Origin: Niveispirillum irakense DSM 11586
GTDB taxonomy: Bacteria; Pseudomonadota; Alphaproteobacteria; Azospirillales; Azospirillaceae
Assembly (NCBI RefSeq): GCF_000429645.1
Contig: NZ_AUCG01000023.1
Location: 310,001 to 374,000, forward strand
DNA: 64,000 nucleotides
Reading direction: 5' to 3'
A program made the position numbers and the translations under genes. Shown piece by piece: positions 1 to 64,000 of the stretch. How positions within the stretch are numbered: position 1 is the first letter of the stretch; every line of letters begins with the position of its first letter. The notes below the pieces were generated by a model. It was not told the origin of the DNA. It saw only the letters and a program-made list of their open reading frames with translations, and searched no databases.

Positions 1-1285
1 TGACGGCGAAGCGGTTGCGCAGCACCTGCACCCCGTCAGTCGCCAGCCCCACACCCGTCAGATGGGCATTGTCATCATTGCCGATACCCAGCCCGATCTG
101 GCCCAACTGGCTGAAGACATTGCCGCGGAAGACGATATTCTGCGCGGCCGAGACCTGCACCGCACCAGGGATCTGGTGCCATTTCTGGCGCATGCTCTCA
201 AATTCCGGGCAGCCCCAGCCGCAATGTTCATAGGCATCCGCCGGGCGGAGGGGCGAGACCTCTTTCAGGTAGGAACCGCTCTGCTGGTTGGCATAGCCGG
301 TGGGCAACGACGGCCCCATCCAGCTTGTATGGGAAAAGCCCAATCCCTGAAATTCCAGGTTCCGCACCGGCTGGTCCAGCGTGCCGCCAATGGCGACCAG
401 AACCTCCAGCCGGGGCAGAACAACGCTCATCTGGTTGATATCGCCATCCTGCCAAGGCTTCACATAGAGTTTGCCGGCGGTCGGGTCGATATACCATTGG
501 TTCTGGTTGCGATGCCACTCGCTGCGTTTGCCGAAAAATTCCGGCGCATTCACCAGAAACAGGCGGGAATGTTCCGGCATGAAGGGGCGGTTCAGCGTGT
601 CATAGCCCCAACTGTTATTATCCCAGGCCGGCTGCTTCAGGATGATATCCCGGCCCTCGATCCGCTCCACCGGGGAATAGCGGTCGGTGAAGATGCCCGT
701 CGCCTCAATCTCCATCCGGCCCGGTTGCCTGATATCAGCAACCCAGGCCAGTTTTGGGTTCTTCAGGGTGAAGCCCTTGGAGTTGAAGGCGATATCGTGA
801 TGATAAATCTCAATCGCCGGCCGGTCGGCGGCCACGCCGTCGATCCAGAGCTGGCGGCTGTCCAGGCCCTTGGGCACGTCGGCGACATAGATGCCGTTCT
901 CCGCATCGAACAGGGTCCAGCCCGTCACCTGGATGCCGCCAGACAGCATGGGCGCGGCCCGATCAGCCGCTTTCCACACCACCTTATGCGCATCCTGCCC
1001 GCCATCGGCGGCACCAAAGATCAGCGGCTTTTCCAGCCCATAGGTACCATGGGCCAGTTCAACCGTCACGTCCCGGTCGCCATTGGCGCTACGTACAGCG
1101 GCCTGTGCGCGTTCCAGGGTGCGGAAGGGTTTTGCCGCCGTTCCCGGGTCGGCATCATCGCCGCCGGGCGCCACATGGAAAGTGACGGCATCGGCTGCCA
1201 TCGCTGTGCCGACCGGCGTCAGCAGCAGACTTGCCGCCAATAGCAGGCACGACCATGGGGGTCGGGTCCGGGGTGTGGGTTTCAT
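1..1285 (-). CDS. Exported right-handed parallel beta-helix protein (3' end outside window)
   Basis: The reading frame opens at ATG 1285 and stays open to the left edge, so at least 428 codons are present and the stop lies outside. A GGGAGG ribosome site sits about 8 bases upstream. The N-terminus is a Sec signal peptide: basic residues, a LLLAASLLL core and a TAMAAD cleavage region near residues 28-32. The mature start, HVAPGGDDADPGTAAKPFRT, matches the opening of right-handed beta-helix proteins (xVxPxGxDxxPGTxxxPFxTL), which include polysaccharide lyases and glycoside hydrolases. It is therefore probably a periplasmic or secreted carbohydrate-active or carbohydrate-binding protein. It is the last visible gene of the minus-strand catabolic operon. 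Substrate cannot be read from what is visible. Confidence 0.75.
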   Translation of the reverse strand, partial: MKPTPRTRPPWSCLLLAASLLLTPVGTAMAADAVTFHVAPGGDDADPGTAAKPFRTLERAQAAVRSANGDRDVTVELAHGTYGLEKPLIFGAADGGQDAHKVVWKAADRAAPMLSGGIQVTGWTLFDAENGIYVADVPKGLDSRQLWIDGVAADRPAIEIYHHDIAFNSKGFTLKNPKLAWVADIRQPGRMEIEATGIFTDRYSPVERIEGRDIILKQPAWDNNSWGYDTLNRPFMPEHSRLFLVNAPEFFGKRSEWHRNQNQWYIDPTAGKLYVKPWQDGDINQMSVVLPRLEVLVAIGGTLDQPVRNLEFQGLGFSHTSWMGPSLPTGYANQQSGSYLKEVSPLRPADAYEHCGWGCPEFESMRQKWHQIPGAVQVSAAQNIVFRGNVFSQLGQIGLGIGNDDNAHLTGVGLATDGVQVLRNRFAV

Positions 1286-1350
1286 GGGGCGTCCTCCCTG
1301 TTTATTATGGGGCGGGCTGGGTGCTTTCAGGGTTATAAAAACCCAAATTT

Positions 1351-2151
1351 TCAATGCACTTGCCGCTTTTCATTAAGATTTAAGGTTAATTCTGCCCGGC
1401 CAGGCATTTCAGCCAGGATGTGGCGGGTCAGCCGTTCATAGAACTGGATGAAACCACTCACCTGTTCGTCGGTCATGGTCGTGTCGGTGGGCCGGCCTGC
1501 CGCCCGCAGCGTGCGGCGCAGGCCTTCTTCCTGTTCAATCCGCCAGTCGCGGACGATGGTGAAATTGGGGGCCGCCAGCAGGACCAGCGCGTCTATCCGG
1601 CTGAACAGACGCTGGTAATCACCAGCCAGCGCCGCATTGACATAATAACGCCAGCGCCCATCCCCATCGCGGGTCCGTTCCAAATCGTTCACGGGATCGG
1701 CCAAGGCCGCCGCCTCCTGCGGCACGGCCCCCACGCACCAGCCCTCAAACAGAACCACATCCACCGGCCCTTCAACGACAGCCGGCTCGGTCGCCCTGGT
1801 ATCCACCGCCTTGTCGAAGCGCGGCAGCGATACCGGCCCCGGTTGCGCCAGCCCATCCAGCACGGCCAGCCCCAGCGCCACATCATGCGTGCCGGGCACG
1901 CCGCGGGTCGCCAGCAGCGGATGGACAGTGCGGGCCAGATCCTGCCGCTCCGCCTTTGTCAGGTAGAGATCATCCAGGGACAGCACAGCCACGCGCAGGC
2001 CCGCCGCCACCAGCCTTGCCGCCAGCCCGTCGGACAGGGTGGATTTGCCGCTGCCCTGCGCGCCGCAGATGCCCAGCACGAAGGGCCGCTTGGATGTTGC
2101 AGCCATCGCCGCTTGCAACAGGGCTTCCACCCGGTCAAGCGACGCGGTCAT
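1351..2151 (-). CDS. Glycerate kinase-like P-loop kinase
   Basis: This 266-residue protein has a Walker A loop, GAQGSGKST, at residues 30-38 and the layout of plant-type D-glycerate 3-kinase/YggC-like kinases of the uridine kinase fold (LSLDDLYLT, then an LFEGW segment). The family phosphorylates D-glycerate to 3-phosphoglycerate in the cytoplasm. The start ATG has a good GGGGAGG site and overlaps the end of the upstream 2-hydroxyacid dehydrogenase gene by 17 bases, so the pair is translationally coupled. A hydroxypyruvate/tartronate-type reductase followed by glycerate kinase would feed C3 acids into glycolysis. The family call is fairly sure; the exact substrate is inferred from the neighbour. 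Confidence 0.8.
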   Translation of the reverse strand: MTASLDRVEALLQAAMAATSKRPFVLGICGAQGSGKSTLSDGLAARLVAAGLRVAVLSLDDLYLTKAERQDLARTVHPLLATRGVPGTHDVALGLAVLDGLAQPGPVSLPRFDKAVDTRATEPAVVEGPVDVVLFEGWCVGAVPQEAAALADPVNDLERTRDGDGRWRYYVNAALAGDYQRLFSRIDALVLLAAPNFTIVRDWRIEQEEGLRRTLRAAGRPTDTTMTDEQVSGFIQFYERLTRHILAEMPGRAELTLNLNEKRQVH

Positions 2152-3100
2152 GCGGTGCCTCCCCAGCGAAGAACCGCTCCAGATTGGCGGCCACGCGCAT
2201 GCCCATGGCGGTACGGGTTTCCAGCGTGGCGCTGCCCAGATGCGGCAGCAGCACGGCGTTGGGCAAGCCGATCAGAGCCGGATTCACGGCGGGTTCCCCA
2301 TCGAACACGTCCAGCCCGGCGGCGGCGATGATGCCATCCTTCAACGCGGCGGCCAGATCATCATCCTTCACCACCGATCCGCGCGCCGTGTTCACCAGGA
2401 TGGAGGTCGGTTTCATGCGGGCCAGCAGGCCGGCATTGACCAGATACCGCGTTGCCGCACCGCCGGGACAATGCAGCGACAGCACATCCGATGTGGCCGC
2501 CAGTTCCTCCAGGCTGCCGACATAAACGGCATCAAGGGTCGCTTCCACGGCCGGATCGGCGCGGCGGCGGCTGTAATAGGCGATGGACAGGCCAAAGGCG
2601 CGGGCCCGTGCGGCCGTGGCCTGGGCGATACGGCCGAAGCCGACCAGCCCCAGCCGCTTGCCCGCCAGGCCCTGGCCCAGCAGATGGGTTGGCCGCCAGC
2701 CGGTCCAGTGGCCGGCACGCAACTCCCGCTCCCCCTCGCCCGCCCGGCGGCTGGCCATCAGCATCAGCAGGATCGCCAGATCGGCGGTCGCATCGGTCAG
2801 CACATCGGGGGTGTTGGTGACGATGATGCCGGCGGCTTTTGCCGCTTCCAGGTCGATATGCTCAAACCCCGCGCCATAATTACCCAATATGCGCACGCGT
2901 GGGTTAGCAGCGGACAGGATGGCGGCCCCGATCCGGTCGGTGACAGTGGGGCAGATGGCATCATATTGGCCCATGGCCTGGACCAGTTCCGCCTCCGTCA
3001 GCGGCCGGTCGGCGGGGTCGACGGTGACGTCATAACGCTGCCGCAGATAAGTTTCCACGGCTACGGGCCAACGGCGGGTGAGCAGGATTTTCGGCGGCAT
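2135..3100 (-). CDS. D-2-hydroxyacid dehydrogenase (glyoxylate/hydroxypyruvate reductase type)
   Basis: This 321-residue NAD(P)-dependent dehydrogenase has the Rossmann motif LGLVGFGRIA near residues 150-159. The catalytic set of the D-isomer-specific family is present: Arg240 (NTARGSVV), Glu269 (FDGEP) and His287 (LLPHLGSAT). The family reduces glyoxylate, hydroxypyruvate or related 2-keto acids. GGAGG lies five bases before the ATG. Its 3' end overlaps the glycerate kinase gene, which supports hydroxypyruvate (or a tautomer) to D-glycerate to phosphoglycerate as a shared step. About 65 bases with a small hairpin separate it from the FAH-family gene upstream in the operon. Confidence 0.85.
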   Translation of the reverse strand: MPPKILLTRRWPVAVETYLRQRYDVTVDPADRPLTEAELVQAMGQYDAICPTVTDRIGAAILSAANPRVRILGNYGAGFEHIDLEAAKAAGIIVTNTPDVLTDATADLAILLMLMASRRAGEGERELRAGHWTGWRPTHLLGQGLAGKRLGLVGFGRIAQATAARARAFGLSIAYYSRRRADPAVEATLDAVYVGSLEELAATSDVLSLHCPGGAATRYLVNAGLLARMKPTSILVNTARGSVVKDDDLAAALKDGIIAAAGLDVFDGEPAVNPALIGLPNAVLLPHLGSATLETRTAMGMRVAANLERFFAGEAPHDRVA

Positions 3101-3132
3101 GGGGCCTCCATTGCGTGATCAGACGAAACCTT

Positions 3133-3163
3133 CCTACCGTCATTCCCCCGGCGCGGGAATGAT
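3133..3163. repeat. Short intergenic hairpin (REP-like)
   Basis: CATTCCC (3141-3147) and GGGAATG (3155-3161) form a 7-bp stem around CCGGCGC. The hairpin sits between two co-directional genes. Flanking CCGTCATTCCC text resembles the arms of the larger inverted repeat at 7591-7711. It is probably an REP-like palindrome or an mRNA processing/stability hairpin. There is no U-tract, so it is not a clear terminator. Confidence 0.5.
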
Positions 3164-3165
3164 GG

Positions 3166-4326
3166 TCAGGGGCGCAGCAACCCTCGGGCCGCCAGATTAC
3201 GCATCAACGCGCCTGTCCCCATGGTCCATTTCTCCACCTTGTCGGTCGGCACCACGCGGTTGGACAGCGTGCCCAGCTCCGGGCAGGCGATGCGCACCAC
3301 GTCGCCCGGCTTGTGGGTGAAGCCGCGTCCCACTTCGTCGCGGTCCTGGATGGGGGCGAACAGGGTGCCCAGATACAGCACCAGCCCATCCGGATAGGCA
3401 TGGTGGTCATTGATGGCCTGGGCTGCCAGATCGGTCGGGTCGCGGCTGATCTGGGACAGGGAGGAGCGACCGTCCAGCACATAGCCATCGGCCCCCTCTA
3501 CCCGCAGCGTGATCTCTGCCCGGCGCACATCCTCCAGCCCATAACCGCCATCGAACAGGCGGACAAAGGGGCCGACCGCCGCTGCGGCGTTATTATCCTT
3601 GGCCTTGCCCAGCAGCAGGGCAGACCGTCCTTCCACGTCGCGCAAATTCACATCGTTACCCAGCGTGGCACCGATGATACGACCGGAGGATGCGATGACC
3701 AGCACCAGTTCCGGCTCCGGATTGTTCCAGGTCGATGCCGGATGCACGCCAATCTCCACGCCTGTGCCCACAGTGGAAAGCGGCTGGCCCTTGGTGAAAA
3801 TCTCCGCATCCGGGCCGATGCCGACCTCCAGATATTGGCTCCAGGCGCCGGCCTTGATCAGCGCCTGTTTCAGTTCCATCGCCTGGGGGGAGCCGGGACG
3901 CAGGGCACGCAGATCATTGCCGACCAGGTTTTCCACCTGGACCCGGATGGATGCCGCCGCCCCGGCATCGCCGCGCGCCTTCTCCTCAATGACCCGTTCC
4001 AGCAGGGAGGTGGCGAAGGTCACGCCGGCTGCCTTCACCGCCTGCAGGTCGATGGGGGAAAGCAGCCAGGGTTTGGAGATGTCCCGGGTGGCGGGGTCGC
4101 TATTGGCATGGATGGCAGCGAGATCACCGATATCCTCACCTGCAGCATCGCGCAGGGAGGTCGCCGGGTCCGCCTGTTCGCACAGGTCGCGGGCGGTGGG
4201 AAAGGTGCGGCTGATATCGACCAGCCGACCACCGCGCACGGCCACCAGTGACGGGCCGCCGACATCCGGGCGGAAGATACGGCCAAACAGCAGAGCGCCG
4301 GGATCGGTGGGGAGAAGATGGGTCAT
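3166..4326 (-). CDS. Fumarylacetoacetate hydrolase-family protein (sugar-acid catabolism, XylX-like)
   Basis: The frame is open from 4371, but ATG 4326 (MTHLLPTDP) has a GAAAGG ribosome site and is preferred, giving 386 residues. The C-terminal half is the FAH catalytic fold with acidic metal-binding elements (NPEPELVLV, then NDVNLRDVEG). Length and layout resemble the long FAH enzymes of oxidative pentose and deoxyhexonate pathways, such as Caulobacter XylX (2-keto-3-deoxy-pentonate dehydratase), rather than tyrosine-pathway fumarylacetoacetase, which is encoded separately at 38439. It would act on a 2-keto-3-deoxy sugar acid or diketo acid in the cytoplasm. Substrate is inferred only. Confidence 0.75.
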   Translation of the reverse strand: MTHLLPTDPGALLFGRIFRPDVGGPSLVAVRGGRLVDISRTFPTARDLCEQADPATSLRDAAGEDIGDLAAIHANSDPATRDISKPWLLSPIDLQAVKAAGVTFATSLLERVIEEKARGDAGAAASIRVQVENLVGNDLRALRPGSPQAMELKQALIKAGAWSQYLEVGIGPDAEIFTKGQPLSTVGTGVEIGVHPASTWNNPEPELVLVIASSGRIIGATLGNDVNLRDVEGRSALLLGKAKDNNAAAAVGPFVRLFDGGYGLEDVRRAEITLRVEGADGYVLDGRSSLSQISRDPTDLAAQAINDHHAYPDGLVLYLGTLFAPIQDRDEVGRGFTHKPGDVVRIACPELGTLSNRVVPTDKVEKWTMGTGALMRNLAARGLLRP

Positions 4327-4419
4327 TGGGGGCCTTTCGGGGGTGTTTCTGCTGCTCCTCAACCATGTCACCCAGTGCAGGCGGGGGTGACGGCAGGAGC
4401 GGGTGGAGAATGAACGTCT

Positions 4420-5190
4420 CTATCCCCGCCGAAAAACCGGGGCCCGCTTCTCCTTGAAGGCCGCGCGCCCTTCCGCCGCGTCTGCGGTGGCAAAGCAGAT
4501 GGTCTGCAAATCCCGTTCATATTCCATCGCCTTATCCAGCGGCATGGACACAGCCGCGCGCAGGTTCAGCTTCGCGGTTTCCGCCGCGATGGGCGCGCGG
4601 GCGGCGATGGTGCCGGCCAGGGTCCTGGCCCGGTCCAGCAGGGCATCCTGCTCCACCACCTCGCTGATCAGCCCCCAGTTCAGGGCCTTGGCAGCGTCGA
4701 TGGGATCGCCGGTCATGATCATCAGGGCAGCATTGGACATACCGATGGAATGGGCCAGGAAGGCCGCCATGCCGCCCCCGCCGATCCAGCCCAGCTTGAT
4801 CTCCGGTGCCGCGAACTGTGCATTGGCGGACGCGATGCGGATATCGCAGGACAAGGCCGTTTCCAGCCCGCCGCCAAAGGCATAGCCATTGATTGCGGCA
4901 ATGGTGGGCTTCAGGCAATGGTGAATGGCATCGCAATAATCCGCCCGGTTGCGGAAGTCCCAGGGCGTGGCATAGCTGTCCAACTCCTTGATGTCGGACC
5001 CGCAACAGAACGCGCGCTCCCCCGCCCCGGTGATGATGACGGCGCGGATAATGTTGCTGTCATTGCATTCCTTGATCGCCGCCGTCAGCGCCTTGGCCAT
5101 GTCCGGGGTGACCGAATTCAGCTTTTGCGGACGGTTCAGCGTGATGGTGGCAACGGGGCCGTCCACGCTGAACAACAATTCGTCGCTCAT
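4420..5190 (-). CDS. Enoyl-CoA hydratase/isomerase family protein
   Basis: ATG 5190 has GGAGAG upstream and lies one base after the stop of the previous gene; an upstream in-frame extension to 5247 would overlap that gene and is rejected. The 256-residue product is a crotonase. It has the oxyanion-hole regions (CCGSDIKEL and YAFGGGLETALSCDIRIA), and both catalytic glutamates are visible (GGGLE and APEIKLG), so hydratase activity is plausible. It sits directly downstream of a CaiB-type CoA transferase and a solute-binding-fold protein. Its substrate is therefore likely the CoA thioester made by that transferase. Which acid is activated cannot be read from the sequence. Confidence 0.85.
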   Translation of the reverse strand: MSDELLFSVDGPVATITLNRPQKLNSVTPDMAKALTAAIKECNDSNIIRAVIITGAGERAFCCGSDIKELDSYATPWDFRNRADYCDAIHHCLKPTIAAINGYAFGGGLETALSCDIRIASANAQFAAPEIKLGWIGGGGMAAFLAHSIGMSNAALMIMTGDPIDAAKALNWGLISEVVEQDALLDRARTLAGTIAARAPIAAETAKLNLRAAVSMPLDKAMEYERDLQTICFATADAAEGRAAFKEKRAPVFRRG

Positions 5191-5191
5191 C

Positions 5192-6349
5192 CTATCTCTC
5201 CATGCCCGGCATGCGGGACGCGGTGTAGAGGGTCTGCAAGTCATCAATCACCCCGCCATGGGGCCTGCCGTCGGCCAGGGCGGCGCGGATCAGGGAAGAT
5301 GCCGCCGTCTGGAAGGCGATGGCACCGGGATGGCGGGGGCGGATATAGGCCGCTTCCAGCGTGGCCGCCGTAGCACAGTAGAAATCGCCCCAATCGGCAT
5401 TCACACCTTCATCCGCCCAGGCGCTGCGCAGGCTGGGTTGGCCGGCATGATCGGGGATGAAACCGGCCTGCGCTGGTGGCGACATCAGCCAGCGCAGATG
5501 ACCCAGCAAGGCGGGGGTGATCGGCGCACGCCGGGAAATGCCGATGCCGGTGCCGCCCAGGGTCGATCCTGGCCGCCCGCCCTGCCCCTGTCGCGGCGCA
5601 TCGGCAAAGCGTAAAGGCCGGCATCCGGGCAGCGGGCGCGTATAGTTCACATAGCCATAGATCAGGGGGCAGAGCGCCACATCATCATATGTGGCCATAT
5701 ACCCCAGGATGCCGATCGGGTTCAGCCCGGCGACCGGGGCCGGGCTGGTCGCTGCCAGCCCGGCCATCAGGTCCAGGGCCGCCTTCCCCACCCCCTGCCC
5801 GATGAACAGATCGGGATTGGCTACCGCCGGCGGCTCCCCCAGGGCGGTACAGATGGATTGAAAGGTCAAGGCGGCATGCGGACAGGCCAGCGACAGGGCA
5901 ACGGGATGGTTTTTGGCCAGTTCCAGCACCTGTTCCCAGGTTTGCGGTGGCGGCCCGTCTATCAGGTCGGGCCGGTACGCCATCACCTGGGTCGCCGCAT
6001 CCAGCGGCAAGGCCCAATGGCGACCGGCATAGCGATAGCTGGCCAGACAAGGCCCGATGACATCCTGCCCCCAGGCCGCAATCTCCTCCGCCTCGAACAG
6101 TTCCTCCAGCGGCACCAGCCCGTCACCGGCCACCGCCTCCCCCACATGGGGATGGTCCAGCACGATCAGGTCATAGCGGCGGCACAGGTCGGCGACGGGG
6201 TGGGCCTCGAACCCTTCCAGGGAATGTTTGTCCCAGGACAGGGCCAACCCGTCGCGGGCCGGGTCCAGGGAGGCCGCGGCTGCCGCCAGCGCGTCATACC
6301 CGCGCGGATGGTCCCAGGTCAGGCCCTGATAATGGGGTATGTCGCTCAC
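5192..6349 (-). CDS. Solute-binding-fold protein without signal peptide, in a CoA-transferase operon
   Basis: The 385-residue product resembles family 1 extracellular solute-binding proteins (GLTWDHPRGYD at the start, then YDLIVLDHPHVGEA and a lobe-2 GILGYMATYDDVALCPLIYGY). It starts MSDIPHYQ with no hydrophobic leader and no lipobox. GTG 6349 overlaps the CoA transferase stop as GTGA, so translation is coupled and an upstream export signal is not possible. No ABC permease or ATPase genes are near. The protein is thus expected to be cytosolic, perhaps binding a sugar-acid or CoA intermediate or acting as a sensor. Family resemblance is moderately sure; function is unknown. Confidence 0.65.
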   Translation of the reverse strand: MSDIPHYQGLTWDHPRGYDALAAAAASLDPARDGLALSWDKHSLEGFEAHPVADLCRRYDLIVLDHPHVGEAVAGDGLVPLEELFEAEEIAAWGQDVIGPCLASYRYAGRHWALPLDAATQVMAYRPDLIDGPPPQTWEQVLELAKNHPVALSLACPHAALTFQSICTALGEPPAVANPDLFIGQGVGKAALDLMAGLAATSPAPVAGLNPIGILGYMATYDDVALCPLIYGYVNYTRPLPGCRPLRFADAPRQGQGGRPGSTLGGTGIGISRRAPITPALLGHLRWLMSPPAQAGFIPDHAGQPSLRSAWADEGVNADWGDFYCATAATLEAAYIRPRHPGAIAFQTAASSLIRAALADGRPHGGVIDDLQTLYTASRMPGMER

Positions 6350-7533
6350 GGTGCCCCCACCACCCCGGCGGCCAGCAGCCGGTCGATATCCGTCTGGCTC
6401 AGCGCCAGCCCTTCCAGCACCTCGCGCGTATGCTCACCCACCAGCGGGGCACCGCGTTCCAGGGAGGCCGGCGTCTTGGAAAAGCGGATGGGGAAGCCCG
6501 GCGTCTTCACACGACCTTCGGTCGGGTGATCGTAGGTGATGAAGGTGCCGTTATGGGCGATCTGCGGATCGGCCACCAGATCGGCATAGCCATAGACCGG
6601 GCCGCACCAGATATCCTGCGCGCGGAACAACTCCAGCCATTCCGCACTTTTGCGGGATAACAGTTTGATACGAATGCAGGCGAAAATCTCGTCGCGGAAT
6701 TTCCAGCTATCGGCCTCGTCATTCAGCCCCTGCAGGAACGGTTCCTCGATCAGCCGGCCCAGCTTATCCAGGCTGGCCATGGCGACAACAATGTAACTGT
6801 CCGCCGTCTTGAACACACCATAGGGTGCGCGGATATAGCAATGGGCATGCGCTTCCACCGATCGGGTTTGCGGCTTGTTGCCCACCGTGAAGACAGACAA
6901 TTCCTGCATCTGGATGGTGGCGATGGCGTCCAGCATATTGACCTGGACTAACTGCCCTTCGCCCGTGCGCTCCCGGTGCAGCAGGGCCGCCAGCACCCCT
7001 TCGAACGCCGTATAGGCGGTGATGGCATCCACCAGATATTGCCCGGCCGGCTGCGGCGGCTGATCGGCGCTGCCGGCCGACAGCATGGCGCCGGACATGG
7101 CCTGCAACAGCAGATCCTGGCCCGGATAATTCACATAAGGCCCATCCTCCCCATAGCCGGACATGGAGATATAGATCAGGCGCGGGTTGATGGCAGATAA
7201 TGTCTCGTAATCCACCCCCAGACGCTTGGCCACACCGGGGCGGTAATTCTGCAAAAAGACATCAGCCGTCTTCACCAGATCCAGCAGGATCTGCTTGCCT
7301 TCTGCCGCTTTCAGGTCAACGGCCAGGGACCGTTTATTCCGGTTCAACGACAGGAAGGAAACATTGATCTTGTTGCCACGCGCACCGCCAGCCGAGGCGT
7401 GGCGCTGCCATTCGCCGCTGGTCGGCTCCACCTTGATGACATCGGCACCAAGGTCACCTAACCGCTGCGCCGCGAACGGCCCGGCCATGGCGATGGAACA
7501 ATCAAGAACGCGGTATCCGGAAAGGATGCCCAT
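6346..7533 (-). CDS. CaiB/BaiF family CoA transferase (family III)
   Basis: ATG 7533 (MGILSGYRVLD) has AGGA upstream and is preferred over an in-frame TTG at 7554 that lacks a ribosome site; this gives 395 residues. Family III features are clear: the N-terminal AGPFAAQRLGDLGADVIKVE segment, NRNKRSLAVDLK, and the PGQDLLLQAMSG region with the conserved active-site aspartate. The enzymes move CoA between carboxylic acids through aspartyl-CoA anhydride intermediates. Coupled downstream genes are the solute-binding-fold protein and an enoyl-CoA hydratase, suggesting a CoA-dependent branch in an otherwise sugar-acid operon. Confidence 0.88.
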   Translation of the reverse strand: MGILSGYRVLDCSIAMAGPFAAQRLGDLGADVIKVEPTSGEWQRHASAGGARGNKINVSFLSLNRNKRSLAVDLKAAEGKQILLDLVKTADVFLQNYRPGVAKRLGVDYETLSAINPRLIYISMSGYGEDGPYVNYPGQDLLLQAMSGAMLSAGSADQPPQPAGQYLVDAITAYTAFEGVLAALLHRERTGEGQLVQVNMLDAIATIQMQELSVFTVGNKPQTRSVEAHAHCYIRAPYGVFKTADSYIVVAMASLDKLGRLIEEPFLQGLNDEADSWKFRDEIFACIRIKLLSRKSAEWLELFRAQDIWCGPVYGYADLVADPQIAHNGTFITYDHPTEGRVKTPGFPIRFSKTPASLERGAPLVGEHTREVLEGLALSQTDIDRLLAAGVVGAP

Positions 7534-7590
7534 GATGGTTTGGTCCTGGGACAAGGGGAGTTGGGGGGTAAGGCGCAGGCTCTGCTTTTC

Positions 7591-7711
7591 CCGTCATCCC
7601 GGCGAAAGCCGGGACCCAGGGGCCAGAGGTCCAGCCTTTCAGCTACATGGATGGGGGGAAATCCAGGCGTGGTGTTTTAATCCTGGGTCCCGGCTTTCGC
7701 CGGGATGACGG
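7591..7711. repeat. Perfect 30-bp inverted repeat with internal palindromes
   Basis: Arms at 7591-7620 and 7682-7711 are exact reverse complements over 30 bases and are separated by 61 bases. Each arm contains its own palindrome, CCCGGCGAAAGCCGGG. The text CCGTCATCCCGGCGAAAGC is of the kind found as dispersed palindromic repeats in proteobacterial intergenic space. It lies between the CoA transferase and SDR genes, which run in the same direction, and could fold in RNA to attenuate or stabilise the downstream transcript. Confidence 0.85.
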
Positions 7712-7738
7712 AAAGGTGGCTGCCCAGCATTGCTTTCC

Positions 7739-8491
7739 TCACTGCATCACCCAGCCGCCATCGACATTCAGCACCTGACCGCTGATGAAGCCGGCGGCAT
7801 CGGATGCCAGGAAAGCCAAAGCGGCTGCGATATCCGCTGGATCGCCGCGTCGCTTCACCGACTGGTGGTCCAGCACGAAGCGGGTATAGCCTTCGGGATC
7901 GGGATGGATCTTTTCCGCATCGGTGGGAAAGGCACCGGGGGAAAGGGCATTGACGGTGATGCCATGGGCGCCAAATTCCCGCGCCCAGGCCCGTGTCAGG
8001 CCAACCAGCGCACCTTTGGAGGCGACATAGGGCGACAGGTTGGCCCAGCCGCCATAAAAGGTGATGCTGGCAATATTGATGATCCGGCCCCAGCCCTGGG
8101 CCCGCATGGTGGGAAGCGCCACCTGCACTGCCACAATGCCGGCATCCACATTCACCCGCTGCACGGCCTGATGGTCGGCGATGCTGTATTCCTGGAATGG
8201 TTTGGACGGATAGATGGCGGCATTGTTGATCACCACATCCAACCCGCCCAAGGCTTCCGCCTGTTCGGCCAAACCCATCCGGAACCCTTCCAGGTCCGAC
8301 AGATCGGCCTGAAGCGTCACCAACCGTCCGCCCCTGATACCGTCGGCAGCCGCGCTCAACGCCGCCAGCTTGCCCGCGTCATGATCGACGGCCAGCACCG
8401 TGGCCCCGGCCCGCAGGAAATGCAGCGTGGCGGGCAGGCCCAGCCCGCCGGCGGCCCCTGTATAAAGAATGTTCTTGCCTTGGATCGACAT
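7739..8491 (-). CDS. Short-chain dehydrogenase/reductase
   Basis: The 250-residue protein is a classical SDR: cofactor motif TGAAGGLG at residues 11-18, NNAA at 89-92, and a catalytic triad of Ser142 (NIASIT), Tyr155 and Lys159 (YVASK). Asp36 in AVDHD after the second beta strand points to NAD rather than NADP. In an operon with an FAH-family enzyme and a divergent rhamnose/fucose mutarotase-like gene, a 2-keto-3-deoxy sugar-acid or sugar 1-dehydrogenase role is plausible but not shown. It starts six bases after the stop of the DUF4432 gene. Confidence 0.85.
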   Translation of the reverse strand: MSIQGKNILYTGAAGGLGLPATLHFLRAGATVLAVDHDAGKLAALSAAADGIRGGRLVTLQADLSDLEGFRMGLAEQAEALGGLDVVINNAAIYPSKPFQEYSIADHQAVQRVNVDAGIVAVQVALPTMRAQGWGRIINIASITFYGGWANLSPYVASKGALVGLTRAWAREFGAHGITVNALSPGAFPTDAEKIHPDPEGYTRFVLDHQSVKRRGDPADIAAALAFLASDAAGFISGQVLNVDGGWVMQ

Positions 8492-8497
8492 GGCCGC

Positions 8498-9676
8498 TCA
8501 CTCCCGGACAATGGGTCGGAAGGTGCCCGACGGGTTGGGATAATCACTATCCGGCTGGCGGCAGATACCCTCGATCCGCGCGATGGAAGCGGCGACAGCG
8601 GCCGCATCGGGCAGGATGCGGAAGATGCTGTCATATCGGCGCTCCTCCCCATGCTCCAGCCAGATCAACTCGTCGCGCTGCTTGGCAAAGGGCTTGCCAA
8701 AGACATGATTGGTGGAGGGCTCTATCCCCAGCGCGTAATGGCCCTGCTGCAAATTCTGCCATTCATACATCGCGGGGAACTGGCGCTTGTCCGTCTCAAC
8801 CTCGAACCCGAAGCCGATGGCCTCATTCACCAGGGCGACGGGCACATGATGGGCATCATCGGCGCCCATCTCATGCTGCCAGACCTGTTCATGAAAATTG
8901 CGCTGCGGGGCCGGCATTGTGCGATAGCCCACACCCTGCCGGCGATAGTCGTCCCCCGCATGGGAGGCCCAGACCACATCGCGGATCGGTGCCACATAAC
9001 GCGACCCTTCCGCCAGGACGGGATGGCCGACATTGATGTGGTAACAATACATGTGCGGCGTGCGGTAGAAGCCGTGATTGACCACCCGGTCATGCAGGTG
9101 GATTTCATCACTGCCGACCTTGGCCTCGATCCGGCGGATCAGGTGCAGATCTTCCCCGAACACGGTGGATTGCTGCACCGTTCCTTCAGCCCACAGCCAG
9201 CATTCATCCCCGTCCCAGCGCTCACCATAGCCGGTCAGCCGGGCGGGAATGGTGCCGATACGGCCATGCAGGGAGGATTTCACCGATTGGCGCGGAGCAT
9301 AGACATAATGGTCGGCCGCATCCTCATCCATGAACAGGATATGGTCCAACCCGCAGGTGACCAGCAATCCGGAGAAGGAGCGGAACCAGCCCAGGCCCCC
9401 TTCCCCTTCATAATCATGCAAGCCCGGATGGCGGAAACCGGATGGGGAATGCCAGCCGACGCTACGGCCATCATGCTCACAATCGGCAATATCCATGGCG
9501 CGGTCCACCAGCACAGTGAAGCGCAGGCCGGACCCGGTACGGAATTCCAGCAGGCGCACGCCGCGTTCCACGCCATCGCCCAATGTCATCAGCCGCACGC
9601 CCGCGAATTGCGAGAGTGATCCCGTATGGGCCGCGATATCGCGGCGGGACCGGGCCTGTCCATAGAGGACGACCAT
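8498..9676 (-). CDS. DUF4432 / aldose 1-epimerase-like protein
   Basis: This 392-residue protein resembles the DUF4432 group of the galactose mutarotase-like fold (GVRLLEFRTGSGLRFTVLVD and LVDRAMDIAD near the start, then HMYCYHINVGHPVLAEGS and QQGHYALGIEPSTNH). It has no signal peptide. Such proteins sit in sugar catabolic operons and probably interconvert anomers or isomerise a sugar. It is the first gene of the minus-strand operon. Its start has a strong GGGAGGG ribosome site that can be masked by an upstream CCCTCCC (see the separate entry). Catalytic residues were not assigned. Confidence 0.75.
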   Translation of the reverse strand: MVVLYGQARSRRDIAAHTGSLSQFAGVRLMTLGDGVERGVRLLEFRTGSGLRFTVLVDRAMDIADCEHDGRSVGWHSPSGFRHPGLHDYEGEGGLGWFRSFSGLLVTCGLDHILFMDEDAADHYVYAPRQSVKSSLHGRIGTIPARLTGYGERWDGDECWLWAEGTVQQSTVFGEDLHLIRRIEAKVGSDEIHLHDRVVNHGFYRTPHMYCYHINVGHPVLAEGSRYVAPIRDVVWASHAGDDYRRQGVGYRTMPAPQRNFHEQVWQHEMGADDAHHVPVALVNEAIGFGFEVETDKRQFPAMYEWQNLQQGHYALGIEPSTNHVFGKPFAKQRDELIWLEHGEERRYDSIFRILPDAAAVAASIARIEGICRQPDSDYPNPSGTFRPIVRE

Positions 9677-9681
9677 GCGTA

Positions 9682-9711
9682 CCCTCCCGTTTGTTGGTGC
9701 TTTTGGGAGGG
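9682..9711 (-). promoter_or_regulatory. Hairpin able to mask the ribosome site of the DUF4432 gene
   Basis: In the minus-strand mRNA, CCCTCCC (9711-9705) precedes GGGAGGG (9688-9682) by 16 bases. The second element is the Shine-Dalgarno sequence five bases before ATG 9676. The seven GC-rich pairs would sequester the ribosome site and could repress translation of the first operon gene unless opened. The pairing is seen directly; the regulatory role is inferred. Confidence 0.5.
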
Positions 9712-9714
9712 ATT

Positions 9715-9735
9715 AAGACGGCAAAATCCCGTCTT
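9715..9735. promoter_or_regulatory. 7-7-7 inverted repeat in the divergent promoter region
   Basis: AAGACGG (9715-9721) and CCGTCTT (9729-9735) flank CAAAATC in the 123-base gap between the divergent DUF4432 and mutarotase genes. The position and symmetry suit an operator for a regulator of the whole cluster. No regulator gene is adjacent. Confidence 0.4.
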
Positions 9736-9799
9736 GTCAAATCAGAAACGCAATGTGATATCTCAGATATTAAATTAGAAACCTCAGATGGGGATTTTC

Positions 9800-10156
9800 A
9801 TGACCGAACTCCGCCGCATGTGCTTCACGGTCGATCTGCATGACGATCCCGGCCTGATCGCCCATTACCGGGCCTGGCATGGGCCGGGCGCTGTGCCCAA
9901 ACCCGTGGTAAAGGCCATGCGGGCGGACGATATCCGGGCCCTGGAGATCTGGCTGCATGGTACCCGCATGTTCCTGATCATGGATGTCGGGCCAGGCTTT
10001 GATCCCGTGGCCAAGGCTGTCCGGGACGCGGACAATCCGGATGTACAGGATTGGGACCGGTTGATGCGGACCTTCCAGAAACCGCCCCCTGGCGCTGCGG
10101 CGGGGGAAACCTGGGTCGCGATGGACCGTATCCACGCCTTAAGTGAGCAGGATTGA
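9800..10156 (+). CDS. L-rhamnose/L-fucose mutarotase-like protein (RhaM family)
   Basis: ATG 9800 (MTELRRMCFTVDLHDD) has GGGGA upstream and is preferred to ATG 9788. The 118-residue product has the RhaM pattern: CFTVDLHDDPGLIAHYRAWH near the start, then ALEIWLHGTRMFLIMDV and a C-terminal WDRLMRTFQ segment. The family interconverts anomers of 6-deoxyhexoses such as L-rhamnose or L-fucose in the cytoplasm. It is divergent from the large minus-strand operon, and the shared promoter region suggests joint control. This is the best clue that the operon handles a deoxysugar. Confidence 0.8.
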   Translation: MTELRRMCFTVDLHDDPGLIAHYRAWHGPGAVPKPVVKAMRADDIRALEIWLHGTRMFLIMDVGPGFDPVAKAVRDADNPDVQDWDRLMRTFQKPPPGAAAGETWVAMDRIHALSEQD

Positions 10157-10200
10157 CGGCGGGAGACAGAAATCTGTTCCCGCCGTCAATCCTGTCCCGA

Positions 10201-12273
10201 TCAGGCGGCGCGGATGCCGGCCAGGAAGGTTTCAATCTCCTGCCGCAGCAAGGCGGCATTACGGGACAATTCGGCAGCCGCCCCCAACACCTGTTCCGCA
10301 GCACCGCCCGTCTGTTCCGCCGCGTTGGTGACTTCCACCAACCCTTGGGAAACAAGCTGCGAACCGCTGGCCGCCTGCTGCACGTTGCGGGCGATTTCAC
10401 CTGTTGCGGCGCCTTGCTCTTCCACAGCGGAGGCGATGGAGGTCGCGATCTCGCTGACCCGCTCAATGGTGCGGGCGATGCCGCCCATGGCCCCGACGAC
10501 CCCGCCGGTAGCGGACTGGATTTGCGCAACCTGACCGGAGATATCTTCCGTCGCACGGGCCGTCTGATTGGCCAGACTTTTCACTTCCGACGCCACCACG
10601 GCAAAGCCCTTGCCGGCCTCCCCGGCGCGCGCCGCCTCAATGGTGGCGTTCAATGCCAGCAGGTTGGTCTGGGCCGCGATCTGCTGGATCAGGCCGACAA
10701 CTTCCCCGATGCGCTGCGCCGCATCGGCCAGCCCCTGCACAGCCGTGCTGGCGCCCCCAACCTCCCCGACCGCCTCTGAAGCGATCCGGGCGCTTTCGCT
10801 GACCTGCCGGCCAATATCCTGGCTGGACGCGGCCAGTTCTTCCGCAGCGGCGGCCACGGTCTGCACATTGGCGGATGTCTGCCCCGATGCGGCGGCAGAG
10901 GCGGAAACCTGCCGGCTGGTTTCCACCGCCACGCCGGACATGGACCGGGCCGTGCCATCAAGCTCCGTTGCAGCCGCGGACACGATGGTCAGCATTTCCG
11001 CCACCTGACGTTCAAAGCCGGCAATCAGGTCATCCACACGGGCAACGCGCTTTTCCTGGACAACCCGTTCCGCCGCCGCCGCCGCTTCCAGGCGGCGGCG
11101 TTCAAGCGCACCTTTTTTGAAGACATCCAGCCCCCTGGCAATGTCGCCCACCTCATCCGGGCGGTCAGCCCCGACGATCACGACCTCCAGGTCATCTGCT
11201 GCCATCCGGCCGATCACCGCCGTCATCGCCACCAGCGGGGCAACGACCCGGCGATTGAACAATGCCCCCAGGGCAAATATCGCCAACGCGATTGCCAAAG
11301 TCAGAACCAGTTCCAGGATCAGGTTCAGGCGCGCCGCCGCCATTTCCCCAACCAGATAGCGATCCCCGGCGGTCAGGGCGGCATCACGGATTGACAGGAT
11401 GGATTGCAGGAACGCCGTTTGTTCACTCCGGAAAGCGCCCAGTTCGACGCCATATTGGCCATCTGCGCGGGCAGCCTGATCCAATTGACGATACAGGCCC
11501 TCGCCCTTGGTGAAATAGCTTTGGCGTACCTGTGCGATAGCCTGTTCCATGGCGGCGCGGTCATCGGCCTGAAGGGCCTGTACCTGTACACGGCGCCACA
11601 ACTCATCCACACGGGCCGAAAGATCGGCCAGCTTTTCCAGCATCGCTGCATCGGCGGGCTTGGCGCTGGTGACAAGCTGGGTCATGGCCACGCCGCGATT
11701 ACCAGCCGTCGCACGCAGATCCATGACCAAACGAGCCGTGGAAACATAGTCACCAGCATTGGGATTCAGGCGAGAGACATTCGTTTCCAGCCCATCCAGG
11801 ATGGGGGTTAGATCAGCAATCTGCTTTGCCACCTGTCCTGCATATTCCTTCAAGACGGCGGAATCACGATCAGTTTTCGGTACATCCAACTGGCGCAGGG
11901 CCTGGGCCCTGGCAGTCTCTATCCGCTGCCGCAGAGAAACGTAAAGTTTCAGCGCTTCGTCTGTACCCGCCAATTGCATGGCCTCAGCGGTACGTACCAG
12001 CGCCTCATCGGTGGCAACGATATTGGCGTTGATTTGCTGCCGTACCTTATCAGCAGGGGATGCTTCCGCCTGAAGGGAGCTATTGAGGGTGCCCCGTTCC
12101 AGGGCCAGCGTTTCCACCACGCGCGCAACGGCTGTCAAAGCAGAGACCTGGTCCCGGGCATCGGCTGCATCGGCATGGCGGTGGAATTGCTGCACCACCA
12201 GCATTAGTGCCAACCCAACGGCAATCGCCCCTGCAGCCGACAGGCAAAGGACAAACAGGCTCTTGACACGCAT
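10201..12273 (-). CDS. Methyl-accepting chemotaxis protein with HAMP domain
   Basis: ATG 12273 ([20 protein letters not shown]) has GGAGAAG seven bases upstream and is preferred over TTG 12318; this gives 690 residues. An N-terminal membrane helix (about residues 5-26) is followed by a long helical periplasmic sensor region, a second membrane helix ([20 protein letters not shown]) and a HAMP linker ([22 protein letters not shown]). The cytoplasmic signalling tip is the conserved [20 protein letters not shown]. It should cluster at the pole with CheW/CheA and report a small ligand, which is unknown. The gene stands alone, divergent from the MHYT-GGDEF-EAL gene. Confidence 0.93.
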
Positions 12274-12776
12274 CACTCTTCTCCACCGCTTGAGAACGGT
12301 TGATTTAAACGATGTCAATGAATCAAAAATTAACGACTTCTATAATTGCCTGAATTGCCAAGAAATTAAATTGCAACACTTTATGTATTTTTGGAAACAA
12401 GGGAAAATCCCCATAACGATGTAACTTATAATATAAAATTGGTTTGTCATTTATTATGCCAGAAATCTCCGCGCGCTATCGCCTTACCTTCCGGAGATTA
12501 AATGCCTTCCATCATTTTCGCGACAGCAAGGGCAGCGCTGGCAAGGTAGAAGATCCCGGGGAGACATATACGATCGGACCGCCACACCCTATTTCCAGCA
12601 TGGCTGGAACTCTATTATAAAGACCCATGTAGATTTGCGTCATTTACCGGGATTGCCGCATCAAGCTCTATGCGGCAGAGCAATTACATACGCTAAAAGC
12701 CATAACCCACAATACCTAGATAACATCCATTGTAATATTACCCTGTCCTCGACCAAGCCTCCTGCCGTGGTGTCTG
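12274..12776. other. AT-rich intergenic region, no supported gene
   Basis: About 500 bases separate the divergent chemoreceptor and c-di-GMP genes. The left third is markedly AT-rich and probably carries both promoters. A 54-codon ATG frame at 12456-12620 has no ribosome site and no recognisable sequence and is not called. No convincing RNA gene was seen. Confidence 0.6.
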
Positions 12777-15566
12777 ATGTATCGTGTACTGACATGCCTC
12801 GCTTATGAACATGACCTGCGGATTGTCGGCGTGGCCGTCATTCTCTGCATCCTTTCCAGCTATGTGGCGCTGAAATTGCTGCATCGGGCACAGGATGTGA
12901 AAGGAAAGGCACGGCTGATCTGGCTGGTCACAGGCGGGGGGGTTGGCGGTTTCGGGATATGGGCCACTCATTTTGTCGCGATGCTTGCCTATGACCCCGG
13001 CATTCCGGTTGGCTATCAGCTTCCGCTGACATTGGGGTCGCTGGGCGTGGCAATGCTTTCCACCTCTGCTGCCCTGGCGCTTGCGGCCTATATCCAGGGC
13101 CGTTTGGGGGCTATGGCCGGGGCGATCATTTTTGGCGCCGGCGTTTCATCCATGCATTTCATGGGAATGAATGCGATTGAGTTTTCGGGCCGCATTTCCT
13201 GGGATACCGGTCTGGTTGCCGCCTCGCTCATCTTCTCTATTCTTTTTGCTCTTCCGGCATTTTATCTGCTGAGCATTTCCAACCGCCGGTCCTCTACCAT
13301 CTTTGTGGCCAGCCTGATGCTCGCCTTATCGATTGTCAGCCTGCATTTCACGGCCATGGGGGCTGTAACCGCCATACCGGACCCCACGGAGGAGATGTCA
13401 GAGAACATCTTGTCGCCGGTGGTGCTGGTTGTCACCATTGCTGCCGTTGCTTTTTCTCTGCTGCTGTCCGGCTTGACGGCAGCCGTCTTCGCCATGCAGG
13501 CAGAGGCGACGGCGGCGGCAGGGGAAGAGAAATTCCGTCTTCTTGTCCAAGGGGTTACCGATTACGCCCTTTATATGCTGGATCCGGACGGGTATGTGAC
13601 CAACTGGAATACCGGTGCCCAGCGGGCCAAAGGGTATGGTGCTGCGGAAATTATCGGCAAGCATTATTCCTGCTTCTACACCCCGGCTGACCGGGCTGCC
13701 AGCATACCAGAGAAAAATTTACGCATTGCAACAGAGACAGGTAAATTCGAGGCGGAAGGCTGGCGGCTGCGCAAAGATGGCAGCCGGATGTGGGCGCATG
13801 TCGTCATCGACGCCATCAAGGATGAACATGGGCAACTGATCGGGTTTGCCAAGATCACCCGCGACTGTACCGAACAGATGCTCGCCGCAGCACGGTTGAA
13901 AAAAACGTCAGACAATCTGGCGCTTGCCCTGGAACATATGGCCAATGCCCTGTGCCTGTTTGGCGAGGATGGCCGACTTATCATGTATAACCGCCGGTTG
14001 AGCGAATTGCTGGACATCGCCCCGACTATCGACCTCCATGGCAAAACGCTGGAAGATCTGTGTCTTTTCAACCCCGCCAACGCGCATGATCGGATCGCAC
14101 GCTATAAATCACTGATCGGCAACGGCACTGGCGAGGTGACAACCCAGCTCCCGTCCGGGCGCATCATCCGCACAACCTATTCACCCACCAACAGCAGGGC
14201 TTGGGTGATGACGCTGGAGGATGTAACGGCCCGCGTTCAGTCCGAGCAGCGTATCAGCCATATGGCGCGACATGACGCCCTGACCGGCCTGCCCAACCGC
14301 CGCCAGTTCATGGAAGGAATTGAGGCGGCGATGCGCACCGCGGATGCCACGGATACAAAGGTGGCGGTCATCAATATTGATCTCGACCGGTTCAAGGAGA
14401 TCAATGACACCCATGGCCATTCCGTGGGGGACGAGGCGCTGTGCGCCCTATCGTCCCGCATGCGGGCGGGGATGCAGAAGGGCGAGATGATCGGCCGCTT
14501 CGGGGGCGACGAATTCGTCGCGCTGAAGCCTTTCCGCCGGAAGGAAGAGCTTGATGAGTTTCTCACGCGTCTGCTGACGGCCCTGACCGGGACTGTCCAG
14601 CTCGATCATGTCGAAGTGCAGCCGGGTGCCAGCTTAGGCGCCGCCATATATCCGACAGATGCGACGGAAGCAGAAAAGCTGTTGAGCAACGCCGATATGG
14701 CCATGTATCGCGCCAAGGAGAACCTGGAAGAAAAAATCTGCTTCTATGACGCCTCAATGGATGAGGTGGCCCGCGGTCGCCGTGCGCTGGCCAAAGATAT
14801 CTGGACCGGTATCCGGGAGAACCAGTTTTTCCTGCATTACCAGGTGCAGCAGGCCGCAATCACCGGCACCATTACGGGGTACGAGGTTCTGCTGCGCTGG
14901 AACCATCCGGAGCAGGGCATGATCCCTCCCAACATTTTCATCCCCCTGGCGGAGGAGTGCGGAGCCATTTCCGCGTTGGGGGAATGGGTGTTGGAACGGG
15001 CCTGCAACGATGCCGCCAACTGGCCGGTGAAAGAGAAGATCGCCGTCAATCTATCACCGCTTCAGCTCAGCAATAGTCGCCTCCCCGACCGTGTGCAGGA
15101 AATCCTGACGGAAAGCGGCCTGTCGCCGGAACGTCTTGAACTTGAGGTCACGGAATCCGCTTTCATCAGCGATAAGACAAGGGCTCTCCACATCCTGCGA
15201 CAGATCAAGAACCTGGGCGTCACGATTGCCATTGATGATTTTGGTACCGGCTTCTCCTCCCTGGAGACTTTGCGGGCTTTTCCGTTCGACAAGATCAAAC
15301 TGGATCGCAGTTTCATTTTCGACCTGGACCGCAGCCGGCAGGCACGTGCCTTTGTGCGGGCCATCCTGGCACTCGGTAAAAGCCTTGAAATCCCGATCCT
15401 GGCGGAAGGGGTAGAAACCGAAAGTCAGATGGTGGTGCTGACCCAGGAGGGCTGTAACCAGTTCCAGGGCTATTATTTCGGCCGACCCAACACGTTGGAA
15501 AAGGTGATGGGACGCGATGTGGGGAATGAAGACGCCCGGCCAACCAGCCCCCGGGCATCGGCATAA
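12777..15566 (+). CDS. MHYT-PAS-PAS-GGDEF-EAL cyclic-di-GMP protein
   Basis: The 929-residue protein starts with a seven-helix MHYT membrane sensor containing three repeat motifs (THFVAM near residue 65, MHFMGM, LHFTAMG). Two PAS domains follow (about 245-355 and 370-490). The GGDEF domain has an intact GGDEF at 576-580. The EAL domain has EVL at 703-705, DDFGTGFSS near 820 and AEGVET near 876. Both halves keep their key residues, so it could make and degrade cyclic di-GMP. MHYT domains are proposed to sense diatomic gases through copper. The ribosome site is weak. It is monocistronic and ends at a shared terminator region. Confidence 0.92.
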   Translation: MYRVLTCLAYEHDLRIVGVAVILCILSSYVALKLLHRAQDVKGKARLIWLVTGGGVGGFGIWATHFVAMLAYDPGIPVGYQLPLTLGSLGVAMLSTSAALALAAYIQGRLGAMAGAIIFGAGVSSMHFMGMNAIEFSGRISWDTGLVAASLIFSILFALPAFYLLSISNRRSSTIFVASLMLALSIVSLHFTAMGAVTAIPDPTEEMSENILSPVVLVVTIAAVAFSLLLSGLTAAVFAMQAEATAAAGEEKFRLLVQGVTDYALYMLDPDGYVTNWNTGAQRAKGYGAAEIIGKHYSCFYTPADRAASIPEKNLRIATETGKFEAEGWRLRKDGSRMWAHVVIDAIKDEHGQLIGFAKITRDCTEQMLAAARLKKTSDNLALALEHMANALCLFGEDGRLIMYNRRLSELLDIAPTIDLHGKTLEDLCLFNPANAHDRIARYKSLIGNGTGEVTTQLPSGRIIRTTYSPTNSRAWVMTLEDVTARVQSEQRISHMARHDALTGLPNRRQFMEGIEAAMRTADATDTKVAVINIDLDRFKEINDTHGHSVGDEALCALSSRMRAGMQKGEMIGRFGGDEFVALKPFRRKEELDEFLTRLLTALTGTVQLDHVEVQPGASLGAAIYPTDATEAEKLLSNADMAMYRAKENLEEKICFYDASMDEVARGRRALAKDIWTGIRENQFFLHYQVQQAAITGTITGYEVLLRWNHPEQGMIPPNIFIPLAEECGAISALGEWVLERACNDAANWPVKEKIAVNLSPLQLSNSRLPDRVQEILTESGLSPERLELEVTESAFISDKTRALHILRQIKNLGVTIAIDDFGTGFSSLETLRAFPFDKIKLDRSFIFDLDRSRQARAFVRAILALGKSLEIPILAEGVETESQMVVLTQEGCNQFQGYYFGRPNTLEKVMGRDVGNEDARPTSPRASA

Positions 15567-15591
15567 AAAAAGCCGCCGGCGGACCGGCGGC
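15564..15591 (-). terminator. Rho-independent terminator for the TonB receptor gene
   Basis: Read on the minus strand, an 8-bp stem (GCCGCCGG/CCGGCGGC, 15572-15591) is followed by eight T residues (15571-15564). It lies 54 bases after the TonB receptor stop and touches the 3' end of the convergent GGDEF-EAL gene. A second 8-bp hairpin without a U-tract is at 15612-15634. Confidence 0.8.
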
Positions 15592-15644
15592 GAACATGAC
15601 TGCTAAAGGATGGGGGCCGTGGCAAGCGGCCCCCTGAAGAAGGA

Positions 15645-17816
15645 TCAGAACTTCGCTTCCAGCGTCAGGCCAAACTGGCGGCCCCGCGGCAGCGAAACCT
15701 GATAGCCGCGCGGGCTGCCAGCTACGCCGAAATCGACGTAACGGATGACACCCATCGGGTCCAGATTGTCGAACAGGTTCTTGACGAACAGCGTCGCCCG
15801 GTAGTCGCCATAGCTGATGCCGGTACGGGCATCCAACTGGTCACGGCTGCCGGTGGACGCGAAATTACCCACCTGATCATACTTCTTTGACCGATAGGTG
15901 TAGGTGACGTTGAAGAAGCCATCCACATCTTCCGTCAGGGCCGTATTAAAGTCCGACACGGCGGAGAACTGGTATTTCGGCGTATTCGGCGCGATCTTGC
16001 CCTTGATCGAGCTATTGCCGGTCAGGCGGCCCACTTCGGCATCGACACCCTTGGTATATTTCGGATCATTGACCGAAATGCCGGTCGAGATCTTCCACCA
16101 TTCCGTCAAAGCGGCCTGGGCTTCAACCTCAATCCCCTTGACCTCCAGCGAGCCGGCATTGGCGATGTAGGAGATGGAACCGGTGCCGAACACGGCCGAC
16201 TGGGTAAGCTGCTGGCTGCTCCAATCAATGTAGTAAGCCGCCAGGTTCAAGCGCAGACGGCGATCCAGCAAATCGGTTTTCAGACCAACTTCATAGTTCC
16301 AGGCGGATTCCTCATCATAGAAAACCTGATCGCCGGTCAAGCGGACATCGGAATTAAAGCCGCCCGGCTTGTTGCCACGGGCAACGACACCATAGGCCAT
16401 GACATCCGGGTTGAAGCGATAATCGACCGTGAAGCGGGGATTCCAGCTTTTGAAGGTCTTGGACAGGCCGTACTTATTGTCCCCGCCCTTCAGGCCCAGC
16501 TTGTCCACGGCGTAGCGCAGTTCCGCACCAGCGCGCAGCGCATCGGTAAACTGGTAATTAACCAGGGCGTAACCGGCATAGTTACGCACCGTGTTGGTGC
16601 CATTATCCTGCAGCCGGTTCAGCGGATACATGAAACGCTCGGTCGCCCGATCCTCGTCATACATGTAGACGCCAGCCAGCCAGCGGAACCCGTCAACCGT
16701 GTCGGCGCTGACACGGAATTCCTGCGAGTAGCTTTCCACATAAGTGCCGTCGCGGGCGTGGAGCGTACCACCGGCACCGGTGATCGGCTGGAAGTCCAGA
16801 TCAGCCTTACGATCCTCGTCCGAATGCGTATAGCCGGTGATCGAGGTAAGCTGATAGTCACCAGCCTGATAGTTGATGATCGCGGCGGCACGGGAGGTCT
16901 CGCGGATCAGCCCGCCGCCATCAACGGCATCAAGATTGAGGCTGATTTCCTCAGGCGAGGCCTGGACGACGCCGCAATAATATTGAAACGCGGTGCCGGC
17001 AGCGTTGGGGAAGCAGTTATTCTTCGCCGCGCGTTGCAGCACGGTGGCATCATGGCCATCATTATTCTTGCCATAGGAATAACGCAGCGTGATGTCGAGA
17101 TTATCGCTGGGCGTGAACAGCAAGGCGCCCGTCATCGCCTTGGTTTCTTCGTCACCGATCTTCTTGCCATAGCGGCTATCGGCACGGTTATTGTTCCGGT
17201 ACTCACCGCCATAGGTGTAGTAATTGCCGGCAAGCTGGAAGGCGAGCTTGTCCTGCACCAGCGGACCGCTCAGCATTGCCAGCGCGTTATATTCATCATG
17301 CTGGGCGGCGGTCAGCTTAACCTCGCCTTCCATCACATCCGACGGCTTGCGCGAGACGTAGGAAATGGCGCCGGAGAAGGTCTGACGGCCATACAGCGCC
17401 GATTGCGGCCCCTTGATGACTTCCACCTGCTCCACAAAGGCCATTTCCGGGCCGAACAGGCTGTCCGGAATGAACACGCCATCCAGGAACGACGCCGCGT
17501 TCGGTGTGCCCAGGATGGAGGACTGGCCACGAATGGCCGGGCGATCCAGGCGCCGGCCAAAATCCTGATCATAGGAGAGGCCGGGCACCAGATTGCTGAG
17601 CTGGCCGATATCCTTGACGCCTAAACGGTCCAGCGCGTCACGGTTCATGGCCGTAACCGACACCGGCACATCCTGGAGACGCTCGGTGATTTTACGGGCC
17701 GTGACGACGATTTCCTCAAGCTGGAACGTGCCGTCATCCTGGGCCTGGGCGGCCGGCGCCAGCAGCGCGACCAGCGGGGCGCAACATACCAGTCGCGCCA
17801 TGATTTTCTTGTTCAT
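15645..17816 (-). CDS. TonB-dependent outer-membrane receptor
   Basis: ATG 17816 (MNKKIMARLVCC) has GGAGGG seven bases upstream; the extension to 17870 lacks this. The 723-residue product has a signal peptide ending near PAAQAQD, a TonB-box-like LEEIVVTARK, a plug domain (VPVSVTAMNRDAL, VEVIKGPQSALYGRQTFSGA) and a 22-strand barrel ending in the outer-membrane Phe (LTLEAKF). It imports a substrate across the outer membrane using TonB energy. Its promoter region carries an 18-bp dyad similar to those of the transporter/monooxygenase and GntR genes to the right. It may therefore deliver the same compound to the Dpp-type transporter. Confidence 0.92.
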   Translation of the reverse strand: MNKKIMARLVCCAPLVALLAPAAQAQDDGTFQLEEIVVTARKITERLQDVPVSVTAMNRDALDRLGVKDIGQLSNLVPGLSYDQDFGRRLDRPAIRGQSSILGTPNAASFLDGVFIPDSLFGPEMAFVEQVEVIKGPQSALYGRQTFSGAISYVSRKPSDVMEGEVKLTAAQHDEYNALAMLSGPLVQDKLAFQLAGNYYTYGGEYRNNNRADSRYGKKIGDEETKAMTGALLFTPSDNLDITLRYSYGKNNDGHDATVLQRAAKNNCFPNAAGTAFQYYCGVVQASPEEISLNLDAVDGGGLIRETSRAAAIINYQAGDYQLTSITGYTHSDEDRKADLDFQPITGAGGTLHARDGTYVESYSQEFRVSADTVDGFRWLAGVYMYDEDRATERFMYPLNRLQDNGTNTVRNYAGYALVNYQFTDALRAGAELRYAVDKLGLKGGDNKYGLSKTFKSWNPRFTVDYRFNPDVMAYGVVARGNKPGGFNSDVRLTGDQVFYDEESAWNYEVGLKTDLLDRRLRLNLAAYYIDWSSQQLTQSAVFGTGSISYIANAGSLEVKGIEVEAQAALTEWWKISTGISVNDPKYTKGVDAEVGRLTGNSSIKGKIAPNTPKYQFSAVSDFNTALTEDVDGFFNVTYTYRSKKYDQVGNFASTGSRDQLDARTGISYGDYRATLFVKNLFDNLDPMGVIRYVDFGVAGSPRGYQVSLPRGRQFGLTLEAKF

Positions 17817-17887
17817 CCTTGAACCCTCCTGCTGTGCAGCCTTCAGTCCAAAAGGCGCAACCGGCGTCACCGCCTCCTGCGTCTATT

Positions 17888-17905
17888 TGTATTTTTTTAA
17901 ATACA
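17888..17905. promoter_or_regulatory. 18-bp dyad (candidate GntR operator) upstream of the TonB receptor
   Basis: TGTATT (17888-17893) and AATACA (17900-17905) are exact inverted half-sites spaced by six bases, 72 bases before the receptor start. Related dyads occur at 25496-25513 and 29265-29282 in other promoters of this island. GntR-type regulators encoded at 28350 and 31746 are candidates to bind. Confidence 0.5.
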
Positions 17906-18074
17906 TTATGAGGGTCAGGATGGGCGGAGGCGGGAAGTTTTGTCAACCGCTTTATGGCGCTTTCGAGCACAAAATATGCTCGATTGATATAACAATATAT
18001 TCGGCACGTCGCCTCCCCCGCACAAACACTGGAAAAGCGCGGATAGAGAGAAATTTAGGAAAATTCCTTTCAAT

Positions 18075-18842
18075 TTATTGATTTGTATCCTTTAGCGCTC
18101 TTTCCAGTAATTGGGCGGGAGAAGGCGAATCTGTACGTAATGCGCGCAGACCGGCCCAGGCCAGGGCCAGATTGGATGAGAGAAGCAATTTGTTCTTTGA
18201 TGCAGACGACTTCGCCGTTTCCGCCAGCGCCGGAAGACTGGGCATACCCGTCCCCATCATCAAGATCATGTCCGCTTGTATCTGCGCAGCGCGGGCCAAG
18301 GCATCGGCGATGATCCGGCTGCGCAGCGTGTAGATGGCGTGATAGCCGGGTGTTGGATTTTCGATATCCACCACATCGGCAACCGTGAATCCCGCGGCCT
18401 GCCAATAGGTGAGCGCCCGCTCCCGCAACATGCCGGGATAGGGGTTGACCAGCACCACATGGCGGGCGCCCACCTCAGCCGCCGCCGCCTGGATCGCATG
18501 GGCCGCCGTCAGCAGGCGCACGCCACGCTGACTGAAAGCGCTTATCAGATCCGCCTCGGCCTTCGCCCCCAACAGATAAGATGTCCCGGTACAGGCGAAC
18601 AAGGCCGCGTCCAGGGCGATCCCGCCGAAACTGTCCAGGCTCTGATCGAGGGTCTCCGCATAGATTTCCAGCCGGCGTAATAGGGATGGGTCCGTGCTGT
18701 GCATGCGGGTGGTCAGCATGGTGACGCTTGTGCCTAACAGGCGCTGCATCTCCGGTTCCACCGTCGGGTTGCCGGAAGGGGTCAGCACCCCCAGCACACC
18801 GCCATCACCATATTCCAGTCCCTGCCCTGCGGTCTTATTCAT
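18075..18842 (-). CDS. Maleate isomerase / arylmalonate decarboxylase-like protein
   Basis: The frame has two near starts, ATG 18854 and ATG 18842; both overlap the upstream small gene, and the second is listed. The protein (about 255 residues) opens with LGVLTPSGNPTVEPEM, the pattern of maleate cis-trans isomerase and arylmalonate decarboxylase in the Asp/Glu racemase superfamily. One cysteine is at the first active-site loop (FACTGTSYL). At the second loop the usual cysteine is replaced (MGTGMPSL). That single-cysteine layout differs from both maleate isomerase (two) and arylmalonate decarboxylase (second only), so the reaction may differ. It is last in the ABC transporter operon. Confidence 0.65.
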   Translation of the reverse strand: MNKTAGQGLEYGDGGVLGVLTPSGNPTVEPEMQRLLGTSVTMLTTRMHSTDPSLLRRLEIYAETLDQSLDSFGGIALDAALFACTGTSYLLGAKAEADLISAFSQRGVRLLTAAHAIQAAAAEVGARHVVLVNPYPGMLRERALTYWQAAGFTVADVVDIENPTPGYHAIYTLRSRIIADALARAAQIQADMILMMGTGMPSLPALAETAKSSASKNKLLLSSNLALAWAGLRALRTDSPSPAQLLERALKDTNQ

Positions 18843-19146
18843 CGCGGGGGCCATCCTGGCGCGTCAGCCCGGCCAGAACCCGGGCCATCAGCCCGTCGGT
18901 TGCCGCCTGCCGCTCTGCCATGGCAGCACCATCAAGGGAGGCGGATTTCAGCGTATCGACAGCCACGCCGCGCAGGCTGGCCACTTCCCGTTCCAGCCGG
19001 TCAATCCGGTCATTGGCGACCGACAATTCCAGCAGCATCGCCATGGCGATGCGCAGCACCGTTTCCGTTTCGCTGTTATCCAGGCTGGCCGGGCGGGTGC
19101 CACGGGCCAGGCTGGACAGTTCCACAATGGCATCGGCCGGTTTCAT
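18835..19146 (-). CDS. Small coiled-coil protein of unknown function
   Basis: I do not recognise this 103-residue protein. ATG 19146 has GGAG nine bases upstream and lies six bases after the solute-binding protein stop. Its end overlaps the next gene. The sequence is acidic and helical, with a heptad-like middle (MAMLLELSVANDRIDRLEREVASLRG). There is no signal peptide, membrane segment or cysteine. Tight packing between the transporter binding protein and the maleate isomerase-like gene suggests a partner or assembly role in the same pathway. Codon use looks like that of the neighbours. Confidence 0.7.
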   Translation of the reverse strand: MKPADAIVELSSLARGTRPASLDNSETETVLRIAMAMLLELSVANDRIDRLEREVASLRGVAVDTLKSASLDGAAMAERQAATDGLMARVLAGLTRQDGPRDE

Positions 19147-19152
19147 GAACGA

Positions 19153-20718
19153 TTACTCCGTCGGCTGGTCCGTCCCGCCAGCCCGGGTGATGGTCCGGTA
19201 ATCCGGCACCCGGTTGCGGATGGTGATGTTGGAAAGACGGGGGGAATGGGAGAACAGGTCGATCTGATCGACCAGGAAGGCGGCGGGCGCTGCCTGCTGA
19301 TAGTCGCGCGCCAGTGCCTGCATCCCGGCAAGGCGTTCCCCGTCATCCATGATCTGTGCCACCTGCCCCAGCCGGTCGGCCAGCGCGCGGTCGCAGAAGA
19401 AGGGTTTGGGACGGCGGCAGGAGAACACCTCCATCGGCCGCAGCGCATCATTATAAGGGGAGCTGTTCCAGGAGGCGCCAAACGCATCCGCTGTCCAGCT
19501 ATTGGTCAGGAATTTCCTGAGATATTGCGGGAAGGTGACGATCTGCAGGGTCAGATCAACCCCCACCGCCCGCCAATATTGGGCGACCGCCTGATAGATC
19601 AGGGTATCGGCCGGCACACTATCCACCACCACTTCGGCATTCAGGGGAAAGCCGTTGGTAAAACCGGCCTGCCGCAGCAGATCACGCGCCTTTTCCGGGT
19701 CATAGGGATAAGGCGCCAGCGCCGGATCATACCCGAAACTGAAGGATGGGGCCGGCTGTCCTGCCGGTGCGGCATGGCCTTCCAGCAGCACATCAGCCAG
19801 AGCCTGCTTGTCGATGGCATAATTCAGCGCCTGCCGCACCCGCACATCCCGTAGCGGCGCGTTCGGTGCCGCTCCTTCCACCCGGAAGGCGATGGACATC
19901 ACCTGCATGGAGGGGGAAATCAGGATCGGGAAGCGATTACGCTTCAACCGCTCCAACTCGTCGATCTCCACCCCCGCAATATCGACATCACCGGACAGCA
20001 GGGCCTGGGCCCGTACTGCCGCATTGGGCAATTCCATGAAGGTCAGGCCCGTCACGGCGCTGGGGCGCCAGCGATAGGGGTTGGCCACGGCCTGGGCCTG
20101 CCGCCGCCGCTGATCCCAGCCTTTCAGCAGGAAGCTGCCGGTCCCGACCGGCTGTTGGGCGAAACCGTCCGGCCCCAACTGGCGCCACAGGTCCGGCTCC
20201 ACCATCATCACAGCGGCCATCCGCTTGGGCAGGATGGGGTCGGGCTCAGCCGTTTCCATCTCCACCACCAGCGGATCGATGGTGCGCACGGCCTTCACGC
20301 CGCGCAACTCATTGCCGATGACGGAACGCCGCCCTTCCGGCGACATCAGCCATTCCATGACGGCGGTGACGGCATCGCCATCAAACACCCGGCCATTACC
20401 GAAGCGGACATCGTCGCGCAGGTGAAAGCGCCAGACGGTTGGGCCCACCGGCTCCCAAGCCGTCGCCAGGGCCGGCTGCAACCGGCCCTGTTCATCCAGT
20501 TCCGTCAGTGCATCAAAGATGGCGGCCCAGACCTGCGACCCCGGCCGTCCATTGCCTCGGAACGGGTTGCCCAGGCTGGCCGGAAGGGAATTAACCGCCA
20601 TGCGCAGTTCCAGCGGTGCCGGCTCCGCCGCCATCGCTGTCGCCAGCACGGGGGCCGGCGGGCAAATAGCCGCCAGCAACAGCAGGGGAAGCGCCAGAAG
20701 GGTTCGCCGCATCCTCAT
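19153..20718 (-). CDS. ABC transporter substrate-binding protein, peptide/nickel (SBP_bac_5) family
   Basis: The 521-residue protein has a signal peptide (MRMRRTLLALPLLLLAAICPPAPVLA region, no lipobox followed by Cys at the cleavage site). It shows the cluster C pattern of DppA/OppA-type proteins: LTELDEQGRLQPALATAW, WRFHLRDDVRFGNGRVFDGD, then VRQALNYAIDK. It would capture a peptide-like or other hydrophilic ligand in the periplasm for the permeases encoded upstream. ATG overlaps the stop of the methyltransferase gene by four bases. It is unusual that the binding protein comes after the ATPases and a methyltransferase in operon order. Confidence 0.88.
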   Translation of the reverse strand: MRMRRTLLALPLLLLAAICPPAPVLATAMAAEPAPLELRMAVNSLPASLGNPFRGNGRPGSQVWAAIFDALTELDEQGRLQPALATAWEPVGPTVWRFHLRDDVRFGNGRVFDGDAVTAVMEWLMSPEGRRSVIGNELRGVKAVRTIDPLVVEMETAEPDPILPKRMAAVMMVEPDLWRQLGPDGFAQQPVGTGSFLLKGWDQRRRQAQAVANPYRWRPSAVTGLTFMELPNAAVRAQALLSGDVDIAGVEIDELERLKRNRFPILISPSMQVMSIAFRVEGAAPNAPLRDVRVRQALNYAIDKQALADVLLEGHAAPAGQPAPSFSFGYDPALAPYPYDPEKARDLLRQAGFTNGFPLNAEVVVDSVPADTLIYQAVAQYWRAVGVDLTLQIVTFPQYLRKFLTNSWTADAFGASWNSSPYNDALRPMEVFSCRRPKPFFCDRALADRLGQVAQIMDDGERLAGMQALARDYQQAAPAAFLVDQIDLFSHSPRLSNITIRNRVPDYRTITRAGGTDQPTE

Positions 20719-21854
20719 CCCCGCGTCCCGCCGGTCTGCTGTCCGTAAGCGACATACCAGGCGCCGGGTCCGCGCAGTTTGGGGATGCGCTCCTCCCGCA
20801 CGGTGGCGGCATCGAAGCCGGCTGCCACCATATCGCCCGTCACGTCAGCCGTGGCGTATTTCACCCAGAATGGTTCGTTGTTGAATTCCACATCCCAGGA
20901 TTTTTCCACCTGATGCGGCACGTCCAGATCCTGGAAGCGATAGGGCACATCCTGGTGCAGGGCGACGCCCCCGGCCGCCAGCAGCCGGCGGCTTTCCCGC
21001 ATCATGGCGCGGCGGACATCATTATCGATCTCATGCATGACATTGTGGGACACGACGAGATCGAATTCCCCATCGGCAAAGCCCAGCCGCGCCGTATCCA
21101 TCTGATGGAAGAAGACACGCGCCCCCAGCGCCAGGGCGCGGGCATGGGCATAGCGCAGCATGCCGGCGCCGATATCCACGGCATGCACGTCCGCTTCGGG
21201 GAAATGCAGCGCATATTCACAGGCCGCCGCCCCGGCGGAACAGCCGATATCCAGGATGCGGCGCGGCTTCAGGTCGGGGAACCGTTCCGCCAGAAAGGCG
21301 ATGACGGCGCCAGCCTTGCTGTCCCCGGCCCCGATCCCCTGCCCGACGGAAAAGACGCGCCCGCCCATCTCATACAGCGCGCCGGCCACCACATCCGCCT
21401 CCCCCCGGTCCAGCGTATAACCGCCGGGCTGGAGATGAATGTCGATATCGGCCACCAGACCGATGCCGGACAGGCCGGGGTCCAGCGACAGGCCGCCGCC
21501 GACCGTCTCCAGCCGCTCCGCCGTCAGCCGCCGATATGTCTCGCGCAGGGTCTCATCATGGCGCAGGATCGGTTCCCCTGCCGTCTGCCACAGCAGTTCC
21601 TGTGCTGCCCGGTTCATCGCGCTCCAGGTCCGGTAACCGGAACTGAGGCGGAAGGCATCCGCCACCTCTTCATGCGATTGCGGGGCGTGACCATGGGCGG
21701 CGCTGAAAGCCGGCACGCCCTGCTTTTCATAATGGCTGATATTGCGGGGACGCACCTGGGCGTTCAGGAAGCGGCGCAGCGCCACGATGGCGCTCTGCCG
21801 GCTGCGATCCTCGGCGGTCAGGTCGGGCAACATCGCGTGCGGTGCGGTGATCAT
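20715..21854 (-). CDS. SAM-dependent methyltransferase inside an ABC transporter operon
   Basis: ATG 21854 has AAGGAG seven bases upstream, one base after the previous stop; the longer frame from 21929 is rejected. The 379-residue protein has a class I methyltransferase core: motif I RILDIGCSAGAAACEYA, acidic loop VHAVDIGAGML, then FDLVVSHNVMHEI. An N-terminal region of about 190 residues precedes it and is not recognised. The gene is coupled to the ATPase gene before it and the binding-protein gene after it, so it is part of the transport unit. It may modify the imported compound or a product. No specific methylation target can be named. Confidence 0.8.
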   Translation of the reverse strand: MITAPHAMLPDLTAEDRSRQSAIVALRRFLNAQVRPRNISHYEKQGVPAFSAAHGHAPQSHEEVADAFRLSSGYRTWSAMNRAAQELLWQTAGEPILRHDETLRETYRRLTAERLETVGGGLSLDPGLSGIGLVADIDIHLQPGGYTLDRGEADVVAGALYEMGGRVFSVGQGIGAGDSKAGAVIAFLAERFPDLKPRRILDIGCSAGAAACEYALHFPEADVHAVDIGAGMLRYAHARALALGARVFFHQMDTARLGFADGEFDLVVSHNVMHEIDNDVRRAMMRESRRLLAAGGVALHQDVPYRFQDLDVPHQVEKSWDVEFNNEPFWVKYATADVTGDMVAAGFDAATVREERIPKLRGPGAWYVAYGQQTGGTRG

Positions 21855-21855
21855 G

Positions 21856-22752
21856 TCACTCTCCTTGGCGGCTGGCCTGCTGTCCGGCGCGGTGCGCGGC
21901 CAGCAGGCGGCCCAGATGGTCCTCGTCAATTTCCCCCGCCGCGGTCAGCGCCGTCATCAGGTCCGGATCGGCCAGCGCCCCCTTGGGGTCCAGCGATGCC
22001 GCCAGCAGCAGGTTGGTACAGGGGTGGGTCGGCCGTGCCATGACAATGTCGACAGCACCTGCTTCCACGATGCGGCCCGACCGGATGACGCAGACATGAT
22101 CCGCCAGGTGCCGGACCATGGCCATGTCATGGGAAATGAACAGGATGGCCAAGCCCAGCCGGTCGCGCAGTTCGATGAACAGGGACGCCACAGCCGCCTG
22201 GGTGGTGACATCCAGCGCCGACAGCGCCTCGTCCGCGATCAGCAGGCGGGGTTCCATTGCCAGGGCGCGGGCAATCGCAATCCGCTGCTTCTGCCCGCCC
22301 GAAAGGCCGGAGGGCCGCCGGTCCAGCAAGGCGCTGTCCAGATGCGCCAGCGCCATCAGCGCCTCGATCCGGGCGGCGCGGGCCGCACGGTCGCCATAGC
22401 CGATCACCTCCAGCGGTTCGGACAGGATGGCGCGGATGGTGTGGCGCGGGTTCAGGCTGGCGTCGGGATCCTGGAACACCATCTGGATCGACCGGCGCGC
22501 CCGGCGCCGCACCTCCCCCTTCAGGCTGGCCAGATCCTGCCCATCCAGGCAGATGCGGCCCTGGCTGACGGGGGCGATCCCGGCCACGGCGCGGGCCAGG
22601 GTCGATTTACCCGAACCGGACTCCCCGACCACGGCCAGGATTTCACCGGCATGCAGGTCCAGGCTGCAATCGGACAAAGCCTGTTTGGCCTGGGCGCCCG
22701 TGCCATAGCGCACGCCCAGCCCTTCGATGGTCAGCAGGGGTGCCGTCATCAT
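21856..22752 (-). CDS. ABC transporter ATPase, DppF/OppF type
   Basis: The 298-residue ATPase has Walker A GESGSGKST, signature LSGGQKQRIAIARAL and Walker B LLIADEALSALD, and the C-terminal oligopeptide-transporter extension (HPCTNLLLAASLDP). It couples ATP hydrolysis to import through the two DppB/DppC-like permeases encoded upstream. The start overlaps the preceding ATPase gene (ATGA type), and a methyltransferase gene follows after one base. Confidence 0.92.
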   Translation of the reverse strand: MMTAPLLTIEGLGVRYGTGAQAKQALSDCSLDLHAGEILAVVGESGSGKSTLARAVAGIAPVSQGRICLDGQDLASLKGEVRRRARRSIQMVFQDPDASLNPRHTIRAILSEPLEVIGYGDRAARAARIEALMALAHLDSALLDRRPSGLSGGQKQRIAIARALAMEPRLLIADEALSALDVTTQAAVASLFIELRDRLGLAILFISHDMAMVRHLADHVCVIRSGRIVEAGAVDIVMARPTHPCTNLLLAASLDPKGALADPDLMTALTAAGEIDEDHLGRLLAAHRAGQQASRQGE

Positions 22753-23570
22753 GCCTCTCCCGTCGCGGCCGGTGCCAACCGGGCATGGCGCAGCAGGCTG
22801 CGTGTATAATCATGCTGTGGATCGGTCAGCACCTGTGCCGCCGGCCCGCTTTCCACCAGCCGGCCCTGATGCATCACGGCGATCCGGTTGCAGATGGCCG
22901 CTGCCACACTGAGATCATGGGTGATCAGGATGCTGGCGCGGCCGGCCGTCTGCTGCTTCAGCAGGGCCAGGATCTGCAACTGGATAGTCGGGTCCAGTGC
23001 CGTTGTCGGCTCATCCGCGATCAAAAGGTCGGGACCGTTGGCCAGCGCCAGGGCGATCATGGCCCGTTGCCGCTGCCCGCCGGAAAGCTGGTGCGGATAG
23101 GCATCCACGCAGGCATCCTTCCCCGGCAGCCGCATCCGGGCCAGCATCTCCACCGCCAGGGTGCGGGCGGATTTCGCATCCAGGCGCTGATGCCGGCGGA
23201 TGGATTCAATCAGGATGGACCCGATGGTCCGCACCGGGTTGAAGGAGGAAAGCGGGTCCTGGAACACGAAGCCGATGCGCCCGCCGCGCAAGGCCCGCAT
23301 CCGCCCTTCATCCAGATCGTCAATGCGCTGGCCGCCCAGATGCACCGATCCACCGGCCAGCCGCACCCCATCCGGCAGCAACCGCGCCACGGCGAAAGCG
23401 GAGAGCGATTTGCCCGACCCGGACTGGCCGACAATGCCCAGCACCTCTCCCGCCGCTACGGACAGGGACACGCCATCCACCAACCGGCGCGGCGCGCCGC
23501 CGGCTGGTACGGCATCGATCTGCAAATCCCGGATGGCCAGGATGGGGGTGTCGTTCACAGGCCCGTTCAT
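22749..23570 (-). CDS. ABC transporter ATPase, DppD/OppD type
   Basis: The 273-residue ATPase has Walker A GQSGSGKSL, signature LSGGQRQRAMIALAL and Walker B LLIADEPTTALD, with the D-type C-terminus (QHDYTRSLLRHA). It pairs with the following ATPase as the heterodimeric motor of a peptide/nickel-class importer. Four-base overlaps occur at both ends, so the operon is tightly coupled. Confidence 0.92.
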   Translation of the reverse strand: MNGPVNDTPILAIRDLQIDAVPAGGAPRRLVDGVSLSVAAGEVLGIVGQSGSGKSLSAFAVARLLPDGVRLAGGSVHLGGQRIDDLDEGRMRALRGGRIGFVFQDPLSSFNPVRTIGSILIESIRRHQRLDAKSARTLAVEMLARMRLPGKDACVDAYPHQLSGGQRQRAMIALALANGPDLLIADEPTTALDPTIQLQILALLKQQTAGRASILITHDLSVAAAICNRIAVMHQGRLVESGPAAQVLTDPQHDYTRSLLRHARLAPAATGEA

Positions 23571-24379
23571 GCCGTGGCATCCCGCAATTTCTGGCCGAAC
23601 AGATGGGCGCTGACCACCAGAAGGATGATGGCGCCGGCGGGGGCCAGCAACATCCAGGGGGCGACCAGCATATAGGCCCGGCTCTCATTCAGCATGCCGC
23701 CCCAGCTTGGGGCGCCCAGGGGCGCACCGATGCCCAGGAAGGACAAGGCACTTTCCGCAATGATCATGTCGGCGAAATGGAACACGACCAGCACCGACAG
23801 GCTGGGGATCAGCCCCGGCAGCACATGGCGCAGCAGCAGCCGTGCCGTGCCCATCTGCATCATCTCTGCCGCCAGGACATATTCGCGCTTCAACAGGCTG
23901 CTGCCCTCCGCATAGGCGACGCGGGCGAAGACGGGCCAGGTGGCCAGCCCCAGCGTCAGCACCACGGCCCAGAAACCGTTGGACCCGACAATGGCGATCA
24001 CGCTGACCGCCAGGACAAAGACGGGAAAGGACTGGGTGAAGCTGGTCAATTGCCGCATGAAGGCACCCAGCAGGGAGGTGCTGCGCGCCGCCAGCAGGCC
24101 CAGTGCGGTACCGATGCAAAAGGCGATGGCCGTGGCCACCAGGGCGGTTCCCAGCGACCGGTAAAGCCCCGCCAGCAACCGGGCCGCGATGTCCCGCCCC
24201 AACTGGTCGCAGCCCAGCCAATGCCCGTCCGTGAAGGGGGCGGCAAAGCGTTTGGACAGGTCGATCAGGGCGGGATCATGGGCCACCAGCACCGGCCCGG
24301 CCACCAGCGCCAGAAGGCACAGGCCCAGCACACCCAGGAACAGCCAGGACCGGCCGGAGGCGAAAAGACGCTCAGCCAT
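23567..24379 (-). CDS. ABC transporter permease, DppC type
   Basis: ATG 24379 (MAERLFASGRSWLFLGV) with a GGGGGG upstream tract is preferred to a TTG at 24421, which would lie deep in the previous gene. The 270-residue protein has the DppC layout: one N-terminal helix, then the binding-protein-dependent transport core with LGCDQLGRDIAARLLAG and an EAA-type loop (EYVLAAEMMQMGTARLLLRHVLPGLIPSL). It overlaps the DppB gene by eight bases and the DppD gene by four. Confidence 0.9.
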   Translation of the reverse strand: MAERLFASGRSWLFLGVLGLCLLALVAGPVLVAHDPALIDLSKRFAAPFTDGHWLGCDQLGRDIAARLLAGLYRSLGTALVATAIAFCIGTALGLLAARSTSLLGAFMRQLTSFTQSFPVFVLAVSVIAIVGSNGFWAVVLTLGLATWPVFARVAYAEGSSLLKREYVLAAEMMQMGTARLLLRHVLPGLIPSLSVLVVFHFADMIIAESALSFLGIGAPLGAPSWGGMLNESRAYMLVAPWMLLAPAGAIILLVVSAHLFGQKLRDATA

Positions 24380-25310
24380 TGGCACCCCCCGCCGCACCGG
24401 GGCCACGCAAGCGGGGGTCAAGGCGCATCTGCACCGCCTCCGTCGCCAGATTGGTCAGGAAAACGGCGATGACGATGATGAAGACAATCGCCTGCACGAC
24501 GGGAAAATCCAGATTGAGGGTGGAGCGCACCAGCAGCCAGCCGATACCGGGCCAGGCGAAGATCGTCTCGATCACCACCAGCCCCGTGACCATGAAGGCA
24601 AATTCCGCCCCCACGACAGCCGTGGCGCCGAGCAGTGCGTTCGGCATCACATGCCGCCAAAGGATGGTGCGCGGCCCTGTCCCGATGGCAACAGCGGTGC
24701 GTACATAATGCGACCGATAGGCCGCGGCAGTATTCGCCTCCACCACGCGGATCAGCTTGGGCGCCAGGAAAGATGCGACGGAAACCACCGGCAGAACCCA
24801 GCTTGCCGGCCCCGCATAACCGACGGAGGGCAACCATTCCAGCCCCACGGCGAAGAGGTTGACCAGCAGCAGTGCCAGCACGAAGCCGGGAAAGCCCTGC
24901 ATCACCGATATGAAGCCGCGTGCCAGCCGACGCCCGGCCCCGCCCCGTTCCTGCCCCAACCACGCGCCAACGGGGATAGAGACAGCAAGGTTCAACGCCA
25001 TGGCCATCACGGCCAGGAACAGGCTGGCCGGATACGTATCCAGCACCTTGTCCAGCGCCGGCATGCCATCTGCCAGCGAGGTGCCAAAATCCAGCCGCAC
25101 CATATGCGAGGCGAAGATCAGATATTGCTCGATCAGGCTGCGGTCGAAACCATAGGCTTGGCGCACCGCATCCAACTGGGCCGGCGTGGCGTCCGGCCCC
25201 GCCAGCATGATTGCCGGGTCACCGGCAAGCCGGACCAGAAAGAACAGCACCGTCATGGTGGCGACCAGCAGGAACGCGAAGTCGCGGGCCCAGATCAGAA
25301 GCCGCAACAT
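24372..25310 (-). CDS. ABC transporter permease, DppB type
   Basis: The 312-residue membrane protein has the DppB topology: an N-terminal helix, the periplasmic LYGFD-type loop (QAYGFDRSLIEQYLIFASHMVRLDFG region) and a transport core with the cytoplasmic EAA loop (YVRTAVAIGTGPRTILWRHVMPNALL). It is the first gene of the minus-strand transporter operon. It is divergent from the FAD monooxygenase gene across a 288-base AT-rich promoter region that carries a candidate GntR operator. Confidence 0.9.
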   Translation of the reverse strand: MLRLLIWARDFAFLLVATMTVLFFLVRLAGDPAIMLAGPDATPAQLDAVRQAYGFDRSLIEQYLIFASHMVRLDFGTSLADGMPALDKVLDTYPASLFLAVMAMALNLAVSIPVGAWLGQERGGAGRRLARGFISVMQGFPGFVLALLLVNLFAVGLEWLPSVGYAGPASWVLPVVSVASFLAPKLIRVVEANTAAAYRSHYVRTAVAIGTGPRTILWRHVMPNALLGATAVVGAEFAFMVTGLVVIETIFAWPGIGWLLVRSTLNLDFPVVQAIVFIIVIAVFLTNLATEAVQMRLDPRLRGPGAAGGANG

Positions 25311-25495
25311 GGGGACTCTCCCGCGGCAGAAGCATCAATGCCGGAACGGCACGATATTGTCTCTTAATGAGTACATCACCAGACAATGCAGAGACAAGCG
25401 CTTTTGTCGGAAAAGCAATATATTCTACCGAAAATTTGCGCCAACATATTGATTTAATTGAATATTAATACACCTCAGACAAGCCTAGCCTGGAA

Positions 25496-25513
25496 TGTAC
25501 TAAAATAAATACA
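25496..25513. promoter_or_regulatory. 18-bp dyad (candidate GntR operator) between the divergent transporter and monooxygenase genes
   Basis: TGTACT (25496-25501) and AATACA (25508-25513) are near-perfect inverted half-sites with a six-base AT spacer, the same layout as 17888-17905. It lies in the AT-rich divergent promoter region (25311-25598), where it could control both operons. Confidence 0.45.
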
Positions 25514-25598
25514 ACAAAGTCGATTCAGGGGTTGTCAGGGCGTCGCATTGTCTTATAGTGGATACAAATTAGCGCATAAACAAGCGGCGACCCTCACC

Positions 25599-26798
25599 AT
25601 GCAAGCATCCGAACGGCGTGTCCTTATCGTCGGTGCCGGGCCGGTCGGCCTGATGACGGCCTATCTCCTGTCCCGTCAGGGGATCCCTTCCCTTGTGATG
25701 GAGCAGGAAGCCGAGCTGCCCCGCGACCTTCGCGCCTCCACTTTCCATCCGCCCACGCTGGACATGCTGGATGAGCATGGTTTCGCAAGCCCCCTGATTG
25801 CGCAAGGCCGGATCTGCCCTTCGTGGCAAATTCGTATGCACGACACGCACGAGCGGGCGGAATTTGACCTGTCTGTGCTGAAGGACGACACCGCCCATCC
25901 CTATCGCCTGCAATGTGAGCAATGGCGCCTGTGCGTGCTGCTGCTGGAACGGCTGCAGGGCGAGGCGCTGGTCGATATCCGCTTTTCCACCCGGCTGACC
26001 GATCTGGCGCAGGATGGCGACGGTGTCACCGCGACGGTTGAAGGGCCGTCGGGCATAGAGAAGCTGCGCGGCCTGTTCCTGGTCGGCGCCGATGGCGCGC
26101 GCAGCGTTGTGCGCGGCCTGATCGGCCTGGAATTCGATGGTGTCACCTACCCGGAGACAACCATCCTGGCGACCACAAGCTTCCGGTTTGAAGACCACTT
26201 GCCGGGCCTGTCCAACGTCAACTATGTCTGGAAAAAGGACGGCACATTCAGCCTGCTGCGCCTGCCCGACCGCTGGCGCTGCAGCCTCTACCCCGATCCC
26301 GGCATGCCGATCGAGGAAGCGCTGCTGCCGGAAAATATCGACCGGAAGATGCAGGAGATCGTGCCGCGTGATGCGGAATATGAGATCGGGGAGGCCCGTG
26401 CCTACCGCGTCCATATGCGCATCACCCGCGATTACCGCAATGGCCGCGTCGTGCTGGCCGGCGATGCCGCGCATATCAACAGCCCCAGCGGCGGCATGGG
26501 GATGAATGGCGGGCTGCATGATGCCTTCAACCTGTCCAGCACCCTTACGGAAATCTGGCGCGGTGCGTCGCTGGACCTGCTGGACCGCTATACCCGCCAG
26601 CGCCGCCCCATCGCGGAGGCAGAGGTGCTGGCCCAGGCCGACCGCAACCGGTCGCGCATGCAGGAACGCGATCCCGCCAAGCGGCGCGTGATCCTGGACG
26701 ATCTGCTGCGTATCATCGCCAATCCGGAAAGCGCGCGGGCCTATCTGCTGCGCTCCTCCATGATCGAGGCCCTGCGCAAGTCGGCGCAGATCCAGTAA
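25599..26798 (+). CDS. FAD-dependent aromatic-type monooxygenase
   Basis: ATG 25599 (MQASERRVLIVGAGP) is preferred to TTG 25548 because the FAD-binding strand starts right after it; the ribosome site is weak either way. The 399-residue protein has the group A flavoprotein hydroxylase motifs: GAGPVGL near the N-terminus, VGADGARSVVRGLIG (DG motif) and VLAGDAAHINSPSGGMGMNGG (GD motif). These enzymes use NAD(P)H and O2 to hydroxylate aromatic rings. It is followed 16 bases later by an aldehyde dehydrogenase gene and is divergent from the transporter, so the imported compound is its likely substrate. Confidence 0.85.
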   Translation: MQASERRVLIVGAGPVGLMTAYLLSRQGIPSLVMEQEAELPRDLRASTFHPPTLDMLDEHGFASPLIAQGRICPSWQIRMHDTHERAEFDLSVLKDDTAHPYRLQCEQWRLCVLLLERLQGEALVDIRFSTRLTDLAQDGDGVTATVEGPSGIEKLRGLFLVGADGARSVVRGLIGLEFDGVTYPETTILATTSFRFEDHLPGLSNVNYVWKKDGTFSLLRLPDRWRCSLYPDPGMPIEEALLPENIDRKMQEIVPRDAEYEIGEARAYRVHMRITRDYRNGRVVLAGDAAHINSPSGGMGMNGGLHDAFNLSSTLTEIWRGASLDLLDRYTRQRRPIAEAEVLAQADRNRSRMQERDPAKRRVILDDLLRIIANPESARAYLLRSSMIEALRKSAQIQ

Positions 26799-26814
26799 GG
26801 GAAGCGGAGCCGCC

Positions 26815-28287
26815 ATGTCGATCGATTTCAGCGCCTTCATTGCCGGCCAGCCCGTAACTGGCAATGGCCCCGCCCAACCCGTCATCAATCCGGCTACGGA
26901 AGAAACCCTGGCCGCCATCCCGGAGGCCGGCGTCGATCTGGTAGATCGCGCCGCCCAGGCCGCCCGCATTGCTTTTGAGGATGGCCGGTGGCATGGCAAG
27001 TCTGTGGAAGAGCGGCAAGCCATGCTGCGCCGCATTGCCGATGTGATTGATGCCGCATCCGACGAACTGTCCGCGATCGAGACGGCGAATACCGGCATTC
27101 CGCTGAGCCAGGCCAAGGCCCGGCATATTGCCCGCGCCGGGCATAATTTCCGCTTCTTTGCTGATTATATCGGGCAGGCCGCTGGCCGGATCTATGATCA
27201 GGCCCCCGATCATATGACCCTGGTGCGCCGCCAGCCTGTCGGCGTGGCCGGTCTGATCGCGCCCTGGAACGCACCGGTCGCCCTGGGGGCGATGAAGATC
27301 GCCGGCGCCATCGCCTTCGGCAATAGCTGCATCATCAAACCATCCGAACAGGCCCCCCTGGGCGTACACAAACTGGTGGAACTGATCCATCGGGCGGGGC
27401 TGCCGGAAGGGGTTGTCAATCTGGTCAGCGGTCGGGGGGCTGTGACCGGCGATGCCCTGGTCCGCCACCCGGAGGTGGACCTTGTCTCCTTCACCGGTGG
27501 CACGACAACGGGCCGCGCCATCATGTCGGCAGCGGGGCAGATGCTGAAGCCCTCGACCATGGAATTGGGCGGCAAATCCGCCAATATCATTTTCGACAGC
27601 GCCGATTTCGATCAGGCGGTGGATGGCGCCCTGCTGGGTATCTTCACCAATAATGGCCAGCAATGTCTGGCCGGGTCGCGCATTCTGGTGCAGCGTTCCA
27701 TCGCAGACCGCTTTATCACGGCCTTCCTGGAACGCGTTGCCCGACTGCGCATTGGCAGCCCGCTGGATGCCGGGACGGAACTGGGGCCGGTCGCGTCCAG
27801 CGCGCATCGTGACCGCATCCTGTCTTATGCCGATACCGCCCGGCGAGAGGGGATGCAGATCCTGGCCGGCGGCAGGGCACATTCAGGGTTCGACAAGGGC
27901 TTCTATCTGGAACCGACCGTCGCCCTGACCGACGATCCCGGCGCCACCGTCTGCCGGGAAGAAATTTTCGGCCCCTTCGCCACCATTCTGCTGTTCGACA
28001 CGCCGGACGATGCCTTCCGCATCGCCAATGCCACCCGCTTCGGGCTGGTATCCTATGTCTGGACCCAGGATATTTATCTGGCCCTGCGCGCGCAGGAAGA
28101 ACTGCAATCCGGCGTCGTCTGGATCAACACACCGATGATGCGGGAATTGCGGGCCCCCTTCGGCGGCTGGAAGGAATCCGGCGTCGGTGCGGAAGGCGGC
28201 CTGGATTGCGAAGCCTTCTATACACGGCAGAAGACAATCACCCTGGCCCGCCACCCGCTGGCCCTGCGGCGGATGGGAACAGCATAG
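26815..28287 (+). CDS. Aldehyde dehydrogenase (NAD(P)+)
   Basis: The 490-residue protein has the full ALDH set: PWNAPVALGAMKIAGA, FTGGTTTGRAI, catalytic Glu in MELGGKSAN (about residue 251), catalytic Cys in NNGQQCLAGSR (about residue 285) and EEIFGPFATI near the C-terminus. It oxidises an aldehyde to an acid in the cytoplasm. It forms a two-gene operon with the monooxygenase, so it probably acts on that pathway's aldehyde intermediate. The identity of that aldehyde is unknown. Confidence 0.92.
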   Translation: MSIDFSAFIAGQPVTGNGPAQPVINPATEETLAAIPEAGVDLVDRAAQAARIAFEDGRWHGKSVEERQAMLRRIADVIDAASDELSAIETANTGIPLSQAKARHIARAGHNFRFFADYIGQAAGRIYDQAPDHMTLVRRQPVGVAGLIAPWNAPVALGAMKIAGAIAFGNSCIIKPSEQAPLGVHKLVELIHRAGLPEGVVNLVSGRGAVTGDALVRHPEVDLVSFTGGTTTGRAIMSAAGQMLKPSTMELGGKSANIIFDSADFDQAVDGALLGIFTNNGQQCLAGSRILVQRSIADRFITAFLERVARLRIGSPLDAGTELGPVASSAHRDRILSYADTARREGMQILAGGRAHSGFDKGFYLEPTVALTDDPGATVCREEIFGPFATILLFDTPDDAFRIANATRFGLVSYVWTQDIYLALRAQEELQSGVVWINTPMMRELRAPFGGWKESGVGAEGGLDCEAFYTRQKTITLARHPLALRRMGTA

Positions 28288-28349
28288 GCAAGTGCAGGAT
28301 GTTGGGGGGTAAAGGAAAAGGTTGCCTTTCCCCCCAGCCGTCCCCGGCT

Positions 28350-29177
28350 TCAGCCGATATGGCGCCATTGCGGCCGGGCGGTGCTGTTGTCGCGGGTCAG
28401 CAGCATGTAATATTCGTACCGGTCGGGATTATAGAGGCTCTGCTGATGCAGGATGGGTTTGCCTTCCCGGTCAAACACGGTCCGCCGCAGGCGGATTACC
28501 GGCGAGCCGATCGCCACACCCAGCTTTTCCGCCGCATGGTCGTTGGCGGCGATGGCACTGATGGTCTGTTCAGCGCTGACGGCAATGATGCCGGCCTGTT
28601 CCAGAATGCGCACCACCGGCCTGTCATCCGCCATCTGCCCGTCCAGAAGCGGGCCATAGGATGGCGCCAGATAGACCCCTGTCAGGGATACCGGCTTGTC
28701 CTTGTGGGAGCGCAGACGCTCCAGCCATACCCCCCGGCTGCCGGCTGGCAGCTTCAACGCTGCCACAGCATGGGGAGGCAGCAGCGTATCAGGGTTGAAG
28801 GCCAGGGTCTGTGCCGTCGTTTCCACCCCGATGGTGATCAGGTTCTCGATCAAGCCAGACAGGCGCTGGGGGCCGGCACCTCCCCCTTCCTGGGGGGCCG
28901 GGAAGGTGCCCACCCCCTGGCGGCGCACGACCAGCCCTTCCCGTTCCAGCATCTCCAGCGCCCGGCGCACCGTAACGCGAGAAAGGTTGAACTGGGCAGA
29001 CAGGGCCATTTCCGTGGGCAATGGCGTGGTGGGACCATAGGCCCCATCGGTGATCTGCTGGCGCAGCACGACATAAAGCTGGTGATAAACCGGCAGGCTG
29101 CTGCCATCCTTGGACAAGGCCCCCCGCCCGCCACCGCTGGCCGGACGTCCCTTTTTCTGCTTTGTGGTCAAAGCCAA
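28350..29177 (-). CDS. GntR-family regulator with UTRA domain (HutC type)
   Basis: The 275-residue protein has an N-terminal winged helix (LPVYHQLYVVLRQQITDGAYG, PLPTEMALSAQFNLSRVTVRRALEMLEREGLVVRRQGVGTF, seen in pieces) and a UTRA effector domain ending LYNPDRYEYYM. The N-terminal 25 residues are basic and probably disordered. Such regulators repress until a small pathway metabolite binds. It is convergent with the aldehyde dehydrogenase gene and divergent from the molybdopterin oxidase gene, in whose shared promoter an 18-bp dyad lies. It is a candidate regulator of the island. Confidence 0.9.
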   Translation of the reverse strand: MALTTKQKKGRPASGGGRGALSKDGSSLPVYHQLYVVLRQQITDGAYGPTTPLPTEMALSAQFNLSRVTVRRALEMLEREGLVVRRQGVGTFPAPQEGGGAGPQRLSGLIENLITIGVETTAQTLAFNPDTLLPPHAVAALKLPAGSRGVWLERLRSHKDKPVSLTGVYLAPSYGPLLDGQMADDRPVVRILEQAGIIAVSAEQTISAIAANDHAAEKLGVAIGSPVIRLRRTVFDREGKPILHQQSLYNPDRYEYYMLLTRDNSTARPQWRHIG

Positions 29178-29264
29178 TTCATATCCCCAATCGCTTCAAT
29201 CGGCCGGCGCTACGCATAAACTGTTCCCCGAAATCCGGGAGGGCATCAACCGGTTTGCCCGCGT

Positions 29265-29282
29265 TGTATTATACATGATACC
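29265..29282. promoter_or_regulatory. Dyad (candidate GntR operator) between GntR and molybdopterin oxidase genes
   Basis: TGTATTATACA (29265-29275) is a perfect 11-base palindrome. In the 18-bp frame used at the other sites it reads TGTATT-N6-GATACC, with a degenerate right half. It lies in the 280-base divergent region between the GntR gene and the molybdopterin subunit gene, suiting autoregulation. Confidence 0.4.
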
Positions 29283-29457
29283 TTTAGAAAAGGGTGTCCC
29301 GGTGGAGATGGATGACAGGCTGACGATGCCCAAGTGATGGAAATAAAGGCTTTCCACACCTGTTATGGCCGTGCCCGACAGGTGGTTGCTGGTTGAAGGT
29401 TAAGGTGCTTTGTCGTCCTTTACAATCAAGATTGGCGTATCGGGTGAAGGAGGTTTC

Positions 29458-31656
29458 GTGACAAGAGACAAATCGGCAGCCACATGGTCCGCCCCCGCCC
29501 CTTCCCGTCGTGCCATCCTTGCCGGCGGTGGCAGCCTGCTGCTGGGTTTGGTTGCAGGCCATGCAGGATTGGCCAGCGCCGCCGGCCAGGCAACGGATGC
29601 AGACACGCCTTTCGCTGCCTGGATGGATATCGCCGAAGATGGCGCCATCACCGTTGCCACACCAGCGGCAGAAATGGGCCAAGGTATCTTCACCTCTCTG
29701 CCTAAGATCCTGATTGACGAGTTAGGCGGTGACTGGTCACAGGTCACGGTCGTGAATTCCGACGGGAATCAGGCGCTGGCAAACCCGGCCACCAAGGGCC
29801 AGACGACGGGCCAGTCCATCAGTGTGCGGGGCTATTACCCGCTGCTGCGCAAGCTGGGGGCCCAGGCGCGGGAAATGCTGCGTCAGGCCGCCGCCGCACA
29901 CTGGCAAATCCCTTTGGACCGGGTGCGAATTGAAAATGGGTTTGCGGTCGACGCCCAGTCCAGCCGACGGATCAATATTGGAAAGCTGGTCAAAGCGGCA
30001 TCCGCCCTGCCCCTGCCGGAAAACCCACCGCTGAAGCCCCGCGACCAATTAAAACTGGTGGGTCAGGCGACCCCGGCCAAGGATTGTGCGGAGAAGGTCA
30101 GCGGTCGCGCCATCTATGCAGGCGATATCAAACTGCCCGGCCTGTTGACCGCCATCGTGAAGATGAGCCCGGTTTTCGGCGGCAGCGTGCGTCATTACGA
30201 TCCGGCCCCTGCCCTGGCCATTCCAGGCGTGGTCGCTGTGGTGCCCTTCGGCGGACAGGTGCTGGACACACCTTTCCCCTATGAAGCCGGCCTTGCCATC
30301 GTGGCGGAGAATTTCTGGGCGGCCCGCAAGGGATATGACGCGCTGGAGGTGGAATTTGATGGGGGGCGTGATCCCGCCTGTTCCACCGCTGCACTCGCCG
30401 CTACGCGACCGGGGCTGGCGGTGAAGGGGCCGGCCATCCAGGCGCTGGCACAGGGCGATACGGCCACCGCCTGGGCGGATGCCGCCCATCGGCTGGACTA
30501 TTTCTACGATGTCCCCTTTCTGGCCCATATGACGATGGAGCCGATGACCTGCGTCGCCCAAGTGGACGGGGACCGCGCCACCTTATGGGCACCAACCCAG
30601 GGCCCCCAAATGGTGGCGCGCGTGGTGGGGCAGTTGCTGGGCATTAATCCGGAACAGGTGACCGTGCATCGCACCTTCCTGGGCGGCGGGTTCGGCCGGC
30701 GCTGGCCCCGTGACTTCGCCGTGCAGGCCGCAGAAATCGCCAAAGCCGTCGGGCGCCCGGTCAAGCTGATCTGGACACGCGAGGAAGATACCCAGCACGA
30801 TTTTTACCGCCCGGGCATGGGGTTGCGTGCCCGGATCAGCCTGGACGCGACAAGGAAGCTAACAGGCTTGCACCTGACCGCCGTCGGTCCCTCCCTGATG
30901 GCGTGGCAGCGGGCCCCAAGCGGGCCGCCGCGTGCCGATTTTGCGGCCGTGGGCGGATTGAACGATATTCAATACAAGCTGCCGGCGCTGACGGTGGATT
31001 GGGTGGACCAGCCAACGCCGATCCCCATCGGCATGTGGCGTGGCGTCGGCCATTCGCAGAACGGTTTTTTCGTCGAAAGCATCATTGACGAGCTGGCCTA
31101 TGCGGGCGGGCACGACCCCTATCATTTCCGCCGCGATCTGCTGACCGATCATCCGCGGTCGGTCAGGGTATTGGACAAAGCAGCGGAAGCCATCGGCTGG
31201 GGCCGTGCGCTGCCGCCGGGCCAGGGCCTGGGCATCGCCTTCATGGAATCCTATGGCACGCTTGTGGCCCATAGCGCCCTGGTCAGCGTAACAGATGGCA
31301 AGGCGAAAATCGAAAAACTGGTCGCGGTGGTTGATCCGGGTTTAGCTGTCGATCCGGGAACGATTGAGGCCCAGGTCCAGGGTGCCGCGATCTTCGCCCT
31401 CTCGGCGCTTTACCACGGTGAAATCACCGTGACCGACGGCAAGGTCGATCAAAGCTCCTTCATCGATCAACCGACCCTGACAATGGCGGAAACCCCGCCG
31501 ATCGACGTTCATATCCTGGAAACAGAAGGGGCACCCATAGGGGGAATGGGAGAGCCGGGCCTGCCCACCGTCGCCCCTGCCGTTACCAACGCCATCTTCG
31601 CGGCAACGGGCATCCGTATCCGGTCATTGCCACTCGCCAAGACGAAGCTGGCGTAA
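29458..31656 (+). CDS. Xanthine dehydrogenase-family molybdopterin subunit (isoquinoline 1-oxidoreductase beta-like), Tat-exported
   Basis: GTG 29458 is preceded by AAGGAGG at the right distance, so the TTG extension to 29410 is rejected; 732 residues result. A twin-arginine signal (PSRRAILAGGGSLLLGLVAG) begins near residue 16, so the enzyme is exported folded. The body matches the large-subunit family that includes IorB and membrane aldehyde dehydrogenases: AEMGQGIFTSLPKILIDELG, FLGGGFGRRWPRDFAVQAA, and the catalytic Glu in GGMGEPGLPTVAPAVTNAIF. These enzymes need a [2Fe-2S] small subunit, but none is adjacent. The reaction is probably hydroxylation of an N-heterocycle or aldehyde oxidation. 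Confidence 0.85.
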   Translation: MTRDKSAATWSAPAPSRRAILAGGGSLLLGLVAGHAGLASAAGQATDADTPFAAWMDIAEDGAITVATPAAEMGQGIFTSLPKILIDELGGDWSQVTVVNSDGNQALANPATKGQTTGQSISVRGYYPLLRKLGAQAREMLRQAAAAHWQIPLDRVRIENGFAVDAQSSRRINIGKLVKAASALPLPENPPLKPRDQLKLVGQATPAKDCAEKVSGRAIYAGDIKLPGLLTAIVKMSPVFGGSVRHYDPAPALAIPGVVAVVPFGGQVLDTPFPYEAGLAIVAENFWAARKGYDALEVEFDGGRDPACSTAALAATRPGLAVKGPAIQALAQGDTATAWADAAHRLDYFYDVPFLAHMTMEPMTCVAQVDGDRATLWAPTQGPQMVARVVGQLLGINPEQVTVHRTFLGGGFGRRWPRDFAVQAAEIAKAVGRPVKLIWTREEDTQHDFYRPGMGLRARISLDATRKLTGLHLTAVGPSLMAWQRAPSGPPRADFAAVGGLNDIQYKLPALTVDWVDQPTPIPIGMWRGVGHSQNGFFVESIIDELAYAGGHDPYHFRRDLLTDHPRSVRVLDKAAEAIGWGRALPPGQGLGIAFMESYGTLVAHSALVSVTDGKAKIEKLVAVVDPGLAVDPGTIEAQVQGAAIFALSALYHGEITVTDGKVDQSSFIDQPTLTMAETPPIDVHILETEGAPIGGMGEPGLPTVAPAVTNAIFAATGIRIRSLPLAKTKLA

Positions 31657-31745
31657 ATTCTCACAACGGGCCGCTTGTACAAAAGGGCGAAGACGCTGAT
31701 AAAAAGGGTATAGGGCAACATCCGCAAAATCGGGACGGGAGTTTC

Positions 31746-32540
31746 ATGGACCATCCGACCATCGAAACGGGACTAAGCTCGGACCAACTGGATCACTCCG
31801 CGCCGACGCCGCTTTATCACCAGATCTATCTGGTATTGCGAGAAAAAATACGCAGCGGCGCGTTTCCCGCCAACTCCATCATGCCGGGTGAGCAGGAGTT
31901 GGCGAAACTGTTCGATGTTTCCCGCATCACTGTCAAACGGGCGCTGAATGAGCTGGCAGCCCATGATCTGGTGACGCGCCATCGCGGGCGCGGCACGGTC
32001 GTTACCGCCTCAGCGGCACTGCCGCAGGTCCATGGCAGCTTCGACAATCTGATCGAAAGCCTGAAGACCATGGGCCTGGAAACCCAGGTCGAGATACTGG
32101 AGATGACCGATCAGCCAGCAGCGTCAAATGTTGCCGCCCTGCTGGATATCGAACCGGGTACCAAGGTCCAGCGCGCTGTCCGCCTGCGCAAACTGACGGG
32201 GGAGCCCTTCAGCTATCTGGTGCAGTATATGCCCACGGACATTGCCGCAATGATCCCCCGCGATGCGATGAAAACCGTGCCGATTCTGCTTCTGCTGGAG
32301 CAGGCCGGCGCCACCCCCTATGAAGCAGAGCAATGGATCACCGCCGTCGCGGCGGAGCCCCATATTGCTGCCGCCCTGGGCATGAGCCCCGGCGCGCCCT
32401 TGCTGCGGGTAGAGCGTGTAATGCGTGACAAGACAGGCCGCGCCATCCAACTGATCCACGCCCATTACCGGCCCGACCGGTTCAAATACCACATGCGGTC
32501 GAGCCGCAAAGGCGGTGCCAGCGCTTGGAAATCGGAATAA
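31746..32540 (+). CDS. Second GntR-family regulator with UTRA domain
   Basis: The 264-residue protein has a winged helix (LYHQIYLVLREKIRSGAF, LFDVSRITVKRALNELAAHDL) and a UTRA domain with the ending HAHYRPDRFKYHM. It is similar in layout to the GntR product at 28350, and the two may share operators of the TGTATT type. A palindrome, TTGTACAA, lies at 31675-31682 upstream. It follows the molybdopterin subunit by 89 bases in the same direction, so it may be co-transcribed. The cognate effector is unknown. Confidence 0.9.
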   Translation: MDHPTIETGLSSDQLDHSAPTPLYHQIYLVLREKIRSGAFPANSIMPGEQELAKLFDVSRITVKRALNELAAHDLVTRHRGRGTVVTASAALPQVHGSFDNLIESLKTMGLETQVEILEMTDQPAASNVAALLDIEPGTKVQRAVRLRKLTGEPFSYLVQYMPTDIAAMIPRDAMKTVPILLLLEQAGATPYEAEQWITAVAAEPHIAAALGMSPGAPLLRVERVMRDKTGRAIQLIHAHYRPDRFKYHMRSSRKGGASAWKSE

Positions 32541-32801
32541 CATCCTTGATAATAGGGGTAAAATTTCTGGTTAATATTTTGATAAAAAAGCAATTATTTT
32601 TTCAATGCCATTATGCGCTGAACAGGATTAGGAATAAAAATCTATAGGATAATTTTCCCTTATCGTTCTGTCGTCTTATATGGAAATCAGGCGCTCATAT
32701 TTGTGAACATCACTATAAATTTCTCTTAAATTAGATAAAGAAAACTCAATAACTAATTGTTATTATTTATATATGTCATCCATTCGAGGATGGAGAAAAG
32801 C
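32541..32801. other. AT-rich intergenic stretch before the Abi-like gene
   Basis: These 261 bases are strikingly AT-rich against the GC-rich surroundings and contain several poly-A/T tracts. No gene or clear dyad is seen. The composition suggests either a strong promoter region or recently acquired DNA associated with the following membrane protein gene. Confidence 0.5.
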
Positions 32802-33673
32802 ATGTCGCGACGGGTTGAATGGAAGCGTCTGGTGAAATCCGCTTTGCCAGCATGCTTTGTGGTGCTGGTATTGTGGTTTGTCGCCTGGATCGTATCGGTG
32901 GGCGGTCCGCTTAAATCCGTTTCGCAGCAACCTGTCGGCGATGCGTTCAACAGCTTGAACGCGCTGTTCGCTGGCCTTGCCTTTGTTGGCGTGCTGACAA
33001 CGATCATCTTCCAGCTTGTCGATCAGGCAGAATCTACCGACAAGCTGCGGGAAACAGCGGAGGCCAACCAGCGGACCATGCAGGCCGCCACCGACAAGGC
33101 GGTTCTGGACATGTTCCAGACATTCTGCAGCCCCTACTTCCAGGAAGTCAAAAGCGCGTCCCACCAGATATTGATCCATTGCATGGTCAGCCGGCGGTAC
33201 CGCGATTTTGTCGTCAGCCGCCTGTTCGTGGTCGATCAGTTGGATTTGGATGAGGGTCTTAAAGACTGGTTGAGCCGTACCTATGGCGCCGCCTCAGCGA
33301 CCGATACGGATGGCAACCTCTCCAAAGAACGGCTGCAGCGCTACAAGCTGGATGAATTGATGAATTTCTTCAGCCTTCTGTCAGTGCAACATTGTAGCGC
33401 CGACGTGGTGAAGCGATGCGATTTTGCCTATCCCTGGTGGCGACCGCTGTTCTGGGAAATCGCCTTGACCCAGCTTGAACGGTATCAGGCCAGCGAGGTC
33501 ATCCAGACCATTGCAAGCCCGCCCCCGGCTTCCGCGACGTCGTGGAAAGGTTGGACCGTCTTTATGGGTATGAACCATTTGCCGGGCGTGAAGATCTGGA
33601 AGCGCATCTGGCCGCTCACCCCAAGATCCGTGCCTATCGCGCAGGCCCCTTGGCCAATGGCGCCCCCCAATGA
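32802..33673 (+). pseudogene. Membrane protein resembling putative phage abortive-infection proteins, frameshifted at a C-run
   Basis: ATG 32802 has GGAG upstream. The product has two membrane helices (ACFVVLVLWFVAWIVSVGG and LNALFAGLAFVGVLTTIIFQL) followed by a charged helix and a cytosolic domain (DMFQTFCSPYFQEVKSASHQ). This layout resembles the putAbiC-like family. As sequenced, the frame after about residue 240 becomes atypical and runs to 33806. A one-base insertion in the C5 run at 33522-33526 restores a natural C-terminus (GFRDVVERLDRLYGYEPFAG, then HPKIRAYRAGPLANGAPQ) ending at TGA 33671-33673, about 290 residues. This may be a sequencing error, a phase-variable tract or a dead gene. 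The defence role is inferred from family resemblance only. Confidence 0.6.
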
Positions 33674-33813
33674 CCGGATGTGTCGCCGCACCATCACCCC
33701 GGCGGGGGGAATACTGATATTGCCGCTTCATCTTTTTCAGCCGAAACAGATGCGAAAATTATGCGTTGGCTTGACATGGATCATCCCGGACGAAACCCTT
33801 CTATAGGATATAG

Positions 33814-33848
33814 GGGCGCCACCACGAAGGTGGTATCGTCCGGCGCCC
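33814..33848 (+). promoter_or_regulatory. Nested hairpin in the leader region of the second chemoreceptor gene
   Basis: GGGCGCC (33814-33820) pairs with GGCGCCC (33842-33848). Inside it ACCAC (33821-33825) pairs with GTGGT (33830-33834), leaving a seven-base bulge. It lies 114 bases before the chemoreceptor start in an otherwise gene-free stretch (33674-33962). It could be a 5' UTR structure; no T-tract follows, so it is not a clear terminator. Confidence 0.4.
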
Positions 33849-33962
33849 TCCAACCGGCATGATTGCAGCCCGCATTTCCCTTTTTCGTCCTTTCACCCCC
33901 GCGTCAGCACCGTTTCCGCCTTCGTTTCCCTTCCGGACTGACCTTTCAAGGACCGTGGCACG

Positions 33963-35426
33963 ATGATGCAACTTGCGAATATCCGCCGGATGACCTCCCT
34001 GCTGATCCTGGGGCTGCTCTTGCTCCAGGTGCCGGCCATCGCTGTGGGTGAACTGGTTCTGACAGGGCACTTCAAGGGAACGGCGACATTACTTTCGGCC
34101 TTATTGTTCCTTGCTGGGGTGGCGGCACATTGGCTGCTGCGTGGACAGGCGCTGGAGCGGATCGTGCTGGGCGGATTGCTGCCCATGGCCGCGGCGGCTG
34201 CGATGGTGGCGGTCCAGGGCACGGCCTGGCATTCCGACATCCATATCTATTTCTACGTGCTGATGGCGGTGGTTGCCGGCTATTGCGACCGTTGGGCATT
34301 GATTGCCGGGGCTGTGGTGCTGGAAATCCACCATCTGGCAACCGCGTTCCTCGCCCCCGATTATCTGTTTCCCGGCAATGTGGACGTGCTGCGCGTGCTG
34401 CTGCATTGCTGGTTGATCCTGTTCCAGACGGGGCTGCTGCTGGCGCTGGCCACCACCATGTCCCGTGCCTTCCATAGTGCAGAGGCAGCACTGGCCGAGG
34501 CGCATGAGGCCCGGGAAGCGATTGAAAAGGCAACGGCGGAGCGTGAGGCGCTGGCTGTCCAGGCCCGTGAAGAGCGGATAACGGCACTCAATCAGGTCGC
34601 CGATCAGCTTGAGCAGGATGTCGGCCAGTTGGCCGTGGAAGTTTCCGCCGCCGCGCGGCAGGCATCCGAAGATGCCGAGGCCCTGCGCGGCTTTGCCCAG
34701 AAGGGCATCGAAATTGCTGACGGGGTGAGCAAATCAAGCCAGGGCGCGTCTGAAAGCGTGGATACGCTGGCGGAAGGCACAGAGCAGCTTGCCGCCGCCA
34801 TCTCTGAGATTGGTGAGCAATTGGAGCGGTCCACCGCCGTCTCCCACCGCGCGACAGAGAAGGCACGGGATAGTCAGCGGATTGTCGCCAGCCTGTCTGA
34901 AACCACCCGCAGCATTGATAGCGTGCTGGGCGCGATCACCGATCTGGCTTCCCAGACCCAGCTTCTGGCGCTGAACGCGACCATTGAGGCATCCCGCGCC
35001 GGGGAGGCTGGCAAGGGCTTCAACGTCGTCGCCAATGAGGTGAAGAACCTTGCGGCCCAAAGTGCGCGGTCAGCCCAGGATGTGGGCGATAAGATCGCCG
35101 CGATCCGGCAAAGCACGGATGAAGCCGTAGCCGCGATTGAGGAAATCGCCCAGATCATCACCGATCTGGATCAGGTGAATGCCGCCATCGCCAGCGCCAT
35201 GACGGAGCAGGATGCCGCCACCCGGGAAATGGCTTCCCACGCCTCCAACGCCGCTGCCGCCACCCGCGTTTCAGCCCAATTGGGCGACGATGTGGTGCGG
35301 GTTGGCACCTCCACCGGTCAGGCTGCCGACCGGATGACCGGCCTGTCGGAGACGTTACGCCAGCGCACCGATCGCCTGACGAAGGCCGTGGGTGCCTTTG
35401 TGTCCCAGGTCCGCCGCTCCGCCTGA
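33963..35426 (+). CDS. Methyl-accepting chemotaxis protein with integral-membrane sensor, no HAMP
   Basis: The 487-residue protein begins with five to six membrane helices over about 165 residues (for example [20 protein letters not shown] and [20 protein letters not shown]), with no large periplasmic domain. A coiled coil leads directly into the MCP signalling domain, whose tip reads [20 protein letters not shown]. No HAMP domain is visible. The membrane part contains histidines ([14 protein letters not shown] region), so sensing of membrane state, redox or a small gas is possible. It ends one base before the stop of the convergent radical SAM gene. Confidence 0.9.
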
Positions 35427-36968
35427 TCAGGCTGCAGCAGCGGAGTCCGCTTCGCTCCCGGCTTCGTTGGCTTTCAGCATATAGCGGATCTGGGCATAGC
35501 GGCTGAGGAAGGTCAGGATATGGCCCTGCGCATCGGGACGGAACGTCGCTTTGCGCAGCACCCGCATGATCATGGCCTTTTCCGCCATTCCCTGGCCGGA
35601 AAGCCATTTCAGCAACGGCTTTTCGCTTTCCGGCAGGCCCATGGGCTGTGGCTCTGCTGTCGGCGCCACGCCCCCGCCATAGGCAGCCAGGAAATTGTCG
35701 ATCCGCTGCTCCAGCGCGCGCGGGGCATAGACATCGGCACAGAGCTGGGCCACCCCCTGCTCCAGTTCCACCCGCGACATATGCCGGGGGATGATATTGG
35801 TGGTGTGGCCGTTGGCATTCTTCCAGTCCGGTCCGTCCAGCCGCCCTTCCGCCCGCAACCGGTCGTAAAGCGGTGTGCCCGGCGGGGCAACCAGACTGCC
35901 AATCGCCAGCAGGGGAATGGGCGAGTCCTGAATGAAGCCACGCAACCGGTCGAAAATATCGGCCTGATCCGCATCGAACCCCACCACGATCCCGGCATGC
36001 ACGGCGATGCCATGACCCAGAATGGTGGCGAGTGCGGCATGGATATCCTGATGCAGGTTCTGTTTCTTGCCCGCTTCGCGCAGGCTGTCCGTGTTCACGG
36101 TCTCCACCCCGATGAAAACCGTGTTCAATCCGGCGGCCACACAGGCGCGCATCAGATCACTGTCGCGGGCGATATCAATGGATACTTGCGTCATGAAGTA
36201 GACAGGGTCGCTTCGCCGGGCCTGCTGCCATTCCGCAAGGGCTGCCAGCAAGGCGCGGGCCTGCTGACGGTAGACGGTGAAATTATCATCCGCCAGGAAT
36301 ATCTGGCGATAGCCGTGGTGATAAAGGACGTCCAGTTCAGCGATGACTTGTGAAACATCCTTGTGCCGCTGTTTGCGGCCCAGATACTGGATCACATCGC
36401 AGAAATCACACTGGAAGGGGCACCCGCGCGAAGTCTGCAGGGTGCCCATGGTCGCCCCATGGTTCGGGTACAGATCCCAGCGCGGGATCGGGGAGGTTCG
36501 CAGGTCGGGGCGCGTACCCTCATACCTGTCGCGCCATTGTCCAGCGGCAATATCGGTGAACAGGCCGTGGGCAATCTCCTCCACCTCACCACAGACCAGG
36601 ATATCGGCGTGTGGGCGCATCTGCTCCGGATTCAAGGACGCATAAGGCCCCCCGATCAGCACCGTCGCCCCATGACGGCGCGCGGCTTCGGCCAGCGCGA
36701 TCATCCGGTTGCGTTGCGATACCTTCCCCGTGATAGCGACGATATCGACACCCACCCCCACCCTATCCAGATCGACCGGCAGGATGGCTTCATCGCTCAG
36801 GCTGATTTCCCAATCCTGGGGGACAAAAGCGGCGATGGTGGCAATGGCCAGATCAGCCACCGGTGTACGGCCCGGCGCGCCCACAGCGGCATAAATTTCC
36901 GCCGAATGATAGCTGGGCGCGTCATTGGCGGGATTGATGATGTGGATGCGCATCGTACTGCTGACCAT
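35427..36968 (-). CDS. B12-binding-domain radical SAM protein of unknown product
   Basis: Starts at 37001, 36968 or 36953 (MRIHIINPAND) are possible; none has a clear ribosome site and 36968 is listed. The protein (about 513 residues) has an N-terminal B12-binding-like domain (GKVSQRNRMIALAEAARRHGATVLIGGPYASL). The radical SAM cluster motif CPFQCDFC follows TLQTSRG, and further regions are LADDNFTVY and FIGVETVNTDSL. The C-terminal part resembles DUF4070-type extensions seen in hopanoid methylases and related enzymes. The canonical DxHxxG cobalamin motif is not visible. It stands alone, divergent from hmgA. It may methylate or rearrange a lipid or cofactor, but no substrate can be assigned. 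Confidence 0.85.
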   Translation of the reverse strand: MVSSTMRIHIINPANDAPSYHSAEIYAAVGAPGRTPVADLAIATIAAFVPQDWEISLSDEAILPVDLDRVGVGVDIVAITGKVSQRNRMIALAEAARRHGATVLIGGPYASLNPEQMRPHADILVCGEVEEIAHGLFTDIAAGQWRDRYEGTRPDLRTSPIPRWDLYPNHGATMGTLQTSRGCPFQCDFCDVIQYLGRKQRHKDVSQVIAELDVLYHHGYRQIFLADDNFTVYRQQARALLAALAEWQQARRSDPVYFMTQVSIDIARDSDLMRACVAAGLNTVFIGVETVNTDSLREAGKKQNLHQDIHAALATILGHGIAVHAGIVVGFDADQADIFDRLRGFIQDSPIPLLAIGSLVAPPGTPLYDRLRAEGRLDGPDWKNANGHTTNIIPRHMSRVELEQGVAQLCADVYAPRALEQRIDNFLAAYGGGVAPTAEPQPMGLPESEKPLLKWLSGQGMAEKAMIMRVLRKATFRPDAQGHILTFLSRYAQIRYMLKANEAGSEADSAAAA

Positions 36969-37069
36969 GACCGGAACCGATACACGACCATGACCGCTCA
37001 CCGGATCGGGGGCAATCCGGCACCGCTATGACATGTTTCCCCCGCCCTATGGCGGCGAGATAGTAACAT

Positions 37070-37098
37070 TTGACACCAGTTTGCCAGGTAGTTACATT
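37070..37098 (+). promoter_or_regulatory. Sigma-70-type promoter of the homogentisate operon
   Basis: TTGACA (37070-37075) and TACATT (37093-37098) are separated by 17 bases, 42 bases before ATG 37141. The near-direct repeat GTAACATTTG / GTTACATTTG (37063-37072 and 37091-37100) overlaps both elements. It is a candidate site for the MarR regulator encoded in the operon. Confidence 0.6.
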
Positions 37099-37140
37099 TG
37101 TTACCAATAAGCCTAGAGGCGGTAATATGGGAGAAGCGCC

Positions 37141-38442
37141 ATGACGGATTCTTCAACCGGCATGATGCCGGGCTTCGGCAATCATTTCGCGACAGAGGCG
37201 GTAAAAGGCGCCCTGCCGGTGGGCCGCAACTCCCCCCAGCAGGTGCCTTTCGGCCTTTATGCGGAACAGCTTTCCGGCAGTGCCTTCACGGCGCCCAGGG
37301 CAGAAAATCGCCGAAGCTGGCTCTATCGGATGCGCCCCACAGCCAGCCATATGCCCTATGCCCCCTATGGCAAGGACAGCTTGCTCCGGGCGGCCCCGTT
37401 TGATGAGGTGCCTCCTTCGCCCAACCGGCTGCGATGGGACCCGCTGCCCCTGCCCGAAACGCCCGTGGATTTCATCGATGGGCTGGTGACCTATGCCGGC
37501 AATGGCGATGTCGGCACCATGGGCGGCATCGCCATCCATCTTTATGCCGCCACACGGTCCATGCAGAACCGCGCCTTCTACAGTGCGGATGGTGAAATGC
37601 TGATCGTGCCGCAGCAGGGCCGGCTGCGGATTGTAACGGAGATGGGGGTTATCCCGCTGGAGCCTTTGCAGGTGGCATTGATCCCGCGTGGCGTGCGCTT
37701 TGCCGTGGCATTGGTGGACGGTGCCGCCCGGGGTTATGTGTGCGAGAATTATGGCAGCCCCTTCCGCCTGCCCGATCTGGGACCAATCGGCGCCAATGGC
37801 TTGGCCAACCCCCGCGATTTTGAAACCCCGATCGCCTGGTTCGAGGATCAGGATACGGGCTTTGAGATCGTGCAGAAATTCCAGGGCCGACTCTGGTCAA
37901 TGGCGCTGGCGCATTCACCGTTCGATGTCGTCGCCTGGCATGGCAATCTGGCACCCTGTCGCTATGATCTGCGCCGGTTCAACACGATCAATACGGTCAG
38001 CTATGACCATCCCGATCCCTCCATCTTCACCGTGCTGACCGCCCCCAGCGAGGTGCCGGGCACGGCTAATTGCGATTTCGTGATTTTCCCGTCGCGCTGG
38101 ATGGTGGCGGAGGAGACATTCCGTCCCCCCTGGTTCCATCGCAATGTAATGAGCGAGTTCATGGGCCTGATCCATGGCGCCTATGATGCCAAGGCTGGCG
38201 GCTTTGCCCCCGGTGGCGCCTCCCTGCATAATTGCATGGCGGGGCACGGGCCGGATCGCGCCTCTTACGATGCGGCCATCGCGGCGGACCTGAAACCCCA
38301 CCGGATCGCGGAGACGATGGCCTTCATGTTTGAAAGCCGTTACGTGCTGCGACCTACCCGCTTTGCCACTGAAACCGAACTGGTCCAGCTTGACTATGAT
38401 GAATGCTGGGCCGATTTCCGCAAGGCGGAGCTGCCGAAATGA
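37141..38442 (+). CDS. hmgA: Homogentisate 1,2-dioxygenase
   Basis: The 433-residue product is a full-length homogentisate dioxygenase ([10 protein letters not shown], then [20 protein letters not shown] near the start). The iron ligands are visible: His and Glu in [12 protein letters not shown], spaced six residues apart, and the third His in AGHGPD 30 residues later. It opens the homogentisate ring to maleylacetoacetate in tyrosine and phenylalanine catabolism. GGGAGA lies eight bases before the ATG. It is first of four overlapping genes, followed by fumarylacetoacetase, a MarR regulator and a flavin reductase. No maleylacetoacetate isomerase gene is in the window. Confidence 0.96.
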
Positions 38443-39773
38443 GCATGACCATGAATGAACCGACTGTGACCGCCTTCACCATCGACGAGACCCACGATCC
38501 AGCGCGGCGAAGCTGGGTGCAGGGGGCTGATGGTCATGCCGAATTCCCGATCCAGAACCTGCCTTTCGGCCTGTTCAGCCCAACCGGTTCCGGCCCCCGC
38601 CCCGGTGTGGCGATTGGCGATTTCATCCTGGATCTGGCGCAACTGGCTGAGGCCGGTCTGCTGCCGCAATCGGCCACCGCTGCGCTTTCCCAGCCGGCGC
38701 TGAATGACCTGCTGGGCCTGCCCGCATCCGACCGTCAGGCGCTGCGCCGCCGGCTGTCGGACCTGCTGTCCGATCCGGCCCATCGCGACGAAGTATCCCC
38801 CTGCCTGCATGCCGCAACCGAATGCACCCTGCATGTCCCGGCGCGCATCGGCGATTACACCGATTTTTATGCCGGCATCCATCACGCCACCAATGTTGGC
38901 GCCCTGTTCCGGCCGGATAATCCGCTGTTGCCGAACTACAAGCATGTGCCCATCGGCTATCACGGCCGCGCTTCCTCCATCCGCGCATCGGGCGTGCCGG
39001 TGGTACGGCCCAACGGGCAGCGCAAGCCCCCACAGGCAGAGGTGCCGGATTTCGGCCCCTGCCGCCGCCTGGATTACGAGCTTGAACTGGGCATCTGGGT
39101 CGGCCCCGGCAATGATCTGGGGCAGCCCATCCCCATCCATGAGGCCGCCAACCATATTGCCGGCTATTGTCTGTTGAATGACTGGTCGGCCCGCGACCTG
39201 CAAGCATGGGAATATCAGCCGCTGGGGCCCTTCCTGGCCAAGAATTTCCATACCACCATTTCCCCCTGGGTGGTGACGGCAGAAGCGATGGCCCCGTTCC
39301 GGCTGGCCCAAACCCCACGCCCGCAGGACGACCCGCAGCCGCTGCCCTATCTGTGGGACAAGGCGGATCAGGCCAAAGGCGCGCTGGCACTGGGCCTGAC
39401 AGTCTCCATCCGGTCGGCAGCCATGCGAGAGGCCGGGATGGCCCCCTTCACGCTCAGCCAGGGGCCGGCAAGCAACCTTTATTGGACGGTGGCGCAGCTT
39501 CTGACCCACCATGCCAGCAATGGCTGCGATCTTCATCCGGGTGACCTGTTGGGGACAGGCACCATTTCAGCGCCTGAGCGCACGGGATATGGCAGCCTGC
39601 TGGAGATTACCGAAGGCGGTAAACTGGCCATTACCCTGCCAACAGGGGAGGAACGCCGCTTTCTGGAGGATGGGGACGAGCTGTTCCTCAGCGCGCGGGC
39701 AGAAGCGCCGGGGCGTGTCCCCATCGGCTTCGGGCCTTGCCATGCCGTAATCCTGCCGGCGCCCGCCTTATGA
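38439..39773 (+). CDS. fahA: Fumarylacetoacetase
   Basis: ATG 38439 overlaps the hmgA stop (ATGA) and has GGAG eight bases upstream; the earlier in-frame start is rejected. The 444-residue enzyme has the SH3-like N-terminal domain and the FAH catalytic domain, with [17 protein letters not shown] carrying the general-base His and [11 protein letters not shown] carrying metal-binding acidic residues. It cleaves fumarylacetoacetate to fumarate and acetoacetate, the last step of tyrosine breakdown. The MarR gene overlaps its end by four bases. Confidence 0.95.
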
Positions 39774-40270
39774 CGACACCGCCGCCATCACCGCCGCCCC
39801 TGCTCCGGCTGGAGGATTTCGTCCCCTACCGGCTGTCCGTCACCGCCAATCTGGTCAGCGATGTGATCGCATCGGCCTATGAAGCGCGTTTCGGGCTGAA
39901 GGTGGCGGAATGGCGGCTGGTCGCCGTGCTGGCGGAGGACGGCCCACAGACCCAGCAATCCATCGGCCAGCGGACCCGGATGGACAAGGTAACGGTCAGC
40001 CGCGCCGCCATCGCCCTCTGTGACCGTGCCCTGCTGGAGCGGCGTGACAATCCCCAGGACAAACGGTCCCATCTTTTGGTGCTGACAGAAGCAGGCATCC
40101 GTCTTTATGAAGAAGTGGCCCCCGTTGCCCTGTCCCTGGAAAAAGAGTTGCTGTCCGGGATCGGGCCTGCGGAGATGGATGCCTTAATGGCGATGCTGAA
40201 ACGGCTTGAACAGGCAGCCCTGACAGTAGGAACCGGCCTGATGGCCGACGCGGATGGAGACGGGAATTGA
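39770..40270 (+). CDS. MarR-family regulator of the homogentisate operon
   Basis: ATG 39770 overlaps the fahA stop. The 166-residue protein has a winged helix with recognition region IGQRTRMDKVTVSRAAIALCDRALLERRDNPQDKRS (read in parts) and dimerising helices on both sides. MarR proteins bind short palindromes and release on binding an aromatic ligand. Its place inside the operon suggests it controls the hmgA promoter, probably in response to homogentisate. The N-terminus is proline-rich. Confidence 0.9.
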   Translation: MTTPPPSPPPLLRLEDFVPYRLSVTANLVSDVIASAYEARFGLKVAEWRLVAVLAEDGPQTQQSIGQRTRMDKVTVSRAAIALCDRALLERRDNPQDKRSHLLVLTEAGIRLYEEVAPVALSLEKELLSGIGPAEMDALMAMLKRLEQAALTVGTGLMADADGDGN

Positions 40271-40887
40271 GCGATGATCACATCTATGAACCGTCCGCCG
40301 GCCATGGGCTGCCCCATGATCCGTTGAATGCCATTATCGCCCCGCGTCCGATCGGCTGGATTTCCAGCCAGAGCAAGGCCGGTATCCGCAATCTGGCCCC
40401 TTACAGCTTTTTCAACGCCTTCAACTACCGCCCCCCCATCATCGGCTTTGCCAGTACGGGCTGGAAGGACAGCGTCGCCAATATCCAGGAGACTGGGGAG
40501 TTCGTCTGGAATCTGGCGACCCGTTCCCTGGCAGAGGCGATGAATGAAAGTGCGGCTGTCGTCGCGTCAGAGGTGGACGAATTCGCCCTTGCCGGCTTAA
40601 CGCCAGCCCCATCGCAGCGCGTGGCCCCGCCGCGCGTGGCCGAAAGCCCGGTCAGCTTTGAATGCCGTCTCACCCAACTGATCCGGCTGCAGAATGCCAA
40701 TGGCAGTGAACTGGATACATGGCTGGTTCTGGGGGAAGTGGTGTTTGTCCGGATCGACCGGCGGCTGCTGACGGATGGTGTTTATGACACGGTAAAAGCC
40801 GATCCGATTCTGCGCGGGGGCGGCCCTACCGACTATTTCACCATCAGTGATGCACAACGATTCCACATGCGGCGACCGGGTGCTTGA
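40267..40887 (+). CDS. Flavin reductase-family protein (FMN-binding split barrel)
   Basis: TTG 40267 is the only start that fits, overlapping the MarR stop as TTGA. The 206-residue protein has the flavin-reductase-like split barrel (LNAIIAPRPIGWISSQSKAG near residue 20, then NYRPPIIGFASTG, FVWNLATRSLAEAMN). Proteins of this type often sit in homogentisate operons of proteobacteria, with a function that is not firmly known. It may supply reduced flavin or bind FMN or another ligand itself. The rare TTG start implies lower translation than the upstream genes unless coupled. Confidence 0.85.
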   Translation: MSDDHIYEPSAGHGLPHDPLNAIIAPRPIGWISSQSKAGIRNLAPYSFFNAFNYRPPIIGFASTGWKDSVANIQETGEFVWNLATRSLAEAMNESAAVVASEVDEFALAGLTPAPSQRVAPPRVAESPVSFECRLTQLIRLQNANGSELDTWLVLGEVVFVRIDRRLLTDGVYDTVKADPILRGGGPTDYFTISDAQRFHMRRPGA

Positions 40888-41035
40888 GCCCTGAAAACGC
40901 AAAACAGAGTAAACGTTAAAGTAATAAGACAAGCCATGCACGCCGCGCAGGCTTGCCCCGGCAGTGCCCCCGGCTGGCGGAAAATCACCTGAGCAATTAT
41001 ATTACACCCATCTGCAACAACGATGGGGATCCATC

Positions 41036-41131
41036 ATGCGTTTCTTTTTCCTGCTTCCCATGCTGCGGCTCGGTGCTTTTTCTCCGTTCGCCGCTCCAGT
41101 TGTGAAGTCCCCGGCCAATCGCCGTGATTGA
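41036..41131 (+). CDS. 31-residue ORF in the agmatine deiminase leader (candidate leader peptide)
   Basis: ATG 41036 has GGGGA seven bases upstream. It encodes a short hydrophobic then basic peptide (MRFFFLLPMLRLGAFSPFAA, ending in SPANRRD). It lies in a 408-base gene-free stretch and is followed by two RNA hairpins, the second a strong intrinsic terminator, all before the agmatine deiminase gene. The arrangement resembles leader peptides that control arginine, ornithine or polyamine genes. Translation is not proven, and there is no homology that I recognise. Confidence 0.4.
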   Translation: MRFFFLLPMLRLGAFSPFAAPVVKSPANRRD

Positions 41132-41173
41132 GGCGACAGGGCCTGCTTCTTTTAGCAGTCTCCATTTTTCAGT

Positions 41174-41226
41174 CTGACCCAGATCCTATAAGCCGATTGC
41201 GGTTTTAGCATCGGCATGGTTGTCAG
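41174..41226 (+). ncRNA. Structured hairpin in the agmatine deiminase leader
   Basis: CTGACCCA (41174-41181) pairs with TGG...GTCAG (41217-41226, two-base bulge). An inner stem pairs CCGAT (41193-41197) with ATCGG (41210-41214), and GC/GC pairs extend it. The hairpin sits just 5' of the terminator at 41232-41265. Together they look like the aptamer-plus-terminator or sRNA 3'-end arrangement. No known riboswitch class was recognised. Confidence 0.4.
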
Positions 41227-41230
41227 GAAC

Positions 41231-41265
41231 ACGCCCCGGCGATTACCTTCGCCGGGGCGTTTTTT
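41231..41265 (+). terminator. Strong intrinsic terminator 31 bases before the agmatine deiminase start
   Basis: CGCCCCGGCG (41232-41241) and CGCCGGGGCG (41250-41259) form a perfect 10-bp stem with an eight-base loop, extended by an A-T pair and followed by six T residues. It ends 30 bases before ATG 41296. No promoter-like element is visible in that gap, so the deiminase transcript must read through it (attenuation) or be nearly leaderless. GCCCCGGC also occurs at 40955-40962 and could compete for the 3' arm. Confidence 0.9.
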
Positions 41266-41295
41266 GTGCGCCGTCACATGACAGGATCTGGGCCG

Positions 41296-42321
41296 ATGAC
41301 CACACCCTTTGCCGATGGTTTCCGCATGCCCGCGGAATGGGCGCCGCACGCGCGCTGCTGGATGGCGTGGCCGGTCCGCGCCGAGACCTTTCCCAACGGG
41401 CTGGATGCCGCCCGCGCCGCCTATGCCGAGGTTGCGAAGGCTATTGCCCAGTTCGAGCCGGTGACCATGCTCTGCCCCGATGGCGGGCTGGCGGAGGTCA
41501 GCCTGGCCTGCGGCAAGGGCGTCAATGTCGTCCCCATGCCCACGAGCGACAGTTGGGTGCGCGACAATGGCCCCAGCTTCGTCGTGAACGATGCCGGTGA
41601 CGTGGCGGGCGTGCATTGGGGGTTCAACGCCTGGGGCCGCAATTACGATGATTTCCAGCTTGATACCGAAGTCGGGCGCCTGATCCTGGAACAGCAAGGG
41701 CTGAAGCGCTATGGCGCGCCCCTGGTGATGGAGGGCGGCTCCTTCCATGTCGATGGTGAAGGCACGCTGCTGACGACGGAGGAATGCCTGCTGAACCCCA
41801 ACCGCAACCCCCATCTGACACGGACGGAGATTGAAGGCCATCTGCGAGATTACCTGGGCGTTCGGGAAATCATCTGGCTGGGCCAGGGCTATGAGCAGGA
41901 TGAAACCGACGGCCATATTGACGAGATCGCCTGCTTCGTAAAGCCGGGCGTGGTGCTGACCATGGTGACGGATGATAAATCCGACCCGAACTATCCCGTC
42001 TTTCAGGACAATCTCGCCCGTCTGGCGGCCGCCCGTGACGCGGCGGGCCACGCGCTGGAGGTGGTGACCCTGCGCACGCCCGCCCGTCAGGAGCAGGATG
42101 GCGTGCGCCTCACCCTTTCCTACACCAATTTCTACATGGCCAATGGCGGCATCGTAATGCCGTTCTTTGAAGACCCGATGGATGAGGAAGCCTTGCGCAC
42201 CTTCCGCAAGCTGTTCCCCGAGCGTAAAGTGGTGCCCGTGCCGGCCCTGGATATTGTGCGCGGTGGCGGCGGCATCCATTGCATCACCCAGCAGCAGCCG
42301 GCCGGCCCGCAGCAGGGCTGA
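41296..42321 (+). CDS. aguA: Agmatine deiminase
   Basis: ATG 41296 (MTTPFADGFRMPAEWAPH) is preferred over GTG 41266 because that lies on the terminator edge; AGGA is upstream. The 341-residue protein is a peptidyl-arginine-deiminase-type enzyme. Substrate-binding regions are TSDSWVRDNGPSFV and GWNxWG-like NAWGRNYDDF. MEGGSFHVDGEGTLLTTEEC and the DGHIDEIACF histidine region follow. The nucleophile is the Cys in GGGGIHCITQQQP (about residue 329). It converts agmatine to N-carbamoylputrescine and ammonia for putrescine synthesis or agmatine use. The partner amidohydrolase aguB is not in the window. Expression may depend on readthrough of the terminator. Confidence 0.92.
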   Translation: MTTPFADGFRMPAEWAPHARCWMAWPVRAETFPNGLDAARAAYAEVAKAIAQFEPVTMLCPDGGLAEVSLACGKGVNVVPMPTSDSWVRDNGPSFVVNDAGDVAGVHWGFNAWGRNYDDFQLDTEVGRLILEQQGLKRYGAPLVMEGGSFHVDGEGTLLTTEECLLNPNRNPHLTRTEIEGHLRDYLGVREIIWLGQGYEQDETDGHIDEIACFVKPGVVLTMVTDDKSDPNYPVFQDNLARLAAARDAAGHALEVVTLRTPARQEQDGVRLTLSYTNFYMANGGIVMPFFEDPMDEEALRTFRKLFPERKVVPVPALDIVRGGGGIHCITQQQPAGPQQG

Positions 42322-42381
42322 ACCAGTCCCTTTCCCTTTGATCCGTGCCTAACAGAACCCAGAACCGGGAGTAGTTATCAG

Positions 42382-43323
42382 ATGAGCGACATGGCCCTGC
42401 CCCCCGCCGACCGCGTGGCGGTGGAACTGTTAACCGTGCGCGATTTCGTCCGCTATGCCGTCAGTCGCTTCAACCGGGCCGGTCTGGTCCATGGTCACGG
42501 GGCCGTCACCGCCTATGACGAGGCCGTGTTCCTGGTCCTGGAAACGCTGAAGCTGCCGGTGGACCAGTTGGAGCCCTATCTCGACGCCCGCCTGATGCCC
42601 GGCGAGCGGCATGCCCTGGCCGAGATCATCAATCTGCGCGTCACCAGCCGCAAGCCGGCCGCCTATCTGACCAAGCGCACCTATATCCAGGGCGTGCCCT
42701 TCTATATTGATGAAAGGGTGATCGTGCCGCGCTCCTTCATCGGAGAGCTGCTGTTTGGCGAGCTGTTCGGCGGTGAACAGGACTTCACCCTGGTGGATGA
42801 TGTAACGGACGTGGAATCCGTGCTGGATCTCTGCACCGGGTCCGGCTGTCTGGCCATTCTGGCCGCCAGTATCTTCCCGCTGGCCACAGTCGATGCCGTT
42901 GACCTGTCGCCCGATGCGCTGGAAGTGGCGAAGATCAATGTCGCCGACCACGGTCTGGAAGATCGGGTGAAGCTGTATCATGGCGACCTGTTCAAGCCGC
43001 TGAAGGGCAAGAAATACGACCTGATCATCTCCAACCCGCCCTATGTCGATGCCGAGGCGATGGAGAACCTGCCGCCGGAATATCAGGCGGAACCGACCAT
43101 GGCCCTGGTCGGCGGCGGTGCCGACGGGATGGATATTGTTCACCGTATCCTGAAGGAAGCCCCGAAATACCTGACCAACGATGGCGGACTGCTGGTTGAA
43201 GTCGGCACCGGCCGCGCCGCCCTGGAAGAAGCCTATCCGGACGCGGACTTCCTGTGGCTGGAAACCGAACTGAGCTTTGGCGAGGTTTTCTGGATCACCC
43301 GCCAGCAATTGCTGACGCTTTGA
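42382..43323 (+). CDS. prmB: Ribosomal protein L3 glutamine N5-methyltransferase
   Basis: The 313-residue enzyme has the PrmB/HemK layout: an N-terminal helical domain (RYAVSRFNRAGLVHGHGA), DERVIVPRSFIGELL, SAM motif I VLDLCTGSGCLAILAA and the catalytic NPPYVDAEAM near residue 217. PrmB methylates a glutamine of ribosomal protein L3 during 50S assembly. RSFIGELL and PRS distinguish it from PrmC. It follows aguA by 60 bases on the same strand and may be co-transcribed. Ordinary housekeeping gene. Confidence 0.93.
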   Translation: MSDMALPPADRVAVELLTVRDFVRYAVSRFNRAGLVHGHGAVTAYDEAVFLVLETLKLPVDQLEPYLDARLMPGERHALAEIINLRVTSRKPAAYLTKRTYIQGVPFYIDERVIVPRSFIGELLFGELFGGEQDFTLVDDVTDVESVLDLCTGSGCLAILAASIFPLATVDAVDLSPDALEVAKINVADHGLEDRVKLYHGDLFKPLKGKKYDLIISNPPYVDAEAMENLPPEYQAEPTMALVGGGADGMDIVHRILKEAPKYLTNDGGLLVEVGTGRAALEEAYPDADFLWLETELSFGEVFWITRQQLLTL

Positions 43324-43326
43324 TAT

Positions 43327-43351
43327 CAACGGTCAAAATTCTTGACCGTTG
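43327..43351. repeat. Perfect 10-bp inverted repeat after prmB
   Basis: CAACGGTCAA (43327-43336) and TTGACCGTTG (43342-43351) flank AATTC. There is no T-tract. A related 26-base segment recurs at 43448-43473 (19 of 26 bases match 43331-43356), so the 290-base gap before the ferredoxin gene contains two imperfect direct copies. It could be a terminator hairpin or a repressor site. Confidence 0.6.
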
Positions 43352-43541
43352 GTACGGCGGCGACCGCCGCCGCGCCGCACGTCCGGCGCAAGCCAAGCTG
43401 CCGGATGGCAGCGCCCGGCGCATGAGGGGCAGGAAAGATTGACCAAAGGTCAAGATTTCATGCCGCTGGTACGATACCAAGTTGGGCAGGCCGGGCATCC
43501 CCCGGCCTGCCCCTATAGCGGATCGGAATAAAACTCTTTAC

Positions 43542-43559
43542 GGATGAGAGTGAGTTGCA
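43542..43559 (-). promoter_or_regulatory. Possible Fur-type box upstream of the Bfd-like gene
   Basis: Read on the minus strand, TGCAACTCACTCTCATCC resembles alphaproteobacterial Fur-family iron boxes (TGC...TCTCAT). It lies 56 bases before the Bfd-like start, a gene class commonly iron-repressed. The match is partial. Confidence 0.3.
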
Positions 43560-43614
43560 GTATCTATGGGGCCACGCCGGGAAGATCGGCGGTTGGGTCT
43601 CAAACGGGGTCGTC

Positions 43615-43821
43615 ATGTACGTCTGCGTCTGCAACGCGATCAACTGCAAATCCGTCCGCCACAGCGTGGAAAACGGTGCGGCCAGCGTCGCCAGCGTATT
43701 CAAGGCGTGCGGGAAGATGCCCCAGTGCGGTCGCTGCTTCACCACTATCAAGGATATGGTGGGCGAGGTGCATCGCACGGCCTGCAATGACAGCCTCGCC
43801 CCCGCCATCGCGGCAGAATAA
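43615..43821 (+). CDS. bfd: Bacterioferritin-associated ferredoxin-like [2Fe-2S] protein
   Basis: ATG 43615 (MYVCVCNAIN) is the typical Bfd start; the longer frame from 43555 is non-conserved. The 68-residue protein has the BFD ligand pattern CxC (Cys4, Cys6) and CxxC (Cys38, Cys41), in CVCNAIN and MPQCGRCF. Bfd reduces and releases iron stored in bacterioferritin. No bacterioferritin gene is adjacent. The ribosome site is weak (GGGG). It ends exactly where the convergent PAP2 gene ends. Confidence 0.88.
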   Translation: MYVCVCNAINCKSVRHSVENGAASVASVFKACGKMPQCGRCFTTIKDMVGEVHRTACNDSLAPAIAAE

Positions 43822-44502
43822 TCAGGCGCCAGAAGCGGCCTGCCCACCCGTGATCCGGGCGGCAACCGCCCAGCAGAATAAGACCCATAAGGCGCCCAGG
43901 CACCAGCCGGCCAAAATATCTGTGGGCCAATGCACGCCTAAAACCACCCGCGTGCAGCCAATGATCAGCGGCACCATCATCGCGACCGTCATGATATAGC
44001 GGCGCACATTCAAACCCGGCAGATTGCGGGCGCAGATCAATCCCAATGTCAGATAAGTGATGGTGGACATCATGGCATGGCTGCTGGGGAAACTGGGGGT
44101 CAACACCTCCACAGCATGCGGCACGACATCCGGGCGCCCCCGGTCAATCATCGCCTTTAAAAAACTGTTCAACGCGATGCCGCCCAACACGGAGGCGAAC
44201 AGGAAGCCCGCCAGCGCCAATCGGTGCATGACCACCAGCAGACCGGCCGCTAGCAGGCAGAAAAACAGCATGACGGGGATACCGCCCAGGGCTGTCAGAT
44301 CCTGTACCGAGCGCAACAGCAAGTGAGGCATCCAGTAATTTGCCGGATCGGCAGCATCACGCCACATCCGCAGCCATGCCCCCTCTGCCGATCCGCCAAG
44401 TGCCCAAAGGGCAAGTAATCCGACACCGGAAGCCCCAGCCATGACCAGCAAGGGCATGACCGCAGACCGGTCCAGGGCAATCGCGGTTGACTGATCAGAC
44501 AA
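43822..44502 (-). CDS. PAP2-family membrane phosphatase
   Basis: The 226-residue protein has about six membrane helices and the three-part acid phosphatase motif: KAMIDRGRP, PSFPSSHAM and TRVVLGVHWPTDILAGW. Such enzymes dephosphorylate undecaprenyl pyrophosphate or phosphatidate-type lipids on the periplasmic side. The N-terminus is short and without a cleavable signal. Neighbours give no pathway clue. Confidence 0.88.
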   Translation of the reverse strand: MSDQSTAIALDRSAVMPLLVMAGASGVGLLALWALGGSAEGAWLRMWRDAADPANYWMPHLLLRSVQDLTALGGIPVMLFFCLLAAGLLVVMHRLALAGFLFASVLGGIALNSFLKAMIDRGRPDVVPHAVEVLTPSFPSSHAMMSTITYLTLGLICARNLPGLNVRRYIMTVAMMVPLIIGCTRVVLGVHWPTDILAGWCLGALWVLFCWAVAARITGGQAASGA

Positions 44503-44550
44503 ACCCTTCTCCTTTTTCTTTATGGCTTAAAGGAACCGGCTGCGCAGCGG

Positions 44551-45237
44551 GTGCGCTATCCTGCACCAATGGATATTCGATCCGGCGGGGACAGTGTCCA
44601 GCCAGCTTGTTATAACAATTCGGTTGCATCGTCGGGTACCCCTGACAACGATTATTGGAACGGGAGACCTGAGCGCTTGGCGGGATTGGATGGCAAAGTG
44701 GCGATTGCCACGATCATGGGACATCCCCCTTTGGCCGCCTTGCTGCGGCGCTGGTGCCTTGCCCAGGCGACGAGGGGAGAAACGCCCTGCCGGGCGGATT
44801 TGGAACCGTATGACCTTCCCCGCATCCTGTTGCCGTACATGTTCATATACGCGCAGGAAGGTGATCGCTTCCGTTGCCGTCTCTACGGATCGAAATTACG
44901 GGATTTTTTCGGCGAGGACAGTACCGGCCGCTATCTGGACGAAATGGTGAAACCGGACGCCCGGGAAAAGCGCAACAGCCTGTTCCGAAAGCCGCTGGAG
45001 AGTGGCCGCCCCCTCTTCTATCGCGGCTTTCTGGTCGCGCCTGGGGTGGAATGGCGGCATTTCAACAGGCTGCTTCTGCCCGTCGCGACCCAGCCGGGGG
45101 CGAGCCCAACCCAGATAATGGGGGCACTGAGGATCATCCCACCACCCCCAGGGTTAAGGCTGGATGGAAACGACCCGGATGGAATGCTTCAACATTGCCT
45201 GCTGCAGGAAGATGATTGCCGCCTGCTGCTTGATTGA
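44551..45237 (+). CDS. PAS-domain protein of the alphaproteobacterial PAS_5 type
   Basis: GTG 44551 gives 228 residues; ATG 44569 is an alternative, and neither has a good ribosome site. The middle has the PAS_5 pattern: RADLEPYDLPRILLPYMFIY, then FRCRLYGSKLRDFFGEDSTG and a FYRGFLVAPG strand. No output domain follows. Members are common in Rhodospirillales genomes and their role is not known. The first 40 residues look unstructured. Confidence 0.75.
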   Translation: MRYPAPMDIRSGGDSVQPACYNNSVASSGTPDNDYWNGRPERLAGLDGKVAIATIMGHPPLAALLRRWCLAQATRGETPCRADLEPYDLPRILLPYMFIYAQEGDRFRCRLYGSKLRDFFGEDSTGRYLDEMVKPDAREKRNSLFRKPLESGRPLFYRGFLVAPGVEWRHFNRLLLPVATQPGASPTQIMGALRIIPPPPGLRLDGNDPDGMLQHCLLQEDDCRLLLD

Positions 45238-45247
45238 TGCCACCGGA

Positions 45248-45841
45248 TCAGACGTTGCGACGGGCGCGTAAGGCCGCCGTCAGCGTACCATCATCCAGAT
45301 AATCCAGTTCGCCGCCCACAGGCACCCCATGGGCCAGCCGTGTCAGGATCACGTCACAGTGAGCCAACCGGTCGGAGATGTAATGGGCCGTGGTCTGGCC
45401 ACCAACCGTCGCATTCAGCGCCAGGATCACTTCCCGAACCTCTGGCCGCGCTGCCCGCTCCAGAAGACCGGGGATTGCCAGATCATCCGGCCCCACCCCT
45501 TCCAGCGCTGACAGGGTGCCGCCCAGCACATGATAGCGACCTTTGAACGCGCCGGTCCGTTCCAGCGCCCAAAGATCGCCCACCTCTTCCACCACGCACA
45601 GCAGGGACGGGTCACGGCGGTCATCGGTGCAGATATGGCAGGGGTCAGCGCTATCCAGGTTGCCACAGACCGAACAGGTGCGGATACCGGCCGCCGCTTC
45701 CGCCAGGGCAGCCCCCAGCGGCGCCATCAGACTATCCCGCCTCTTAATCAGATGCAGGGCCACGCGGCGCGCCGAACGCGGCCCCAAACCGGGCAGCTTG
45801 GCCAGCAACTGGATCAGGCGGTCAATTTCAGGTCCAATCAT
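45248..45841 (-). CDS. recR: Recombination protein RecR
   Basis: The 197-residue protein starts with the helix-hairpin-helix [20 protein letters not shown] zinc finger follows ([16 protein letters not shown]), then a Toprim domain ([17 protein letters not shown]) and the C-terminal LARGVPVG-type segment ([20 protein letters not shown]). RecR acts with RecO and RecF in loading RecA at gaps. It is the last gene of the dnaX-ybaB-recR block, separated from ybaB by 142 bases holding a hairpin. Confidence 0.96.
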
Positions 45842-45926
45842 GGGCGGAGACTAGCCGATGTTCGGCAATTGTTCCAGCGGGAAGAAAGCCCCGTCGCACG
45901 GTCTTTGACAATGAGCTCGGCAATGA

Positions 45927-45956
45927 AAAGGCCGCCCCGGCGAACCGGGACGGCCA
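45927..45956 (-). terminator. Hairpin between ybaB and recR
   Basis: GGCCGCCCCGG (45931-45941) pairs with CCGGGACGGCC (45946-45956), one mismatch, with a CGAA tetraloop. On the minus strand it is followed by TTTT (45930-45927). It may partly end dnaX-ybaB transcripts before recR. Confidence 0.5.
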
Positions 45957-45983
45957 GATCAATATTCTATACGGGCGCCAGGG

Positions 45984-46307
45984 TCAGAACGGGAACTTCA
46001 TCCCCGGCGGCAGCTTCATCCCGCCCATCATGGCATTGGTCTGTTCGGCCATGTAAGCCTCGACCTTGGCCTTGGCGTCGTTGAAGGCGGCAGTGATCAG
46101 GTCTTCCAGGACCTCGACATCCTCCGGATCGACAACGGATTTATCGATCTTGATGCCGCGCAGGTCGCCTTTGCCGTTCAGCGTCACCTGAACCATGCCG
46201 GCACCGGACACACCGGTCGCCTCATGCTCCGTCAGCTTGGACTGCATTTCCTGCATCTTGGCCTGCATCTGCTGGGCCTGCTTCATCATCTGGCCGATAT
46301 TCTTCAT
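45984..46307 (-). CDS. ybaB: YbaB/EbfC nucleoid-associated protein
   Basis: The 107-residue protein starts MKNIGQMMKQAQQMQAKMQE, the classic YbaB helix, with the VTLNGKGDLRGIKIDKSVV core and a C-terminal MGGMKLPPGMKFPF. YbaB dimers bind DNA and associate with the nucleoid. ATG lies three bases after the dnaX stop with GGAGA ten bases upstream, the conserved dnaX-ybaB-recR order. Confidence 0.96.
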   Translation of the reverse strand: MKNIGQMMKQAQQMQAKMQEMQSKLTEHEATGVSGAGMVQVTLNGKGDLRGIKIDKSVVDPEDVEVLEDLITAAFNDAKAKVEAYMAEQTNAMMGGMKLPPGMKFPF

Positions 46308-46310
46308 GGC

Positions 46311-48212
46311 TCAGAAGTCTCCTTCATAATCGCCCTCGTCCATGGGCGGTGGGGCATCGAAATAAGGGTTGTCGGGCATCTCGTCACCCCCAAAAGCGTC
46401 CATCGCCTCGGGAATGTCGGGCAAGGCCTGGGGCGGTGGGGCCATGGGAACAGCGGAAAGGTCGCGCACATTGTCAATACGTGCACCGGGGAAGGCTTCC
46501 AGAATGGCCCGTACCAGGGGGTGAGCGGCGGCTTCGGCGAGCAGCCGTTGTTCCTCTGCCCGGTCCTGTTCCGCCAGTGTCGATTCCCCTTGCGCGCCGG
46601 ATACAGACACCACCCAGCGGCGGCCCGTCCATTCCGTCAGCAACTGGCCGACGCGGCCGGGCAGATTCTGGGGTGCGGAAGACAAGAGACGCAGTTCAAT
46701 CTGCCCCGGCTCAAACCGGACGAGATGAACCGCAGACCGCAACATGCTGGCCAGCACCCCTTCCCGCTTGGTCAGAAACAGATCGGCCACGTCACGGAAG
46801 CTGCGGGGATCCTCCAGAACAGCGGCCACCGGCTGGGCAACCGCCATCGGGGCGGGTGCCGCCGCCACCGCGGCAGAGGTGGCCCGACCGCCATTCATCA
46901 CCGCCATAGGCGCGCCATTGCTCGGGCCGGCCTGAACCATCCCGCCGCCCATTGCCATGGCTGAACCGCCACTGCCACCACCCGGCCCGGTGCCGTGCAG
47001 GGCGCGGGCTGCTGCCTCCACGCCACCAGCTTCATTGATTTTCTTGATCAAATCACCCGGCGTGGGCAGGTCGGCCGCATAGGACAGCCGGATCAGGACC
47101 ATCTCCAGCGCCTGCATCGGCACCGGCGCATGGCTCACCTCTCCCAGCCCCTTCAACAAAATCTGCCATGCCCGCGCCAGGGCGGGCATGCCCAGCTTGC
47201 CGGCCAGGGCCACCCCGCGCGTGCGCTCCTCCTCCGGGATCGACGGATCGTCGGCAGTACCGGACACCACGCGCGCGCGGGTCAGGAAATGAGTGAAATC
47301 CAGCAAATCCTGGATGATGACGATGGGATCGGCGCCCCGCTTGTGCAGATCGTCCAATATCTCCAGCGCATCGGCCGGCTTGCCGCACAATGTCGCCTCG
47401 AACAGATCGACGATGCGGGTCCGGTCAGCCAGGCCCAGCATGTCGCGGACCTGCGCCACCGTCACATTCCCGCCGCCCAGTGCGATGGCCTGGTCCAGCA
47501 GCGACAGCCCGTCACGCACCGACCCATCAGCCGCCCGCGCGATCTGTGCGATGGCCTCCGCCTCCACCGGCACCTGTTCTTTCTCGGCGATACGGGTGAA
47601 ATGGCCGATCAGCGTGCCATGATCCACCCGCCGCAGGTCGAAGCGCTGGCAGCGCGACAGGACCGTAACCGGAACCTTGCGGATTTCTGTGGTGGCGAAG
47701 ACGAATTTCACATGCGGCGGCGGCTCTTCCAACGTCTTCAACAGGGCGTTGAAGGCGCTTTTGGACAGCATGTGCACTTCGTCGATGATGTAGAGCTTGT
47801 AGCGTGCAGCCGAGGGGGCATAGCGCACCCCCTCAATGATCTCGCGTACATTATCGACGCCGGTATTGCTGGCGGCGTCCATCTCGATCACATCGACATT
47901 GCGGTCGGCGGCGATGGAAACGCACATCTCACAAACGCCGCAAGGGCTGATCGTCGGCCCGCCCTGCCCGTCCGGCCCGATGCAGTTCAGCGCACGGGCG
48001 ATGATTCGGGCCGTCGTCGTCTTGCCCACACCGCGCACACCGGTGAGCATATAGGCTTGATGGATGCGACCGGACTGGATGGCATTGCGCAGCGTGCGGA
48101 CCAGCGCATCCTGGCCCACCAGCTCGTCAAAGTTCTGCGGCCGGTATTTGCGCGCCAGCACACGATAGGCGGCACCGGCGGCGGGGCTGGTCGATGTTGT
48201 CTCGTCGGTCAC
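46311..48212 (-). CDS. dnaX: DNA polymerase III subunit gamma/tau
   Basis: The GTG start gives 633 residues. The AAA+ clamp-loader module has Walker A GVRGVGKTTTARIIARAL, four zinc cysteines (in IGPDGQGGPTISPCGVCEMC and nearby), DEVHMLSKSAFNALLKTLEEP and the FATTEIRKVPVTVLSRCQRF sensor region. A low-complexity Gly/Ala/Met linker near residues 400-470 precedes the tau C-terminal domain. It assembles the replicase clamp loader. The SRP RNA gene lies just upstream on the same strand. Confidence 0.96.
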   Translation of the reverse strand: MTDETTSTSPAAGAAYRVLARKYRPQNFDELVGQDALVRTLRNAIQSGRIHQAYMLTGVRGVGKTTTARIIARALNCIGPDGQGGPTISPCGVCEMCVSIAADRNVDVIEMDAASNTGVDNVREIIEGVRYAPSAARYKLYIIDEVHMLSKSAFNALLKTLEEPPPHVKFVFATTEIRKVPVTVLSRCQRFDLRRVDHGTLIGHFTRIAEKEQVPVEAEAIAQIARAADGSVRDGLSLLDQAIALGGGNVTVAQVRDMLGLADRTRIVDLFEATLCGKPADALEILDDLHKRGADPIVIIQDLLDFTHFLTRARVVSGTADDPSIPEEERTRGVALAGKLGMPALARAWQILLKGLGEVSHAPVPMQALEMVLIRLSYAADLPTPGDLIKKINEAGGVEAAARALHGTGPGGGSGGSAMAMGGGMVQAGPSNGAPMAVMNGGRATSAAVAAAPAPMAVAQPVAAVLEDPRSFRDVADLFLTKREGVLASMLRSAVHLVRFEPGQIELRLLSSAPQNLPGRVGQLLTEWTGRRWVVSVSGAQGESTLAEQDRAEEQRLLAEAAAHPLVRAILEAFPGARIDNVRDLSAVPMAPPPQALPDIPEAMDAFGGDEMPDNPYFDAPPPMDEGDYEGDF

Positions 48213-48395
48213 AGGCCTGATCTTCGGGCAACGGGCTTAGAGCGTCTGGCCACAATGTAGTGCCCCCCACCATCCGACGCCATGGGCAATTACAGGCAGG
48301 ATGGAAAGACGAATGTCATAGCGGATTGGCAATGCCCATCGCAAAAGCACGACCGCAAGAACGCCGCGTAACATTTTGACTATATTTGGATTGAG

Positions 48396-48497
48396 GTGGG
48401 AGGCTGGACGAACGACCCGAGCCGAAACTCGTTACGGCTGCTTCCTTCCGGACCTGACCGGGTTGGCGAGGGACCCGCCCGTTGCCAACCTCCCGCC
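48396..48497 (-). ncRNA. ffs: Signal recognition particle RNA, small (4.5S) type
   Basis: The minus strand carries the conserved GGTCAGGTCCGGAAGGAAGC tetraloop and Ffh-binding region. The ends pair perfectly over ten bases: GGGAGGTTGG (48494-48485) with CCAGCCTCCC (48407-48398). The RNA is about 100 bases and pairs with Ffh for co-translational membrane targeting. It is upstream of dnaX, as in many alphaproteobacteria. Confidence 0.95.
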
Positions 48498-48500
48498 CCC

Positions 48501-48529
48501 TATATCGGCGTCTGCCGGCCCCAAGGCAA
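48501..48529 (-). promoter_or_regulatory. Promoter of the SRP RNA gene
   Basis: On the minus strand TTGCCT (48529-48524) and GATATA (48506-48501) are spaced by 17 bases, a few bases before the SRP RNA 5' end. Confidence 0.65.
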
Positions 48530-48688
48530 GGGGAAAATTGGACCGTTGCCGGTAAATCACACCCCACGACTTTGCTGCAATGGCGAGTGAAACTATTGTT
48601 TCATGTTGCAGTGCAAAGGACTATGCCTCCGCGCCGATCCCGGCCGGTATCGCCGGGCCTGAACCCCCGCAGGGACCGAGCACTCGAT

Positions 48689-50905
48689 ATGACCAACCGT
48701 TCCATCCGCACCGCCACGCTGCTGTCCAGCGCGGCCGCCGCCGTTCTGACGCTGGCCGCCCCCGCCCTGGCCGAGCCCGCCACGCTGGACGAAATCATCG
48801 TCACGGCGCAGAAGCGCTCTCAGAATTTGCAGGAAGTGCCGGTGTCGGTGGCCGCGATCAGCGCCGACCAGCTCGCCAATTTCGGCGCTGGCGGCGGCGA
48901 TATCCGCTTCCTGTCTGCCCGCGTGCCGTCGCTGAACGCCGAATCCTCCTTCGGTCGCACCTTCCCGCGCTTCTATATCCGCGGTCTGGGCAATACCGAT
49001 TTCGACCTGAACGCCTCGCAGCCGGTCAGCCTGGTCTATGACGAGGTGGTGCTGGAAAACCCGATCATGAAGGGTTTCCCGGTGTTTGACGTGGAGCAGA
49101 TCGAGGTGCTGCGCGGGCCCCAGGGCACGCTGTTTGGCCGTAACACCCCGGCCGGCATCATCTCCGTCACCTCGCGCAAGCCGACCTTTGAAACCGAAGG
49201 CTACGGCCAAGTCTCCTATGGTCGCTGGAACGCGATTGAGGCGGAAGGCGCCATCGGTGGTGCGCTGATCGACAACAAGCTGGCCGCGCGCATCAGCTTC
49301 CTGCATCAGCGCCGCGACGGCTATGTCGATAACGACTTCACCGGCGAAAAGAACGCCATGGAAGGGTATGAGGATACGGCGGCTCGCCTGCAGCTCCTCT
49401 ACACCCCGACCGAGCGCTTCACCGCCAACCTGAACGGTCACTTCCGCTCCCTGGATGGTACGGCCCGCGTCTTCCGCGCCAACATCATCGAGAAGGGCAG
49501 CAATGATCTGGTGGACGGCTTCTCGCCCTACCACGCTTTCACCGATGGTCAGAACGACCAGGAAGTGAATTCCCGTGGCGCCAACCTGAACGCCCAGTAC
49601 GAATTCGACAATTTCACCCTGACCTCCATCACCGCCTATGAATATGTCGACGCCTTCTCGCGCGGCGATGTGGATGGCGGCGTGGCAGGCCGTGGCCCCG
49701 GCACCGTGCCCTTCTCCGTCGAATCGGCCAGCAAGATCAACGGTATCGACCAGTTCACGCAGGAACTGCGTCTGGCTTCCAGCGACGAGGGCCCGCTGAA
49801 GTGGCAGACCGGTCTTTATTATTTTGATGAGAAGGCTGATTTCGCCAATCTGTCCTACGGCGCTGCCTCTACCGACTCGCTGAAGCGCACCACGGTTGCC
49901 AATTCCGTTCAGGACAATGACACCTGGGCCGTGTTTGGCCAGCTCAGCTACGAGCTGACCGAACAGCTCACCCTGACCGGTGGCCTGCGCTACACCGAGG
50001 ACAACAAGACCCTGGTCCGTCGCGAAGTGACCTACACCAGCGGTACGCCGGTGAACGGCTCCGTCTCCCGTGCCAAGACCAGCGACGAGCGGGTGAGCTG
50101 GGATCTGGCCGCCGACTATGCCTTCACCGAAGAAGTGCGTGGTTTTGTGCGTGTTGCCAGCGGCTTCCGCGCCCCCACGATCCAGCCGCGCAGCGTGAAC
50201 ATCACCACCGCCGATTCGGAAAAGGTGATGTCCTATGAAGCCGGCGTGAAGTCCGACCTGTTCGGCAAGCGCGCTCGTATCAACCTGACCGGCTTCTATT
50301 ATGAAGTGAAGGATCAGCAGTTCACCGCCGTTGGCGGCGTCAGCAACAACAACACCCTGCTGAATGCCGACAAGGGCATCGGTAAGGGCTTTGAGGCCGA
50401 TCTGGAATTCCTGCCGGTCGAGAACCTGCTGCTGACCGTCGGCACCAGCTATAACCGCACCGAGATCAAGGACGCCAACCTGTTCGTGCCGGCCTGCTCC
50501 GGCGGGTGCAGCGTGACGGATCCGATCCGCGTTGTGGGCACGTCGCGTCAGGCCAGCATCAACGGCAACCCGTTCCCGCAGGCCCCGCGCTGGATCTTCA
50601 ACACCACCGCCCGTTACGGCATCCCCGTGGGCGAGAATGACGAGGTCTATGCCTTCACCGACTGGTCGTTCAAGAGCACGGCCAACTTCTTCCTGTACGA
50701 GTCGGCGGAATTCCGCTCCGACGCCCGTTGGCAGGGTGGCCTGCGCGTCGGCTATTCCTATGATGGTGGCCGCTTCGACGTGTCGGCCTTCGTGCGCAAT
50801 ATCACCAACGAGCAGGGCCTGGAAGGCGCCATCGATTTCAACAACCTGACCGGTTTTGTGATCGAACCTCGCACCTATGGCGTCACGGCCCGCATGACCT
50901 TCTGA
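48689..50905 (+). CDS. TonB-dependent outer-membrane receptor
   Basis: ATG 48689 (MTNRSIRTATLLSS) starts a normal signal peptide ending in PALAEPA; frames opening further upstream run through the SRP RNA and its promoter and are rejected. The 738-residue receptor has a TonB box (LDEIIVTAQKRSQNLQ), a plug (VPVSVAAISADQL, RGLGNTDFD, VEVLRGPQGTLFGRNTPAGI pattern) and a barrel ending in RMTF. It is similar in class to the receptor at 15645 but clearly distinct. Plug text of this kind is common in polyphenol, siderophore and unknown-ligand receptors. It stands alone with a terminator after it. Confidence 0.92.
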   Translation: MTNRSIRTATLLSSAAAAVLTLAAPALAEPATLDEIIVTAQKRSQNLQEVPVSVAAISADQLANFGAGGGDIRFLSARVPSLNAESSFGRTFPRFYIRGLGNTDFDLNASQPVSLVYDEVVLENPIMKGFPVFDVEQIEVLRGPQGTLFGRNTPAGIISVTSRKPTFETEGYGQVSYGRWNAIEAEGAIGGALIDNKLAARISFLHQRRDGYVDNDFTGEKNAMEGYEDTAARLQLLYTPTERFTANLNGHFRSLDGTARVFRANIIEKGSNDLVDGFSPYHAFTDGQNDQEVNSRGANLNAQYEFDNFTLTSITAYEYVDAFSRGDVDGGVAGRGPGTVPFSVESASKINGIDQFTQELRLASSDEGPLKWQTGLYYFDEKADFANLSYGAASTDSLKRTTVANSVQDNDTWAVFGQLSYELTEQLTLTGGLRYTEDNKTLVRREVTYTSGTPVNGSVSRAKTSDERVSWDLAADYAFTEEVRGFVRVASGFRAPTIQPRSVNITTADSEKVMSYEAGVKSDLFGKRARINLTGFYYEVKDQQFTAVGGVSNNNTLLNADKGIGKGFEADLEFLPVENLLLTVGTSYNRTEIKDANLFVPACSGGCSVTDPIRVVGTSRQASINGNPFPQAPRWIFNTTARYGIPVGENDEVYAFTDWSFKSTANFFLYESAEFRSDARWQGGLRVGYSYDGGRFDVSAFVRNITNEQGLEGAIDFNNLTGFVIEPRTYGVTARMTF

Positions 50906-50936
50906 TCCTGTCCGACAGCGTCATGTGATTTTCGGG

Positions 50937-50970
50937 AAGGGGCGTCCAGTGGGCGCCCCTTTTCCTTTGT
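50937..50970 (+). terminator. Terminator after the TonB receptor gene
   Basis: AAGGGGCG (50937-50944) pairs with CGCCCCTT (50954-50961) around a nine-base loop, followed by a T-rich run (TTCCTTT). Confidence 0.75.
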
Positions 50971-51022
50971 CCAAGGTCGGCGTATGTCAGCAGCCAATAC
51001 CCACTGATAAGGCCGCCACATC

Positions 51023-51955
51023 ATGGCGAAGCTGAATTTCTATGCCGGCAGCGGACTGGACCGCGCCGCCCATTATCGCAAAAATCCGGACTGGCTGGCT
51101 GAACGGCTTTCCCCAGCGGGGGGAACGACGCGATTGGTGCCTTATTGGCGGGGCAAGCATCTGGTCGCCGGCCCGGACGAAGCACCTGTCCCCGTCTTCC
51201 TGTCACCGGGCGCTGACTGGTGGCGGGATCTGGCCCTTTTGCCCCCCGTCTTCCTGGGCGTGGAAGGTGAGATCAGCTATTTCGCCGTGGATTTCTCCAG
51301 CATAGAGACGGTGGAGACCCATCCTGCAATTACCGCCCTGGGGCGGTTCCAGGAGATGCGCGCTGTCGCCCGCTTGATGGAAAGGTCCATCGGCGGGCTT
51401 TACGCCTATATCCGCGCCCTGATGCTGTGGCATGAGAAACACCGGTTTTGTGGTTCCTGTGGATCACCCACCGACATTGCCGAAGCCGGGCACAGCCGCC
51501 GCTGCACCAACCCCACTTGCGGGATCAGCCATTTTCCCCGGCATGATCCCGCCGTCATCATGCTGGTGCATGATGGGGACAGGTGCGTATTGGGCCGGCA
51601 ATCCCGCTTCCCAACGGGCATGTATTCCACCCTGGCCGGCTTTGTCGAACCGGGCGAAAGCCTGGAAGAGACGGTGGCGCGGGAATGTTATGAAGAGGCG
51701 GGCATCAGGGTGACCGATATCCGCTACCATTCCAGCCAGCCCTGGCCCTTCCCCTCCTCGCTGATGCTGGGTTTCCATGCCCGTGCGGCAACGCAGGATC
51801 TTCGCCCGGATATGGATGAATTGGAGGATGTGCGCTGGTTCAGCCGGGATTACCTGAGCTCTGTCGGCCCAGGGAGCGATGATTTTCGGCTGCCGCCGGC
51901 GGACAGCATTTCGCGCCAATTGATCAATTGTTGGCTGAATGGTGACTGCGACTGA
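51023..51955 (+). CDS. nudC: NADH pyrophosphatase NudC
   Basis: The 310-residue protein has the NudC layout: a zinc ribbon (CGSCGSPT, then CTNPTCG), the Nudix box GFVEPGESLEETVARECYEEAGI (in parts) and the NADH-specific SQPWPFPSSLM motif. It hydrolyses NADH and removes NAD caps from RNA. It is monocistronic, with a weak AAGG ribosome site at a long spacing, and convergent with the hydratase-like gene. Confidence 0.95.
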   Translation: MAKLNFYAGSGLDRAAHYRKNPDWLAERLSPAGGTTRLVPYWRGKHLVAGPDEAPVPVFLSPGADWWRDLALLPPVFLGVEGEISYFAVDFSSIETVETHPAITALGRFQEMRAVARLMERSIGGLYAYIRALMLWHEKHRFCGSCGSPTDIAEAGHSRRCTNPTCGISHFPRHDPAVIMLVHDGDRCVLGRQSRFPTGMYSTLAGFVEPGESLEETVARECYEEAGIRVTDIRYHSSQPWPFPSSLMLGFHARAATQDLRPDMDELEDVRWFSRDYLSSVGPGSDDFRLPPADSISRQLINCWLNGDCD

Positions 51956-51959
51956 TCCC

Positions 51960-51993
51960 CCCTGCCCCATTCCTGGCCTGGAACGGGGCAGGG
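51960..51993. terminator. Hairpin between convergent nudC and hydratase genes
   Basis: CCCTGCCCC (51960-51968) and GGGGCAGGG (51985-51993) form a 9-bp stem with a 16-base loop in the 47-base gap between two convergent stops. It has no T-tract, so it probably acts as a weak bidirectional terminator or stability hairpin. Confidence 0.5.
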
Positions 51994-52002
51994 AACCGTC
52001 AT

Positions 52003-52809
52003 TTATGCCGCCGGCTGGGCAACCACCATTTCAACATCAATATCCCCACCACCGGCAAAGCGGACGGTGGAGCGCGATCCGGCATGGATACGGTGGATGC
52101 CGGTCACGGCCCCCGTGGTCACCAGCGTGCCGGCCGGCAATGCGATGCCCCGCTGGCGACAATGATTCACCAAAAAGGCCAGTGCCGCCACGGGGGTGCT
52201 GGGAATGGACGCAAAATTACCCGTGCCGACAGAGATACCGTCAATCAGGGTTTCGACCGCCAATGCAGTAGGATCGGCATCCTGCCAACCGGTCAATTCC
52301 GGCCCGACAATCAACCCGGCATTATTGCCATAATCGCTGACGACCACCGTGGGCCCAAGATCATTGATGGTGGCAAGCGGACTGCCCGCCAATTCAATCC
52401 CGGCATGGATGGCACCAATCAGGGACCGCGCTTCCGCCTCATCCCCCGGCCCTTCCGCCGGCATGTCGGCGCCCAAGCGAACGATAAACTCACCCTCAAC
52501 AGCAGCGAAACCGTCAGGAATTTCGGGCAGTTGAATGGCTTCGCCCTGATAGGACCAGACATTGCCTTCGAAAATGGGACCAGCCAGACGCATGGCACCC
52601 AGTTTCTCCCGCCAAGCCGGTGGCACCATACCGATCTTCCAGCCCACCACCGGCGTGGGCCACAGGCTACGGGCAATATCCTGGATGTCGTACGAATCGG
52701 CCAATCGCGCCGGAATGACACCCGGATAATCCGGCAGGCTCTGTGCCGCGCGGCGGGCATCAACAAAGGTCTTGGCAATTTGGTGCGCGCTGTTCGCTGC
52801 ATCCGACAT
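52003..52809 (-). CDS. 2-keto-4-pentenoate hydratase-like protein (FAH superfamily)
   Basis: The 268-residue protein has the MhpD/HpcG pattern: an N-terminal helical region (YDIQDIARSLWPTPVVGWKIG), FAAVEGEFIVRLG with the metal-binding Glu pair and GIELAGSPLATINDLGPTVVVSDYGNN, then LAFLVNHCRQRGIALPAGTLVTTGAVTG. The family hydrates 2-keto-pentenoates or decarboxylates related acids. An ACCGGT dyad (52858-52871) lies just before the start, matching the sites at the nearby LacI-controlled pectin locus. It may therefore act on a keto-deoxy uronate-derived compound. Substrate is inferred. Confidence 0.8.
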   Translation of the reverse strand: MSDAANSAHQIAKTFVDARRAAQSLPDYPGVIPARLADSYDIQDIARSLWPTPVVGWKIGMVPPAWREKLGAMRLAGPIFEGNVWSYQGEAIQLPEIPDGFAAVEGEFIVRLGADMPAEGPGDEAEARSLIGAIHAGIELAGSPLATINDLGPTVVVSDYGNNAGLIVGPELTGWQDADPTALAVETLIDGISVGTGNFASIPSTPVAALAFLVNHCRQRGIALPAGTLVTTGAVTGIHRIHAGSRSTVRFAGGGDIDVEMVVAQPAA

Positions 52810-52857
52810 GGGCTTGATCTCCCTGCATCTCTCTTAATTGAGTGCCAGACCTTAAGG

Positions 52858-52871
52858 TGACACCGGTTTCC
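52858..52871. promoter_or_regulatory. ACCGGT-centred LacI operator candidate upstream of the hydratase-like gene
   Basis: TGACACCGGTTTCC shares its first ten bases with the two perfect copies at 57438 and 57472. It lies 49 bases before the gene start. Confidence 0.5.
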
Positions 52872-52909
52872 ACACAAGAAGGGAGATGACTATTCCACCT
52901 TCCGCACAG

Positions 52910-54016
52910 TCAGGATTTCGGCTTTGCCGTACTGTCGCGCAGCGCCAGGTGCGGCTGAATCACCACTTCCCGCATCCGGGCATCCGGCTGGCTGATCCGC
53001 TGGATCAATCTTTCACCGGCCATGCGCCCCATATCCCTGATCGGCGAACGCACTGTGGTGAGGGAAGGCGAAAGTCGGGATGCCAGCGGGGAATCATCAT
53101 ACCCGACAACGGACAGTTCCTCCGGGATGGCGATCCGCATCCGATAGGCGGCTTTGTAAGCGCCAGCAGCCATCTCGTCATTACAGGCGAAAATGGCGGT
53201 CGGCCGGGGCACCTGCCTCAACAGCTTTTCCGCACACACATCACCGGATTCAAACGTATAGGCCCCTTCCGCCATCATTTCGGGCGACAGGGAAAGCCCA
53301 TGGCGGGCCAAGCCATTGGCGAAGCCGCGATGGCGCTCATGCGCGGAGCGGTACTGCGACGGGCCCGCAATGAACCCGATGCGCCGATGGCCCAACTCCG
53401 CGAGATGGTCGGCAACCTCAGCCGCGCCCTTATGATCCTCATAGACAATCAGATTGGCCGCAATGTCCAGGGGGACACAGGCCAGACGGATGAAGCGGCA
53501 TCCCACTTCGGTCAACATCGCCGCCAGGGCGTCATTCTCTGAAACGGGGGGCAGAAGGACAACACCATCAAGCTTCTGCCGCTCTACAAACTGTCGGACT
53601 TCCTTCAACAGATGCGGACTGTCCCGGTCACAGGGATGGACAACCAGCTCAAAGCCCGATTTGCGGCACGCTTCCAGCACACCGCTTTGAATATTCACAA
53701 TATATTGAGCATTGGGATTATCGTAAATCAGCCCGAGCAGGAAAGAGCGCTGGGATGCCAGGCCCCGCGCCTGGGGGTCCGGTTCGTATCCGATATCCGC
53801 AATGACCTTGGCAATTTTCTGCCGCGTCTCGTCATTCACCAGGGGGGATTGGTTGATGACACGGGACACGGTCTTTTTGGACACTTCTGCCAGACGCGCG
53901 ACATCGTTGATGGTGGGGCGCCGCTTCAGATCCCAGACATACTGCTTGCCATCGGCTGTCTCCACCGTGGCAATGCCACCGGTCACGATTGTCTTGTCCT
54001 GGGCTGCTCCCGACAT
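52910..54016 (-). CDS. LacI-family regulator of the pectin locus
   Basis: ATG 54016 has AAGGAA ten bases upstream; the longer frame to 54091 lacks support. The 368-residue protein has about 30 unusual N-terminal residues before the LacI helix-turn-helix (PTINDVARLAEVSKKTVSRV, then INQSPLVNDETRQKI) and a periplasmic-binding-type effector domain (FLLGLIYDNPNAQYIVNIQ, IFACNDEMAAGAYKAAYRM, LSVVGYDDSPLASRLSPSL). It probably represses until a pectin breakdown product binds. Candidate operators at 52858, 54209, 57438 and 57472 cover its own and neighbouring promoters. Confidence 0.9.
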   Translation of the reverse strand: MSGAAQDKTIVTGGIATVETADGKQYVWDLKRRPTINDVARLAEVSKKTVSRVINQSPLVNDETRQKIAKVIADIGYEPDPQARGLASQRSFLLGLIYDNPNAQYIVNIQSGVLEACRKSGFELVVHPCDRDSPHLLKEVRQFVERQKLDGVVLLPPVSENDALAAMLTEVGCRFIRLACVPLDIAANLIVYEDHKGAAEVADHLAELGHRRIGFIAGPSQYRSAHERHRGFANGLARHGLSLSPEMMAEGAYTFESGDVCAEKLLRQVPRPTAIFACNDEMAAGAYKAAYRMRIAIPEELSVVGYDDSPLASRLSPSLTTVRSPIRDMGRMAGERLIQRISQPDARMREVVIQPHLALRDSTAKPKS

Positions 54017-54434
54017 CAAGCGTATTCCTTCATCCGATGCGACGTCATGCCGGCCCGCCGCAAGCCTGCTTTTGCTCTGCGGAAACTGCACTGTGGGCGG
54101 GCTTGGCGCAATATTGAAATAAGGGGGAGAGGTATCGGACCAACGGCACAGGGCCAGAATCGATGCAAAACAGTACCAGCCCGATAGGGTCGCCGGTTGG
54201 AATTTTATGGAAACCGGTATCAGACCCCTTTAAAACAAGCAGGCGCAAGGCTGTATGGAAAGTGTCCGCCCTTAACAGGGCATGGCATTCCCAGAGGAAA
54301 TACCAATCTCCCCTTCAGAGCCTCTCCTTCTCAGGGCATATCGCCCCCGCTTCATCAAAATCCAGAAGAAGTGCCTTAAGAGAGCATATCCGGAAGGGGA
54401 ATAGAGGGGGCCCTGAAGCCCCCTCCCCGCCGGA
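54017..54434. other. 418-base gap between the TonB receptor and LacI genes
   Basis: It holds the LacI gene promoter region with the 54209-54222 dyad and an 8-bp hairpin (GAGGGGGC 54404-54411, GCCCCCTC 54418-54425) just after the TonB stop that may act as its terminator, although no T-run follows. No gene was seen. Confidence 0.6.
54209..54222. promoter_or_regulatory. ACCGGT-centred operator candidate upstream of lacI
   Basis: GGAAACCGGTATCA shares the ACCGGT core and flanking TCA half-site with the other three dyads. It lies 193 bases before the LacI start, next to a TAAAAT-like element on the minus strand, suiting autoregulation. Confidence 0.45.
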
Positions 54435-57323
54435 TCAATACTTGTAGCGCGCGCCCAGGAAAAACTGGCGGCCGGTATGCTCATAGGTTTCCAGATTCTT
54501 ACGGTCGCTGGTACCAACCCAGCGCTCATCGAACTGGTCGGTCAGGTTGATCGCCTCGAACGATACGGTGATCTGATCCGTCAGTTCATAGCTGGCGGAG
54601 AAGTCCAGGTTGAAGGTCGAGGCCTTGCCGCGGATATCATTCGCGTTACCGGGCGCGATCTGCGTCAGGTAGGCATCCCGGAAGGAGCCGGATACGCGGG
54701 CCGAGAACTTGTCATCCTCGTAATAAAGCGTGGCATTGAAGGATTTCGGCGACAGGCCGACCAGCGGCTCGGTCACCAGACGGCTGGCGACAATATAGTC
54801 GATATCCGACGTCACATAGGTGAAGTTGACGATACCGCCGAAACTGTCGAACGGAGCCGGCAGGAAAGTGAACGGTTTCTGCAGGCTGACTTCAAAGCCC
54901 TTCAACGGACCGCCCTGGGTATTTTCCGCCCGGGTGACCGTGAAGACGGTGTCGGGCGTATTGCCATTGGCCAGCAGCACATCCGGCAGACCGGTGCTGG
55001 CGAAAGAAACCGTTTCGGATATCTGCTGGATGTAGGTCTTGATGTCCTTATAGAACAGGCCGACCGTGAACAGCGTCTCCTTCTCCGGATACCATTCAAA
55101 GCTGAGATCAACCGTATTCGCCTTGATCGGCTGCAGATACGGGTTGCCGACGGACAATGTACGGGCCGTATTGTTGATCGAACCACCCGGCGTCAGAACC
55201 GGCAGGTCAGGACGCGACATCACCTTGGCGGCACCAAAGCGGACAAGCACATCGTCCACCGGTTCCAGGGTCAGGTTCATGGCCGGCAGCGTGTTGTTAT
55301 ATTCCCGCTCAATCGTTACCTGCCGGGTCCCGACATAACCAACGGAGGTCAGCTCGGTCTTGACCTGACGGACACCGACATTGCCACGGAACGGCAGGCC
55401 GAACAGCTCGGTGGAGAAATCGGCCTGGACATAGCCGCTATAGCTCTTTTCGCCGGCGCTGCGATTTTGCCCAAGCTGGTTGGACGCATCCAGGCGGAAA
55501 TCGCCATACTGATTGACGCAGTTGCAGTAAATATCGAGCGCGCTGGCCAGCTTGTCGATCGACGGCACCACCCAGGAGGTCGGTGTCCCCGCAGGCATGC
55601 CCAGATTGCGACCGAACCCGGTCAGAAGCTCGGAAATGTCCGCCACGGTCACACCTGGCGGCAAGGCAACAGCCGCTTCCGTCAGGGTCGCCGTGCCATT
55701 GCCAAACGGGTCGATAGTGGCATAGCGGCGCTGTTCCTGCGTGTTGAAATCATAATCCTTGTAGATACCGCCGGCCTTCATCGTCAGCCAATCATTGGTA
55801 TCCCACTCAAAATCACCACGATAGGTCTGGAACTCATTCTTCGTCTTGTTCGGTCGCATACGGATCAGCGACTGATCCCCCACAATGGCGCCATTGCGCG
55901 CCAGACGGGTGGAGGGGCTGAACACATAATTGGCCGGATTGGTGACATCGAACCCGTAATTAAAGGAAGGCAGGTTCTTATTGTCGCGGAAATCGTAGGA
56001 ATAACCATTCACATTGTACCGTTCCAACGACAGGGTCGTCTGGACCGGATTGTCCTGGGTGGATGAGGACCAGCCAGCAACCCCCTTGAAGCGGAACGTG
56101 TCACTGAATTCCTGGCTCAGGCCCACGGAATATTGCAGGAACTCGGTTTCCAGCTCATCCAGGCGTTGTTCGGTGCGGATATCCACGCCGTTGAACGTAC
56201 CGGCGATCAGGTTCTGCTTATCGTCAAAAACCGGGTTGATCACCGTCGTGCCGCCCATGCCGCCAGCACCGGTGTTACGGCTGAAGGAAATCGCCTCCAG
56301 ATATTCTTCCTTACGCGTCCCTTTCAGGTTGGCATAAAGCAGATCCAGGTCGATGCGGGTCGTCTCAAACGGCTGGAACTGGACGGCCGAAGTGACGCCC
56401 AGCCGCTCCTGCTCATAATCCAGACGGCCATAGCGCGGAATACGGGGATGCCAGTAATTCTGCACTGGCAGAGCGCGGTTACCGGGGGAATTGCTGACAC
56501 CGCCACCGCCGAACAGGAAGTTGCTGGTGGCGCTGCCCAGACCGGTCGTCTGGTTGATGGTGCCAACCGTATCGATACCCCGTTCCCAACGACCGGTGCT
56601 GGACCCTTCCTCCAGCCGGTTGGTCTTGGCATAAGCGACCGAGACGAGAGCGCCGACCTTGCCATCTGCGAACGTATCGCCAATCAGGAAAGTGCCGCGT
56701 GGATCCTTGGATTTTGAGAGATCGTTATAGCCAACCTAGCCCGAGGCCGCGAGGACGAACTTATTGTAATCGAAGGGACGGGCGGTCTGGAGATCGACCG
56801 TGGCGCCGAGCGAGCCTTCTTCTGTCTGGGCCGACTGCGACTTGCGCACCGTCAGGCTATTGAACAGTTCGGAAGCAAAAATCTGGAAGTCAAAACCGCG
56901 ACCGCGGTTGGCGCCGCCCGACCCATCCTTGCCGCCCGTCGTCGCCAACGCCTCCAGCCCGTTCAAACGGACACGGGTAAACTGGGAAGACAAACCACGC
57001 ACCGTGATCGACCGGCCCTCACCACCATCGCGGTCAATGGAGACGCCAGGGATACGTTGCAGCGATTCAGCCAGATTCATATCCGGGAAATCGGCGATAT
57101 CCTCGGCGTTGATAACATCGACAATGTCGTTTTCATTCCGCTTCTGGCTGATGGCGCTGGCCAGGGAGCCGCGGAAGCCGGTGACGACAATTTCTTCCAG
57201 CGATTCTGCCGGCGCTTCCTGCGCCTGGGCCTGAACAGGCCCCAACGCGAGGCACATCAAGCCAATAGCGGAGACACTGGACGCAATGGTAGCGTTGCGG
57301 GACTTGCCCACGGCGAACGTCAT
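54435..57323 (-). pseudogene. TonB-dependent receptor interrupted by one in-frame amber codon
   Basis: ATG 57323 has AAGGA seven bases upstream. The first 195 residues hold a signal peptide, a TonB box (LEEIVVTGFRGSLASAISQK) and most of the plug (NLAESLQRIPGVSIDRDGGE, then GSLGATVDLQTARPFDYNKF). A TAG at 56738-56736 ends it after VLAASG. The same frame then stays open for 766 further codons (VGYNDLSKSKDPRGTF onward) to a normal barrel end (FLGARYKY) at 54435, about 962 codons in all. A single CAG-to-TAG change would explain it. It resembles the Xanthomonas/Caulobacter-type carbohydrate receptors and belongs to the pectin locus. It could be a pseudogene, read through by a suppressor, or a sequencing error. 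Confidence 0.85.
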
Positions 57324-57437
57324 GATATTTCCTTCCCCTTCAGAACGCCCTGGCCCGTTTGTGTGACGCCGCCATTTCCCGTGACGACCGGCACCCTGAC
57401 GTTTTTGATTTTTACTTCATTGCACGCCTCCGGTTTA

Positions 57438-57451
57438 TGACACCGGTGACA
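57438..57451. promoter_or_regulatory. LacI operator candidate 1 in the TonB receptor / kdgK divergent promoter
   Basis: TGACACCGGTGACA is a near-perfect palindrome with a central CG typical of LacI operators. An identical 14-mer lies 34 bases to the right. Confidence 0.65.
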
Positions 57452-57471
57452 GGGGCGATCATGCTCCAGCC

Positions 57472-57485
57472 TGACACCGGTGACA
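57472..57485. promoter_or_regulatory. LacI operator candidate 2 in the TonB receptor / kdgK divergent promoter
   Basis: This is an exact second copy of TGACACCGGTGACA, 34 bases (about three helical turns) from the first, in the 288-base region between divergent genes. Paired sites suit cooperative or looped repression. Confidence 0.65.
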
Positions 57486-57611
57486 ATAGTCTTTTGCATC
57501 CCTGCATCCAACTTTGTATCAAACTGTTGCCAAGGTACCATCCAATGCGGACAAGGATGGGTTTGCTGGCGCCTGTTCGACCCTGGGGGCGCTGGCCAGG
57601 GAGGTTTGATA

Positions 57612-58634
57612 ATGAGCACGACGCGGATCGTCTGTTTTGGTGAAATGCTGGTGCGCCTGACAGCACCAGGCCGGGAGATGCTGCTTCAATCCCCCCGGCT
57701 GGATGTGACCATTGGCGGGGCTGAAGCCAATGTGGCCGTGTCGCTGGCACGCTTTGGCTGGGATGCGGCCATGGTCACCACCCTGCCGGATCAGGCGTTG
57801 GGCCAGGCCTGTCGCGCTCAATTGCGCTACCAGGGCATCGATGCGCGCCATGTTGTGATGCGTCCCGGTCGCATGGGCCTTTATTTCCTGACCCCCGGCG
57901 CAATGCAGCGCCCGGCGGAAATCATCTATGACCGGGCAGGTTCGGCCTTCGCGACCACCCCGGCCGATGCCTATGATTGGCCAGCCCTGCTGGAAGGGGC
58001 GGACTGGCTGCATGTCGGCGGCATCACGCCCGCCGTCAGCCAACATGCCGAGGATGCCGTTCTTGCCGCGGCGGAGGCCGCCGCCAAGGCCGGCGTCAAA
58101 GTCTCCTTCGACTGTAATTACCGCGCCAAACTGTGGCAGGAACGGGGGGGCGATGCACCCGCCGTCTTCTCCCGCCTTGCCGCCTGTGCCGATCTGTTGT
58201 TCGGCAATGAACGGGACATTGCGCTGATTCTGGGTGCGGATTTCCATGCCGTCCCAGCAGAGGAACGGTTCCTGGCGGCAGCCGAACTGGCTTTCAAGAC
58301 CTGGCCGAAACTTCAGCGCATGGCCAGCACTGTCCGCACCCATCACGATGTGGACAACCAGGAACTGACTGGGCGTCTGGTGACCCGGGACCATCGGGTC
58401 CATCTGTCCCGCACCTTCAAGATGAACGGGATCGTGGACCGGATCGGTGGCGGCGACGCTTTCGCCGCCGGCCTGATCCACGCGATTGAGCGGGGCATGA
58501 CGGCTGATGGCGCCATCACCTTCGCAACCGCCGCCTCTGTGCTGAAACATTCCATCCCCGGCGACGCCAATATGGTTTCTGTCGCCGATGTGGTCAGCCT
58601 GGTGAATGACGAAGCCCTGGATGTGAAGCGCTGA
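57612..58634 (+). CDS. kdgK: 2-dehydro-3-deoxygluconokinase-like PfkB sugar kinase
   Basis: ATG 57612 has GGGAGG seven bases upstream; earlier starts run into the operator region. The 340-residue kinase has the PfkB signatures: VTIGGAEANVAVSLARFG near residue 37, FDCNYRAKLW typical of KDG kinases, and the catalytic RIGGGDAFAAG near residue 282. KDG kinase makes KDPG from the keto-deoxygluconate released in pectin and uronate catabolism. Its promoter carries two LacI operator candidates, and it is divergent from the TonB receptor. No KDPG aldolase gene is in view. Confidence 0.88.
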   Translation: MSTTRIVCFGEMLVRLTAPGREMLLQSPRLDVTIGGAEANVAVSLARFGWDAAMVTTLPDQALGQACRAQLRYQGIDARHVVMRPGRMGLYFLTPGAMQRPAEIIYDRAGSAFATTPADAYDWPALLEGADWLHVGGITPAVSQHAEDAVLAAAEAAAKAGVKVSFDCNYRAKLWQERGGDAPAVFSRLAACADLLFGNERDIALILGADFHAVPAEERFLAAAELAFKTWPKLQRMASTVRTHHDVDNQELTGRLVTRDHRVHLSRTFKMNGIVDRIGGGDAFAAGLIHAIERGMTADGAITFATAASVLKHSIPGDANMVSVADVVSLVNDEALDVKR

Positions 58635-58640
58635 ACAAGA

Positions 58641-58670
58641 AAAGGGGGAGCGGGCGTGCCGCTCCCCTGC
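58641..58670. terminator. Bidirectional terminator between kdgK and GH105 genes
   Basis: GGGGAGCGG (58645-58653) and CCGCTCCCC (58659-58667) form a 9-bp stem with a GCGTG loop. On the minus strand a short T-run follows. It sits in the 53-base gap between convergent stops. Confidence 0.6.
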
Positions 58671-58687
58671 CCTGTCTTCTATATAGA

Positions 58688-59776
58688 TTAGCGCCGCATC
58701 GCCTCCGCCACCGCCATCATCAGGGCGCCAACACCCTTAGGGTCGTTGGGGGTGATCTTTTCCGACAGGTAATATTCATAAGACCCGTCGCGATAGGGCG
58801 TGTTGCCAAGCCCGGCGATACCACAGATGCTGCCCAGTTCCGTGGGCGTGAGAAAGCGGTCGATCACGGCCCGCAGCGCCTGCTCACCCGCAGCGCCCTG
58901 TTCCGGGGTCAACACACCCAGCCGCGCGCCCAGCATCAGCCCGTAGGCGATCATCAGGCTGGCAGAGGCTTCCTCATAGTTGCCGGCGTCGCCACCGCGA
59001 TCCAGCACCTGCCACCACAGGCCGCCAGGGCTGCGCACCTTCATCAAGGCATCGGCCACTTCCTGGAACTGGGTGATCAGCGCATCACGGCCCTCGCCGG
59101 CAAAGGGGGCCGATTGTTCAACACAATCCGCCAGTGCCATGATGAACCAGCCCATGGCCCGGCCCCAGAAATTGGGCGAGCAGCCGGTTTCAGGGTTTGC
59201 CCAGCGCTCCTGCCGGCTTTCATCCCAACCATGGTAATAAAGGCCGGTGCGGGCATCGCGCAGCTTTTCCCGCACGGTGGTGAACTGGCGCACGACATCG
59301 GCGAAAGCGTCCCGGTCGCCGCGCGCCACCGCATCGGCCACCACCAGCGGCTGGGCCATGTAAAGCCCGTCCAGCCAGACCTGCCAGGGATAGATCTGCT
59401 TGTGCCAGTAATTGCCGGACTTGGTACGGGGATGGGTGGCGAGTTGGGAAATTTGTACCGCAGCGGCCCGGCGGAAGCGTTCCTCGCCTGTGCGGTCATA
59501 AAGCGGGAAGAAGATTTTCCCGGACTTCACATTGTCGATATTATACTCGACAATCTCAAACCCGCTGATCGTCCCATCCTCCGCCACGCGGGGAGAGACA
59601 TGGCGATAGACGAAATCGAAAAATTCGGATCGGCCGGTGCTGTCTGCCAGATCCAGGCAGCCTTTCCAGATACAGCCATCCTCGTAATTCCAGGCCGGCT
59701 TGTAATTATGCCAGTTCGCCAGGTAATGGCGAATGAAGGGCAGAAGCTGCGGGCCGAAACGATCGAAATCACTCAT
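58688..59776 (-). CDS. Unsaturated rhamnogalacturonyl/glucuronyl hydrolase, GH105
   Basis: ATG 59776 overlaps the GH28 stop (ATGA), so the long upstream frame to 60016 is a shadow of GH28. The 362-residue protein has the alpha6/alpha6-barrel pattern of GH105: WNYEDGCIWKGCLDLAD, WLDGLYMAQPLVVADA with the catalytic Asp, and FWGRAMGWFIMALADCVEQ. It has no signal peptide and acts in the cytoplasm. It removes the unsaturated uronate from lyase-derived rhamnogalacturonan or pectin oligomers, giving products that lead to KDG. It is the last gene of the minus-strand sugar transport operon. Confidence 0.88.
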   Translation of the reverse strand: MSDFDRFGPQLLPFIRHYLANWHNYKPAWNYEDGCIWKGCLDLADSTGRSEFFDFVYRHVSPRVAEDGTISGFEIVEYNIDNVKSGKIFFPLYDRTGEERFRRAAAVQISQLATHPRTKSGNYWHKQIYPWQVWLDGLYMAQPLVVADAVARGDRDAFADVVRQFTTVREKLRDARTGLYYHGWDESRQERWANPETGCSPNFWGRAMGWFIMALADCVEQSAPFAGEGRDALITQFQEVADALMKVRSPGGLWWQVLDRGGDAGNYEEASASLMIAYGLMLGARLGVLTPEQGAAGEQALRAVIDRFLTPTELGSICGIAGLGNTPYRDGSYEYYLSEKITPNDPKGVGALMMAVAEAMRR

Positions 59777-61323
59777 GGGATCAGGTCCACCTGGTCGAAG
59801 CTGAGCGCGTCCCCCGTCTGGCCGGCGATATCCACGCCCTCCAGATCCAGGCCGCGCACATGGGAAAAATGGAATCCGGCCCGCACGAGCGGTTCTATCC
59901 CCTCCGCCATGTCGGGATAGCCCGGCATGGCGTCGGCGGCATAGCGGACACGGTAATTGGCAAGGGTCAGGCCATCCACCGGCCGTTCGGGCAAACCCAG
60001 CACATGGCCGGCGCAATGGCGGGTTTCCACCGCCTCGATATCACGCAGCGTAATGTTGGCGATGGTGGGCGTACCTTCATCCACCGGCAGCGGCTGGCGG
60101 GATGCGACATAGGGGGTGCGCCCGTCAGGATCGCACCAATAAAAGCTGTTAATGACAAAGGGGCTGCCCACCCCTTCCATGCGGATGTTGCGCATATGGA
60201 TACCATCGACGACGGCCAGACGGCCTCGCCCGCGCCGCGTCTTGATGCGCAGGCCCCGGTCGGTGCCGCGGAACAGGCAATCGCGGATTTCCACCGCCTT
60301 CACGCCCGACGCCATTTCCGACCCGATGACCACGCCGCCATGGCCCTGCTCCATCAGGCAGTTGGAAATGGTCAGCCGTTCCGTCGCCACCGGGCGGCGC
60401 TGGGCGATCCAGATTTTCCCTGACTTGATGGCGATGCAATCATCCCCGGTATCAAACCGCACCCCGGCAATCCGCACATCCTGGCAGCTTTCCGGGTTGA
60501 TACCGTCCGTATTCGGGCTGTCGGCCGGGGCCGCCACCTTCATGTCGGCAAAGGTCAACCGGCGGCTGAACAAAGGATGCACCGTCCAGGAAGGGCTGTT
60601 GCAGACCGTCACACCGGTGACCTGGATATCGGCGCTGTCCACCAGGAACAAGGCCCGTGGCCGCCATCCCTGGAATGGGGCCTTCGGCCGCGACCACCAT
60701 GTGTCGAAACGGGCGTTGCCGTCGATAATGCCGGACCCGAAAATATGAACATCCTGCACGCCGATGCCGGTGATCAGCCCGGCATGGCAATCAGCCGGCG
60801 TGCCCTCCCAACTGCCGAGATAGCTCTCCCGACCCGCAGCATCGGTCAGGATGCCTGGCAATACCGGCCAACGGGCAATATCCGGATGTCCCAGCAGCCG
60901 CGCCCCATCCTGCAGCCAAAGACAGACACCCGATTTCAGGAAAAGCGGCCCGGTCAACCAGTCGCCCGGCGGCACCAGCAGTGTCCCCCCGGCAGGGCAA
61001 GCCTGAATGGCCGCCTGAAGGAACACGGTGTCATCGTGCCGCCCATCGCCCACCGCCCCGCAGGCACGCACATCCAGCAGCGCTGCCTCCTCCCTGGTGC
61101 GGATGCTTAGGGACAGGCGATGGCCATTGCTCTCCACTGCCACCTTATAGTCACGCCCCGGTTCCAGCCCGGACAGGGTGAAGACATTGGTACGTGTGGT
61201 CAGGATGGGCACATCGTCCAGCATGACCTGATGGTCCCATGGCGCTTGCCAGGGATGGCCACAGGCCATTTCCAGCGTCGCACTGCGCGGCCCAACCGCG
61301 ATCAGGGCCAGTTCGGGCATCAT
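59773..61323 (-). CDS. Glycoside hydrolase family 28 (polygalacturonase-type), cytoplasmic
   Basis: The 516-residue protein has an N-terminal fibronectin-like region (residues 1-80, LTTRTNVFTLSGLEPGRDYK) and then the GH28 beta-helix (VRACGAVGDGRHDDTVFLQA). The catalytic motifs are NTDGI, DTGDDCIAIKSG, GHGGVVIGSE and LRIKT. There is no signal peptide, so it should work on imported oligogalacturonides or rhamnogalacturonan fragments in the cytoplasm as an exo-enzyme. ATG 61323 shares one base with the stop of the binding-protein gene (TGATG). Confidence 0.9.
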   Translation of the reverse strand: MMPELALIAVGPRSATLEMACGHPWQAPWDHQVMLDDVPILTTRTNVFTLSGLEPGRDYKVAVESNGHRLSLSIRTREEAALLDVRACGAVGDGRHDDTVFLQAAIQACPAGGTLLVPPGDWLTGPLFLKSGVCLWLQDGARLLGHPDIARWPVLPGILTDAAGRESYLGSWEGTPADCHAGLITGIGVQDVHIFGSGIIDGNARFDTWWSRPKAPFQGWRPRALFLVDSADIQVTGVTVCNSPSWTVHPLFSRRLTFADMKVAAPADSPNTDGINPESCQDVRIAGVRFDTGDDCIAIKSGKIWIAQRRPVATERLTISNCLMEQGHGGVVIGSEMASGVKAVEIRDCLFRGTDRGLRIKTRRGRGRLAVVDGIHMRNIRMEGVGSPFVINSFYWCDPDGRTPYVASRQPLPVDEGTPTIANITLRDIEAVETRHCAGHVLGLPERPVDGLTLANYRVRYAADAMPGYPDMAEGIEPLVRAGFHFSHVRGLDLEGVDIAGQTGDALSFDQVDLIP

Positions 61324-62612
61324 CAGCGGATAACCCGGTGCAGGATGGCGTTGATTTCCCGGTTGAAGGCTTTGCCGGCCTGTTCCGGCGTCAGGCGCCC
61401 ATAACCCTGCTTTTCCAGGATGTCATTAAAGCCATCCCGCACGCGGGCATGTTCAAAATAGCCGGAAAGATGAATGGCACGCGGCAAGCTCTCAACCTGA
61501 CGCTTCCCGGCAAGCGCCAGCGGGTCCAGCCCACCATTGGCCGCCAGCACCTGTTCCGCCGCGCGGCTGGCCGGCACCCCGCGCCGCGCACCCAGGATGG
61601 CGACACCTTCCGGGTCATTCAGCATGAAATTGACCAGCAGGGCCGCCGCCTCCGCCTCCGGCGTGTCGCGGTTGATGGCAAACATCATGGATGGCTTGTA
61701 CAGCAGGCCCGCCACGCTGGCCCCCGGCAGCATAGGATATGGGGCCAGGGTCAAGCGCTGCCCCGGTTCAAGCGTGTCGGCGAACTTGCCGACCGAGCTG
61801 GTCCATTGATAGGTGCCGGCATAGCGGCCACTGATCCAGGGCCGCAATTCCTGTGGCTGGACATTGCCGTAGGACGCCCGCTCCCGCGCGCTGGGGATGA
61901 CATGCTGGGCCACCAGTTGCTGATAAAATTCAGCCATCGCGGTCAGATCGGACAGGTCCGGGCCCAATTCGCGCGTCACTTCGTCGATGAAAGGCGCGGG
62001 CCGGCGCTGAATCTGCCAGCTATAAAGCATGGCAGTCAGATCCTGGAAATTCACATCCAGCGGGAAATAATCCGGCCCCAAGCGGTCACGGAAGATAGGC
62101 CCGGCCGCCAGCAGCGCATCCCAACTGTCCGGCACGGACAGCCCGGCCTTGGAAAAAGTGGTCTCATTGAAATAAAACAGCCGCGCCGTCATGGACGGGG
62201 GCAGCCCGTTGAGATGCCCCTCCACCGTCGACATGGCGATGGCATCTTCGGGAAACTGGGTCAGATCAATCAGACCCGGCAACCGGTTCAGATCGTAGAA
62301 GCCATCCCCATGGCGGGAGAACAGGCGCAGCCAGTTCCAGTTGATCTGCATGACATCCGGGGCCGTACCCCCGGCGATCTGCGTCGTCAAACGCTCCAGA
62401 TGCCCGGCCCAGCCGGTATATTCCGCCTTGATCCGAATATGGGGGTGGCGACGCTGGAAAGCCTCCAGCGCCTGAAGCTGGGCACGGTGGACATCATTGC
62501 CCCCCCACCAGGACATGCGCAGATTGACCGGGCTGGCGGCCCGGATGGCGGGGGCGGCAATGGCGGTGGCAGCCAGCGACAGCCCGCCCAGCAGCAGTGA
62601 TCGGCGTTGCAT
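61323..62612 (-). CDS. Carbohydrate ABC transporter substrate-binding protein
   Basis: The 429-residue protein begins MQRRSLLLGGLSLAATAIAA, a signal with a twin-arginine-like start. It continues with the family 1 sugar-binding pattern (LRMSWWGGNDVHRAQLQALE, then YTGWAGHLERLTTQIAGGTA and DVMQINWNWLRLF). It should bind pectin-derived oligosaccharides in the periplasm for the two permeases upstream. No ATPase gene is visible; a shared MsmX/UgpC-type ATPase or one beyond the right edge is expected. Confidence 0.9.
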   Translation of the reverse strand: MQRRSLLLGGLSLAATAIAAPAIRAASPVNLRMSWWGGNDVHRAQLQALEAFQRRHPHIRIKAEYTGWAGHLERLTTQIAGGTAPDVMQINWNWLRLFSRHGDGFYDLNRLPGLIDLTQFPEDAIAMSTVEGHLNGLPPSMTARLFYFNETTFSKAGLSVPDSWDALLAAGPIFRDRLGPDYFPLDVNFQDLTAMLYSWQIQRRPAPFIDEVTRELGPDLSDLTAMAEFYQQLVAQHVIPSARERASYGNVQPQELRPWISGRYAGTYQWTSSVGKFADTLEPGQRLTLAPYPMLPGASVAGLLYKPSMMFAINRDTPEAEAAALLVNFMLNDPEGVAILGARRGVPASRAAEQVLAANGGLDPLALAGKRQVESLPRAIHLSGYFEHARVRDGFNDILEKQGYGRLTPEQAGKAFNREINAILHRVIR

Positions 62613-62623
62613 GGATCTGCCCC

Positions 62624-63523
62624 TTATCCCTTGACCGAACCAGACGTGATGCCGTCCACGAAATAGCGCTGCGCCAGGAAGAAGACGACCAGCGAGGGCA
62701 CCAGCGCGATGGTGGACATAGCCAGCACCTGGTTCCAGGCCGTCGCCTCTGTCACATCAATGGCCATCTTCAACGCCAGGGCGACGGGATATTTCTCCAC
62801 ACTTGAAAGATAAATAAGGGGATAGAGGAAATCGTTCATGCTCCACATGAACTGGAACAGGGCAACGGAGATTACTGCCGGCATGATCACCGGCACCACC
62901 ACATGCCACAGCACCTGTAAGGAATTGCAGCCATCGATCACCGCCGCCTCTTCCATATCCGGTGGGAAGCCGCGCAGGAACTGCACGATCATGAAGACGA
63001 AGAAGCCTTCCGTGGCAAAAGCGCAGGGCACATAGAGTGGCAGATAGGTATCCAGCCAGCCCAGTTCCCGGAACATCAGATATTGCGGGATCAGCAGCAC
63101 GCTTTTGGGCAGCAGGATGGTGCCAATCATGGCAGCGAACCAGATGCGCTTGCCCGGCATATTGAACCGGGCAAAGCCATAGGCGACCAGCACGGAGGAA
63201 ATCACCGTCAGCACCACCTTGGGGATGATGAAGGCGAAGGTGTTGAACAGATATGTCGCGAAACTGTACTCGGTGCCTGTGCGCCAGCCGCTGATCACAC
63301 CATCCAGCGTCGGTTCCTGCGGCCAGAGGCCAATGGAGCCGAAAATTTCATGATTGGGCTTGAAGGAGGCCGCCACCATCCAGAGCAGCGGATACAGCAT
63401 GATCAGCCCGACCAGCAGCAGCACGCCATAGCGCAGGCTGGCATTGAACCGGCCCATCCAGGCAACATCGCGCCGGGGCGTGGCGGGGGTGGCGGGGGTG
63501 GCGGAGAAATCGGTCGCGCTCAT
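62624..63523 (-). CDS. Carbohydrate ABC transporter permease, MalG type
   Basis: The 299-residue membrane protein has six helices and the MalG-type EAA loop (FLRGFPPDMEEAAVIDGCNS). The N-terminal 20 residues are a threonine/alanine-proline repeat-like stretch before the first helix. ATG overlaps the MalF-type stop by four bases. It works with the binding protein in oligosaccharide uptake. Confidence 0.92.
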   Translation of the reverse strand: MSATDFSATPATPATPRRDVAWMGRFNASLRYGVLLLVGLIMLYPLLWMVAASFKPNHEIFGSIGLWPQEPTLDGVISGWRTGTEYSFATYLFNTFAFIIPKVVLTVISSVLVAYGFARFNMPGKRIWFAAMIGTILLPKSVLLIPQYLMFRELGWLDTYLPLYVPCAFATEGFFVFMIVQFLRGFPPDMEEAAVIDGCNSLQVLWHVVVPVIMPAVISVALFQFMWSMNDFLYPLIYLSSVEKYPVALALKMAIDVTEATAWNQVLAMSTIALVPSLVVFFLAQRYFVDGITSGSVKG

Positions 63524-64000
63524 TTCTTATCTCCCCGCTCGGAGCCGTAGAACACCCAATATTTGGCGCTTGTGAAGGCGATGACAGTGAAGATGGCGAT
63601 GATCACGAACAGGGCCCAGGACAGGGCGCTGGCGTAACCGACATTGAAATATTTGAACGCTTCCTCATAGATCATCAGGGGCAGCAGGTAGGTGGATTTC
63701 AGCGGCCCACCACCGGTGATGATGTAAGGACCGTTGAATTCCTGGAATGCCTGGACGATCTGCATGATGAAGTTGAAGAAGATCACCGGCGTCAGCAGCG
63801 GCAGGGTGATGGTGAAGAAGATCCGCCATTTCGACGCGCCATCGATGGTCGCCGCTTCATAAAGATCGGTGGGGATGTTCTGCAGCCCGGCCAGAAACAC
63901 GACCATGGCGGAACCGAACTGCCACAAGCGCAGCAGCACAATGGTGAACAGGGCATAGCCCGGCTCCCCCAGCCAATTCAGTGGTTCCCCGCCCAGCCAG
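63520..64000 (-). CDS. Carbohydrate ABC transporter permease, MalF type (5' end outside window)
   Basis: The frame runs off the right edge; the last 160 codons are visible. They include FLAGLQNIPTDLYEAATIDG (EAA loop), LLTPVIFFNFIMQIVQAFQEF and two further helices ending in SAKYWVFYGSERGDKK. It is the partner permease of the MalG-type protein and probably the upstream gene of this operon. Confidence 0.9.
   Translation of the reverse strand, partial: WLGGEPLNWLGEPGYALFTIVLLRLWQFGSAMVVFLAGLQNIPTDLYEAATIDGASKWRIFFTITLPLLTPVIFFNFIMQIVQAFQEFNGPYIITGGGPLKSTYLLPLMIYEEAFKYFNVGYASALSWALFVIIAIFTVIAFTSAKYWVFYGSERGDKK

Follow-up and report, generated by a model that had tools for sequence, protein, structure and literature searches.

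How is the agmatine deiminase gene aguA transcribed in Niveispirillum irakense DSM 11586, where a structured gap of 408 bases precedes it and a terminator ends 30 bases before its start codon? A first-pass annotation of this DNA, a stretch of 64,000 nucleotides referred to here as the window (contig NZ_AUCG01000023.1, positions 310,001 to 374,000), read the gap as a conditional leader. As stated, that model makes an upstream promoter, P1, the sole promoter of aguA and the terminator a switch controlled by a metabolite or a peptide. The gene occupies 41296–42321 of the window (this and all features below are on the plus strand unless noted) and matches the TIGR03380 equivalog model at 392.3 bits against a cut-off of 381.8. 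Its product is 92% identical to AguA of Niveispirillum sp. SYP-B3756. The ATG at 41296 was taken as the start rather than the GTG at 41266 of the mechanical ORF list, because the matches in relatives begin at the ATG.

A DNA search with the leader gave matches in 14 of 59 genomes, its own included, each upstream of aguA and on the same strand. The conserved blocks in the alignment, A1, are a palindrome, a TATATT box, the 5′ UTR, a small ORF, its stop region, a U-rich stretch, a hairpin (H1), the element GGTTGTCA and the terminator. The segment 41150–41310 also folds far better than its shuffles (z = −6.3). In addition, the 1 kb upstream of aguA was inspected in 68 genomes of the family Azospirillaceae, 28 of them picked for a prior leader or peptide match. 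These were sorted into groups, of which g1 includes Niveispirillum, Oleisolibacter and Aerophototrophica, g2 includes Nitrospirillum and g12 includes Azospirillum. One family genome, G018, holds five agmatine-deiminase-like matches on contigs C374, C14 and C128, three of them on a single contig.

The small ORF (41036–41131, 31 codons, MRFFFLLPMLRLGAFSPFAAPVVKSPANRRD) is preceded by a purine-rich GGGGA, so both the ORF and the ribosome site described by the first-pass annotation are present, and the ORF is kept upstream of aguA in relatives. Its conservation has the signature of coding sequence. Among 37 distinct N-terminal 48-mers, frame 0 carries 3326 synonymous and 3697 non-synonymous codon differences, compared with 762 and 5779 in frame 1 and 195 and 6425 in frame 2. 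Arg11 occurs in all 37 of these and is written with six codons; the triplet Arg11-Leu12-Gly13 is invariant and its distance from the start is fixed. Judged by this conservation at the amino-acid level, 41036–41131 is a real, unannotated small-peptide gene. Three annotated Azospirillum records list no gene before aguA in their (incomplete) tables, yet the ORF is present in each. The 47 ORFs found in the inspected regions encode peptides of 30–45 aa and start with ATG (34), GTG (11) or TTG (2).

Two profiles were used to count the peptide in the family. The broader one, A3, matched 60 of 82 Azospirillaceae genomes (E up to 0.01), which is the unbiased count, and the narrower one, A2, matched 28 of 82 (E up to 0.001). 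The best A3 match precedes aguA in the same orientation in all 60 genomes, as checked from coordinates in 59 and, for G086, from its locus, L039. Every one of these matches has an E-value of 5e-5 or better, and 58, with G086 counted, are within 500 nt of aguA; among the 59 placed by coordinates, 57 are that close and two are at 744 nt (G001) and 1221 nt (G074). Two further weak A3 matches (E 0.003) fall inside open frames of 299 and 274 aa. By group, the ORF is in 47 of the 68 inspected regions (g1, 11/11; g3, g10 and g13, 1/1 each; g8, 5/5; g12, 28/31) and was not found in the 7 regions of g2 or the 11 of g4–g7, g9 and g11. G095, the sole family genome of 81 that gave no aguA match (E ≤ 1e-30), is also without the small ORF.

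Beyond the family, a peptide class search that scored part of the first-look candidates (up to 28 per genome) had matches in 5 of 289 genomes, three of them family members; the other two matches (E 2e-4 and 4e-4) belong to open frames 527 and 80 aa long. A second search, again scoring part of these candidates (up to 19 per genome), had matches in 5 of 385 genomes, all family members. We also found 69 aguA loci in named genomes and inspected 49, of which 34 carry non-family titles or contigs; these 34 showed no leader-like ORF, only one chance R-x-G frame (L123), and two of them (L119 and L135) contain matches resembling P2, the candidate aguA promoter described below. These searches weakly suggest that the peptide is absent outside Azospirillaceae.

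Comparison of the ORF-bearing leaders points to a candidate promoter, P1, for this gene (TGGCGG-N17-TATATT, 40975–41003). A −10 box of the form TAnnnT stands 37–39 nt 5′ of the ORF start in 47 of 47 leaders, a raw count taken without a shuffle background, and a TGGC-type −35 is seen by eye in most g1 and g12 rows. Further 5′ is a palindrome-like ATGC-N7-GCA (40936–40950, no strand assigned), a possible regulator-binding site whose T-N11-A form we take to be LysR-like. It occurs 93–105 nt 5′ of the ORF start in 20 of the 47 leaders, namely all 19 outside g12 (g1, 11/11; g3; g10; g13; g8, 5/5) and one g12 leader (L071), and the pattern is absent from the other 27 of 28 in g12. Directly 3′ of P1, in the 5′ UTR (~41010–41035), a CATC-N2-CAACA block is nearly unchanged between Niveispirillum and Azospirillum and keeps a near-constant spacing to the ORF start codon.

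The intrinsic terminator lies at 41231–41265, with a stem at 41231–41260 followed by a T run. It is present where the first-pass annotation had placed it, but its stem has 12 pairs, 10 of them G-C, and not 10 pairs. Terminator-like sites are not rare in this DNA, as 40000–42600 contains three against 2.1 expected in shuffles; the aguA-proximal one has by far the longest stem. In the alignment (15 rows, 14 genomes), 98.3% of the cells of this stem are paired, which carries the structure through the window's genus and its nearest relatives. A scan of the interval from the ORF to aguA for stems with a T tract succeeded in 18 of 47 leaders, 11/11 in g1 and 7/28 in g12, where the scored terminators are a different hairpin, upstream of P2. 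It found none in g3, g10, g13 or the five g8 leaders; in g3, g10 and g13 the stem itself is retained, but the T tracts are poorer. The scored terminator is thus firm only in the window's genus, and support for a closed unit from P1 to the terminator is limited to g1.

A second promoter-like element occupies the same DNA as the terminator. The candidate aguA promoter P2 (TTGTCA-N18-TACCTT, 41220–41249) has its −35, TTGTCA, at 41220–41225 and its −10, TACCTT, at 41244–41249, within the terminator loop. Of the 68 family upstream regions, 60 contain the pattern TTG[TC]CA-N17-19-TAnnnT no more than 200 nt from aguA, where shuffles predict 0.07; the rows are related, and the pattern was set after the sequences were seen. 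It also occurs in genera without the ORF (g2, 5/7; g4, 1/1; g6, 5/5; g11, 1/1). The eight regions without it belong to g2 (two), g5 (two), g7, g9, g8 (one) and g12 (one), and by eye those of g8 and g12 come close to matching. In the 3′ module of the Niveispirillum type, GGTTGTCA and the loop TA do not vary across the 15 rows (14 genomes), and in g8 an inverted repeat, by eye, overlaps the place of P2 too. A strict scan of 40000–42600 for E. coli-type sigma-70 promoters reported none at all, neither P1 nor P2 included. From the comparative patterns we infer that both are active promoters; P2 would then start aguA transcription near 41256–41259.

This arrangement changes the answer given before. 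The first-pass annotation saw no promoter between the terminator and aguA, and the gap itself indeed has none, but the conserved, promoter-like P2 straddles the terminator. The start that it implies falls just before 41266–41296, the interval in which a transcription start had been named as evidence against the conditional leader. The inference that aguA needs readthrough of the terminator is probably wrong, given that P2 is found family-wide, ORF-less genera included, that the terminator is stable, and that insertions described below leave P2 with aguA. For the same reasons, the model of P1 as sole aguA promoter with a switchable terminator is scarcely credible, even though the leader is structured and the terminator as close to aguA as that model had it.

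The reading that we favor, with somewhat better than even confidence, is that the Niveispirillum clade carries two transcription units here: a stand-alone peptide mini-gene beside aguA, with its terminator fused to the aguA promoter. In the first unit, P1 would give a transcript of ~250 nt that starts near 41010, ends at 41231–41265 and encodes the 31-codon conserved peptide, with its invariant R11-L12-G13 and an Arg-Arg near the end. The ends of this mini-gene would be its own, P1 by comparison and the terminator in the 18 of 47 leaders, including all 11 of g1, in which it was scored. In the second unit, aguA would be transcribed from P2, its −35 just before the terminator and its −10 in the loop, with a message starting near 41257. 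Because terminator and promoter share DNA, polymerases from P1 would stop on top of P2, and P1 activity would be expected to lower the use of P2 by transcriptional interference. The peptide may be a small product acting in arginine or polyamine metabolism. The first-pass annotation's own alternative, a separate short RNA ending at the terminator, fits better than its conditional leader, although the RNA would be a small mRNA that encodes a conserved peptide.

Several features of the locus point the other way, as they are those expected of a regulatory leader: a hairpin at the stop codon, the hairpin H1 and the RRD-stop end of many peptides. The stop-codon hairpin (TCGCC-[GTGATTGA]-GGCGA, 41119–41136), found by folding ORF ends, holds the stop codon in its loop. 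It reaches −5.5 kcal/mol or lower in 29 of 35 distinct ORF ends, whose sequences are related; stops of long open frames, taken as controls, do so less often (5 of 77 in the window, 57 of 228 from the upstream regions), and against shuffled 3′ flanks only 10 of the 35 ends reach p ≤ 0.05. H1 (GCCGAT...ATCGGC, core 41192–41215) is the second upstream hairpin of the first-pass annotation and is likewise confirmed. In the 15 rows, 85.7% of its cells are paired and three of its seven pairs are changed on both sides. Both H1 and the terminator hairpin are thus kept upstream of aguA in relatives. In a shuffle control, 0 of 500 shuffles reached the observed number of paired cells, of cells changed on both sides, or the covariation score; for the count of changed pairs, 57 did so, and for the count of pair types, 337. 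RNAalifold gives a small covariation term (−0.88). RR occurs within the last 26 residues of 46 of 47 peptides, although genomes rich in G+C may often have Arg-rich peptide ends, and RRD-stop is the common end of g1 and most g8 peptides.

These features would suit leader-peptide control on the P1 branch, a reading that we regard as a tentative second possibility. In response to arginine, agmatine or a polyamine, a ribosome would pause at Arg-Arg or the stop codon and thereby prevent the stop-codon hairpin and raise readthrough, which would add to basal transcription from P2. The conserved H1, the stop codon in its hairpin loop, the Arg-Arg and RRD-stop ends and the transporter genes upstream of the locus in relatives are in keeping with it, as are the two consecutive Arg codons that Salmonella orf34 uses, according to the available part of PMC6386406. 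Folding argues against it. In 10 of the 14 leaders that have this stem, we placed a ribosome at RLG, RR or the stop codon, blocked the bases up to it, and computed equilibrium rather than co-transcriptional structures. The terminator paired with a probability of 0.95–1.00 in 10 of 10 leaders at every ribosome position and without a ribosome, so no ribosome-driven antitermination is predicted. No conserved antiterminator was found by eye. Moreover, g12 peptides end differently from those of g1 and g8, and G002, in which the 5′ arm of H1 is by eye missing, carries ~106 inserted nt between the ORF and the terminator.

Two specific pairings were considered and set aside. One is an antiterminator between the ORF end and the terminator, of 8 bp in the window (AATCGCCG/CGGCGATT); in most relatives it is, as judged by eye, shortened or interrupted by mismatches, and folding left the terminator closed in the 10 leaders. 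The other is a perfect inverted repeat of 10 bp (41178–41187/41283–41292), which dominates the fold of the long transcript. It would sequester the aguA ribosome site by pairing it with the leader, but the relatives in A1 do not, by eye, preserve it. An attenuator is expected to have a short ORF between promoter and terminator, no promoter after it, and a terminator that switches with ribosome position. A short ORF with coding conservation and predicted translation does lie between the P1 −10 and the g1 terminator. Across the family, the P2 pattern is present before aguA in 60 of 68 upstream regions, and no switching was seen in silico in 10 of 10 leaders. A leader attenuator thus fails two defining tests in silico, while a regulatory role in cis may exist. 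One such role, which we consider quite unlikely, is a fused switch in which ~46 bp serve as both leader terminator and aguA core promoter. Translation of the peptide, sensing arginine or a polyamine at RLG or at the RR-stop, would decide whether polymerases from P1 block P2 or clear it and feed aguA.

The genomic neighborhood bears on whether the peptide works next to aguA or elsewhere. Of the 68 genomes, 45 have a permease gene, PotI-like as we take it, in the 1 kb upstream; all 45 are among the 57 outside the window's genus, and none is in g1. In two records the permease gene sits behind a gene labelled as a polyamine ABC transporter, which together with the permease suggests a polyamine-related locus. 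Among nine g1 loci with 1.7–2 kb of upstream sequence, only Oleisolibacter albus still has the PotI-like gene; in the window's genome the closest homologue (83%) is on another contig. In Azospirillum lipoferum 4B the ORF precedes aguA and the stretch covered has no PotI-like match. Niveispirillum thus keeps the pair of ORF and aguA though the PotI-like gene is not upstream, which hints at a role in cis that a stand-alone peptide would not need.

In two genomes the ORF unit has come apart from aguA, which speaks against leader-peptide control. The intervening gene in Azospirillum sp. RU38E (G001; L003, 1400–2480) is on the same strand, is acetyltransferase-like (GNAT by eye), and has a copy of the H1/P2/terminator module on either side. 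In A. halopraeferens (G074; L116, 682–2001) they are parted by a reverse-strand open frame of ~1 kb, presumably akin to family-61 glycosyltransferases; the ORF, the P1 box and P2 all persist despite the separation. P2 remains with aguA in both genomes.

Survival of the ORF unit away from aguA in G074 is also what would be expected if the product were a trans-acting small protein or a dual-function sRNA acting elsewhere, near aguA merely by inherited synteny. Such a transcript would have its own candidate promoter, a terminator in g1 and conservation at the amino-acid level, and its 3′ part has hairpins and a U-rich stretch (TTCTTTT, 41147–41153, kept by eye in most A1 rows) that we read as resembling those of many sRNAs. 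We judge this explanation unlikely, since all 60 profile matches are upstream of aguA, 58 of them within 500 nt, and Niveispirillum has kept the pair without the PotI-like gene upstream. Nor did Pfam, NCBIfam or PHROGs give a match for three representative peptides, and Rfam 15 gave nothing above the gathering score at the locus. A known RNA family for the leader was dropped on these grounds, the best local match, Spot_42, being far below threshold (24 bits against 80). The only Rfam match above threshold in the window is the bacterial small SRP RNA (RF00169; 48396–48493, minus strand).

Known systems offer partial parallels. The likeness to speFL drawn by the first-pass annotation holds at most for function: like speFL/orf34 of speF in Salmonella and E. 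coli, the locus has a short ORF 5′ of a putrescine-pathway gene and consecutive Arg codons, as far as the accessible part of PMC6386406 describes them. There, stalling of ribosomes immediately ahead of the stop codon influences both Rho and the RNA structure (PMC7815308, available part). In the window, by contrast, the terminator is intrinsic and not melted in silico by a ribosome, aguA has its own candidate promoter, and the enzyme is another one. The leader peptide is, to our knowledge, unrelated to SpeFL, whose system is marked by ornithine-dependent ribosome arrest and Rho control. An alphaproteobacterial precedent for an attenuator-derived short transcript that is a small mRNA or dual-function sRNA is rnTrpL/peTrpL of Sinorhizobium meliloti (PMC10117765, in the part accessible). 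However, peTrpL is a leaderless 14-aa peptide in a trp attenuator, whereas the aguA-leader peptide has 30–45 aa, a ribosome site, an inferred 5′ UTR of ~25 nt and no run of Trp codons. In arrest peptides of the TnaC type, too, a small leader ORF contains conserved residues and its translation is what is sensed (PMC8429421 and PMC10941005, available parts). The aguA-leader peptide differs in being invariant at RLG 11–13 across genera and variable by clade at its end, and arrest would be hypothetical. The mdtU uORF of mdtJI in E. coli is polyamine-related and acts with premature termination, according to the accessible part of PMC7815308, but is Rho-dependent and most conserved at the C-terminus, whereas the aguA leader has an intrinsic terminator and mainly N-terminal conservation.

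In the literature searched, which left most subscription journals outside, we found no report on this locus and none on an overlapping promoter and terminator; the available main text of a paper on A. brasilense sRNAs contains neither 'agmatine' nor 'aguA'. For the reading of bacterial leaders, the locus illustrates that a strong terminator directly before a gene does not prove attenuation. A terminator loop that holds a candidate −10 would offer a well-defined natural example in which to study how one piece of DNA serves both termination and initiation. For Azospirillum and its relatives, the conserved peptide family adds to the short ORFs tied to polyamine genes.
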